Origin: Archaeoglobales archaeon
Lineage (GTDB): Archaea; Halobacteriota; Archaeoglobi; Archaeoglobales; Archaeoglobaceae
Direction of reading: 5' to 3'
Assembly: GCA_003662995.1 (NCBI GenBank)
Contig: QMZC01000013.1
Coordinates: forward strand, 1 to 37,077
DNA: 37,077 nt
Made by a program: the position numbers and the translations under genes
Shown here: one piece after another, positions 1-37,077 of the stretch
Layout: each line of letters starts with the position of its first letter
Numbering within the stretch: the stretch's first letter is position 1
Notes under the pieces: model-generated
What the model was told of the DNA's origin: nothing
Database searches by the model: none
What the model saw: the letters and a program-made list of their open reading frames with translations, nothing else

Positions 1-1057
1 CTATCAACCACTTGGAATCGAATTTAACCAAATCGTCGTAATTTTGTCCAGTTCCAACAAAAAGAATGGGTCTGTTGGTGACAAAGCTTATCGATATGGC
101 TGTCCCACCCTTTGGATCTGCATCGAGTTTTGTTAAAATACTCCCATCTATCCCCACAGCTTCGTTGAACATCCTCGCCCTCTCAACGGCATCGTTTCCG
201 GCAATGCTCTCATCAACAAATATCGTTAAATCTGGCTTTGTGACCCTCTTAATCTTCCCCAATTGATCGATCAGATTCTTCTTTGTGTGCATCCTTCCAG
301 CGGTATCTGCCAGAACAAAGTCTATTTTCTTGCTCTCGGCATGCTTTATCGCATCATAGATTACTGCTGCCGGATCAGCCCCAGCTTTGTGCTTTATTAG
401 TCTAACATCAAGCCTTTTCGCATGCTCCTCCAACTGTTCTATTGCACCAGCCCTAAAAGTGTCGCCAGCAGCCATGACAACTGTATAGCCTCCATCCATC
501 AGCATTTTGGCAACCTTTGCTATCGTCGTCGTCTTACCAGTCCCGTTAACCCCAGCAAAGATTAAATTTAGGGGTTTCTTTTCCTTCAATTTTTCTTCAA
601 CAAACTCATCAAAATCAAACTTGTTTGTGTCTAAAATTTCAATAATTATGGATTTCAGTTCATTTAAAACAATGTTTGATAGCTTTTCACCAATCTTTTT
701 CCTTCTACCAACCAACCTTTCTCTAAGCCTGTTCGAAATCTCCTCAACAACTTCAAAAGCAACGTCACTCTCCAAAAGTATGATTTCCAATTCAGAAAGT
801 ATATTATCGATCCTCTTTTCATCGATTATTACCTCCCTCTCTAAAACAACTGCAGCTATCTTGTCTTTTAGACTAATTTTCTTTTTAACCTTTTCTTTAG
901 CTTTAATTTCGATTTCTGCTTTTGCTTCTTTTGTTTTCTCTGTTTCCTCTATTTTTACTTCTCTCGCCTCTTTTACTTCTTTTACCTCTGCTTCCTCATC
1001 CAGCTCTTCAACTTTCTTTCTGAAGGATTTCAACTTCTCCTTCAGAGCTTTAAACAT
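1..1057 (-). CDS. ftsY: Signal recognition particle receptor FtsY (C-terminus cut by window edge)
   Basis: SRP-type GTPase that docks SRP-ribosome complexes at the membrane. Seen: a highly charged Lys/Glu-rich N-terminal stretch (residues about 1-60), the helical N domain, then the NG domain with P-loop GVNGTGKT at about 169-176, the DTAGR G3 motif, and a TKLDADPKGG stretch that fits the G4 and closing-loop region. Start chosen at the ATG at 1057 because AAAGGGGAC precedes it at a normal distance. The gene runs off the left end of the window, so only about 350 residues are present and the extreme C-terminus is missing. It is the last visible gene of the minus-strand ribosomal operon, 28 bases after prefoldin alpha. 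The charged N-terminal region is typical for a receptor that binds the membrane peripherally. Confidence 0.96.
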   Translation of the reverse strand, partial: MFKALKEKLKSFRKKVEELDEEAEVKEVKEAREVKIEETEKTKEAKAEIEIKAKEKVKKKISLKDKIAAVVLEREVIIDEKRIDNILSELEIILLESDVAFEVVEEISNRLRERLVGRRKKIGEKLSNIVLNELKSIIIEILDTNKFDFDEFVEEKLKEKKPLNLIFAGVNGTGKTTTIAKVAKMLMDGGYTVVMAAGDTFRAGAIEQLEEHAKRLDVRLIKHKAGADPAAVIYDAIKHAESKKIDFVLADTAGRMHTKKNLIDQLGKIKRVTKPDLTIFVDESIAGNDAVERARMFNEAVGIDGSILTKLDADPKGGTAISISFVTNRPILFVGTGQNYDDLVKFDSKWLI

Positions 1058-1085
1058 TTTTGTCCCCTTTTGATTAGTTTGAATT

Positions 1086-1508
1086 TTACTCCTTACTCTC
1101 CTTTTGAGCTTTTGCCAATTCTTCCTGAATTCTCCTTGCCTGCCCAACAATCTGCTGCAAAACCTGCTCAAGCTTAGCTATGTTTTCATTTACCTTCTCC
1201 TTCTTCCTCTTCAACGTTTCAATTGCCTCATCAACCTGCTTTTCAACAATGATTCCAGCTCCAACATCTACAAGCATCTTCTTTGAATCTTTAACATCTA
1301 CGTAAGCAAAAACTCCACCGCCAAGATTCATCAAAGCCTCGACACTACCATCTAACGATTCGAAGTACTCTAAGCTCTCAATTGTTTTATCAAGTTCAGC
1401 CTGCACCAACTCCAATTCAACAATTCTTCTTTGTACTGCCTCACTTTCAGCCTGCAGTTGTTGCAGAATGAAAATCTGTTCTTGCATTTTTTCTTCATCC
1501 ATTCCCAT
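1086..1508 (-). CDS. pfdA: Prefoldin alpha subunit
   Basis: Subunit of the hexameric (alpha2beta4) archaeal chaperone that hands unfolded proteins to the thermosome. About 140 residues, the usual size. Seen: an N-terminal coiled coil with many Gln/Glu (about 5-50), a central beta-hairpin segment containing VDVGAGIIVEK, and a second coiled coil rich in Lys/Glu/Gln to the C-terminus. The start is ambiguous: ATG codons sit at 1511, 1508 and 1502. AGGTGG ends at 1513, so the ATG at 1508 has the 4-base spacing used by neighbouring genes. It overlaps the stop of rpl18a (ATGA at 1511-1508), so the two are translationally coupled. Confidence 0.95.
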   Translation of the reverse strand: MGMDEEKMQEQIFILQQLQAESEAVQRRIVELELVQAELDKTIESLEYFESLDGSVEALMNLGGGVFAYVDVKDSKKMLVDVGAGIIVEKQVDEAIETLKRKKEKVNENIAKLEQVLQQIVGQARRIQEELAKAQKESKE

Positions 1509-1699
1509 CATTCCACCTTTTCCTCATCAACTTTCACAACTTCCTCAATTTTTATCAAGTTTCTCTTCACCTTATGATGACTGCCAATCAGCGAATATGT
1601 CTTTTCTATGGCAAAGCTCTCGTTGTGAGCTTCAACAACCTTTTTAAAAGGCATCCAGATGTTTGCATCTTTAAATTTACCAACTACCTGAAACTTCAT
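1508..1699 (-). CDS. rpl18a: Large ribosomal subunit protein L18Ae (LX)
   Basis: Small ribosomal protein of 63 residues, beginning MKFQVVGKFKD, the LX/L18Ae family signature in archaea. The start at 1699 is supported by GGGTGAT three bases upstream. An upstream in-frame codon at 1729 would give 10 extra unrelated residues and overlap eif6, so it is rejected. It lies 4 bases after eif6 and overlaps pfdA by 4 bases. The gene order eif6-rpl18a-pfdA-ftsY is widely conserved in Euryarchaeota. Confidence 0.93.
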   Translation of the reverse strand: MKFQVVGKFKDANIWMPFKKVVEAHNESFAIEKTYSLIGSHHKVKRNLIKIEEVVKVDEEKVE

Positions 1700-1703
1700 A
1701 TCA

Positions 1704-2357
1704 TCACCCCATAAACAAAGCTTCTTCAATTATGCCAAGCTCAAAACCAGTTGTATCTCTCCCAACCACATATCCCTTGGTGTTTGCTACGAGGCTGGAA
1801 GCTACCATATCATTACCGAAGTTTACGGTTCCAGTCATAGCTTCAACACCCATGATTTTATTTATTCTCTTAACCTCCCACTCACTCACGTTCGGATTTA
1901 GTAGTCCACCTCTGTTTGTCACAACTGCTGCCATCCCAACTGTTTTTATCCCGCCAATTGTCCCTTTGACTATCTCTATATCTAATGCATCCTTAATTTT
2001 TTCTAAGGTTTCGTCATCCAACTCTGGATGGGCTATACCACCTTTGTCATTTATACACAAATTGTTCCCCAAACACGTCATCTGCGTATCTATAACTCTG
2101 ACGTCGAAGTGTTTACTGAGCTTTTCAATCTCCTTTGTGGTTGCTAAATTGCTAACAACCGCCCCATTTGAGTTCGCTGCAATCAACGCCCCAACCAACT
2201 CTGAACCTGCAACCGTTGTTACAACAACGTCCACTTCCAACTCCTCTTTTACTGCATCAATCATATTTTGCTCATTCAACCCAACTATCGCCGTGTGTTC
2301 AGTCGCTTTTACATACAATCCAATTAGTGGATTACCCCTTATTGCCAGAAGTTTCAT
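1704..2357 (-). CDS. eif6: Translation initiation factor aIF6
   Basis: Anti-association factor that binds the 50S subunit (near L14) and blocks premature joining with 30S. 217 residues, the normal archaeal length. Seen: repeated pentein (alpha-beta propeller) units, each with hydrophobic strand plus Gly-Asn motif: RGNPLIGLYVKATE near the N-terminus, the conserved CLGNNLCINDKGG stretch near residues 95-108, and TNRGGLLNPNVSE about 147-159. It lies between rpl31e (5-base gap) and rpl18a (4-base gap) on the same strand, consistent with one ribosome-biogenesis transcript. Confidence 0.96.
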   Translation of the reverse strand: MKLLAIRGNPLIGLYVKATEHTAIVGLNEQNMIDAVKEELEVDVVVTTVAGSELVGALIAANSNGAVVSNLATTKEIEKLSKHFDVRVIDTQMTCLGNNLCINDKGGIAHPELDDETLEKIKDALDIEIVKGTIGGIKTVGMAAVVTNRGGLLNPNVSEWEVKRINKIMGVEAMTGTVNFGNDMVASSLVANTKGYVVGRDTTGFELGIIEEALFMG

Positions 2358-2362
2358 GCAAT

Positions 2363-2629
2363 TTAAGCCAACTCTGCCTCAACACTACCATCATCAAATT
2401 TAACGGCTCTAATTCTTATCCTTGCCGGTGGTTTTTGTGCACCTCTCTCCCAGATCTTCTCGTTTATACCTGCATCGAGCTTAACGTCTTTTATATTCGC
2501 CTTCATGTGCTTGCTTAGAAATTTCCTAACGTACTTCATTGACTTCTTTGCTCTGAGCCATCTGGGATACTTTTTCATTTTTTGCCTCAACCTTATCGAA
2601 TAAATCCTTTCAACGACTATCTTAGCCAT
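2363..2629 (-). CDS. rpl31e: Large ribosomal subunit protein L31e
   Basis: 88-residue basic protein beginning [16 protein letters not shown] with the typical [15 protein letters not shown] segment, matching archaeal L31e. The start at 2629 is chosen because AAGGTGGT lies 4 bases upstream. A longer in-frame start at 2647 would add six residues and include this Shine-Dalgarno in the coding region. It follows rpl39e by 24 bases. Confidence 0.95.
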
Positions 2630-2653
2630 TGCTACCACCTTAAACATTAAACC

Positions 2654-2806
2654 TTAAATCTTAAGCTTTCTAGCCCTCCAGTTTCTTCTCTTAGGACTGG
2701 CAAAAACTTTTCTGTTTGTTTTTAAAGTTATCCATATTGGAGCTCTCCTATTCTGTTTTAAAGCCTTTGCCAATCTTTTCTTAACACCAACCGTCTTTTT
2801 ACCCAT
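2654..2806 (-). CDS. rpl39e: Large ribosomal subunit protein L39e
   Basis: A 50-residue, very basic protein starting [15 protein letters not shown] and ending with a [11 protein letters not shown] tail, the hallmark of L39e, which lines the peptide exit tunnel. It is easily missed by size filters. The start at 2806 is preceded by GGTGAT at a 3-base distance. It lies between the PDCD5-like gene and rpl31e, the usual archaeal arrangement (rpl39e-rpl31e-eif6). Confidence 0.95.
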
Positions 2807-2826
2807 TATATCACCTTGAAAGTTGA

Positions 2827-3162
2827 TTATTTCCTTATTATTTTGGTCTCCCTCTTCTTAGGAGCCACTCTTCTCAAAATCTCAACAAGCATCTCATCCG
2901 AAATCCTCTGATTCAACCTTCCACTTTGAGCGAGCATAATAAGTTGATTTTCAACGCTTTCAGCAATCTCAGGATGTGCCAATTTAAGCCTTGACAACCT
3001 TTCCTTAGCCTCTGGCTCCAGAATTGCCCTCAAAATAGCCTTTTTCTGCATTTCAATCTGTTTTTGCATTTCTTGCTGTCTCTGCAATTCCTCCAACTCC
3101 CTTTGCCTTTGAGCTTGCAACTCCATCAACTTCCGTCTTCTGATCTCCTCAAGTTCGTCCAT
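2827..3162 (-). CDS. PDCD5-family DNA-binding protein
   Basis: 111-residue helical protein of the PDCD5/TFAR19 family, which in archaea is annotated as a small DNA-binding protein; its cellular role is not well settled. Seen: a long charged N-terminal helix with Glu/Arg/Gln repeats (about 1-45), then the compact helical core with [18 protein letters not shown] (about 47-64) and the [15 protein letters not shown] segment, and a basic tail. The start at 3162 has AGAGGTGAG just upstream. Position between rps19e and rpl39e is the conserved archaeal context. Confidence 0.93.
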
Positions 3163-3199
3163 ACTCTCACCTCTGTCTTAGGCAATAAGTATTTTTGTC

Positions 3200-3643
3200 T
3201 TAGTATTTCTCCAAAGCGGGAATCTGCTTAACCAACTCCTTTTTAACCTCTCCAGCAGTTTTATCTAAGAATGATCTGCCCTGTGGTGTTACAATTCTGC
3301 CTTCCTTGGTCTTTGTTACAAATCCCACTTTTTCAAGCTCTTGTAACGTTTTTTTTACTATTGATCCGCTCCCCCTCCTGAATTTGGGTGGCTTTGAACC
3401 TCTCCTTTTCCTTCCTCCATAGTAGGTTCTTAACCTTTGTATACCAACAGGGCCATCAGTGTATATCCGTCTTAGTATTGAAGCAACCCTTACATACCAC
3501 CAGTCTTCCTGTTCAGGACTTCTCTGTTTGTGTACACCAGTCTTCACGAACTTAGCCCATTCTGGCTCCTCAATCATGTCTTTTAATTTCTCAGCAACCT
3601 TTTTTATCAACATTTCCGCTGGAACGTCATACACCGTTGCCAT
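3200..3643 (-). CDS. rps19e: Small ribosomal subunit protein S19e
   Basis: 147-residue 30S protein. Seen: the N-terminal [44 protein letters not shown] (a strongly conserved S19e core), the [15 protein letters not shown] segment, and the GGRKRRG...[11 protein letters not shown] winged-helix part. The start at 3643 is preferred over 3661 because GAGGTGTGG lies directly upstream and the family normally starts MATVYDV. It follows the YhbY-like gene by 25 bases. Confidence 0.95.
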
Positions 3644-3668
3644 ATCCACACCTCTTTCCAACTCTTAC

Positions 3669-3881
3669 CTAAACCTTCTCAAACGTTAACACAAACCCTC
3701 TGAAATCAACCAACTTACCATTAACCTTAGCCTTAATCTCCTCCGCCAACTCCTTCTTATCTTTATTTCTGAAACTTCTGAGCATTTTAACCTTAACCAT
3801 TCCTCTTTTTTCAAGTTGAAGATTGATTTCCTTGATTACACCATCTGTCAACCCCTTCTTACCCACATTTATCGTAACCAT
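3669..3881 (-). CDS. YhbY-like (CRM domain) RNA-binding protein
   Basis: 70-residue protein with the CRM/YhbY fold pattern: a basic start, VGKKGLTDGVIKEINLQLEKRGMVKVKMLRS (GKxG turn then helix), and the C-terminal VDFRGFVLTFEKV strand. YhbY proteins bind pre-ribosomal particles, which fits its place at the head of this ribosomal operon. A TATA-like AACTTTTTTAAAA lies about 20-32 bases before the ATG with no clear Shine-Dalgarno, so the operon's first message is probably leaderless or nearly so. Confidence 0.9.
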   Translation of the reverse strand: MVTINVGKKGLTDGVIKEINLQLEKRGMVKVKMLRSFRNKDKKELAEEIKAKVNGKLVDFRGFVLTFEKV

Positions 3882-4346
3882 TTAGCATCAACAACCGATG
3901 TTTTAAAAAAGTTTGCTTTGGTGTTCCTATTTTTGAGGGTTAAAAATTGAATTAAAAAAATAATGGGAAATAATACTATGTAGAAGTTCTCCAATTTATA
4001 ACTCACATAGTCAATACAACCACTGCCATTCGACTTTACGAGTTTGAATGAGCATTCAATAGCTAATTTAACTACTTGTAAGCCACCTCTACAGCAAATT
4101 TATCAGCCTTCTTTCTCTTATCCAAGTTCTTGGGATTAAAAAATGCTTATAACTCAATATTCCGTTCAATCTTTCAATATCGAAGTTGCTCCATAGGATT
4201 GGGATAGTGGCTTAATGAAGATGCTAAACATATAAATTTTCTGAGTATGAATTGAGAACAATAGATATGTTATTATGCTTCCTGATAACATTGCTTTGTT
4301 AAAGTATTTAAAAATTTTAGAAATAATAAAATCTAACAAAAAGAAT
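3882..4346. other. Gene-poor AT-rich spacer with a possible decayed coding remnant
   Basis: About 465 bases lie between two divergently transcribed units. No tRNA, CRISPR or intact gene is visible. On the minus strand around 4060-4195 a short run reads WSNFDIERLNGILSYK and continues for about 35 codons before stops and frame changes, which could be the last trace of a mobile-element gene. This reading is weak because no family is recognised. Confidence 0.3.
3901..3913 (-). promoter_or_regulatory. TATA box of the yhbY-rps19e-...-ftsY operon
   Basis: On the minus strand the sequence reads AACTTTTTTAAAA about 20-32 bases before the yhbY ATG. No other TATA-like run with this spacing is seen, and all genes downstream are tightly spaced, so this probably drives the whole operon. 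Confidence 0.55.
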
Positions 4347-4388
4347 AAATTTAAATAGTGGTGTAAATAATTGATGTGATAAGGTGAT
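4347..4388 (+). promoter_or_regulatory. TATA box and Shine-Dalgarno of the protease gene
   Basis: AAATTTAAAT at 4347-4356 is a TATA-like element. GGTGAT at 4383-4388 is a perfect archaeal Shine-Dalgarno three bases before the ATG at 4392. Intact expression signals are notable because the gene behind them carries two frameshifts. Confidence 0.55.
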
Positions 4389-4391
4389 TAG

Positions 4392-5435
4392 ATGAAAGTT
4401 AGAATTGGGTTAGTATTGTTGTTGATGTTGGTGATGGTGGTGGGAAGTATAATAGATATAGTAATGGCAAACATTAATAGCAAGCCAGAGGGAGTAATAA
4501 GAATTGGAAAACCAGACAAGAAGACGAAAGAACTGATAAACAATGCTCTAAAAGATGGAAAACTGACTCTTAAGGAATTGGAAAACCTTATAGAAAACGA
4601 TGTTAAGGTACTAGCAACCGATGCACCAGAGGATGTTCTTGAAAAGAAACTCTCAAAAATTAAATATGATTATGACATTAGTATCCTCAGATGTTGCAGC
4701 TAAAATGGAAAAATTGATGGCTGAAGAGTTTAAGCAGAAATACGGTTACCATCCAGATGATGTGGGACTCAAACCTGGAAGCATCAGCAAAGAAGAATTT
4801 GAAAAGATGGTGAGAGGGGGTAAAATAGATACCAATGATGCGATAAGAAAAAACGTTGGTATTTTAGGATGTGGAGACCCAAATAGTCCACCTTATGCCA
4901 GTTCATACGGTACTATTTGGATACACGTGTTTCCTGCTAAAGATGCTGCACGTACCCCGGTGGAAGGGTCTAACTCTATTGATGTTGGGGATGCTAAGGA
5001 TAGATTCAAGGGTTATTTTAAATCAGAATGTATATTTTAGAACATTATAACAAGTGGGATGCTAGTGGAATTGGAACTAACCTGTCTCAACTGCTTGATG
5101 ATTTGGCAAACGAAGCTCCTAGCTATATAGATATAGAATACAACGATATTGTTATTGGCTGGGTTAGATGGGGTAGTAACAACGGGATGGCTTATCTAGA
5201 TGGACACTATGCAGTTTGTGCAGAAGCCCCGGATGTTTGGTATTGGCCAAACTGGCAAGACGACATAGCAGTACAGCATGAGATGTCGCACCTCTTTGGT
5301 GCTCAAGATACTGTAGAATCTTGTGGAAATTGCAATGATGAATGTATAATGGATTACTGGTATGCTTGGCAGGGTTACGCACATTGGGAATGGTATCATA
5401 GAAGTATCATAGATGATAACATTTGGAGGCAATAA
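4392..5435 (+). pseudogene. Secreted metzincin-like zinc metalloprotease, interrupted by two frameshifts
   Basis: Read in three pieces: 4392-about 4690, about 4680-5033 (shifted +1) and about 5028-5435 (shifted back). The first piece begins with a signal peptide (basic MKVRIG followed by a Leu/Val/Met-rich core, likely cleaved near VMA). The last piece has HEMSHLFGAQD encoded at 5277-5309, an HExxHxxGxxD zinc site as in snapalysin-like metzincins, and CIMDYW, a plausible Met-turn, flanked by Cys residues. All three pieces have ordinary codon use and together give about 345 residues, so they come from one gene. The two shifts cancel, so the first and last pieces share a frame. It may be a recent pseudogene, a sequencing error pair, or much less likely recoded. 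The next gene starts right at its stop codon. Confidence 0.72.
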
Positions 5436-5768
5436 ATGAAGTTCGAACACATAGTTGCGATAATCGCAATCTTCACCATACTAATTTTTGGTTATGTGGT
5501 GTTAAACAAGTATCATCAGGAATTCCACGTCCCAAAAGCGATAAAAGCAAACGTTTGCAATCGTGGAAATAAAATTCACAACATTACAATTACAGTTTTT
5601 GATTCTGAAAGAAAAGAGATTTTCAATAAAACCTATCAAATTGATAACCATACCTGTATCAGTACCGGTGGTATCACCTCCACTCCGGGAAATTACACCT
5701 TTGTTGTTCAAGTGGATAATTTAACAGTAAAACAACAGGGAAAAGTTTATGATAGTGGAGGAAAGTGA
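5436..5768 (+). CDS. Small membrane-anchored protein with an extracytoplasmic beta-rich domain
   Basis: 110 residues. Seen: an N-terminal membrane segment (about 6-24, VAIIAIFTILIFGYVVL) followed by a domain with several NxT/NxS sequons and alternating hydrophobic residues, like an Ig/CARDB-type fold (NITITVFDSERKEIFNKTY). Two Cys residues (about 41 and 74) could form a disulfide outside the cell. The ATG directly follows the TAA of the metalloprotease with no gap, so the two are translationally coupled and may act together, for example as anchor or inhibitor; that is inference. The 3' end overlaps aroE tail-to-tail by 22 bases. Confidence 0.7.
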   Translation: MKFEHIVAIIAIFTILIFGYVVLNKYHQEFHVPKAIKANVCNRGNKIHNITITVFDSERKEIFNKTYQIDNHTCISTGGITSTPGNYTFVVQVDNLTVKQQGKVYDSGGK

Positions 5769-6613
5769 CCATTGGTGGATGTTGAGATAAAAGAAGTGGA
5801 ATTTAAGGTTAAGCTATTAATTGCTGCTTTTTTCATCACTTCAACGGGGGCTTTTTTTCCAGTCCAAATTTCAAATGCTTTTGCCCCCTGATACACAAGC
5901 ATGTCAATGCCATAAACGACCTTGCACTTCCTTTTCCTTGCAAGTTTTATCAATTCAGTTTCCATCGGATTATAGACCGTATCGAACACAACAACGTCTC
6001 TAATCAAACTATGAGGTAAAGGCGGTTTACTCTCAAAACCCTTCATGCCAAGCGGTGTGGCGTTGACTATTACATCGATCTTACCTTCAAGCTTTTCTAT
6101 CTCGTTATATGGGATAAAAATACTTTCACCGTATCTCCTAAGCTCTTCAACCAGCTTCAATCCTCTCTGTTCCGTTCTGTTTGAGATAACAACCAAAGAC
6201 TTCTCAATCAAAGCAAAGGCTATAGCTCTTGCAGCCCCTCCAGCACCAACTATCAAAATGTTCTTCCCCTCAACGTTCACCCTACTACTCTCCAAAGCCT
6301 TTAAAGCCCCGTAGGCATCCGTGTTGTAGCCTTTCATGGTTTCCAGATCAATCGTGTTTATGGCCCCAATTCTTGCTGCGAGGCTATCAGGCTTAACGAA
6401 CTCCAAAGCTTTTTCTTTGTGTGGAATTGTGATGTTCAAACCCTTAAATCCCAAAGCCTTCGCACCAAAAATCGCTTTATCCACTTCATTCGGCTTTACT
6501 TCGAATGCTAAATAAACGGCGTCAATACCCAATTGTTTGAAAGCGGCATTGTGCATGGCTGGTGAAACGGAATGCTTGACGGGGTAACCTACTAAGCCGA
6601 AGTACATCGTCAT
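5747..6613 (-). CDS. aroE: Shikimate 5-dehydrogenase
   Basis: NADP-dependent reduction of 3-dehydroshikimate to shikimate in aromatic amino acid synthesis. Seen: GYPVKHSVSPAMHNAAF near the start (shikimate-binding Ser pair), NITIPHKEKA with the catalytic Lys (about 61-70), NTDAYGA with the catalytic Asp near 101, the Rossmann loop GAGGAARAIA about 126-135, NRT for NADP phosphate contact, NATPLGM, and YQGAKAFEIWTG near the C-terminus. 288 residues; the last 20 or so (Ser/Thr-rich) extend past the usual end. Start could be M1 or M3 (MYFGLVG). It stands alone, divergent from the nitroreductase; other shikimate genes are not in the window. Confidence 0.95.
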   Translation of the reverse strand: MTMYFGLVGYPVKHSVSPAMHNAAFKQLGIDAVYLAFEVKPNEVDKAIFGAKALGFKGLNITIPHKEKALEFVKPDSLAARIGAINTIDLETMKGYNTDAYGALKALESSRVNVEGKNILIVGAGGAARAIAFALIEKSLVVISNRTEQRGLKLVEELRRYGESIFIPYNEIEKLEGKIDVIVNATPLGMKGFESKPPLPHSLIRDVVVFDTVYNPMETELIKLARKRKCKVVYGIDMLVYQGAKAFEIWTGKKAPVEVMKKAAINSLTLNSTSFISTSTNGHFPPLS

Positions 6614-6732
6614 TGTGTTTGTGGAGGTGCTTAATTACCTTTCTCAATCAAATCATTTGGGTGTTGGATGGTGAAAATAATTTTCGGAATAAATAAGGCA
6701 AAATTTTTATCTTTTTCCCATTAACGAAACCC

Positions 6733-7314
6733 ATGGATTACTTTGAATGCGTTGAAAAAGTTATCAAGGAAAGGAGGAGCTGCAGAGTTTATGAAGAGAA
6801 AGACGTTGAGGATTGGAAAATTAAAAAGATTATAGAGCTGGCAATGTGGGCACCATCGGCGATGAATAGACAGCAGTGGTACTTCGTTGTTGTGAAAGGG
6901 CAAAAACTAAAGGAGGTTTATAGGGCTTTGGAAAAATCCTTCGACTACATACTTCCAAGACTTGAAAGGTTCTTTGCTAAAACGCCGAAGGTCATAACCT
7001 TCACAAAACAGTTCTTTAAATCCTTGGATAGAGTTCCAGTTATTATATTTGTGTATTACATCCCAACAGGCGATGATTACAGCGATTTACAAAGCGTCTC
7101 AGCAGCAATTCAAAACATGCTGTTGGCTGCTCATGCACTGGGTTTAGGTACTTGCTGGATGACAGGCCCAATACACATGGAGGATGAGATAAACAGGGTT
7201 TTGGGTGTAGAAGATAAAAAGCTGGTTGCTGCTGTAACAGTTGGCTATCCAGCCAAAAAGCCACCAACACCACCAAGAAGGGATGTAGACAAGAAAGTTG
7301 TTTGGTTAAATTAG
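6733..7314 (+). CDS. Nitroreductase-family FMN oxidoreductase
   Basis: 193 residues with the nitroreductase fold. Seen: KERRSCRVYEEKDV near residues 12-25 (FMN phosphate contact), the APSAMNRQQWYFVVV motif about 41-55, a central insertion rich in Phe/Leu, and LLAAHALGLGTCWM (about 130-143), the second FMN-binding signature. C-terminal VGYPAKKPPTPPRR is typical. Substrate cannot be told from sequence: archaeal members include ferredoxin- or F420-type and nitro-reducing relatives. A TATA-like AAATTTTTATC lies 20-30 bases before the ATG and no Shine-Dalgarno is evident. Confidence 0.9.
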   Translation: MDYFECVEKVIKERRSCRVYEEKDVEDWKIKKIIELAMWAPSAMNRQQWYFVVVKGQKLKEVYRALEKSFDYILPRLERFFAKTPKVITFTKQFFKSLDRVPVIIFVYYIPTGDDYSDLQSVSAAIQNMLLAAHALGLGTCWMTGPIHMEDEINRVLGVEDKKLVAAVTVGYPAKKPPTPPRRDVDKKVVWLN

Positions 7315-7360
7315 TTTTCCGATGGAAAAAAGAAATGGGGAAAAAGGTGGAACAACAATA

Positions 7361-7396
7361 ATTTTATAAATCTCATTTTAAGCCTAAGTGAGGTGA
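7361..7396 (+). promoter_or_regulatory. TATA box and Shine-Dalgarno of rps6e
   Basis: ATTTTATAAA at 7361-7370 is a strong TATA element, and AGGTGA at 7391-7396 is a Shine-Dalgarno six bases before the ATG at 7403. The start site predicted 25 bases after the TATA would leave a short leader just holding the Shine-Dalgarno. Confidence 0.6.
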
Positions 7397-7402
7397 GTTG
7401 AC

Positions 7403-7786
7403 ATGGAGTTCAAGGTTGTAATCTCTGATCCAAATACAGGAAGGGCTTATCAGAAGGTTATTAGTGGAGCCAATGCAAACAGGCTGATAGGAAAGCAGGT
7501 TGGAGATATAATCAATGGTACACTCGTTGAATTGCCTCCAGACTACGAGCTTCAGATTACTGGGGGGAGCGATAAGGACGGTTTTCCAATCAGACCCGAC
7601 ATACCTGGGGCTGTAAGAAAGAGAATTCTCGTTTCTGGAGGGGTGGGCTACAGACCTAAGAGAAAGGGAATGAGAAAGAGGAAGACTGTGAGAGGAAGGG
7701 TTATTTCAAGGGATATAGTGCAAATTAACGTAAAAGTTGTCAAACATGGAAAAGTGCCGTTGGATGAGTACTTTAAGAGTGGGTAA
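7403..7786 (+). CDS. rps6e: Small ribosomal subunit protein S6e
   Basis: 127-residue archaeal S6e, the short form lacking the eukaryotic phosphorylated tail. Seen: MEFKVVISDPNTGRAYQKV at the start, the TGGSDKDGFPIRPDIPG core (about 54-70), and the basic RPKRKGMRKRKTVRG segment. In many Euryarchaeota the gene is followed by aIF2-gamma; here it is followed instead by a methyltransferase 26 bases downstream. Confidence 0.96.
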   Translation: MEFKVVISDPNTGRAYQKVISGANANRLIGKQVGDIINGTLVELPPDYELQITGGSDKDGFPIRPDIPGAVRKRILVSGGVGYRPKRKGMRKRKTVRGRVISRDIVQINVKVVKHGKVPLDEYFKSG

Positions 7787-7812
7787 GAGTTGATAATTTT
7801 GTATAACCGGTT

Positions 7813-8430
7813 ATGGGTATTTTAGAGGATAAAAAGAGAGCGAGAATTTTTTATCGCTACTTTTCGAAAGTTTACGACAAAATTAACCCAATCTTTTATT
7901 CCGACGAGATGCGTAAGACCGTTGTTGATATGGCGGAACTTGATGATAACAGTTTTGTTTTGGAGGTGGGATGCGGGACTGGATTTACTACTGCTGAGAT
8001 TGTCAACAGAGTAGGGGAATGTAACGTCGTTGCTTTGGACCTAACTCCAGAGCAGATGGCTAAAGCCGTTTATAGATTTCCAGATGTCAAATTTGTTAGG
8101 GGTGATGCAGAGAATTTACCCTTCAAAAATGATTGTTTTGATGCTGCCATTTCGGCTGGAAGCATAGAGTATTGGCCAAACCCATTGGAAGGAGTTAAAG
8201 AGATGGTAAGAGTTACTAAAAGCGGTGGTAAAGTTGTAGTTTTAGCACCCAGAAAACCTGATAACTTTGTTGTCAGAAAGTTTGCCGAAAGTATCATGTT
8301 GTTTCCGTCAACTCAACAGTGCGTCTCTTGGTTTTTAAAGGCTGGCTTGGAGGATGTTAATTTTGTTGAAATGGGTCCGTATTTCTTGTGGAGTAAGCTT
8401 GTGGTGATAATTTCGGGGAGGGTTCCATAA
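7813..8430 (+). CDS. SAM-dependent methyltransferase (UbiE/MPBQ-like)
   Basis: 205-residue class I methyltransferase. Seen: LEVGCGTGFTTAEI (motif I, about 50-63), VALDLTPEQM (about 75-84), RGDAENLPFKNDCFDAAIS (about 96-114) and GGKVVVLAPR. The N-terminal RARIFYRYFSKVYDKINPIFY segment resembles quinone-ring methyltransferases of the UbiE/VTE3 type, so a role in menaquinone-type quinone synthesis is plausible for an Archaeoglobales member, but this is inference. The start follows a 10-base palindrome TAACCGGTTA and lacks a Shine-Dalgarno. It could be cotranscribed with rps6e. Confidence 0.8.
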   Translation: MGILEDKKRARIFYRYFSKVYDKINPIFYSDEMRKTVVDMAELDDNSFVLEVGCGTGFTTAEIVNRVGECNVVALDLTPEQMAKAVYRFPDVKFVRGDAENLPFKNDCFDAAISAGSIEYWPNPLEGVKEMVRVTKSGGKVVVLAPRKPDNFVVRKFAESIMLFPSTQQCVSWFLKAGLEDVNFVEMGPYFLWSKLVVIISGRVP

Positions 8431-9036
8431 TCATAGGAGTGCTTTTCCAGTAGGATGTAGTATATGACATCGATACAGTATTCGTTTTGTAAACCATCTT
8501 CAATTGAAGATAATATCGTAATATTACTCTAAAATAGCACTTGAGCTTTTTCATTAAGAAACCAAAAGAAGTCAAAATAAGTGACAAAACGGGAGGAAAT
8601 TACACCGTTCATGGTGTGTTTAATTTGTATTATGTTGCAATAAAATTTGGAAATTAGGCTTACACATTTCCACATACCAAATGAAGAGATATGCTATAAT
8701 TAAAGATTGGGTAGCCAATAGGCGGGCTTATGAAAGGTTTTAATGAATAAATGAATAGGTACGGAATCAAAACCAATTGTTAGAAAAACAAAATTTCCAA
8801 AAAGGGAAAAAGTCTTTTTTATAGCGTAAAGTCTCGTTTACACGACACAAACGCCAAAAGAACTCTCACCCCTTACACGGATTGGGAAGATAGTATCAAC
8901 CGATCCTTGGTAAATACGCAATTTTTTACTTCTTCAAAAATGTAGCCTCGAGTTAATTTGGGATAAGACAATCTTTTTGCATCAGAATTAAGGATAAATT
9001 CAACATTGTTTTAAAACATTACACAGACCAATAAAC
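8431..9036. other. Gene-poor spacer with a probable decayed coding remnant
   Basis: About 600 bases without an intact gene. On the plus strand 8543-8647 reads KKPKEVKISDKTGG then NYTVHGVFNLYYVAIKFG before a stop, and after a shift of frame 8646-8747 reads KLGLHISTYQMKRYAI then KDWVANRRAYERF before TAA. The two pieces join naturally, so a gene with one frameshift or a truncated relic is likely; no family is recognised. The rest (8750-9036) shows no tRNA, repeat array or clear RNA gene. Confidence 0.35.
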
Positions 9037-9906
9037 ATGTTCAAAAATGAATACGAGTCGGCTATAGCAGCAGTTCAATCAATGTTGTTGGAAGTGTCGG
9101 GCAATCCAAAAGCCGGAAATGTGGACAGAGAGCACGACTTTGAAGATTTAAAATATGAACATTTCATCGTTTCATCAGTTTCATCTTTTCCTATTTTTCT
9201 CAATGCCACATTTAAAAGGGATAGCATTGGAAAATTGATACTTGAAGCAGTAAAAACAACATCTGAGTGGCACAAAGCAACGAATGTACATTTTGGGGCA
9301 TTTTTGTTACTCATTCCTTTGCTTACAGTTTGGAATTCCAAAAACATTGTAGAGATGGCTGAAAGAGCCACAGATGAATTAAAGAAAACAACACATCAGG
9401 ATTCAATTGCGATATTCAGAGCATTTAAGCTTTCTTCTGCAAGGGTATTGGATGTGGAAGATTTAAGTTTGGAATCGAATAAAACGGAGGAGTACTTGGC
9501 ATCGAACAACATAAACGTTTATGAATGGATGAAGTTAGCTCCTAAGGAGAATTTAATTGCCAAGGAGCTCATCAATTCGTATAGGATTAGTTTGAAGGGG
9601 TGTGAAATGTTGTTGAATTTTTTTGAGGAATTTAACGATGTTAATGTGGCGGTTGTGTTGTGTTATCACACTTTACTTTCCGAATACTTAGACCCGCTCA
9701 TCATATCCAAAAGCAAGATTGATGTGGCAGAACTGGTTAGAAATGACGCAAAATCCTGTTTGGAAGAGTTTGAAAAAGAGCAAAATGTTCAGGTGTTTAA
9801 AAGACTTGATGAAGAATTGATTCGTAAAAAGTTAAATCCAGGAACGATAGCAGACCTGACAATATCTTCAATCTACTTCGCATTAGCAGAGGGGTGGAGG
9901 TTTTGA
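9037..9906 (+). CDS. CitG/MdcB-family (triphosphoribosyl-dephospho-CoA synthase-like) protein
   Basis: 289 residues. Seen: LLEVSGNPKAGNVDREHDFEDLKYEHF (about 18-43), the archaeal form of the CitG-family signature, a hydrophobic helical core with HFGAFLLLIPLL, and the C-terminal NPGTIADLTISSIYFALAEGWRF. Bacterial CitG makes the prosthetic group of citrate or malonate lyase, but no lyase genes are near, so the true substrate is probably different. It overlaps the DUF447 gene by 13 bases; this pair recurs in organisms that use tetrahydromethanopterin, suggesting a cofactor role (inference). No Shine-Dalgarno is clear before the ATG. Confidence 0.82.
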   Translation: MFKNEYESAIAAVQSMLLEVSGNPKAGNVDREHDFEDLKYEHFIVSSVSSFPIFLNATFKRDSIGKLILEAVKTTSEWHKATNVHFGAFLLLIPLLTVWNSKNIVEMAERATDELKKTTHQDSIAIFRAFKLSSARVLDVEDLSLESNKTEEYLASNNINVYEWMKLAPKENLIAKELINSYRISLKGCEMLLNFFEEFNDVNVAVVLCYHTLLSEYLDPLIISKSKIDVAELVRNDAKSCLEEFEKEQNVQVFKRLDEELIRKKLNPGTIADLTISSIYFALAEGWRF

Positions 9907-10463
9907 GGCTGGCTGATTTTGGGTTTAGTAAAGGGATAAACGAAATTATAGCTGTAACAGTGGGAAAAAAGTTGAATACTGCTCCAATAGGAATAATAGT
10001 TGAGGATGAAAATTCAATTTTTGCTATGGCAAAGCTGTATCCTTCCGAGACTAAGGAAAATGTTAAGGTTAGTGGCAAATTGTGGGCTAATGTTGTCTTA
10101 GACCCAATCGTTTTCACAATTTCCGCATTTGAAGATTTGAGTGATGAGTACTTTATCCCAGGCAAGCCTGCGTTAAAAAATGCAATGGCTTACTGCGAGT
10201 TTGATGTTAAACTTGATAACTCAAAGGCTCATTTAAGATTAGTCAGTGGTGAGGTTCTTGATTGTAGAATAAGAGCGGTTAACAGGGGATTTAACGTTTT
10301 GATAGAGGCTCTGGTTCACGCCACCAGATACAAAATTGTGCGTGGCGAGACTAAAAGAAAACTAAGGGAGATGATTTTATATTATAAAGAAATAGTTGAC
10401 AAATGTGGCAGTGAGAGAGAGAAAGAGGCGTTTGATTTGCTATTGAAGTATGTTGGTTTGTAG
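9894..10463 (+). CDS. DUF447 family protein (FMN-binding split-barrel type)
   Basis: 189 residues, matching the DUF447 family of archaea and methylotrophs: an N-terminal barrel-like region (INEIIAVTVGKKLNTAPIGIIVEDENSIFAM), a middle with AMAYCEFDV, and a C-terminal helical part containing NRGFNVLIEALVHATRY and a KRKLREMILYYKEIV helix. Starts at GTG 9894 or at TTG 9903; both overlap the CitG-like gene, so the two are coupled. Function is unknown experimentally to my knowledge; a flavin-linked step in a C1-carrier cofactor pathway is a reasonable guess. It converges with rrp42. Confidence 0.82.
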   Translation: MEVLRLADFGFSKGINEIIAVTVGKKLNTAPIGIIVEDENSIFAMAKLYPSETKENVKVSGKLWANVVLDPIVFTISAFEDLSDEYFIPGKPALKNAMAYCEFDVKLDNSKAHLRLVSGEVLDCRIRAVNRGFNVLIEALVHATRYKIVRGETKRKLREMILYYKEIVDKCGSEREKEAFDLLLKYVGL

Positions 10464-10501
10464 ATTTGACTGAACAAATTTTGGTAAAAGAATTAAATTG
10501 G

Positions 10502-11281
10502 CTAAATATCCTTTAGACGCTCTCTTATCTTCCTCGCCTTCGAAATACTTACATCAAGAATCTCAAAAAACCTGTCTTCCTTTAACAGATAACTCCCACT
10601 TTTCTGCATTGCCACAACGTTGTCATCCTGGTCAGTTGTAATCGTCAAAAACCTATTTCCAACGCTAACTTCATCCCTGCTTGGGTCAACTAAGAACTTG
10701 TCATCCACTATTAGCGAAGTTACTGACACTGGTAAATCCCTTACAGGCAAAGGATAGTTATCTCCAACCTCAAATCTCTCCGCAGGGACTGTTGTGGTTA
10801 GCAAAGCTGAGATTGCAGCTAAGGATGATGCATCCAATAGATTTCCATCATCATCCAACGCATGGATGTCTATGAAAATTAACCAGACTTTTTCTCCCTC
10901 CTCAATGCACAGTTTGTTCAGATTAACTGCCTCACTTTCCCTAATACCTCTATCAACAACTCTCGCCAATTCAATTGAAAATTCGTCAGGTGGTCCAGCT
11001 TCAAAGGTTGGAGATGCCAATGGGACGAGTTCAGCATTGGTTATAATGATACCTTTATCAGGAGTGTCTGGGAAAGGTTCGCCAACTTGCATCTTTATTC
11101 CCACAATAACCTGTGTATTGCCTAACTTAACCAAAGCAGAGCCTTCAGCCTTTGAAATTATGTTTGTTTGAATCTCAATCTTCCTAAACTCATTGAATTT
11201 TCTACCATCAATCCTTTCGCCCTCTTTCAGCTTGGACAACACGTAATCCTTTTTGATGTCAACCAAAATGTCTTCAACCAT
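10502..11281 (-). CDS. rrp42: Exosome complex component Rrp42
   Basis: Non-catalytic RNase PH-like subunit of the archaeal exosome ring; pairs with Rrp41 in a hexamer that degrades RNA 3' to 5' with phosphate. About 259 residues. Seen: KEGERIDGRKFNEFRKIEI (about 18-36), GSALVKLGNTQVIVG, and the long LDDDGNLLDASSLAAISALL segment about 141-160. The ATG at 11281 is preferred over GTG 11290 because GGAG lies about 10 bases upstream of it and the family starts MxxDI..D. Overlaps the end of rrp41 by 8 bases. Last gene of its operon; the usual rpl37ae neighbour is absent here. Confidence 0.95.
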   Translation of the reverse strand: MVEDILVDIKKDYVLSKLKEGERIDGRKFNEFRKIEIQTNIISKAEGSALVKLGNTQVIVGIKMQVGEPFPDTPDKGIIITNAELVPLASPTFEAGPPDEFSIELARVVDRGIRESEAVNLNKLCIEEGEKVWLIFIDIHALDDDGNLLDASSLAAISALLTTTVPAERFEVGDNYPLPVRDLPVSVTSLIVDDKFLVDPSRDEVSVGNRFLTITTDQDDNVVAMQKSGSYLLKEDRFFEILDVSISKARKIRERLKDI

Positions 11282-12038
11282 TCTCAACACTCTCCGAAAC
11301 GTACTTTTTCATAATCGCCTCCTTTTGAAGTTTGTAAATTTCCATAGCTCCTTTCTTTGCCAATCTAAACGCCTCTTTTAGCTCATCCTTCGTAACCCTG
11401 CCATCCATTTGCAACAAAGCTATTGACTCAATTTTTCTACCTCTGATTAGAAATGCGAAGGGTATGTCAGCCTCGCCATAATTATCTTCCTCTTTCATTG
11501 GGTCTAAAACCATTACACCATCAGCCTTAGCAACAGCAATTGATGTAATCATGCCCTTCATCGGCACACCAGCATCAACCAAAGCGACGCTTGCAGCGTT
11601 TAGACATGCTGTTCTGCTCCCAGCATCAGCCTGCAAAACTTCAACAAATATGTCTATCCCCGATCTGGGAAACAGTTCTTTCATTATAACAGCTTCTAAA
11701 GCCTCCCTACTGACTTTTGATATCTCAACGCTCCTTCTGTCAGGTCCAGGCCTCTTCCTCTCCTCAACGCTAAAAGGTGCCATGTTGTATCTGTATCTTA
11801 TCACAGCCTTGCTTGGATCTTGCAAATGTCTAGGATGTACTTCTCTTGGTCCATAAACAGCGGCAACAACTATGTTTTTTCCCATTTCCAAATAACAAGA
11901 GCCATCCGCCCTCTTCAAAATTCCAGCCTCAATTTTTATGTTTCTAAGCTCATCAAACTTCCTACCATCCAACCTCTTATCTCCAAAGATGAGTTGGATT
12001 TTCTCTTTTTCATTCAATTTTTCATTCAATTCCGACAT
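11274..12038 (-). CDS. rrp41: Exosome complex component Rrp41 (catalytic RNase PH-like subunit)
   Basis: Catalytic subunit of the exosome ring, phosphorolytic 3'-5' RNase and polyadenylating enzyme. 254 residues. Seen: [19 protein letters not shown] (about 21-39), the RNA-binding arginines in [11 protein letters not shown] (about 93-103), the [14 protein letters not shown] phosphate-site segment, and [17 protein letters not shown] (about 185-201) with the active-site acidic residues. AGGAGG lies 8 bases upstream of the ATG. It overlaps rrp4 by 17 bases and rrp42 by 8. Confidence 0.96.
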
Positions 12039-12693
12039 CTGATTTCCTCCTCTTAATAAATTCAGTAACCCTATCCGTTAAACCATCAGTGTGAGCTTCC
12101 TCCTCAATCACGTAGATAGCCTCTTCACCTATCGAGACTTTCCTTCTATCCCCACTTATCCAGATCAAACCATTCTGCCCAACAATAATTTGTATGCCTA
12201 ACTCAGATTTCAACAACTTAATCATGCTCCCCTTCTTACCAATAACCCTCGGAACACGAGCAGGATTAATAAAAACGATCCTACCAAATCTAATTGGTCT
12301 GCAAACCTTATCTTTCATCGTTAACGTTACTTTCATTTTAGGATCTATGTTCAAAACCTTCGCAATGATTGCGTCACCAATATCAAGTATGTCGTTCGGC
12401 TTTTTGTTGGGCTTAACCTCAGGATTCTCACTTAAAGGCAAAAAGGCTTGGTAGGGAGAATATATATCAACACTCCATCCATTTCCAGAAACTTCCCTAA
12501 CAATACCAACAACCACATCCCCAATTGACGGGATGTATCTACCCTTTAAAGGTATAACTCTAACACTTGTCTCAGTCTTGTCTAACAAACCTAAGATCTT
12601 TGAATAAACCTTACCATTCTCTACATAAGTCCCAAATCCCGCAACTTTTGGATTTGTGGCTATCAAATCACCTGGCAAAACAATCTGCCTCAT
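12022..12693 (-). CDS. rrp4: Exosome complex component Rrp4 (S1/KH cap)
   Basis: RNA-binding cap subunit of the exosome. 223 residues: an N-terminal domain ([31 protein letters not shown]), a central S1 domain (about 60-135, [27 protein letters not shown]), and a KH domain with [15 protein letters not shown] near 149-163. The start at 12693 is chosen because GAGGAGGAT lies just upstream, the family begins with this segment, and ATGA overlaps the SBDS stop. A longer open frame to 12819 would run 42 residues into SBDS in another frame and is rejected. Confidence 0.95.
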
Positions 12694-13394
12694 TGTATCC
12701 TCCTCAAAATTTTTGTTAAAGCCTCTCCTTTTGTAATCTTGGCTAATAAATCCATCAACTCTGCCTGCATCCCAGCAGGAATTTTCATCACACAAATCCA
12801 ACTCCCATCTTTCTGCCATTCTTCCTTAATCACATTGCCAAAGGAGTATAAAGCACTAACAGCCTTACCAGCGTATTCTGGTGGAACTTTTATTGCTATT
12901 TCTATCTCCTCAAACCTCAATGGCAGTATTGGTTTTAACGATTTCAGTATGTCCTTTATCTGAGCCTCAACAGACTTGAATATATCAATGTGCACTTTAG
13001 CCTCATCTAAAGCTCTATCAATTCTTGATGGTGGGTGAGGGGCACCAGTTCTGGGATCAACAGCGTTTTTGCTTATAAAATCCACGATCTGCTTTCTCTT
13101 TTGCTCTAGCATCTCCCTTCTCTGCTCCGCTGTTATCTGCACCTCTCCTTCCTCAATAATTCGCCTGACTATCTCCTTTATGTCTTCAGTCCCAAATACT
13201 TTTCTTAATTCCTCCGTTGATGCCCTATCCCCTTTTTTTGAATCTTTGAATACTTCTTCAGCTGCCAACAACTTCTCAAAATCCACTTCCTTGCCTTCTT
13301 TCAAATCTCTGGCTAAGTATGGATCTACAAGTATCTCAAAAGTTTCTCCAGCCTTTTTTAGCTTAGCAATCACAGCCTTATCGAGGGATACCAT
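12690..13394 (-). CDS. Ribosome maturation protein SBDS homolog
   Basis: 234 residues of the Shwachman-Bodian-Diamond family, which in eukaryotes helps release eIF6 from the 60S subunit; an aIF6 gene is also in this window. Seen: N-terminal FYSH-type domain with [37 protein letters not shown], then [38 protein letters not shown] (about 93-125), a well conserved stretch, and the C-terminal ferredoxin-like domain. It sits between psmA and rrp4, the conserved archaeal order. Confidence 0.96.
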
Positions 13395-13412
13395 GGTATC
13401 TTTGCTTTTTTA

Positions 13413-14153
13413 CTACTTCTTCAGCTCTTCCCTTATAACCTCATTTGCCTTTTCAACGTAATCCTTTAATTCTTCCTCACCAAACTCTCTGTATTTCTTC
13501 TCATCAACTTTAACGTATCCAACTTCGACCATTTCAGGTGTTAGCTCCCCTTCAATTGCCTTCCCCATAGCAATCATTGACATGATTACAGCATCTTCAA
13601 AGCTAAGATCTTCGTTGTACTTCTCCTCCAAATACTCCATAACAACATTCCTACCTGCTCCAATTGCAGTTGCCTTGTACTCAAGCAAAGCACCACTTGG
13701 GTCTGTTTCGTACAACTTTGGTTTTTCATCAACTCCTGCAATCAGCAATGAGACGCCAAACGGTCTTACACCACCAAATTGTGTGTACTGCTGTTTGTAA
13801 TCGCAGATCTTTCTTGCCAATTCTTTAACGCTTATCGGTTCATCATAAGTCAGTCTGTTTATTTGCGCCTCAATCCTTGCTCTATCAACCAAAATCCTTG
13901 CATCAGCAACCAAGCCAGATGTTGCAACGCATATGTGTTCGTCTATCTTGTAAATTTTTTCGATGGTATCAGCTTCAAGAAGTTTGCTTGCAACCCTCCT
14001 GTCAGCAATTAACACAACGCCTTCTTTCGTTTTTATACCTATGGCTGTTGCTCCCCTCTTTACAGCCTCTCTCGCATATTCAACCTGAAATAACCTTCCA
14101 TCTGGGCTGAACACTGTAATAGCCCTGTCGTATCCCATCTGCGGTAAATGCAT
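13413..14153 (-). CDS. psmA: 20S proteasome alpha subunit
   Basis: 246-residue outer ring subunit of the 20S proteasome. Seen: MGYDRAITVFSPDGRLFQVEYAREAVKRG (about 6-34), the N-terminal gating helix and YDR motif, and GVVLIADRRVASKLL, LVADARILVDRARIEAQ further on. The C-terminus ends in a Lys/Glu-rich helix. Start at M1 or M6 (MGYDRA). Sits 2 bases after pop5. The beta subunit and PAN are not in the window, but an AAA ATPase of the AMA type lies 2.5 kb away. Confidence 0.96.
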   Translation of the reverse strand: MHLPQMGYDRAITVFSPDGRLFQVEYAREAVKRGATAIGIKTKEGVVLIADRRVASKLLEADTIEKIYKIDEHICVATSGLVADARILVDRARIEAQINRLTYDEPISVKELARKICDYKQQYTQFGGVRPFGVSLLIAGVDEKPKLYETDPSGALLEYKATAIGAGRNVVMEYLEEKYNEDLSFEDAVIMSMIAMGKAIEGELTPEMVEVGYVKVDEKKYREFGEEELKDYVEKANEVIREELKK

Positions 14154-14155
14154 AT

Positions 14156-14485
14156 CTACACCTCCAAATACCTTTTACATTTCTTTATCGTACCACTAAC
14201 CCCCAAAGTTAGCGGGATTACCCTTACATCACCAATCCGATTTATCAATGTTAGTGCTACTTTAACCTTATCTATCGCTTCATTGTAACATCTAATTATA
14301 CCCTTTTCTCCATCGAAATGCTCAATCCAAACACCAGTATTTGCACTTCCAAACTCACCAAACGTTTTAATTAAGCTATCTATCACTGCACTAACGATTT
14401 GCCTTTGATCAAACTTCCTTTCAGCGATAATGCGAAAGGCAATATATCTTTTTCTCCTCTTTAATGCTGGAGGTAACCCTTTCAT
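14156..14485 (-). CDS. rnp2: Ribonuclease P protein component 2 (Pop5)
   Basis: 109-residue protein subunit of RNase P, which matures tRNA 5' ends. Seen: MKGLPPALKRRKRYIAFRIIAE at the start, DSLIKTFGEFGSANTGVWIEHFDGEKGIIRC in the middle, and GVSGTIKKCKRYLE at the end. The ATG at 14485 fits the family start, although no Shine-Dalgarno is present; a TATA-like AAATATT lies 20-26 bases upstream, suggesting a leaderless message. The reading frame stays open upstream to 14617, giving 44 extra residues of unfamiliar sequence. Its usual upstream partner rpp30 (rnp3) is not here. Confidence 0.92.
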   Translation of the reverse strand: MKGLPPALKRRKRYIAFRIIAERKFDQRQIVSAVIDSLIKTFGEFGSANTGVWIEHFDGEKGIIRCYNEAIDKVKVALTLINRIGDVRVIPLTLGVSGTIKKCKRYLEV

Positions 14486-14712
14486 CAGGTTTTGTTGATA
14501 GATGAATATTTGATTGTTTTTGTTTATTGAAGACAGAGAAGTGATTGTAATCTTCATAGATGGATAATCGTTTGGTACTTGTTCTGGAGTTTTCGATAAA
14601 GTTACAACTGAAAACATGAGAGTGACCGTTTTTGAAGCGTAAAGTTATTTCAGGATTGTCTACACTTTACTTTTTCGATAGATTTAATAATTCCCAAACC
14701 TAAGCTTTCAGG

Positions 14713-15798
14713 ATGATCGATTCATCTCTAAACTCATGCATTCAATGCGGTACATGTGTGTCAAGTTGCTGCTCAAAAAGTACTTTAAATCTAAGGAGGA
14801 TTTTAGCAAGTTTTGTAGGGAAGAAAGCCTCTATTTGGGAATTTGAACAAATTTGGTACTGTACAACCTGCCATCTCTGCCAAGATAGGTGTCCAAGGGG
14901 TATAGCTTTAACAGATACAATTGTTAGGGCAAGGGAGAAATTAATTGAGAGCGGCAACGTTCCACCAGACGTTAGAGATATGTTGATCAGCATTCAAAAA
15001 CACCGAAATCCGTTTGGAATTTCAAAGTTTAAGAGAGATGAATGGGTAAAAGGTTTGGATGTGCCTACAGTAAAATCAAATCCTGATTTTGATTATCTCT
15101 GGTTTGTTGGATGTGCTCACTCGTTTGATACAAGAAACAAGCAGATTGCAGCTAAAACAGCCCAGCTCTTCAACGAAATGGGATTGAATTACGCAATTTT
15201 AGGAAGGGAGGAGGGATGCTGTGGTAACGACGTGAAGATGGTTGGGGAGGAAGGACTTTTTGAATTGTTGAAACAGGAAAATATGGATATATTCAATAAA
15301 TACGGTGCAAAAAAAATAGTAGTTCTATCTCCCCACTGCTATCACATTTTCAAAAACGAGTACGGTCTGGATGTAAGGCTGGCAATTGAAGTAATCTACG
15401 ATGCCATCATAAATGGAGAACTGAGATTCAAAGCCGGAATTGAGAAAAAAATCACGTTCCACGATCCATGTTATTTGGGCAGATACAACAACATCTATGA
15501 GTTGCCAAGGGAGTTGATAAGGGCAATACCACTAGTGGACTTTGTTGAGATGCAGAGGGTAAAAGAAAGGAGTTTTTGTTGTGGGGGGGGAGGAGGAAAT
15601 ATTGTAAGGGATTATCTTGATGCAAAAAGACCAAATGTAATCAGGGTTCAGGAGGCAAAGAGAACAAATGCCGAGATTTTAGCTGTAGCATGTCCATTCT
15701 GCATGACCATGCTCGAAGATGGTGTAAAAACCTCTGGTGTGGAAATGGAAGTTAAGGACATTATTGAGTTGATTTGGGAGGCTGTTTTTCAAGATTGA
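14713..15798 (+). CDS. Heterodisulfide-reductase-like Fe-S protein (4Fe-4S plus two CCG domains)
   Basis: 361 residues. Seen: two N-terminal 4Fe-4S motifs, CIQCGTCVSSCC (about 9-20) and CTTCHLCQDRCPRG (about 50-63), then two Cys-rich CCG (HdrB/HdrD-type) domains: C(114)AH, GCCGND and SPHCYH, followed by DPCYLGR, FCCGGGGGN and ACPFC. This is the HdrD or HdrC-HdrB fused arrangement, known from membrane-linked heterodisulfide, lactate or glycerol-3-phosphate oxidising complexes. Archaeoglobales carry many paralogues, so the partner cannot be inferred: no HdrE, HdrA, FAD oxidase or QmoC gene is adjacent. Monocistronic in appearance. Confidence 0.88.
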   Translation: MIDSSLNSCIQCGTCVSSCCSKSTLNLRRILASFVGKKASIWEFEQIWYCTTCHLCQDRCPRGIALTDTIVRAREKLIESGNVPPDVRDMLISIQKHRNPFGISKFKRDEWVKGLDVPTVKSNPDFDYLWFVGCAHSFDTRNKQIAAKTAQLFNEMGLNYAILGREEGCCGNDVKMVGEEGLFELLKQENMDIFNKYGAKKIVVLSPHCYHIFKNEYGLDVRLAIEVIYDAIINGELRFKAGIEKKITFHDPCYLGRYNNIYELPRELIRAIPLVDFVEMQRVKERSFCCGGGGGNIVRDYLDAKRPNVIRVQEAKRTNAEILAVACPFCMTMLEDGVKTSGVEMEVKDIIELIWEAVFQD

Positions 15799-15817
15799 GC
15801 ATTGGCTAATTTTAATG

Positions 15818-15839
15818 ATTTTTAGGCAATCCGAAAAAT
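15818..15839. promoter_or_regulatory. Upstream DtxR-type operator-like palindrome
   Basis: ATTTTTAGG at 15818-15826 and CCGAAAAAT at 15831-15839 form arms of an imperfect palindrome with a 4-base centre (one mismatch per arm pair). It ends where the TATA element TTTATATA (15839-15846) begins. Confidence 0.5.
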
Positions 15840-15865
15840 TTATATAGATTTAGGGTAGCCTAAAT
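15839..15865 (+). promoter_or_regulatory. TATA box and downstream DtxR-type operator of feoA-dtxR
   Basis: TTTATATA at 15839-15846 is 23-30 bases before the feoA ATG, as expected for a leaderless transcript. ATTTAGGGTAGCCTAAAT at 15848-15865 has perfect 7-base arms (ATTTAGG / CCTAAAT) and fits the TTAGG-CCTAA core of DtxR/IdeR-family operators. It covers the region between TATA and transcription start. The DtxR-family gene in the same operon is the natural binder, implying metal-dependent self-repression (inference). Confidence 0.65.
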
Positions 15866-15868
15866 CCA

Positions 15869-16096
15869 ATGATGCCACTGGCACTTATGAGGGAGGGTAG
15901 CAAGGGTGTTGTAAAAGAGATCCTTGGAGGCAGAGGAGCATATACAAAGCTTCAGGAGATGGGGATTGTCAAAGGAAAGGAGATCAGGATTTTAAGAAAC
16001 TCTGGTGCATTGCTTGTTGCAGTAAACGGTACAAAGTTCGTTGTAGGCAGGGGATTGGCTATGAAGGTGATGGTCGATGTTGGGCAGGAGAGCTGA
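15869..16096 (+). CDS. feoA: FeoA-domain protein
   Basis: 75-residue SH3-like FeoA domain. Seen: GSKGVVKEILGGRGAYTKLQEMGIVKGKEIRILRNSGALLVAVNGTKFVVGRGLAMKVMV, with the usual Gly-rich turns and the final strand pair. FeoA is a cytosolic accessory of the FeoB ferrous iron transporter. No feoB is in the window. ATG at 15869 or the adjacent ATG at 15872; the leader is absent or at most a few bases. It overlaps the dtxR-type gene by 20 bases. Confidence 0.88.
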   Translation: MMPLALMREGSKGVVKEILGGRGAYTKLQEMGIVKGKEIRILRNSGALLVAVNGTKFVVGRGLAMKVMVDVGQES

Positions 16097-16535
16097 GGAT
16101 TACCTCGAAACAATCTACGAATTGAGTAAGGAGAGAGGTTATACAAAGGTTAAGGATATCTCCTCAAAACTGAACGTTAAGCCTGCAAGCGTTTCTGAGA
16201 TGATGGCTAAGTTATCGGAGCAGGGTTACGTTGTGTATGAGAAAAGATTGTTTGTTAGCTTGACAAAAAAGGGAAGGGAGGTTGCCGAGAACATCAGGGA
16301 GAGAAGGGAAATCTTAGTAAAGTTCTTAACAACCCTAGGTGTTCCCAGATCAGTGGCAGAAGAGGATGCATGCATAATAGAGCATGTTTTAAACCCCGAA
16401 ACCGTGAAACAGCTCAAGAAGTTTGTTAGGTTTGTTGAGGAGTCACCAGCTTTAACGCCCAAATGGTTGAAGCACTTTAAAGAATTTTGTGAGAAGGGTG
16501 TACATCCCTGCGATGTTGCTAGGGTGAGAGGTTAA
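16077..16535 (+). CDS. DtxR/MntR-family metal-dependent transcriptional regulator
   Basis: 152 residues. Seen: an N-terminal winged helix (about 1-65, AEDYLETIYELSKERGYTKVKDISSKLNVKPASVSEMMAKL), then the DtxR dimerisation/metal region with EEDACIIEHVLNPETVKQLKKFV (about 101-123), containing the Glu, Cys and His residues that bind metal in this family, and a C-terminal HPCD. GGTGAT lies five bases before the ATG, inside feoA. Fe(II) or Mn(II) response is expected; its linkage to feoA argues for iron. The operators before feoA are its likely targets. No SH3 domain of its own is present; the separate FeoA could even be functionally linked. Confidence 0.88.
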   Translation: MLGRRAEDYLETIYELSKERGYTKVKDISSKLNVKPASVSEMMAKLSEQGYVVYEKRLFVSLTKKGREVAENIRERREILVKFLTTLGVPRSVAEEDACIIEHVLNPETVKQLKKFVRFVEESPALTPKWLKHFKEFCEKGVHPCDVARVRG

Positions 16536-16674
16536 ATAGCTGTTTGTGCATACTACAAATAAAAATTCCAGATAACATACTTTCGTTTCTAAAAGTACAC
16601 AACTTGGATTTTAAGCTCGAATATGGTGTGTAATGAGAAAGGCATTCAGCACAAAATGATCAAAAACACAAAAA

Positions 16675-17739
16675 TCAAACAAACATCTGCTTAGGTGGGG
16701 TTTTAGATGGTGTTTTAATTCTCTCAATTGCGTTTAATAAATCGTCAGTCTCTACAACATCCTTTCCATCGGCTATTGATTTGTGTAAGGATGATTTGAT
16801 AATCTTTTCAACCAAGTCTCTTCCGGAAAAGCCTTCAGTCATCCTTGCCACCAAATCGTAGCTAACTTTAACCTTCAAAGGAAAATCAGCCAAATTCCTC
16901 TTTATAATCTCCAACCTCTCCTCATAGCTTGGCAGACTAAATTCAATTTCTTCCTCAAACCTGCTCCTTATTGATACGTCGAGCATCTCTGCTCTATTTG
17001 TGGCTGCAATTGTACAAATGCGGTCGTTCTTCTGAATCCCATCCAATTCCGTCAACAGTGCATTGACAATTTCGGAAACATCCCCCCTCAAATCCTGGTA
17101 GCTTCTATCTAAGGCTATCGAGTCAAATTCATCCAAAAACACTATGCATGGAGAAACTTGTCTCGCTCTCTCATACAACTCATGGATCTTCCTTGCCCCA
17201 TCACCAACATGCTCACCAATCAGCTTTGTTGATTTAACTGACAAGAACGGTACTTTAGCTTCGTTAGCCAAAGCTTTGGCAGTCATGGTTTTTCCAGTGC
17301 CTGGGGGCCCGAAAAACAGAACGTTCTTTGGCGCCCACTTCCCAAACTTTTCTGGATTTTTAAGGAACTCTAAAATTACCCTCACCTTTCTTTTAGCCTC
17401 CTCCTGCCCGACAACATCATTAAGCTTTACGTCTGTAACAATTTCGGTCTCAATCATTTTAGATAGAGATTCAACCAGAATTTTTGTCGATTCAGTTATC
17501 ACACCAAAGCTTGGCTCAGCATCAACTACCTCAAACGCAAAATCGGGAAACATTCTAATATCAAATAGCAGTTTACCCTTCGAAACAACCTCTCCCTTCC
17601 ACTGGTCTTTTGCATATCTCTCAAAAACCTTCAGATTATCAACAATCGGGTATTCGTGATAACTTGCCTTTAGCGGATACCCTAAGGGTTTTAGTATAAG
17701 GTATCTTATCTCTCCCCTTGTCTCTCTTTTTCTTGGCAT
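16675..17739 (-). CDS. AMA-type AAA ATPase (proteasomal-ATPase-like)
   Basis: 354 residues. Seen: a roughly 100-residue N domain (MPRKRETRGEIRYLI, unlike PAN or CDC48), then one AAA module: Walker A GPPGTGKT at 144-151, Walker B VFLDEFD about 200-206, sensor 1 AATN ending near 248, Arg finger pair in RSRF about 258-261, and a C-terminal lid with FSGRDLVEKII. Length and architecture fit the AMA (Archaeoglobus-methanogen AAA) family, whose members can act as unfoldases. The C-terminus does not show a HbYX proteasome-docking motif: it ends KQMFV. Partner protease unknown. It is divergent from thpR. Confidence 0.85.
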   Translation of the reverse strand: MPRKRETRGEIRYLILKPLGYPLKASYHEYPIVDNLKVFERYAKDQWKGEVVSKGKLLFDIRMFPDFAFEVVDAEPSFGVITESTKILVESLSKMIETEIVTDVKLNDVVGQEEAKRKVRVILEFLKNPEKFGKWAPKNVLFFGPPGTGKTMTAKALANEAKVPFLSVKSTKLIGEHVGDGARKIHELYERARQVSPCIVFLDEFDSIALDRSYQDLRGDVSEIVNALLTELDGIQKNDRICTIAATNRAEMLDVSIRSRFEEEIEFSLPSYEERLEIIKRNLADFPLKVKVSYDLVARMTEGFSGRDLVEKIIKSSLHKSIADGKDVVETDDLLNAIERIKTPSKTPPKQMFV

Positions 17740-17782
17740 TCAACAAAATCTATTTCTATCTTGTTAATATTCTTTACCCTTG

Positions 17783-18325
17783 ATGAGGTTATTCGTTGCC
17801 GTTGACGTTGAGAATGATGTTAGGGATAAAATTTACGAACTTTCGAAAGCTTTAAGCAGTATTAAAGGAATTAAAGCGGTTGAAAGGGAGAACATTCATA
17901 TTACATTAAAGTTTCTGGGAGAAGTCGATAATGTTAAAGTTGAGAGAGTTAAGGCTCAACTTGAAAAAATTGAGGCTCCACGATTCAAAGCCCATTTTTA
18001 CAGCATTGGCTTTTTCCCCCCTAAGGGAAAGATTAGAGTAATTTGGGTTGGTGTTGATGAAGGCAAGGAAGAATTAACTAATCTGGCGTTGAAAGTTGAG
18101 AATTCCCTCAAAAAACTTGGATTTAGAGAGGACAAAGAATTTGTGGCTCATGCAACGGTGGCAAGGGTTAAGAAACCAATTGATAGAGATAAGTTGATGC
18201 AAGTCTTCGAAAGCTTTGGAAACGACTTTGGATGGATGGATGTTGAGAAGTTCAAGCTTAAACAGAGCATTTTAACACCAAAGGGACCAATTTATAAGGA
18301 TATTCAAATTTATAATTTGGAGTAA
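17783..18325 (+). CDS. thpR: RNA 2',3'-cyclic phosphodiesterase / 2'-5' RNA ligase
   Basis: 180 residues of the 2H phosphoesterase superfamily. Seen: MRLFVAVDVENDVRDKIYEL, and both HxT motifs: HITLKFLGEV (His about 39) and HATVARVKK (His about 123). The enzyme hydrolyses 2',3'-cyclic phosphate ends and can ligate tRNA half molecules in vitro. ATG at 17783 chosen; a TTG just upstream is not needed. Followed 9 bases later by cca, which fits a tRNA 3'-end processing pair. Confidence 0.92.
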   Translation: MRLFVAVDVENDVRDKIYELSKALSSIKGIKAVERENIHITLKFLGEVDNVKVERVKAQLEKIEAPRFKAHFYSIGFFPPKGKIRVIWVGVDEGKEELTNLALKVENSLKKLGFREDKEFVAHATVARVKKPIDRDKLMQVFESFGNDFGWMDVEKFKLKQSILTPKGPIYKDIQIYNLE

Positions 18326-18334
18326 GGTGCAACT

Positions 18335-19684
18335 ATGACTAATAGTAAAGAAATTGATAAAATTCTGAAAAAAGCTTTGGAGCTTGTAGTTCCAAGTGAT
18401 GAGGAGAAAGAAAAAGCAAAGAAAGCAGAAATGGAGTTAAGGAAGAGGTTGGATGAAGTGTTTAATCAAGGATTAAAACAAAAGTACAATCTCGAATACA
18501 AATTTTTAGGTAGTTATGCGAGAGATACTTGGTTAAAAAACAATCTAGAGATAGACGTGTTTCTGCTTTTTCCCGAAGAAGTGGACATGGATGAATTGGA
18601 AAAAGTTGCCATTGAGATAGGTAAGGCTGTTGTTGACGAGTACGAGTTGAGATACGCAGCCCATCCGTACGTACATGGAAAGGTATTGGATGTGGAGGTT
18701 GATGTCGTACCTTGCTACAGATTGAAAAGCTTGGAGAAAATTAAATCGGCAGTTGATAGAACTCCGTTCCACCATGAATGGCTTAAAGATAGGATAAGGG
18801 GTAAAGAGAATGAAGTAAGGCTTTTAAAGCAATTTTTAAAGGCAGGAAATTTGTATGGGGCTGAATATAAAGTTAGAGGATTCTCGGGCTACTTGTGCGA
18901 GCTTTTAATTGTGTTTTACGGATCATTTTACGAATTGATTAGGAATGCGACAAAGTGGAGTAGGAAAACAGTGATAGATGTACTAAAAGGCGAAATTAAA
19001 AAAGGACGGCAGTTTTTTGTCGTCGATCCTGTTGATGCTAAAAGAAATGTGGCAGCAAACTTGAGTCTGGACAATCTAGCCAGATTTGTTGAAAGATGCA
19101 GAAACTTCATTGAAAGGCCATCGATTGAATTTTTTGTTGAACCGAAGGTTGTCTTGCCTGATGATAGAGCAATAATCTCCGAAATAGAAAGTAGAAATAC
19201 AGCTTTGTGTGTTGTTGAGTTTGAAAAACCTAAGATTGTTGAAGACAATTTGTATCCGCAGCTTGAAAGGGCATGTAATAAGATAGAGGAGTTTTTAAAA
19301 AGACAAAACTTCATGCCTTTGAAATCTGATTACTATGCTGGTAAAAGATGCTATTTGATTGTTGAATGCCAAGTTAAGGAGTTGGCAAGGATAGATAAAA
19401 GAATCGGACCCCCATTTGAAGAGGAGAACCACGTAAAAACGTTTTTGGAGAAAAACAGGGATTATAAACCCTTCATCGAGGATGGCAGGTATTGTGTTTA
19501 CGTTAAAAGGAAGTATTGGAGGGTTGAGGACGCCATTGTAGATTACATCAGTAAAAACTGGAAGGGTATGGGCAAGAACGTAGGCGTAACAATATCAAAG
19601 GGGTTTAGACTTCACGTTGGTAGAGACGTACTAAATGAGGAATTAAAAGCTAAATTGGTTGAGTTTTTGGCTTTGAGGTGTTAA
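18335..19684 (+). CDS. cca: CCA-adding enzyme (archaeal class I tRNA nucleotidyltransferase)
   Basis: Adds CCA to tRNA 3' ends without template. 449 residues, close to the approximately 437 of the Archaeoglobus fulgidus enzyme. Seen: FLGSYARDTWL with the GS motif at 59-60, EIDVFL with catalytic Glu/Asp at about 72 and 74, and EVDVVPCYRL with the third carboxylate near 123. Downstream is the helical tail domain. GGTG lies directly before the start, just after the thpR stop, so translation is linked. Confidence 0.95.
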   Translation: MTNSKEIDKILKKALELVVPSDEEKEKAKKAEMELRKRLDEVFNQGLKQKYNLEYKFLGSYARDTWLKNNLEIDVFLLFPEEVDMDELEKVAIEIGKAVVDEYELRYAAHPYVHGKVLDVEVDVVPCYRLKSLEKIKSAVDRTPFHHEWLKDRIRGKENEVRLLKQFLKAGNLYGAEYKVRGFSGYLCELLIVFYGSFYELIRNATKWSRKTVIDVLKGEIKKGRQFFVVDPVDAKRNVAANLSLDNLARFVERCRNFIERPSIEFFVEPKVVLPDDRAIISEIESRNTALCVVEFEKPKIVEDNLYPQLERACNKIEEFLKRQNFMPLKSDYYAGKRCYLIVECQVKELARIDKRIGPPFEEENHVKTFLEKNRDYKPFIEDGRYCVYVKRKYWRVEDAIVDYISKNWKGMGKNVGVTISKGFRLHVGRDVLNEELKAKLVEFLALRC

Positions 19685-19689
19685 AGCGC

Positions 19690-20988
19690 CTATTGGACTT
19701 TTTCCCACTTGTAAAGTTCAACAATTTCAGCTAGTGTCCTCCCCTTATCTTCTATTTCTCCCCTTATTCTCTCCTCGTGTTTTTTTACCTCTAAAGCCCT
19801 CCTTGCAATTTCATAGGCTCTTTGCTTTGGTAATACCATCACTCCATTATCATCAGCAACAATCCAGTCGCCAGGATTAACCTCAATCCCACCACAGTTT
19901 ACTTTAACGTTGATCTCCCCAAATCCCTTTGGCTCTCCTGCATTTGGCACTTCTTTTTTGGCAAAAATTGGGTATTCCAATTCTCTGATGTCATCTACAT
20001 CCCTGACAGCTCCATCGATTATCACACCCTCTATCCCTTTGTTTATACAGCTCCTCGTCGCCAACTCACCCCACACTGCAGTAGTATCGCCCGAGCACTT
20101 TATTACAATAACATCACCTTTTCCAGCAACGTCTATAGCCTCAACAGTCTTAGCCCAATCTCCATCCATCGTACTTACCGTTACAGCCTTGCCAACGATT
20201 TTCTTACCTCTAACAATTGGGTAGATGCCATCCATTGCCTTTGCCCTGTGCATAGCATCACTTATGTTTGGGGTTGAGACTTTAAGTAAAATCTCCCTAA
20301 TTTCCTCTTCCAAGCTTTTCCTTTTAACATCGATCTTTCTACCACCAAAAGCCTCATCAATCGCTTTTCTCACTTTTCTTGCCGATTCGGTAACGTTTCG
20401 AGATTTTACAATGTTACTGCCCACTATGACTATATCTGCCCCCAAAGCGACGCATTGTGCAGCTTTTTCTGCATTTAATCCACCAGCTCCAGCAACGGGA
20501 ATGTCTACTTCATTAACAACCTCCTTTAAAACTTCTAAGGGGTCCATACCCATCATTTGCTGATCAATACCAACATGAACGTTTATGTAATCAACTCCCA
20601 ACTCCTCAAGCTCTTTTGCCCTTTCAACAGGGTTTTCAACGTTAATTAAATCAACCATAATATTGCTACCGTACTTTCTCGCTGCCCTTATTGACTCGGC
20701 AATCGTTGAATTGTCACTCAAAGCTAAAATTATAACAATGTCCGCACCACTCTTTGCTGCCATTTCTACCTCAACAGCTCCTGTATCAATTGTTTTCATG
20801 TCCGCCAGAACTTTGTGGTCTTTATAGGCTCTTTTTATTGTTCTTACAGCCTCCATTCCCTCGCTTTTGATTAAAGGTGTTCCAACCTCCAGCCAATCAG
20901 CACCACCATCAATAGCCTCTTTAGCAATCTCTACAGCTCTTTTTAACTCAAGCAAATCTAAAGCTACTTGTAGGATTGGTTTTTCCAT
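19690..20988 (-). CDS. Fused 3-hexulose-6-phosphate synthase / RraA-like protein
   Basis: 432 residues, two domains. Residues about 1-210: hexulose-6-phosphate synthase (TIM barrel of the OMP decarboxylase superfamily) with LQVALDLL, LADMKTIDTGAVEVEMAAKSGADI and GAGGLNAEKAAQCVALGADIVIVGS. It condenses formaldehyde with ribulose-5-phosphate, or runs in reverse to make ribulose-5-phosphate in archaea lacking the oxidative pentose pathway. Residues about 220-400: RraA/demethylmenaquinone-methyltransferase-like fold with SDAMHRAKAMDGI, GDVIVIKC and GVIIDGAVRD. ATG at 20988 fits the family start; an upstream frame to 21069 is rejected because it overlaps the oadG promoter. TATA-like TTTAATTTA lies about 20-28 bases upstream. 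Confidence 0.92.
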   Translation of the reverse strand: MEKPILQVALDLLELKRAVEIAKEAIDGGADWLEVGTPLIKSEGMEAVRTIKRAYKDHKVLADMKTIDTGAVEVEMAAKSGADIVIILALSDNSTIAESIRAARKYGSNIMVDLINVENPVERAKELEELGVDYINVHVGIDQQMMGMDPLEVLKEVVNEVDIPVAGAGGLNAEKAAQCVALGADIVIVGSNIVKSRNVTESARKVRKAIDEAFGGRKIDVKRKSLEEEIREILLKVSTPNISDAMHRAKAMDGIYPIVRGKKIVGKAVTVSTMDGDWAKTVEAIDVAGKGDVIVIKCSGDTTAVWGELATRSCINKGIEGVIIDGAVRDVDDIRELEYPIFAKKEVPNAGEPKGFGEINVKVNCGGIEVNPGDWIVADDNGVMVLPKQRAYEIARRALEVKKHEERIRGEIEDKGRTLAEIVELYKWEKVQ

Positions 20989-21107
20989 AATTTCTGTTGG
21001 ATTGTGATAAATTAAACTTTTTGGGTGTTTACCATTGATTTGCCGATATATGCGTGGAAAACTCAACATGTGATACTATTCTACATAATAACATACGAGC
21101 TTAATCA

Positions 21108-21120
21108 AAAAATTTATAAA
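21108..21120 (+). promoter_or_regulatory. TATA box of the oadG-bccp-oadB cluster
   Basis: AAAAATTTATAAA at 21108-21120 lies 22-34 bases before the oadG ATG at 21142, implying a leaderless or very short leader transcript. Confidence 0.55.
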
Positions 21121-21141
21121 CTTCCTGCCTTTCAACAACCA

Positions 21142-21423
21142 ATGCTCGAAACCCTTGAATATGGTTTATACGTTACAATTGTTGGTATGGGTGGCGTATT
21201 TGTTGTTCTATCTATTATCGCCTTTTTTATGTGGAGTATGGGCAAAGTTAGGTTAAAAAAACAAGAGACTGCAGAGACACATGTTGGCAATGAAATCAGT
21301 AGTGGGGAGCTGTTTGCCATTATCACCGCAACGTATGCGTATCATACAGAACAAACGGGAGTATTTCCAGTTTTGGGAAGTAGGGGATGGAAGAATTCTG
21401 CAAAAATGGAGGTTCTTAGATGA
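21142..21423 (+). CDS. oadG: Sodium-pump decarboxylase gamma subunit (OadG-like)
   Basis: 93 residues. Seen: one N-terminal membrane helix (about 8-30, YVTIVGMGGVFVVLSIIAFFMW) followed by a charged, His/Glu-containing cytosolic tail. OadG anchors and assembles the membrane decarboxylase and carries zinc-binding residues in the tail. ATG at 21142 fits the family; an open frame upstream to 21025 lacks support. It overlaps the next gene by 4 bases (ATGA). Confidence 0.82.
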   Translation: MLETLEYGLYVTIVGMGGVFVVLSIIAFFMWSMGKVRLKKQETAETHVGNEISSGELFAIITATYAYHTEQTGVFPVLGSRGWKNSAKMEVLR

Positions 21424-21836
21424 GGAAGTTTACCGTTAAGGTTGACGGTATTGAGTACAAGGTGGACGTTGAAAGGATAAGGGAAGGGGTATACAAGGTA
21501 AAGATAGGGGATAAAACTGCTGAAGTGACAATTGAGCGTGAAGGGATTAAAAAGGTAAACCTCAGTTCTCGTACACTCCCTAAAGAAACAAAAGTTAAAA
21601 CAAAGGTTAAAGAGTCAAAGGTTGTAAACGCCGTAACAGCCATGCTTCCCGGCACAATAGTGAAAATTCTCGTTGATGTGGGCGAGGAGGTTAAAGCTGG
21701 TCAGGCTTTGCTCATACTTGAAGCGATGAAGATGGAGAATGAAATTGTAAGTCCGAGAGATGGTGTTGTTAAGGAGATTAAAGTTAAAGAGGGAATGAAG
21801 GTTGAGACTGGCGAGGTTTTGATGGTGGTTGAATGA
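21420..21836 (+). CDS. Biotin carboxyl carrier protein
   Basis: 138 residues. Seen: an N-terminal MRKFTVKVDGIEYKVDVERI beta region, a charged Lys-rich linker (about 43-68), and a C-terminal biotinyl domain with AMLPGTIVKILVDVGEEVKAGQALLILEAMKMEN. The biotin-accepting lysine is K104 in EAMKMEN. It carries carboxybiotin between the carboxyltransferase and the OadB pump. Overlaps oadG and oadB by 4 bases each, so the three are translationally coupled. Confidence 0.93.
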   Translation: MRKFTVKVDGIEYKVDVERIREGVYKVKIGDKTAEVTIEREGIKKVNLSSRTLPKETKVKTKVKESKVVNAVTAMLPGTIVKILVDVGEEVKAGQALLILEAMKMENEIVSPRDGVVKEIKVKEGMKVETGEVLMVVE

Positions 21837-22936
21837 TTGACGTCCTCGCCTTCACTTCCATTCCCTATCTAACTATAGGTAACCTGATAATGATCTCAAT
21901 CGGCTGTGTTTTGATTTACCTCGGCATATCCAGACAGATGGAACCATTATTGCTCGTTCCAATTGGACTGGGTGCTATTCTAGCAAACATTCCGCTAACG
22001 GGTCTGACTGAGGAGGGCGGGATTTTTCAAATCTTTTTAAAGTACTTGATACATACAGAGATCGTGCCCTTGCTCATCTTTCTTGGTTTAGGTGCTTTAA
22101 CGGATTTTAGTCCTTTACTGGCAAATCCAAAAACGTTTTTGCTTGGTGCTGCTGCTCAAATCGGTATTTTTATGGCTTTTATAGTTGCATTGTTTTTGGG
22201 CTTTACACCACAGGAGGCAGCATCTATTGGTATTATTGGTGGAGCCGATGGCCCAACTACAATTTACACCACAACCCTACTAGCTCCCCATTTATTGGCA
22301 GCAACAGCTGTGGCAGCATACAGCTACATGTCTTTGGTGCCGATTATTCAACCTCCAATCATCAAGGCTTTGACGAGTAAAGAAGAGAGGAAAGTTAGGA
22401 TGGAGCAGTTGAGACAGGTTTCAAAGAAAGAGAGAATAGTTTTTCCGATTGTTACGATAATCATTTGCGGATTGCTGGCTCCAAAAGCCTTACCACTAAT
22501 TGGGATGCTCATGGTCGGCAATTTGTTTAAGGAGAGCGGTGTTACAGACAGATTGGCTAAAGGGGCAAGTGATGAATTGATGAACATTGTGACGATAATC
22601 TTGGGTTTAACGATTGGAAGTACGATGAAAGCCTCAAATTTTCTGAGAGTTGAGACCTTGCTTGTGTTATCCTTGGGCGTAATAGCTTTTGCAAGCGCCA
22701 CCGCTGGAGGTGTTTTGCTGGGTAAATTGATGAACTACGTTTCAAGGGAAGACATAAATCCAATGATTGGTGCTGCTGGTGTGTCTGCTGTACCAATGTC
22801 TGCTAGGGTTGTTCAAAGGATGGCGATAGATGAGGACCCGCAAAACCACATATTGATGCATGCAATGGGTCCAAATGTGGCTGGTGTGATAGGCTCTGCA
22901 GTTGCTGCCGGAATACTCATTCACATACTTGGTTGA
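21833..22936 (+). CDS. oadB: Sodium-pump decarboxylase beta subunit (OadB/MmdB/GcdB family)
   Basis: 367-residue polytopic membrane protein with about 9-10 hydrophobic segments. It decarboxylates carboxybiotin and pumps Na+ outward. Seen: GIIGGADGPTTIYTTTLLAP (about 137-156), with the Asp essential for Na+ translocation in this family, and ASATAGGVLLGKLMNYVS and GAAGVSAVPMSARVVQ near the C-terminus. No alpha (carboxyltransferase) gene is in the window, so the substrate (oxaloacetate, methylmalonyl-CoA or glutaconyl-CoA) cannot be decided here. Confidence 0.93.
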   Translation: MIDVLAFTSIPYLTIGNLIMISIGCVLIYLGISRQMEPLLLVPIGLGAILANIPLTGLTEEGGIFQIFLKYLIHTEIVPLLIFLGLGALTDFSPLLANPKTFLLGAAAQIGIFMAFIVALFLGFTPQEAASIGIIGGADGPTTIYTTTLLAPHLLAATAVAAYSYMSLVPIIQPPIIKALTSKEERKVRMEQLRQVSKKERIVFPIVTIIICGLLAPKALPLIGMLMVGNLFKESGVTDRLAKGASDELMNIVTIILGLTIGSTMKASNFLRVETLLVLSLGVIAFASATAGGVLLGKLMNYVSREDINPMIGAAGVSAVPMSARVVQRMAIDEDPQNHILMHAMGPNVAGVIGSAVAAGILIHILG

Positions 22937-22952
22937 GTTATAGAGAGCAACT

Positions 22953-22960
22953 CATATATC
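22953..22960 (+). promoter_or_regulatory. Candidate TATA box of polB
   Basis: CATATATC at 22953-22960 lies 22-29 bases before the ATG at 22982, in line with a leaderless transcript. No Shine-Dalgarno is visible. Confidence 0.4.
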
Positions 22961-22981
22961 CTACAATACAGATTAACTTTG

Positions 22982-25339
22982 ATGATCAAAGCTTGGTTGC
23001 TCGATGCCGACTATGTAACAATCAACGGAAGAGCTGTTGTTAGACTCTGGTGCAAGGATGAAGATGGCGTTTTTGTTGCCTATGACAAAAACTTTCAACC
23101 ATACTTTTACGTTTTAAAAGATGGTCTTACGATTGATGACGTAAGAAATGCAAAGGTTGAGAGGAAAAGTGAAACAATTACTCTCCAGAATGTTGAAGAG
23201 GTTAAAATGAGAAGCTTAGGAAAGGAAATTGAAGTTTATAAAGTCTATGCAAAACATCCACAGCATGTGCCAAAGCTTAGGGAATACTTCTCACGGTTCA
23301 GTGAGGTTAGAGAGGCAGACATTCCATTTGCCTACCGTTACTTGATTGACAAAGATCTGGCATGTATGGATGGAGTTGCTATTGAAGGAAAGGAAAGAAT
23401 TGAGAAATTAAGGTGTTATGATGTCGAAGATGTAAGTAGGGACGCAAGGAAAGAATTTCCACCCCTAAGAATGTTGGCTTTTGACTGTGAGATGCTAACA
23501 GCTTCTGGCATGCCCGATTACGAAAAAGACCCGATAATAATAATCTCGGTAAAATGCAGTGATTTTGAGGAGATAATTGAGGGTAACGAAAGGGATATTC
23601 TGTTGAGGTTTGTTGAAGTAATAAAAAAATTTGACCCCGACATCATCGTCGGATACAACCAAGACAATTTCGATTGGCCTTATATAAAGAAGAGAGCAGA
23701 AAAACGGGCTGTGAAGCTTGACATAGGGAGAGATGGGAGTGAATTGGCAATAAGGGGGGGAAGGCCAAAGATTACTGGCAGGCTGAATGTGGATTTGTAC
23801 GACATCGCTTTGAAAACGATTGACGTCAAGATAAAAAAGCTTGAGAACGTTGCAGAGTATTTGGGGACAAAAGTGGAACTGGCAGACATTGAAGCAAAGG
23901 ACATCTACAAGTGCTGGATGAGAGGGGAAAAAGATAGGGTAATCAATTATGCGAAACAAGACGTCTTGAACACGTACTACATTGCTGAAGAGCTCTTACC
24001 CATGCATTACGAGCTCTCAAGGATGATTAGGTTGCCCTTAGACGACATCACGAGGATGGGGAGGGGTAAGCAAGTTGACTGGTTGTTGTTGAGTGAAGCT
24101 TTCAAGCTGAATGAACTGGCGCCAAATCCCAGAGAGAAGGGAGAGAGTTATGAAGGGGCTTTTGTTCTGGAGCCTGCTCGCGGTTTGCACGAAAACGTTG
24201 TGTGCTTGGATTTTGCATCAATGTATCCGTCAATAATGATTTCCTTTAACATAAGCCCCGACACGTTAACATTCTACGGTGATGACTGTTACGTTGCACC
24301 AGAAGTGGGGCACAGATTCAAAAAGAGGCCTGATGGATTTTTCAAGAAAATTTTAAAGATGCTAATTGGGAGAAGAAGGGAAATAAAAAGCGTTATGAAG
24401 GAGTTAGATTACAATTCACAAGAATACAAGCTTTTGGACATAAAGCAGGCAACTTTGAAGGTTTTGACAAATTCCTTTTATGGTTATACCGGCTGGAATT
24501 TAGCAAGGTGGTACTGCAAGGAGTGTGCCGAAGCAACTACAGCATGGGGAAGGCATTTCATAAAAAAGTCTGTCGAGATAGCAAAAAACATGGGATTTCA
24601 GGTTTTGTATGGCGACACAGATTCAATTTTTGTCAAAAAGGATGTTAGAGGGGTCAAAGAACTCAAAGAGGAGGTTAAAAAGTTGATTGCAAGGTTATCT
24701 CAAGAACTGCCAATACAGATTGAGATTGACGAATTTTACAAAACTATCTTCTTCGTTGAGAAGAAGAGATACGCTGGCTATACTCAGGATGGGAGGATAA
24801 TTGTAAAGGGCTTAGAAGTTAGGAGAGGAGATTGGTGTGAATTGGCTAAAAACGTGCAGAGGAACGTCATTAGCATAATTTTGCGGGAAAGAAATCCTGA
24901 AAAAGCCGTTGAATACGTTAAAAAGATTGTTGATGAAATTAGGTTGGGCAAGATTGGTTTGAGAGATTACGTAATTTACAAGGGATTAACAAAGAAGCCG
25001 TCGAAATATGAAAGCTTGCAAGCCCATGTAAAAGCGGCGATGAAAGCGAAGGAGATGGGAATAGCATATACAATTGGGTCCAAGGTTGGTTATGTTGTCG
25101 TCAAAGGAGTGGGAAATATAGGCGATAGAGCCTATCCAATTGATTTGATAGAGGGCTTTGACGGTGAAACGTTGGAAATTAAAACGAAACATGGGATAGA
25201 GAAGATGAAGCTGGATAAAGACTATTACATCAACAATCAAGTTTTGCCTTCGGTTTTGAGGATTCTTGAAAGGTTCGGGTACAACGAGAGTCAGCTTAAA
25301 GGACTTGCAGAACAACAAACGTTAGATGCTTTTTGGTAG
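22982..25339 (+). CDS. polB: Family B DNA polymerase I
   Basis: 785 residues, close to the 781 of the Archaeoglobus fulgidus enzyme. N-terminal domain (about 1-130) includes the pocket that senses template uracil. Exonuclease: Exo I FDCEM with D168 and E170, Exo II VGYNQDNFDWPYI, Exo III YAKQDVLNTYYI. Polymerase: motif A LDFASMYPSIMISFN, motif B KQATLKVLTNSFYGYTGW, motif C YGDTDS at 543-548 with D545 and D547, and KKRYAG. Both proofreading and polymerising residues are intact. Start at ATG 22982; TTG just before is not used. It ends just before a converging geranylgeranyl-reductase-like gene. Confidence 0.97.
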   Translation: MIKAWLLDADYVTINGRAVVRLWCKDEDGVFVAYDKNFQPYFYVLKDGLTIDDVRNAKVERKSETITLQNVEEVKMRSLGKEIEVYKVYAKHPQHVPKLREYFSRFSEVREADIPFAYRYLIDKDLACMDGVAIEGKERIEKLRCYDVEDVSRDARKEFPPLRMLAFDCEMLTASGMPDYEKDPIIIISVKCSDFEEIIEGNERDILLRFVEVIKKFDPDIIVGYNQDNFDWPYIKKRAEKRAVKLDIGRDGSELAIRGGRPKITGRLNVDLYDIALKTIDVKIKKLENVAEYLGTKVELADIEAKDIYKCWMRGEKDRVINYAKQDVLNTYYIAEELLPMHYELSRMIRLPLDDITRMGRGKQVDWLLLSEAFKLNELAPNPREKGESYEGAFVLEPARGLHENVVCLDFASMYPSIMISFNISPDTLTFYGDDCYVAPEVGHRFKKRPDGFFKKILKMLIGRRREIKSVMKELDYNSQEYKLLDIKQATLKVLTNSFYGYTGWNLARWYCKECAEATTAWGRHFIKKSVEIAKNMGFQVLYGDTDSIFVKKDVRGVKELKEEVKKLIARLSQELPIQIEIDEFYKTIFFVEKKRYAGYTQDGRIIVKGLEVRRGDWCELAKNVQRNVISIILRERNPEKAVEYVKKIVDEIRLGKIGLRDYVIYKGLTKKPSKYESLQAHVKAAMKAKEMGIAYTIGSKVGYVVVKGVGNIGDRAYPIDLIEGFDGETLEIKTKHGIEKMKLDKDYYINNQVLPSVLRILERFGYNESQLKGLAEQQTLDAFW

Positions 25340-25347
25340 TTTTTGCC

Positions 25348-26448
25348 TTAAAGCAACATAACCCTTGCAATCTTTGCGGCCAACTGAAAATTTTTGAGAA
25401 TTTTGGGCAACATTGGGATTATTTTTAAAATCGTGCTCGGTTCATCCATGTGTAATTTTTTCGTTTGCTTTTTCAAATCGAACTCTGAGCCAATCTTCAT
25501 CAATTCATTTAGATCCTCATCATTTAAGATAGAATACAGTTTCAGAATCTTCATTCCGAACTCGTACTCTTTTTTCATCTCTTTTAAGTAGTTCTTTTGG
25601 TAAGCGTTGAGGTTTGGAAAGGTTTTTCCAAGAACCTTAACTGCCTTTAGCAGATAAAACAATCCTCCTCCGGTGTAAGGCTTGGTCATGCCCGCTGCAT
25701 CTCCTACTAATGCAACGTTATTCTTAACAAAGTTTATCAAGCCAATTGGTATTGCACCGACGTTTAACTCGGTAATTTTTTTATTAACTACCCTCTTGGA
25801 CACGGAAGAGTGTTTGTTGAGTAAATTTTTGAGATAAAGTCGTGTTTGGGATTTAGAAACCACACCAATCCTTGCAAAATCATCTATCGGAATTGCGTAA
25901 GCGAAAAAACCATCAGAGTAAGTATTTCCAAAATAAAGTTCAACCATGTTGTTATCGAGACATTCAAACTTACATTCAATTTGAATTGCTGAGTAAATTT
26001 CTGGTAGATTAAAACCAAAGTGCTTGGCTACCGATGAATAAACACCATCCGCACCGATTATGAAATCATACCTACTCTTATTAAACCCATCATCGAACTT
26101 CGTTTTAATTTTCAATTCAGCAAATTTGGATGCTTCAATCATTAATTCCCTATCAAAGATCTTTCTTTCAATCACAACTCCTTTAGATCTTCCTTCTAAC
26201 TCCACAAATCTACCGTTGGGCGAGAAAAAGAAGGCTCCTCTAATCCTATTAATCAAACTCTTCTTTACGTTTTTACAGTATTTTAAGTATTCGCCAAAAC
26301 AGTCTTTGCTTATCAATCCCGCACATTGAACGGGAAATCCCACAGATTGATGTTCCTCAATCAGCGTTGTATCATAATTTTGCAGTTCAATAGCTGTAAG
26401 ACAGCCTGCAGGTCCCCCGCCAACAATTAAAACGCTTGCACCATCCAT
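25348..26448 (-). CDS. Geranylgeranyl reductase family flavoprotein
   Basis: 366 residues. Seen: N-terminal FAD-binding VLIVGGGPAGCLTAIEL (about 6-22), PVQCAGLIS (the conserved quinone/Cys region of this family), the second FAD motif ALVGDAAGMTKPYTGGGLFYLL (about 246-267), and a helical C-terminus. Related enzymes saturate the geranylgeranyl chains of archaeal membrane lipids; others act on quinone side chains. Shorter than the classical digeranylgeranylglycerophospholipid reductase (about 390-400), so exact substrate is open. A TATA-like TTATAATAAG lies about 30 bases before the ATG. Confidence 0.86.
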   Translation of the reverse strand: MDGASVLIVGGGPAGCLTAIELQNYDTTLIEEHQSVGFPVQCAGLISKDCFGEYLKYCKNVKKSLINRIRGAFFFSPNGRFVELEGRSKGVVIERKIFDRELMIEASKFAELKIKTKFDDGFNKSRYDFIIGADGVYSSVAKHFGFNLPEIYSAIQIECKFECLDNNMVELYFGNTYSDGFFAYAIPIDDFARIGVVSKSQTRLYLKNLLNKHSSVSKRVVNKKITELNVGAIPIGLINFVKNNVALVGDAAGMTKPYTGGGLFYLLKAVKVLGKTFPNLNAYQKNYLKEMKKEYEFGMKILKLYSILNDEDLNELMKIGSEFDLKKQTKKLHMDEPSTILKIIPMLPKILKNFQLAAKIARVMLL

Positions 26449-26537
26449 CTCAACAATTGCATTTGGTTGCTTATTATAACTTTTGAGTTTTGATTACTTC
26501 ATGATTCAAATCTATTCTGAAACCAACTGACTACATC

Positions 26538-27470
26538 TTACACCAATTTCCTTGAAAAAACAGCGTACAATCCGGGCAGATCACCAATTAAATTACTCAG
26601 CCTAGCTAATATCGAGAAAACTAAGGCTATTGAAGGATTTACACCCAACAGGTACAATACCAAAACCGAGCCAGACTCCATTATGCCCAAACCTGCCGGG
26701 GTTATTGGGACAAACATCAAGGTTGTTATTAGAGGATGTAAAAGAAAGAAGTCCACATAATCTAACCCCATGCCTAAGGATTTACCAATCAGATACCACT
26801 GCAATCCTGAAACTAACCACCCAATCATGTACAAAATCAAAATGTGTAGCAAATAGCTTCTGATTTTAATACTGCTATCTTTAAAGCCAACAAAAACACC
26901 GCTAAAATTCCTTGCGTAGGGTATTTTTTCGATCAGTCCCTTGCTTTTCTCCTCTCTTGTCCAAGATAGAATTAAAAATACTGCCCCTCCTACGAACACC
27001 AAAAGTATTGCTACCAGAAACGCATAGTAAAATTCGTTGTTCAGGCTAACTTTGGTGAAGAAGTAGAGTATGGCTATCAGCGCCCCTAAAGCCTTTAAAA
27101 CAAATTCTACTCCCTGAGGAGCTATGATGGCAGCCAAACCTCTATCTGTTCCGCAATTGGTAAATTTATCCAAAATCTTTGAAGTCAATAGGTAACCGCT
27201 CCTCCCCGGTGTAACATCGCCTATCACCATTCCACCCAAATGGGAAATCAAAGCTTTAGCGTATTCAATTTTCACACCCATTTTGTCAATCAAAAATGCT
27301 ATTCTGAAGGAGAGGGTTAGATTGAGCATTGTGTAGGCTAAAATTGAAAGAAAGAAAAGTGTCAAATCAAATCTTATGAATTTTAGGTTTTCAAGATTTG
27401 CGGTAATCTTTAACACCAAAACTAAGAGTATTATCAAGCCAACTATTGTTTGCAGAACGTATCTGAGCAT
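26538..27470 (-). CDS. Flippase-like integral membrane protein (LPG synthase TM-domain family, UPF0104-like)
   Basis: 310 residues with about 7-8 membrane helices. Seen: HLGGMVIGDVTPGRSGYLL (about 77-95), the conserved GDxTPGRxG motif, IIAPQGVEFVLKALGAL, and FVPITPAGLGIMESGSVLVLYLLG (about 254-277), the PxGxGxxE motif. The family was defined by the membrane half of bacterial MprF and includes archaeal proteins of unknown substrate. Divergent from AOR; next to a lipid-type reductase, so a membrane lipid role is possible. Confidence 0.83.
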   Translation of the reverse strand: MLRYVLQTIVGLIILLVLVLKITANLENLKFIRFDLTLFFLSILAYTMLNLTLSFRIAFLIDKMGVKIEYAKALISHLGGMVIGDVTPGRSGYLLTSKILDKFTNCGTDRGLAAIIAPQGVEFVLKALGALIAILYFFTKVSLNNEFYYAFLVAILLVFVGGAVFLILSWTREEKSKGLIEKIPYARNFSGVFVGFKDSSIKIRSYLLHILILYMIGWLVSGLQWYLIGKSLGMGLDYVDFFLLHPLITTLMFVPITPAGLGIMESGSVLVLYLLGVNPSIALVFSILARLSNLIGDLPGLYAVFSRKLV

Positions 27471-27560
27471 CGAGTGTTGTTCTTGGGCGGACTTAAAAGT
27501 TTATCTGGTTTGACACCTATGTTTAATGAGTCGCTTAATGAGTCACCAAATCCCAAAAAG

Positions 27561-27569
27561 AGATATATC
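27561..27569 (+). promoter_or_regulatory. TATA box of the AOR gene
   Basis: AGATATATC at 27561-27569, 18-26 bases before the ATG at 27587 (or 21-29 before the ATG at 27590). No Shine-Dalgarno, so the transcript is probably leaderless. Confidence 0.5.
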
Positions 27570-27586
27570 ATAGTATCAGCATGTAA

Positions 27587-29269
27587 ATGATGAAAATTGC
27601 ATACGTGAACCTTTCAAAAAATAAGGTTAAAATTGAAGACGTAAAAGAATTCGAAGCGTACATCGGTGGGAAGGGTGTTGCTACAAAGCTCTTGTTTAAC
27701 GTTCCTCCAAGAATCGATGCATTCCATCCTGAAAATGCGGTAATATTTGGTATTGGACCTTTGAATGGTATAAAGTTGTCTGGCTCATCGAGAATGACTT
27801 GCGTCTTTAAATCACCATTGACAAATGGATATGGAGAATCGCAATGCGGTGGATTTATTGGCTACGAGATGAAGAAGACAGGAATAGATATCATATACAT
27901 CTTTGGAAAAGCTGAGAAACCCGCTTATCTGGTTGTTGAAGATTCAAATGTTGAAATCAAGGATGCAACATTTTTGTGGGGTAAAGACTGCTATGAAACC
28001 GAAGAAATTCTGAAAAAAGAGGTGGGAGGAGAAGTTTTGAGCATAGGGCAGGCCGGTGAAAATCTTGTCAGATTTGCTTGCATAACCCACCGAAAGGGTA
28101 GGCAGTTTGGCAGGTGTGGGGCTGGAGCGGTGATGGGGGCTAAGATGCTTAAAGCTGTAGTTTTTAGAGGGGGTAGGCAAATAGAGGTTGCGTACCTAGA
28201 AAAACTTGAGGAATTCAGAGAATGGCTTAACGGGATGATTAAAGAAAAATTGCAGGCAATGAAGAAATACGGAACACCTAATATTTTGCCTTTGGTAAAT
28301 GAGGCAGGCGTTTTACCAACGAAATATTGGCAGGAAGGAAGCTTTGATAAATTTGAAGGTATTGTGGAGGAAATGCAAAGGTACGTTAAGAGAAACTCAT
28401 CATGTTATGGCTGTATTGTTGCGTGTGGAAAGATCACGAGAATTGATGATGTAGAAGTTGAAGGACCAGAATACGAAACTCTTTTCTCTTTCGGTTCTCT
28501 GTGCTACAACGATGACTTAAAAACGATAGTAAAGGCAAACGATTTGTGCGATAGGTACGGAATGGATACGATTTCTGCGGGAAACGTCATTGCATTTCTC
28601 ATGGCTTGTAGTGAAAAGGGAAAGATGAGGTTTGATGAATTTGACATAGAATTTGGAAATTCAGATTCGATTATAAATTTAATACAAAAAATTGCATTTA
28701 GAGATGGAATAGGTAATGTTTTGGCTGAGGGTGTTAAAAGAGCCGCCAAAATCTTCAACGTTTCAGATGCCGTGCATGTTAAAGGATTAGAACCTCCTGG
28801 CTACGATCCCAGAGGGTTGTATGGAACCGCTTTGAGCTATTTAACTTCACCTAGAGGTGCCTGCCACATGAGGGCTGTGGCTCACAGACCAAATTTGGTT
28901 GGGTTGTTGGATAGAACATCCCCTAATGGACAGGCGGCAATGGTTAAGGATTTGGAGGATTTTTATTGTGTCATCGATTCCTTAGTCTTCTGTAGATTTT
29001 TGTGTTTGCCCGTCATAGGAATGTACTGGGATGACATAGCAAGGCTTTACAAAATAGTTACTGGTAAAGAAATAAAAGTTGAGGAGTTAAAAAGAATTGG
29101 GGAGAGAATATTCGATTTGACAATGAAATTCAACATCAGAGAGGGGGTTGAGAATGAAAAATTGCCTTTAATATTTTTTAAGCCTTTAAAACACTATAGA
29201 GAATTTGTGATTAAAAGAGAGGATTTAGAGAAAATGCTAATAGAGTATTACGAGTTGAGAAGAATGTGA
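27587..29269 (+). CDS. Aldehyde:ferredoxin oxidoreductase (tungsten, AOR family)
   Basis: 560 residues, somewhat shorter than the typical 600-620. N-terminal domain begins MKIAYVNLSKNKVKIEDVKE with GGKGVATKLLFN and the conserved GPLNGIKLSGSSRM and GYGESQCGGFIG (bis-pyranopterin binding). The cluster motif CYGCIVACGKI provides three Cys for the 4Fe-4S cluster, with a fourth expected in the VFCRFLC region near 470. Oxidises aldehydes to acids while reducing ferredoxin. Several paralogues are common in Archaeoglobales and substrate cannot be told. Start at 27587 or 27590. Confidence 0.92.
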   Translation: MMKIAYVNLSKNKVKIEDVKEFEAYIGGKGVATKLLFNVPPRIDAFHPENAVIFGIGPLNGIKLSGSSRMTCVFKSPLTNGYGESQCGGFIGYEMKKTGIDIIYIFGKAEKPAYLVVEDSNVEIKDATFLWGKDCYETEEILKKEVGGEVLSIGQAGENLVRFACITHRKGRQFGRCGAGAVMGAKMLKAVVFRGGRQIEVAYLEKLEEFREWLNGMIKEKLQAMKKYGTPNILPLVNEAGVLPTKYWQEGSFDKFEGIVEEMQRYVKRNSSCYGCIVACGKITRIDDVEVEGPEYETLFSFGSLCYNDDLKTIVKANDLCDRYGMDTISAGNVIAFLMACSEKGKMRFDEFDIEFGNSDSIINLIQKIAFRDGIGNVLAEGVKRAAKIFNVSDAVHVKGLEPPGYDPRGLYGTALSYLTSPRGACHMRAVAHRPNLVGLLDRTSPNGQAAMVKDLEDFYCVIDSLVFCRFLCLPVIGMYWDDIARLYKIVTGKEIKVEELKRIGERIFDLTMKFNIREGVENEKLPLIFFKPLKHYREFVIKREDLEKMLIEYYELRRM

Positions 29270-29406
29270 GGGATTTTTCTGAGTTCGCTATTGTTTTATA
29301 ACTTGCAAAAATTTTTAAACTGTAATTTGCCAATCTTAAAATCTTAAATAGCTGCTAATTTAAACTTCAAAGTTGGCTGATAGAACTTTAAACGTGCATC
29401 TAAATT

Positions 29407-29418
29407 AAATTTTTAAAG
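29407..29418 (+). promoter_or_regulatory. TATA box of the gpsA-like gene
   Basis: AAATTTTTAAAG at 29407-29418 lies 20-31 bases before the ATG at 29438. Preceding 130 bases show no gene. Confidence 0.45.
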
Positions 29419-29437
29419 AGATAGTTCTACAAAAATT

Positions 29438-30454
29438 ATGGAAGTTTCGATACTTGGTGCAGGGGCGATGGGTTCTGCTTTGGCTATACCGCTCCACGAT
29501 AATGGAGTGGAGATTAAGCTTTGGGGGACGGAATACGATGCTGAAATATTAAAAATAATTGAAAGAGGGGAGAAACATCCAAGAATTGGTGTACCTCTGC
29601 CAGACATTAAAATTTATTATCCAGAACAGTTGGATGAGGTTTTAGATTCAGACCTAATACTGCTTGCAGTGAGTACTGAAGGGGTTTTTCCTGTTTTTAA
29701 CAAAATCAAAGACAAAGTTGGGGATTCAATTTTGGTGACGATTTCTAAGGGGCTTTTGGAGTACGATAATGAGATCATGACGATTCCTGAAACCCTTTGG
29801 TCAATAAATCCTGACTTGAAAGAAAGAATCGTAGCCATTACAGGACCCTCTATTGCAAGGGAGGTGGCAAACAAAATGCCCACAAAGGTTGTGTTTAGCA
29901 GTATCGGCAAATCTGCTAAAGAAGCATCCAAGTATTTTGAAACCGACTACTATCACATTGAGGTGTCCAACGATATTATTGGAGCTGAAATAACTGCTGC
30001 ATTGAAAAACGTTTATTCAATCGCGATTGCATGGATTAGGGGTTACGAGCAGTTGGTAGATGTGGAAATGAGCAATGCCAAAGGTGTTATGGCGACGATG
30101 GCTATAAACGAGATTGCAAGGTTTGTTGAGGCTGCTGGAGGTAGGAAGGAAACTGTTTTCGGATTTTCAGGATTTGGTGATCTAATTGCCACATTTAGAG
30201 GTGGGAGGAACGGAATGCTTGGAGAGTTGCTTGGTAGAGGGTTAAGCGTGGATGAGGCATTAAATGAATTAAAACTAAGGGGAGTTGGTGTTGTTGAGGG
30301 ATTCGGTAATGCAAAGAGGGCGTACAGATTGCTGAAGCAGTTGGAAGAGCACGACTCTGTATCTTTGGATGATTTTCCACTGTTTATGAATCTCTACAGT
30401 GTGCTTTATGAAGGCAAGGCTGTCAAAGATGCGTTAAAAGAGGTGTTTAGTTAA
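29438..30454 (+). CDS. gpsA: NAD(P)-dependent glycerol-3-phosphate dehydrogenase (GpsA-like)
   Basis: 338 residues. Seen: N-terminal Rossmann motif VSILGAGAMGSALAIPL (about 3-19), KGLLE and GPSIAREVANKMPT (about 137-150), AALKNVYSIAIAW with the catalytic Lys (near 193), and GFGDLIATFRGGRN (the family C-terminal substrate motif). The enzyme interconverts DHAP and sn-glycerol-3-phosphate. Archaeal ether lipids use the opposite stereoisomer, so here a catabolic or osmolyte/phosphodiester role is likely; a homologue is known in Archaeoglobus fulgidus. This is the last clearly core gene before the accessory island. Confidence 0.92.
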   Translation: MEVSILGAGAMGSALAIPLHDNGVEIKLWGTEYDAEILKIIERGEKHPRIGVPLPDIKIYYPEQLDEVLDSDLILLAVSTEGVFPVFNKIKDKVGDSILVTISKGLLEYDNEIMTIPETLWSINPDLKERIVAITGPSIAREVANKMPTKVVFSSIGKSAKEASKYFETDYYHIEVSNDIIGAEITAALKNVYSIAIAWIRGYEQLVDVEMSNAKGVMATMAINEIARFVEAAGGRKETVFGFSGFGDLIATFRGGRNGMLGELLGRGLSVDEALNELKLRGVGVVEGFGNAKRAYRLLKQLEEHDSVSLDDFPLFMNLYSVLYEGKAVKDALKEVFS

Positions 30455-30587
30455 AAGCGGACTCGGCGTCTATTGTACTTACAGCTTAAAACACTTAGAG
30501 ATTCCTTAAAATTTTCATTTTGGAAGTAAATTAAAACTGCTACAATTGTTGGAATGAGTAGGAGAGAGATGTTTTTAATTTCATCCC

Positions 30588-31010
30588 TCATTCTCTCAAA
30601 TACTGTCCTGAAACCGCGATAAACCGCTTAGGTTTAATTGGTTTATCGTATTTTCTAATATCTTCAAGCTCAATAGCCATCCAGAGCTTCTTCTTTTCTT
30701 TACCCCTACTTCTAATTCCTTTCCATCTTTCTTGGGATTTTATGTATTCTTTAAGCTCTTCTTTAGTTAAGAAGATTCTATCACCAAAAGTATCGAAGAA
30801 CTGCATTGGATTTTCAGACAAGATAACCCTTTTAATCTTCGCCTCTCCAACAAAGCCTGTATCTTCTCTCGATTGATAGAAAACGAATTTCATACCCGGC
30901 TTTAAATATTTCCAGACTGTTGCTGGCTTTACAAACACATTTTTGCCTTTGAAAAATCTATTCATAAACTGTTTTGGGATTGGGTATGTTACCCCAATTA
31001 TTTCAGACAT
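30588..31010 (-). CDS. DUF365 family protein (PUA/ASCH-like fold)
   Basis: 140 residues. Seen: EIIGVTYPIPKQFMNRFFKGKNVFVKPATVWKYLKPGMKFVFYQSREDTGFVGEAKIKRVIL, the DUF365 signature, with the strand pattern of a PUA-like/ASCH nucleic-acid binding domain, then a helical stretch and a C-terminal strand. Function unknown. GGTG lies six bases before the ATG. It is the third gene of a minus-strand operon with the EVE protein and a nuclease, starting 20 bases after the nuclease gene, so it probably works with them. Confidence 0.78.
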   Translation of the reverse strand: MSEIIGVTYPIPKQFMNRFFKGKNVFVKPATVWKYLKPGMKFVFYQSREDTGFVGEAKIKRVILSENPMQFFDTFGDRIFLTKEELKEYIKSQERWKGIRSRGKEKKKLWMAIELEDIRKYDKPIKPKRFIAVSGQYLRE

Positions 31011-31030
31011 TTAAAACACCTCAGATTGAT

Positions 31031-31735
31031 TTACACTCCGAGAGCTGGACTTCTTAATATTTCTAATTTTCCATTATCGTCGATAAAATATATTTCGATA
31101 TCACCAAGCCAAGGACCATATTGCTTTGCATACCTCTCGAAAGTGTTCCTGTTGCCTAATCCAACGATGAATTTCCTCCACTTCCTACCGCTCGATTGTT
31201 CAAGCTTCTCCATCAGCCAGATGTATTCCGATATCGCACTGAACTGTGCTGCCGGAACTGCCCCCTTGAAGGTGTAGTATTTCACATCTCCTACAATAGC
31301 TTTCTCCAGATTAACGAGATCGAATTCTTTGTATTTACCAAAAATGTTCACCTTTCTATTTTCGAGCTTCACATTCAAGTATTTTTCCATAACCTTTTTT
31401 GCTATTTTCTCAGGATTGAAATCATCTGGCTTTTCTGTTTTTTCTTCTTTGAGTTTTTCGCCATGCTCGGCGAGCTTAAACTTGCCACCTTTAAGATCGA
31501 TTAGAAAGGCTCGTCTGTACAGAGTTGGATGAGAATTTGCGGCACTTTTGTTGTTTATCGAAAGAGCCCATAAGTGCAGTTCAATAGTATCATCCTTATG
31601 TGGAGCATCGGGATACTTACTTCGGATGTAGCTTAAAACATCCAAGTATGTGAAAGTATTGCCGCGTCTCCCAAGTTCGTATGCTGCTTCCTTAACGAGT
31701 TCATAAGCGATCTTCCTATAAATTGGAGAGGACAA
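31031..31735 (-). CDS. Predicted PD-(D/E)XK nuclease with N-terminal winged-helix-like domain
   Basis: 234 residues, TTG start (31735). The Shine-Dalgarno GGAGG of this gene lies inside the end of the EVE gene, whose stop is 3 bases upstream. N-terminal part (about 1-90), with NTFTYLDVLSYIRSKYP and NNKSAANSHPTLYRRAFLIDL, looks like a winged-helix DNA-reading domain. C-terminal part (about 110-234) has FDLVN with D139 and GDVKYY with D150 and K152, the D-x10-DxK arrangement of restriction-like nucleases, followed by a helix with QFSAISEYIWLMEKL. Likely the effector of a DNA-targeting system. No known restriction enzyme is clearly recognised. Confidence 0.7.
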   Translation of the reverse strand: MSSPIYRKIAYELVKEAAYELGRRGNTFTYLDVLSYIRSKYPDAPHKDDTIELHLWALSINNKSAANSHPTLYRRAFLIDLKGGKFKLAEHGEKLKEEKTEKPDDFNPEKIAKKVMEKYLNVKLENRKVNIFGKYKEFDLVNLEKAIVGDVKYYTFKGAVPAAQFSAISEYIWLMEKLEQSSGRKWRKFIVGLGNRNTFERYAKQYGPWLGDIEIYFIDDNGKLEILRSPALGV

Positions 31736-31738
31736 AAA

Positions 31739-32185
31739 TCAACCCTCCATAGATTTCACAATCACCCTGTAATCCTCCTCAGGAATCTCCCTCATCGCCT
31801 TCCCCATCAAATGCCCTGACCATTTTCGCTTGTTCGTGATGAACTTCAGCTTCGGAATCAAAGGTTTAAACTCAACAGGTTTGGAGAATATTTTGATGGG
31901 TTTGAGCTTTATGCGGAGTGGGAACGTTTCATTACTCATCCTTTTTGGAGTTTTGAAAATTCTCGATGAATCCCTGAACACTTCCGATGCTGCTTCATAA
32001 ACTGCTACAATTCTCGATGGTCTAATCTCTCCATCCACGTTTTCCTGCTTGAGGTAAATCAAAAGCTTATCTCCGGGTTTTACCCTCACTATGGTGTTCT
32101 TGTGCCTTTCTGGTACGCCCCAGATGTTCTTCTGCTTGGTTACTTTCCAGTTATCTTCGTTGGTTATGCAGAGCCAGTAAACCAT
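31739..32185 (-). CDS. EVE domain protein
   Basis: 148 residues of the EVE (UPF0310-like, PUA-superfamily) fold. Seen: [46 protein letters not shown] (about 3-48), with the WGV and GD turn typical of EVE, then [16 protein letters not shown] and a C-terminal [16 protein letters not shown] with the family's final helix. EVE domains bind modified bases and are often fused to or encoded beside restriction nucleases. A perfect GGTGAT lies three bases upstream of the ATG. First gene of the EVE-nuclease-DUF365 operon and divergent from hsdM. Confidence 0.85.
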
Positions 32186-32188
32186 AGA

Positions 32189-32194
32189 ATCACC
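32189..32194 (-). promoter_or_regulatory. Shine-Dalgarno of the EVE gene
   Basis: GGTGAT on the minus strand with 3-base spacing to the ATG at 32185; a strong match to the archaeal 16S tail, implying this operon is well translated. Confidence 0.55.
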
Positions 32195-32265
32195 ATTGAC
32201 TAATCAAATAGAAAATATTTAAATGTTTGTCATTGAATAATGTAAAAGATTATTCTGGTGGAAGT

Positions 32266-33153
32266 ATGCAGGAAAAGCTAACAGATTATGCTGAAATTGA
32301 GATTTCGAGGGATGAGATTGACAGAGCATTGAAAAGAGCAGCAGATTTGATAAGAACGCGTGTTGATTACAAGTACATTCTAATCCTTTTGTTCTTGAAA
32401 AGATTGAGCGATGAGTGGAAAATCGAATATAAGAATGCTGTCGTTAAACTGATGCAAGAGGGGTTGGGGGAAGAGGGGGCTAAAGAGCTGGCTAAAGATC
32501 AATCCTTTAACAGATTTAATTACCCAGAAAAGTACACTTGGGATAAGCTCAGAGAGAACATAAACGAATTGCCTATAAAACTTTCAGAAGCTTTGAAGTT
32601 GATTGCAGAGAAAAATCCTGAGTTGCTGGGCGTTGTTGATAGGCTCGATTTTCTGGAGTTTACAAGGCATAAGGAGAATTTTGAGATATTGAAACAATTA
32701 TTTGAGTTGTTTAGCGGCTTACAATTGGGAAATGCATCTCCAGACGTTTTAGGAGATTCTTATGAGTGGATTTTGAGATATTTCGCCCCTCAAAAGGCTA
32801 AGGAGGGAGAAGTTTATACACCAAGGGAGGTTGTAAGGTTATTGGTTGAACTACTAAATCCCCAGCCAAAAGATGAGGTTTACGATCCAGCAGTTGGTTC
32901 TGGAGGTATGTTAATAGCATCCTATTACCATGTTAAAGAAAGATAGGGTGAGGAGGGTGCTAAGAAGCTCTTTCTTTATGGTCAAGAGGTTAATGCAACA
33001 ACTTTCGCAATTGCAAGGATGAATGCGATAATTCATGGTATTAGAGATGTTGAGCTTGCTGTTGGAGATACTTTACTAAGCCCGAAGTTTAAGGAAGGTG
33101 ATAGCTTTAAACAATTCAACATAGCAATAGCAAATCCACCTCCAAAAACAGGA
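32266..33153 (+). pseudogene. hsdM: Type I restriction-modification DNA methylase subunit HsdM, broken and truncated
   Basis: From ATG 32266 (GGTGG four bases upstream) the frame reads an HsdM N-terminal helical domain (RAADLIRTRVDYKYILILLFLKRLSDEW) and the start of the methylase domain (EVYTPREVVRLLVELL and DPAVGSGGML, SAM motif I). A TAG at 32944-32946 interrupts, but the same frame continues through GEEGAKKLFLYGQEVN, DTLLSP and NIAIANPP, the NPP catalytic motif at about 33133-33141. There the family sequence ends: the target-recognition and C-terminal parts are missing, and the frame runs straight into a HepT remnant. HsdS and HsdR are not in the window. Confidence 0.88.
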
Positions 33154-33373
33154 CTAAGGGTGCCTGAAGACTATGCAGACACTTTTAGAGTTGTATGAGA
33201 CAAATTTCTTTGATGAAGAATTTACTGAAAGGCTTGAGATGATGGCGAGGTTTAGGAACAGGCTTGTCCACATCTATTGGGATGTTGATGATGAAGTTGT
33301 TTATCAGATACTGCAAAAGGATATTGAGGATCTGGAATTGTTCTTGCAGAAATTTATGGATAAGCTAAGATAA
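33151..33373 (+). pseudogene. HepT (HEPN, DUF86) toxin C-terminal remnant
   Basis: GLRVPEDYADTFRV at 33151-33192 is in the hsdM frame, then a frame change (apparently two lost bases near 33190) leads to LYETNFFDEEFTERLE and MARFRNRLVHIYWDVDDEVVYQIL, ending at 33373. This contains RNRLVHIYW, the R-x4-6-H-x-Y catalytic motif of HepT RNase toxins of the MNT-HEPN modules. The first half of HepT and the MNT antitoxin are missing. It is a relic created when a deletion joined hsdM to hepT. Confidence 0.8.
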
Positions 33374-33537
33374 GCTTTATTTTACATCGAACTTTGGTGG
33401 CAAATTAATATTAAATGGGTAAGAAGAGAAGTTCGAAACACTTTTTATTGAGGATTAGATTGAAAAATGATTCGCTTCTTAATCTCAATTTTTAAAAACT
33501 ACGTCAAATTAAATGTAGATTTTAGCAATAAAAACCC

Positions 33538-33573
33538 ATAAATTTAAAAGCATACAAATATATATTTGGTGGT
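33538..33573 (+). promoter_or_regulatory. Promoter and Shine-Dalgarno of the virus-like structural gene
   Basis: TAAATTTAAAAG at about 33538-33550 and a second AT-rich CAAATATATATTT (about 33555-33567) are TATA-like. GGTGGT at 33568-33573 is a Shine-Dalgarno five bases before ATG 33579. Confidence 0.45.
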
Positions 33574-33578
33574 AGAAA

Positions 33579-33848
33579 ATGGTTAAAGTAACTAATGTAT
33601 TTGGTGATGAGTATTCAGGAAAGGTAGGAAATTCAGGCGTATTCGCAAAGTGGAAAGGTAGACAGTACAGAAGGAAGTACGTAATTCCAGCTAACCCAAG
33701 AACACCTAAGCAGCAAGAAGTAAGAAGTTCATTTGATAATGCTGTACAGTTGTGGAAGGAGTTTTTACAGCCAATGAAGAAGAACTACAACTTCTTAGCT
33801 GTACCAAAGCAGATTAGTGGCTTTAACATGTGGGTTTCCAGATACTAA
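33579..33848 (+). CDS. Virus/prophage-like structural protein, first segment (in-frame TAA ends it)
   Basis: 89 residues with basic, aromatic content: GKVGNSGVFAKWKGRQYRRKYVIP then ANPRTPKQQEVRSSFDNAVQLWKEFLQPMKKNYNF. The GKxGNxxFxKWKGxxxxRxYVxPxNPxTPxQ pattern is common in phage and virus structural proteins. It ends FNMWVSRY-TAA, but the same frame continues at once with SLVTKGLPAPQLPKIGF through 34190. No Shine-Dalgarno precedes the second part. So this is likely one gene cut by a nonsense codon, or a readthrough product. Confidence 0.6.
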   Translation: MVKVTNVFGDEYSGKVGNSGVFAKWKGRQYRRKYVIPANPRTPKQQEVRSSFDNAVQLWKEFLQPMKKNYNFLAVPKQISGFNMWVSRY

Positions 33849-33851
33849 AGC

Positions 33852-34190
33852 TTGGTAACTAAGGGATTACCAGCCCCACAGCTACCAAAGATTGGATTTA
33901 AGCAGATTTGCTCAGGAACAACGGATGTTAGCGATGAGGCAATTCCAAATGGAAATGGTCCACACACCTTAGCAAACAACCCAGTTAAGTTAGCTTCACT
34001 AACTTACACACCTGGCTCAGGAGATCCAACAATTGATTTCATTGTTGAAGTTGATAGAGGAGTTGTTAGAGTTTTAGCAGCAAAAACTGGAATTCTAAAA
34101 ATTGACTACACGGCTTTGGGAAGAGAAGTTACAGGAGAAGAGTTAGCAACAGATCCAGAGGCTAACACAGAATACAGAGTGAAATATTGA
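33852..34190 (+). CDS. Virus-like structural protein, second segment (same frame, between TAA and TGA)
   Basis: 112 codons open from TTG 33852 in the same frame as the first segment. Reads LVTKGLPAPQLPKIGFKQI and a beta-rich region with TYTPGSGDPTIDFIVEVDRGVVRVLA, ending with EANTEYRVKY before TGA (34188-34190). A TTG start with no Shine-Dalgarno is poor, so separate translation is doubtful. Content suggests capsid or tail beta domains; no closer family is recognised. Confidence 0.5.
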   Translation: MVTKGLPAPQLPKIGFKQICSGTTDVSDEAIPNGNGPHTLANNPVKLASLTYTPGSGDPTIDFIVEVDRGVVRVLAAKTGILKIDYTALGREVTGEELATDPEANTEYRVKY

Positions 34191-34199
34191 CCAATCGAT

Positions 34200-34556
34200 T
34201 TGCAGTCTGTCAAGATTTACATTGACACTACAGAACAAGATGCTATAGAAGTTGATTTGAGAAATGGGAAGGTTTACTTCACAAAAACAGCCCCATCTTC
34301 AGGTTCAGCAGCAGTTAGCTATTCATACCTAAACACACCGATTGAGGATGCTAAGTGTGAAATAAGGAAGGCTGGCTCTTCATTCTTGACATTCAGGGAG
34401 TACAGCAATGAAGATGGATCATTAATCTTGGCACAAACAGTTGAGGATCAAAACTACGACATGACAATTGAGGCTGCAGGCTACGCATCTTACATTGTGG
34501 CAAACAAGTCAGCAGTTGACGTTGTGAAAGACGTTTGCATTGTAATGTCCACGTAA
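34200..34556 (+). CDS. Virus-like structural protein, third segment (same frame, after TGA)
   Basis: 118 codons from TTG 34200, again in the same frame. SVKIYIDTTEQDAIEVDLRNGKVYFT then APSSGSAAVSYSYLN is a typical repeat unit of virion and adhesin beta domains and follows naturally from EYRVKY in the second segment, across the TGA. The rest, CEIRKAGSSFLTFREYSNEDGS and YDMTIEAAGYASYIV, resembles a carboxypeptidase-regulatory-like domain. Ends at TAA 34554-34556. No Shine-Dalgarno. Confidence 0.5.
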   Translation: MQSVKIYIDTTEQDAIEVDLRNGKVYFTKTAPSSGSAAVSYSYLNTPIEDAKCEIRKAGSSFLTFREYSNEDGSLILAQTVEDQNYDMTIEAAGYASYIVANKSAVDVVKDVCIVMST

Positions 34557-34652
34557 GCAGCTCCAAACCAAGTGTTAACGAATTAAAACCCTCCAATTTT
34601 TTGGTAATTAGCAGCTAAACTCAAATTCCACACAAATTAGAAACAAAAAAGC

Positions 34653-34896
34653 ATGAACTTGGATTCAACTACTCTGCAGCTAATCTTGAATTTGATAATC
34701 TATCTAATAACTGTAATCTACTTCTTCGCTTCCTTAAAAGTTAAGGTTGATGTTTTAATCAAAGAGTTTTCAGAAGTTAAATTCAAACTGCATAGACATA
34801 GCATCAATTACCGCAAAGCTTGAGCAGATTGAGAGGAAAATAGAAAGGATTTGCAATCTGATTGATGAAAGTCTATACAGAAAGAACGGTAGATGA
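34653..34896 (+). pseudogene. Small membrane plus coiled-coil protein, frameshifted (XhlA-like type)
   Basis: From ATG 34653: MNLDSTTLQLILNLIIYLIT followed by VIYFFASLKVKVDVLIKEFS is one membrane helix and the start of a coiled coil, ending at TGA 34821-34823 after a frame change around 34785-34790. One base shifted, the natural continuation is IDIASITAKLEQIERKIERI then CNLIDESLYRKNGR, ending at 34896. Such short helix-plus-coil proteins occur in viral tail/lysis modules. Not known whether the shift is a mutation or recoding. It overlaps the start of the next gene (34865). Confidence 0.55.
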
Positions 34897-35980
34897 AGAC
34901 TATTCTGCCTACAAACATCAGGATAAATCGGGAAGACGATTTTTTGTAAGAAGGAGAATTAAGCCAGATAGAGTAGGTAAACGAAGCAACTTAACTCAAG
35001 ACTTGGCTGTTAAGGAAGCTCATCGCTTAGCCTTAGAAAAATGGAAAGATTACGACATCTATGCACAATCAACTTTCAAACTTATGAAGGTGAAATCACC
35101 GTTAACAGGAAAAGTTCTTTCAGGCTATCAGTTGGCAGTAGCAATAAACAAGTGGTTGATTGAGAGAGGTAAAGGTTCTTTAGATGAATGGTATCTTGCT
35201 GCATTCAAGCTGTTAGATTCTAACAACAATCCAATAATAAATGCAAATGTAAACATCTACTCAACTTTAGCACAACAATGGTACAATTTAACTCTAAAAT
35301 CAGATGAATTTGGTTGCATAGGACCGTTTGCGATCTTCCCAAAACTTGACAATTATGTAATTGAGATAGAATATGAAAACAATGGAACAAAGAAGGTTGT
35401 AATTTCAACTTTAAAGAGAACAAAATTTGGTGATGAAGAGATTCCGATTAAACGATTCTTATTCACAACTCATTGCAAAGATGAATACGATCTAAAGAAG
35501 GCTATAAGCGGAATTGCAGGTTGCCATCCAAATCAAGTTACGATATGGCAGGATGCATGCAACGAATTCAACAGGTTTTACTTTGTGAGGTATAGAAGTT
35601 ATACTTACTACGGATGGACGTACAGATTTGATGTTAACTACTGGCTCGGATGCACATCAGCAACCGTTTCACAAGGAAGAGTTGTTTTAGCAACGAGGTT
35701 GGATGATGAAGGATTTAATTGTGGAGAAGGAGTTTTGTTTGCGAGGATTAGCTGGATGGCAACGTGGGGTTATTGGTATTCTGAGACAAGACAAAGGATG
35801 TACAATGCTGAATTTGCCTTCTATGATGTAGATTACTTGCAAATGCCATTAAACAAACGTTACTACTTTCCAGAAGCTGGAAGCAAAATTTTACCACCGT
35901 ATCAACTAAATGCAAAGCTTATCAGCAAAATAAGCAGTATAACTCTTGCAGATGAAGACTATTCGATAGAATTGAGATGA
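34865..35980 (+). CDS. Large virus-like structural protein of unknown family
   Basis: 371 residues, start ATG 34865, mixed Tyr/Trp-rich. N-terminal region: HQDKSGRRFFVRRRIKPDRVGKRSNLTQ, reminiscent of the KWKGRQYRRKYVIPANPRTP pattern in the 33579 segment, so perhaps the same module. Then KLLDSNNNPIINANVNIYS (a carboxypeptidase-regulatory-like beta domain, about 115-170), and a C-terminal domain rich in Tyr/Trp/Arg (about 205-370) with FVRYRSYTYYGWTYRFDVNYWLG and four or more Cys. The latter could be a receptor or surface binding part. No catalytic motif is visible. The frame remains open for 14 codons past its TGA. Confidence 0.65.
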   Translation: MKVYTERTVDEDYSAYKHQDKSGRRFFVRRRIKPDRVGKRSNLTQDLAVKEAHRLALEKWKDYDIYAQSTFKLMKVKSPLTGKVLSGYQLAVAINKWLIERGKGSLDEWYLAAFKLLDSNNNPIINANVNIYSTLAQQWYNLTLKSDEFGCIGPFAIFPKLDNYVIEIEYENNGTKKVVISTLKRTKFGDEEIPIKRFLFTTHCKDEYDLKKAISGIAGCHPNQVTIWQDACNEFNRFYFVRYRSYTYYGWTYRFDVNYWLGCTSATVSQGRVVLATRLDDEGFNCGEGVLFARISWMATWGYWYSETRQRMYNAEFAFYDVDYLQMPLNKRYYFPEAGSKILPPYQLNAKLISKISSITLADEDYSIELR

Positions 35981-36026
35981 TACAAAAATTACAGCGAGCT
36001 AATTGCGGGATGTTGTTGTAAATAAC

Positions 36027-36137
36027 ATGTACAACATGCAAGCTGATTGCATGCTAAAAAGCCTAATCAACAACAAATCAACCGAGCTAATTGCAAGTGG
36101 TAAAGCTATTCATCAAAAAACCCATGCTTGTTGCTAA
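36027..36137 (+). CDS. Short open frame between the structural gene and the nuclease-like gene
   Basis: 36 codons: MYNMQADCMLKSLINNKSTEL then IASGKAIHQKTHACC. No Shine-Dalgarno and no family recognised. It contains a perfect inverted repeat (CATGCAA at 36035-36041 and TTGCATG at 36047-36053). It may be a chance frame or a small viral protein; the same CGAGCTAATTGC sequence occurs at 35995-36006 and 36083-36094. Confidence 0.25.
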   Translation: MYNMQADCMLKSLINNKSTELIASGKAIHQKTHACC

Positions 36138-36147
36138 AGTTAGTTTA

Positions 36148-36639
36148 ATGGAAAAAAACATGCCTAGAAAGTGGTATTCTGTAAAAGAATTAGAAAATCA
36201 ACTGATAATTGAAACGAGAAACCACACTATTACGATAAGAAGGGATGATGAAAGTATAGAAATTAAAAACAAAAGGTTGTTCTCCCACTCAATTCACAAC
36301 AGCATGCTGATAAGCTATGTTAATAAGCTTAGAAAGAGAGGAATAATTCGTTTAAATGCAGATTGCTCAGCAATTAAAGGAAGGGATAAATCAATTCCTC
36401 TGTTGTTCAACAATAAAAGGGCAGATGTTGTTTATTATGAGGATAACAAGTTGTGTATTGCTGAAATAAAGAACTGTCATGAGATTGGGTTAGAGAGAAC
36501 AGCACAACAGCTAAAAGAGTATGTTAAACATGCTGATAAAGTGATGTTAGTTGTGCCAAAAAAATGCGTAAACGATGCAAGGGATTTGCTGATTATTTTG
36601 GGCTTGCAAACCAAAGTTGAGGTTGATACGTACGACTAA
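36148..36639 (+). CDS. Predicted PD-(D/E)XK-type nuclease, viral or element-encoded
   Basis: 163 residues from ATG 36148 (an in-frame TTG at 36091 would add 19). N-terminal part with WYSVKELENQLIIETRNHTI. A C-terminal alpha/beta domain has RADVVYYEDNKLCIAEIKN: D93, E106 and K108, the D-x(n)-ExK pattern of Hjc/VRR or restriction-like nucleases, then HEIGLERTAQQLKEYVKHADKVMLVVP, where the Gln and helix fit the usual core. No close family is recognised. It may be a replication, recombination or host-defence nuclease of the element. Confidence 0.6.
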   Translation: MEKNMPRKWYSVKELENQLIIETRNHTITIRRDDESIEIKNKRLFSHSIHNSMLISYVNKLRKRGIIRLNADCSAIKGRDKSIPLLFNNKRADVVYYEDNKLCIAEIKNCHEIGLERTAQQLKEYVKHADKVMLVVPKKCVNDARDLLIILGLQTKVEVDTYD

Positions 36640-36666
36640 TAAGAAAACTCAACAATCAAACTAATT

Positions 36667-37007
36667 ATGCCAGCATGGCTATTAATTGAAATAGCGTGGG
36701 AGCTTGTTAGCGATGCAAGAACTGTATGCTCCAACATTATGTTTCTTTACGAAGAGGCAATGCAGATATGCAATTTTGCAATCTACTTAGCCTTAAACAA
36801 CAAAGACTACTTAGCTGTCAAAAAATTGTGAGCTATCTAAACGAAACTTTGTTGCCAGAAGCTGAAGAATTCGCTATGCTTTGGGGTTACATTGCATATC
36901 CCGTTAACATTACGTTTGAGGCATTCTACCAAGCAGAGAGGAAGTTTGTGGATACAATGTTGTTAATTCTTAAAGGCAAAGAAGGAGAAGTGGAAGAAAC
37001 AACATAA
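36667..37007 (+). pseudogene. Hypothetical protein with a -1 frameshift at an A6 run
   Basis: From ATG 36667: MPAWLLIEIAWELVSDARTV then CSNIMFLYEEAMQICNFAIY, LALNNKDYLAVKKL, stop at 36829-36831. Reading -1 at the A6 run (36820-36825) continues as IVSYLNETLLPEAEEFAMLWG and YIAYPVNITFEAFYQAERKF to TAA at 37007, giving about 113 residues. An all-helical protein of no known family. Could be a slippery-site product, an indel, or a read error in a homopolymer. Nothing further is recognisable after 37007. Confidence 0.5.
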
Positions 37008-37077
37008 TCCAGAAAATCAGGTTGATAGAGAGCGTGGAGCGATAAAAAGCGAAAAAAGTTAAGGAATACTAAAGCAA

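Follow-up and report, generated by a model that had tools for sequence, protein, structure and literature searches.

A chromosomal EVE–DUF365 gene frame with a variable central slot in Archaeoglobales: a candidate modification-sensing defence cassette

EVE domains read modified bases and guide restriction (PMC7641849), and nucleases joined to winged-helix (wH) or PUA domains are modification-dependent enzymes (PMC11037411; PMC10101028). The closest described relatives of the locus analysed here are archaeal systems in which a standalone EVE protein, often together with an ASCH protein, is encoded beside type I restriction-modification (RM) and DUF499 systems (Bell, Wolf and Koonin 2020, PMC7641849). 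Common to these systems and our locus are a standalone EVE protein, a second PUA-like protein, a setting in archaeal restriction loci and modified DNA as the predicted target; they differ in that an EVE–effector–DUF365 frame with an exchangeable slot is not described in the main text of that paper, which mentions neither DUF365, HicA nor DUF262. As the DUF365 structure 2KKU is ASCH-like, the ASCH protein of these authors may in part be DUF365.

Several other systems invite comparison. GmrSD-family type IV restriction (GmrSD, BrxU) is represented by a GmrSD_N protein in the same slot of one related locus (L051), and EVE–GmrSD fusions are known (PMC7641849), whereas the effector at our locus belongs to an unnamed PD-(D/E)XK family. 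The wH-fusion nucleases (DpnI-type PD-(D/E)XK-wH and PUA-wH-HNH; PMC11037411) likewise combine a small DNA-binding-type domain and a nuclease with PUA-like readers, but our locus encodes its PUA-like readers in genes of their own, and its N-terminal domain, DUF7669, a putative wH, lies ahead of the nuclease domain. HicAB toxin-antitoxin pairs are found in the slot of sister cassettes, including two from the genome of our locus, but are absent from the locus itself, where the nuclease stands instead; a survey of HicA contexts (PMC10865869) makes no mention of EVE, PUA or ASCH. BREX genes adjoin relatives of the nuclease (brxB in L006, L007 and L083) and some EVE/DUF365 pairs (brxL in L121 and L131), whereas no brx or pgl core gene was recognised at our locus, where proteins were scanned over 30588–37007 and the part to the left was covered from open reading frames (ORFs) only. 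No literature linking the EVE domain with DUF365 was found, and text matches to 'duf365' were unrelated by title. EVE-guided restriction is already described; the EVE–DUF365 frame with exchangeable effectors is, as far as we searched, new. We suggest, with a probability of roughly 45%, that it is a modification-sensing defence cassette in which the EVE/DUF365 frame would sense modified nucleic acid and license an exchangeable effector.

Gene organisation and the two PUA-like proteins

The host is a relative of Archaeoglobus, and the window, by which we mean the whole 37,077-nt stretch of DNA that was analysed, is an entire contig of its 2.6 Mb draft genome. The features are given below.

30451..30591, minus strand: rhomboid-like stump of 46 codons, overlapping the DUF365 stop by ATGA
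30588..31010, minus strand: DUF365 protein, 140 aa, ATG start; PUA/ASCH-like fold; proposed second reader
31031..31735, minus strand: nuclease with DUF7669 and PD-(D/E)XK domains, 234 aa, TTG start; proposed effector
31739..32185, minus strand: EVE domain protein, 148 aa, ATG start; PRK00809 subfamily; proposed reader of modified bases
32186..32230, minus strand: putative operon leader 5' of the EVE ATG, with a GGTGAT ribosome site and TTTAAATA (TATA-like), as read from the sequence
32227..33195, plus strand: remnant of hsdM (type I methylase), transcribed away from the operon; its HsdM_N and N6_Mtase matches fall into two pieces

The preliminary description had reported three minus-strand genes packed with 3- and 20-base gaps behind a GGTGAT ribosome site, and this layout was recovered in full: all three ORFs were found in place and on that strand, the EVE/nuclease gap is 3 bases and the nuclease/DUF365 gap 20 bases, and GGTGAT precedes the EVE ATG. 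Ribosome-site-like sequences resembling GGAGG and GAGGTG are also visible by eye before the nuclease and DUF365 starts. The operon contains EVE, nuclease and DUF365 only, with no cognate methyltransferase inside it, the adjoining hsdM being broken.

The outer two proteins had been described as being of PUA type, and this assignment held for both. The EVE protein matches Pfam PF01878 over residues 2–143 (86.6 bits against a cut-off of 23; 2.1e-24) and NCBIfam NF002008 (5e-65), and has solved relatives in 2P5D and PH1033/1WMM (PDB). The DUF365 protein covers the profile of PF04033 in full (153.2 bits, cut-off 25.9; 2.5e-45), keeps the conserved columns of its family and matches PDB entry 2KKU (A. 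fulgidus AF_2351) at 5.9e-73, a structure placed near ASCH and EVE folds in a Dali table (PMC6803910). A direct hhalign comparison of EVE with DUF365 gave E 3e-4 at a low probability of 41%. The sole match in PADLOC 2.0.0 was a weak one (1.9e-5) of DUF365 to the candidate family PDC-M11B, beyond which NCBIfam and PADLOC offered no name for either the nuclease or DUF365.

The three genes had also been said to adjoin a broken type I restriction locus, which our analysis bore out. The hsdM gene has an in-frame stop at 32944–32946, and its N6_Mtase match breaks off near position 134 of 311, the C-terminal part being missing; over 32227–33370 (plus strand) the remnant runs into the C-terminal half of a HepT-like RNase gene, so that two decayed defence genes meet here. 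Further along the plus strand, the short ORFs that fill 33579–37007, with TTG or ATG starts, have almost no Pfam matches beyond one weak DUF6266 match and one weak HSDR_N-like match with a possible nuclease motif (36091–36639); a mobile or viral element may thus occupy this end of the contig.

The middle nuclease and its relatives

The middle protein carries a DUF7669 match at residues 12–87 (38.4 bits; Pfam cut-off 23) and, C-terminally at about residues 106–230, a PD-(D/E)XK domain with D139, D150 and K152. These three residues, already singled out in the preliminary description, proved to be correctly placed, and they are invariant in 21 of 21 aligned bacterial and archaeal homologues, a set that spans Chloroflexi, Proteobacteria and Acidobacteria as well as several groups of archaea. 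In the AlphaFold2 model they sit on predicted strands 134–142 and 147–154 of a core whose element order, alpha-beta-beta-beta-alpha-beta, is that of PD-(D/E)XK enzymes, and pLDDT is mostly above 90 in this C-terminal domain; the N-terminal domain is poorly modelled at low confidence, and 'winged-helix-like' is a putative label for it, based on the DUF7669 match and that model. Foldseek matches to PD-(D/E)XK enzymes are individually weak (best E 8e-3, none below 1e-3), with several members recurring; they include what we take to be BstEII, PspGI, McrBC, DdmD and AF1548. The nuclease domain matched no Pfam family and no PADLOC model (0 of 21 family members match PADLOC), and a PDB sequence search with the nuclease gave no useful match. 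Motif and predicted topology together support a PD-(D/E)XK-type nuclease.

Across the 21 homologues the C-terminal domain is common and the N-terminal domains vary, being DUF7662 in 6 of the 21, DUF7669 in the window copy and weak wH-type matches in others; in all frames scanned, DUF7669 itself occurred as a fusion with a domain of PD-(D/E)XK type. Two relatives outside this set (L009 and L010) have a degenerate motif, with VGYAQ in place of VGDxK, and are probably inactive, given the loss of the motif in their sequences. In three genomes of another family (L141–L143), a DUF7669 nuclease gene is immediately preceded by a gene whose product has an EVE-like C-terminus; the upstream protein has 380 aa, with a REase-like N-terminal and an EVE-like C-terminal part, its EVE match appears in L141 alone of the three and falls under the Pfam cut-off, and its gene is complete in L142 but seems to be disrupted in L141 and L143.

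The three genes had been proposed as a unit that ought to co-occur in other genomes. That proposal did not survive: no second EVE–nuclease–DUF365 trio was found among 11 matches in the phylum, 25 genome contigs and one viral contig, and we reject the trio as a conserved three-gene system, the window being the one place where we found it. The closest relative of the nuclease, at 64% identity (genome G057), is encoded by a gene that overlaps an unrelated gene, and in that genome no DUF365 was found and no EVE appeared among the matches listed. Over the 25 contigs, EVE lies near a nuclease relative in L082 only, 734 bp off with one gene between, and none of the 23 genomes with nuclease relatives has DUF365. 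No nuclease relative was found on plasmids. The other relatives are orphans or members of BREX loci, in which the nuclease lies directly upstream of brxB in L006, L007 and L083. Relatives adjoining brxB or other BREX-like genes (L006, L007, L083, L085 and L086) come from Methanosarcinales-like archaea, most with a DUF7662 N domain; in L006 and L008 Pfam confirmed BrxB and not BrxA. The nuclease beside BREX genes is possibly an accessory BREX nuclease. As no second trio was found and the relatives occur in varied settings, we regard the nuclease as an independent effector of several contexts, and its membership in the cassette rests on the single locus in the window.

The EVE–DUF365 frame and its slot

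In the phylum, 43 of 340 genomes carry DUF365 and at least 89 of 335 carry EVE. Once split matches had been merged by hand, DUF365 occupied 58 places, and at no fewer than 28 of these (at least 28/58) EVE lies within 3 kb, where uniform placement predicts about 0.3; a chance neighbourhood is rejected on these numbers. The 28 pairs listed span at least 21 genomes, 10 genera and 6 families, and all are on the same strand, with EVE upstream in 26 (the window and 25 others) and downstream in 2, one of the latter (L122) having an MNT/HEPN pair between. By the distance between domain matches, 12 of the 28 are directly adjacent and leave the slot empty, which means that the frame can do without a slot gene; 14 have intervening sequence with EVE upstream. 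The conserved unit is thus the EVE–DUF365 pair with a variable gene between. No DUF365 was found in 194 genomes of the phylum to which a Methanomassiliicoccales locus (L065, genome G348) belongs, and a viral origin of DUF365 is unsupported, as no relative was found in viral contigs and phage records.

The contents of the slot are as follows.

HicA and HicB: six loci of the Archaeoglobales family, including two from the window's genome; HicA is broken in L055
HicB with no recognisable HicA: three loci, of which L118 also holds fragments of another gene
GmrSD_N protein: L051 (EVE 7640–8080, GmrSD 8081–9772, DUF365 9778–10206)
NucS_C/DUF5655 nuclease: L121, in a more distant family
Antisense UDG-like gene: L119
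No recognisable gene: L120
DUF7669 and PD-(D/E)XK nuclease: the window

Within the family, intact EVE copies are 73–86% and DUF365 copies 78–91% identical to those of the window, and the middle gene is unrelated. The start of the slot is tied to the EVE stop: HicA overlaps it by 4 nt in four loci (L043, L047, L054 and L117), GmrSD starts directly at it with zero gap (L051), and the window nuclease starts 3 nt after it. A NucS-like nuclease also lies 3' of DUF365 in L128 and L055. In two Archaeoglobales-family loci (L004/L082 and L055), a cysteine-rich protein with no Pfam match is encoded directly upstream of EVE.

The frequency of HicAB in this slot, including the two copies in the window's own genome, suggests another reading, in which EVE and DUF365 would play a toxin-antitoxin-like RNA role, binding modified RNA or regulating the operon, with HicAB as the ancestral effector and the nuclease as a substitute toxin. 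The MNT/HEPN pair between DUF365 and EVE in L122 would fit such a role, as would the frequent binding of RNA by PUA-like folds (PMC6803910). The window slot protein, however, is of PD-(D/E)XK type with no recognisable antitoxin adjoining, and the GmrSD and NucS-like slot proteins would, by family precedent, act on DNA; we consider an RNA role unlikely.

Sister cassettes place the window in a family context. The same genome carries two more EVE–HicA–HicB–DUF365 cassettes (L042 and L043, on contigs C52 and C97), in which EVE is truncated or split and HicAB and DUF365 look intact. A gene for a rhomboid-like membrane protease (PF01694) lies 3' of DUF365 in six loci (L047, L049, L051, L052, L053 and L117), with a rhomboid/DUF365 ATGA overlap in L049 and L051. 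The window stump occupies the position of this intact gene with the same ATGA overlap, and it is 40% identical to the L052 rhomboid over 30 aa (blastp 1e-5, phmmer 2e-4, in a small local set). From the similar EVE and DUF365, the slot at the EVE stop, the sister HicAB cassettes and the rhomboid stump, the window looks like the same cassette with the nuclease in the place of HicAB and the rhomboid gene cut off. One may also postulate a decaying defence island in which the three genes are leftovers that no longer cooperate: hsdM, HepT and rhomboid are all broken in the window, and EVE is damaged in both sister cassettes of the genome. The EVE, nuclease and DUF365 of the window are nevertheless full-length with their conserved residues intact, and we find decay of the trio itself very improbable.

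The wider neighbours of EVE/DUF365 pairs include Eco57I/MmeI-type methylases, SNF2 or NOV_C helicases, an HsdR-like protein and a DNA methylase with a ResIII-type helicase. Outside the phylum, plasmids of M. jannaschii and T. profundus carry DUF365 next to genes for an N6-methylase and a helicase. These surroundings bear on the main rival to our reading, namely that EVE and DUF365 serve a large neighbouring RM system as accessory readers (here the type I system, reduced to a broken hsdM) and that the nuclease, a restriction enzyme unrelated to them, was inserted between the two and works alone, finding its target through its own N domain. Many EVE–DUF365 pairs are indeed slotless yet beside RM genes, relatives of the nuclease (that of G057 included) are orphans or BREX neighbours away from EVE and DUF365, standalone EVE has already been tied to type I RM (PMC7641849), and wH-bearing nucleases can sense methylation alone (PMC11037411). 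Such an insertion must nonetheless be reconciled with a nuclease lying exactly in the slot at operon spacing, and with slot genes elsewhere that are also nucleases or toxins. We regard this rival as a serious contender, if a somewhat doubtful one.

Possible function of the cassette

Our preferred reading remains a chromosomal cassette in which two PUA-like proteins frame an exchangeable nuclease or toxin. We count in its favour that EVE lies within 3 kb of at least 28 of the 58 DUF365 places, on the same strand throughout and upstream in 26, against about 0.3 expected; that the recognisable slot contents include nucleases and toxins (HicAB, GmrSD_N, NucS_C/DUF5655 and the window nuclease); that the two frame proteins remain alike from locus to locus as the slot varies; that the slot start is aligned with the EVE stop; that the catalytic triad is invariant; that RM, helicase and BREX genes are neighbours; that an EVE-like gene lies upstream of a DUF7669 nuclease in L141–L143; and that EVE and wH/PUA-nuclease precedents exist (PMC7641849, PMC11037411). 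Counted against it are the single occurrence of the trio, the G057 genome and its lack of an EVE or DUF365 match, the 23 genomes that have nuclease relatives and lack DUF365, and the 12 slotless pairs.

In this cassette EVE, and probably DUF365 too, would recognise foreign nucleic acid by binding its modified bases, and the bound readers would recruit or license the effector, presumably by physical interaction. The effector would then cut through a metal-dependent site formed by D139, D150 and K152, which would amount to modification-dependent (type IV-like) restriction with a presumed antiviral role; that modified DNA would be the substrate is suggested by analogy with the families concerned. 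More tentatively, one fixed two-reader recognition module (EVE and DUF365, often with a membrane rhomboid protease) might in some genomes drive DNases (GmrSD, NucS-like, PD-(D/E)XK) and in others an RNase toxin (HicA).

The DUF365 family, found mainly in archaea, is uncharacterised but for a solved structure (2KKU). Its strong and oriented linkage to EVE and to restriction and BREX genes gives it a testable role, which we found nowhere described, as a defence-associated reader and partner of EVE. As the proteins are small, some of their relatives have been solved and the lineage is heat-loving, this idea is directly testable.

Follow-up and report, generated by a model that had tools for sequence, protein, structure and literature searches.

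Viral structural-protein frames divided by a stop codon are familiar from coat-protein readthrough, of which the A1 protein of phage Q-beta is an example, and virus-derived genes inactivated by nonsense and frameshift mutations occur in degraded proviruses. The locus described here invites comparison with both. Like the Q-beta A1 frame, it is a structural-protein frame interrupted by a stop; unlike that frame, it carries two stops, one of them TAA, lies in decayed surroundings, and comes with no evidence of an extended product. With degraded proviruses it shares several broken genes within a mobile-element island that ends near a tRNA gene. It differs from them in that the element is only partly assembled and neither an integrase domain (domain search) nor a tRNA-derived att repeat (repeat search of the window) was found. 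According to a 2021 review of recoding in archaea, readthrough has been demonstrated for selenocysteine and pyrrolysine only, and archaeal viruses feature solely through frameshifting (PMC8211752). Against this background, we consider it very probable that the interrupted frame is an ordinary pseudogene, namely a recently inactivated virion-surface or fibre-like gene in a decaying provirus remnant.

A single frame with two internal stops

The window analysed (37,077 nucleotides) corresponds to the entire contig C13; the archaeal genome to which it belongs is a draft of 2.6 Mb in 187 contigs. Translation of positions 33579-34556 on the forward strand yielded a single frame of 326 codons, stops included, with just two internal stops, TAA as codon 90 (33846-33848) and TGA as codon 204 (34188-34190), ahead of a terminal TAA at 34554-34556. 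A random frame of the same base composition would be expected to hold about 22 stops (P = 2.4e-8 for two or fewer), and the other five frames over the same interval have 11-33. Both the translation and the stop statistics thus confirm what the earlier note had reported, one frame split by TAA and TGA without further internal stops. Measured from stop to stop, the three segments comprise 89 codons (33579-33845), 113 codons (33849-34187), and 121 codons (34191-34553). The first of these lengths agrees with that note, whereas its 112 and 118 for the other two had been counted from the first TTG.

All three segments are coding-like. Their in-frame codon-usage scores of 0.13, 0.30, and 0.24 fall inside the range of the intact chromosomal genes of the window, which served as reference (0.12-0.44), while every other frame scored below zero. 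Inspection of start sites placed a Shine-Dalgarno-like GGTG at 33568-33571, 7 nt upstream of the ATG of segment 1. No internal Shine-Dalgarno or restart site was found: the TTG codons just past both stops have 3-nt matches only, leaving segments 2 and 3 without start signals of their own, and the observation that only the first segment has a Shine-Dalgarno was therefore upheld.

The encoded protein and its relatives

Residues 1-65, within segment 1, resemble the N-terminal domain of ORF2 of phage N55_L8635_C17.5 and of proteins from a locus of Candidatus Contendobacter SB13 (L007), with 49-52% identity over 47-59 residues. These phage-type proteins have in common the N-terminal motif KWKGRQYxRxxVIPANPxTxxQxxVR; they differ from the interrupted gene in having other C-terminal parts and in that their copies are uninterrupted. 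The segment is also weakly similar to Pfam DUF6266 (PF19781), at 16 bits, which is under the gathering cut-off of 23.4. On the Contendobacter contig, at least five consecutive short genes encode related N-terminal domains followed by differing C-terminal parts. The family of this domain looks like a phage-type module that is widespread yet has no name.

Further along, residues 175-256 (34101-34346) form a fibre-type domain that spans the TGA. This region matches a domain with the pattern GTGDGSTTxFxL..PVxxGSxTVYVDG in a 536-aa fibre-like protein of another archaeal genome (G016, contig C48; 33-35% identity) and in a second protein of a further one (G052, contig C20; 26% identity), the remainder of both proteins being unlike ours. 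Neither protein is interrupted at the TGA. Both alignments pass it ungapped with a sense residue at that position, and it follows that the TGA bisects a domain. A PHROG virion structural protein profile matches residues 188-253 (E = 0.0016). Together with the fibre-like proteins of the two other archaeal genomes, this profile lends weak support to the description of the gene as virus-like and structural, and its product may have served at the virion surface or as a fibre.

For the TAA, one distant relative of the N-terminal domain aligns across the position with sense codons, although the alignment is weak. Homologues with sense codons at the stops, named in the earlier note among the checks to make, were accordingly obtained for the TGA (two distant ones) and, for the TAA, as this one weak and distant alignment. 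No uninterrupted close full-length homologue was present in 55 genomes of the family, 394 genomes of the phylum, viral contigs, phages, or plasmids, and the search of genome contigs for one returned a single N-terminal-domain relative. For this reason, continuity over the first stop rests on the weak alignment and on the character of the sequence. A PDB sequence search with the protein gave no meaningful match, and a single-sequence AlphaFold2 model with a mean pLDDT of 34.8 was discarded as useless.

A broken island at the contig end

The interrupted gene, whose locus occurs once in the assembly, sits 2.5-3.5 kb from the end of the contig. From position 1 to about 32 kb the contig is chromosomal, with genes for proteasome alpha, exosome subunits, the CCA-adding enzyme, DNA polymerase B, and eIF6, and the ∼20 chromosomal genes in this part are intact, their Pfam models having matched essentially full length. 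Beyond them, on the forward strand like the other broken genes and the 372-aa ORF described below, lies a broken hsdM (32227-33198) with an in-frame TAG at 32944-32946. Its frame reads on to an NPP motif, after which HsdM sequence is lost, and runs into a HepT-like fragment (33173-33373) in which only the C-terminal half remains (profile positions 64-119 of 120). This junction, at the island's edge, is the scar of a rearrangement, as opposed to an error in single bases. Downstream of the interrupted gene, a small gene for a predicted membrane protein (34653-34896) is frameshifted near 34790, its halves lying in different frames. It is followed by an uninterrupted 372-aa ORF (34862-35980) without a notable match in Pfam or PHROG, a nuclease-like ORF, and the last gene of the window (36667-37007), frameshifted near 36835. 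The latter is a copy of an intact 112-aa gene on contig C117 (870-1208), to which its two halves, in different frames, each align. Four neighbouring genes are hence broken and the ∼20 chromosomal genes are not, which limits the lesions to the island.

Neither the 372-aa ORF nor the 112-aa gene has relatives among viral contigs or phages. A genome of another archaeal family (G236, contig C160, L035) does have a relative of the 112-aa gene, which bears an extra C-terminal domain and adjoins a large multi-domain surface-like protein; no copy of the interrupted gene was seen in the stretch of that contig that was read. Beside the island, a DUF365/EVE-like region (30588-32185) has DNA relatives of 67-88% identity on contigs C97, C52, and C108 of the same assembly (G000), and by this similarity we take it to be a locally repeated gene cluster. 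A genome of the same genus (G001) has no DNA match to 30500-34000 and hence offers no empty site for comparison.

The final 123 bp of the window (36955-37077) overlap exactly with the start of C117 (positions 1-123, L009), and no other contig of the assembly shares them. This exact overlap looks like an assembly break between adjacent contigs, the alternative being a shared repeat. Going by the match, C13 and C117 probably lie next to each other in the genome, with the remnant spanning both. On C117, an intact 186-aa gene shows 38% identity to segment 1 at its N-terminus and has a further C-terminal part; after it come the intact 112-aa gene, more ORFs, and a tRNA-Phe gene at 4393-4466. A third trace lies near a tRNA-Arg gene on contig C44 (L010, 123-179), where 57 nt that are 86% identical preserve a truncated start of the interrupted gene, which suggests a second, almost fully lost element. 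In our reading, the traces on C13, C117, and C44 are what is left of proviruses that have decayed to different degrees.

Readthrough, error, or decay

The earlier note had raised the possibility of a readthrough array producing nested virion proteins. What speaks for readthrough of the two stops, whether programmed or tolerated, is that the frame is open except for them and coding-like on either side, and beyond the open frame itself we found no positive evidence. Decoding of the stops as selenocysteine or pyrrolysine was rejected since no tRNA-Sec or PylS scored above cut-off in a search limited to the Sec and Pyl machinery, in which the best tRNA-Sec matches were ordinary tRNAs. The RNA 3′ of the stops showed no notable structure (z = -0.69 and -0.11), restart sites are absent after both, neither stop is conserved in the relatives found, all of them distant, and the neighbouring genes are themselves broken, in part by frameshifts. 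With no Sec/Pyl machinery, downstream structure, or restart site found and the stops not shared by these distant relatives, the proposed array is unsupported, and we regard readthrough of both stops as highly improbable. Its fuller form, in which the TAA and TGA are read through at useful frequency, so that the virion surface protein is made in nested versions, and the neighbouring frameshifts are recoding sites as well, strikes us as slightly more improbable still. A different way to make sense of the first stop is that the TAA is the natural end of a stand-alone 89-aa protein consisting of the N-terminal domain, and that only the downstream part is debris. Proteins of ∼100 aa with a related domain do exist in the Contendobacter locus, and segment 1 has its own start and Shine-Dalgarno-like site. 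However, the frame continues open and coding-like straight past the TAA with no start signal there, and the intact 186-aa paralogue on C117 has an additional C-terminal part, making this reading very unlikely.

The strongest rival, itself unlikely, puts the stops down to errors of consensus or assembly, or to the variants of one strain, with most of the population retaining an intact gene. The draft state of the genome, with its many contigs, and the nearness of the gene to a contig end are consistent with such an origin. Against it stand lesions that cluster in the island and spare the chromosomal genes of the same contig, a rearrangement at the hsdM/HepT junction, and the single copy of the locus in the assembly. 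Recent decay, the other option in the earlier note, is supported by the coding-like sequence on both sides of the stops, by a TGA that splits a domain whole in relatives, and by broken neighbours next to an intact chromosomal part. Assuming that 4-6% of substitutions create stops and that 0.03-0.2 frameshifts arise per substitution (an assumed range), two nonsense lesions without a frameshift have P ∼0.03-0.43 under decay. The pattern is unsurprising on that account, though tidier than that of the neighbours. Also counting against decay are the uninterrupted 372-aa ORF adjoining the gene, the lack of a close uninterrupted relative of the whole protein in the collections searched, and the draft state of the genome.

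Our preferred explanation, decay, would then run as follows. Originally, there would have been one gene for a virion-surface protein of the fibre or decoration type, in which an attachment domain at the N-terminus preceded domains of the beta type. Two nonsense mutations would recently have inactivated it within a decaying provirus remnant that starts at about 33.4 kb, past the hsdM/HepT scar, and probably crosses the contig end into C117, up to the tRNA-Phe gene. Translation would stop at the TAA and leave an 89-aa fragment at most, with the rest untranslated and the function presumably lost. Since the untranslated part is still coding-like, little time would have passed since inactivation; it is only on this preserved coding signature that the word recent rests.

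True readthrough would, going by the 2021 review (PMC8211752), be without precedent among archaeal viruses, and nothing that we found points there. As a decayed provirus gene, the interrupted frame has little importance beyond annotation. Even so, it bears witness to a lineage of viruses that shares this N-terminal domain with bacterial phages and that has hardly any sampled archaeal relatives.
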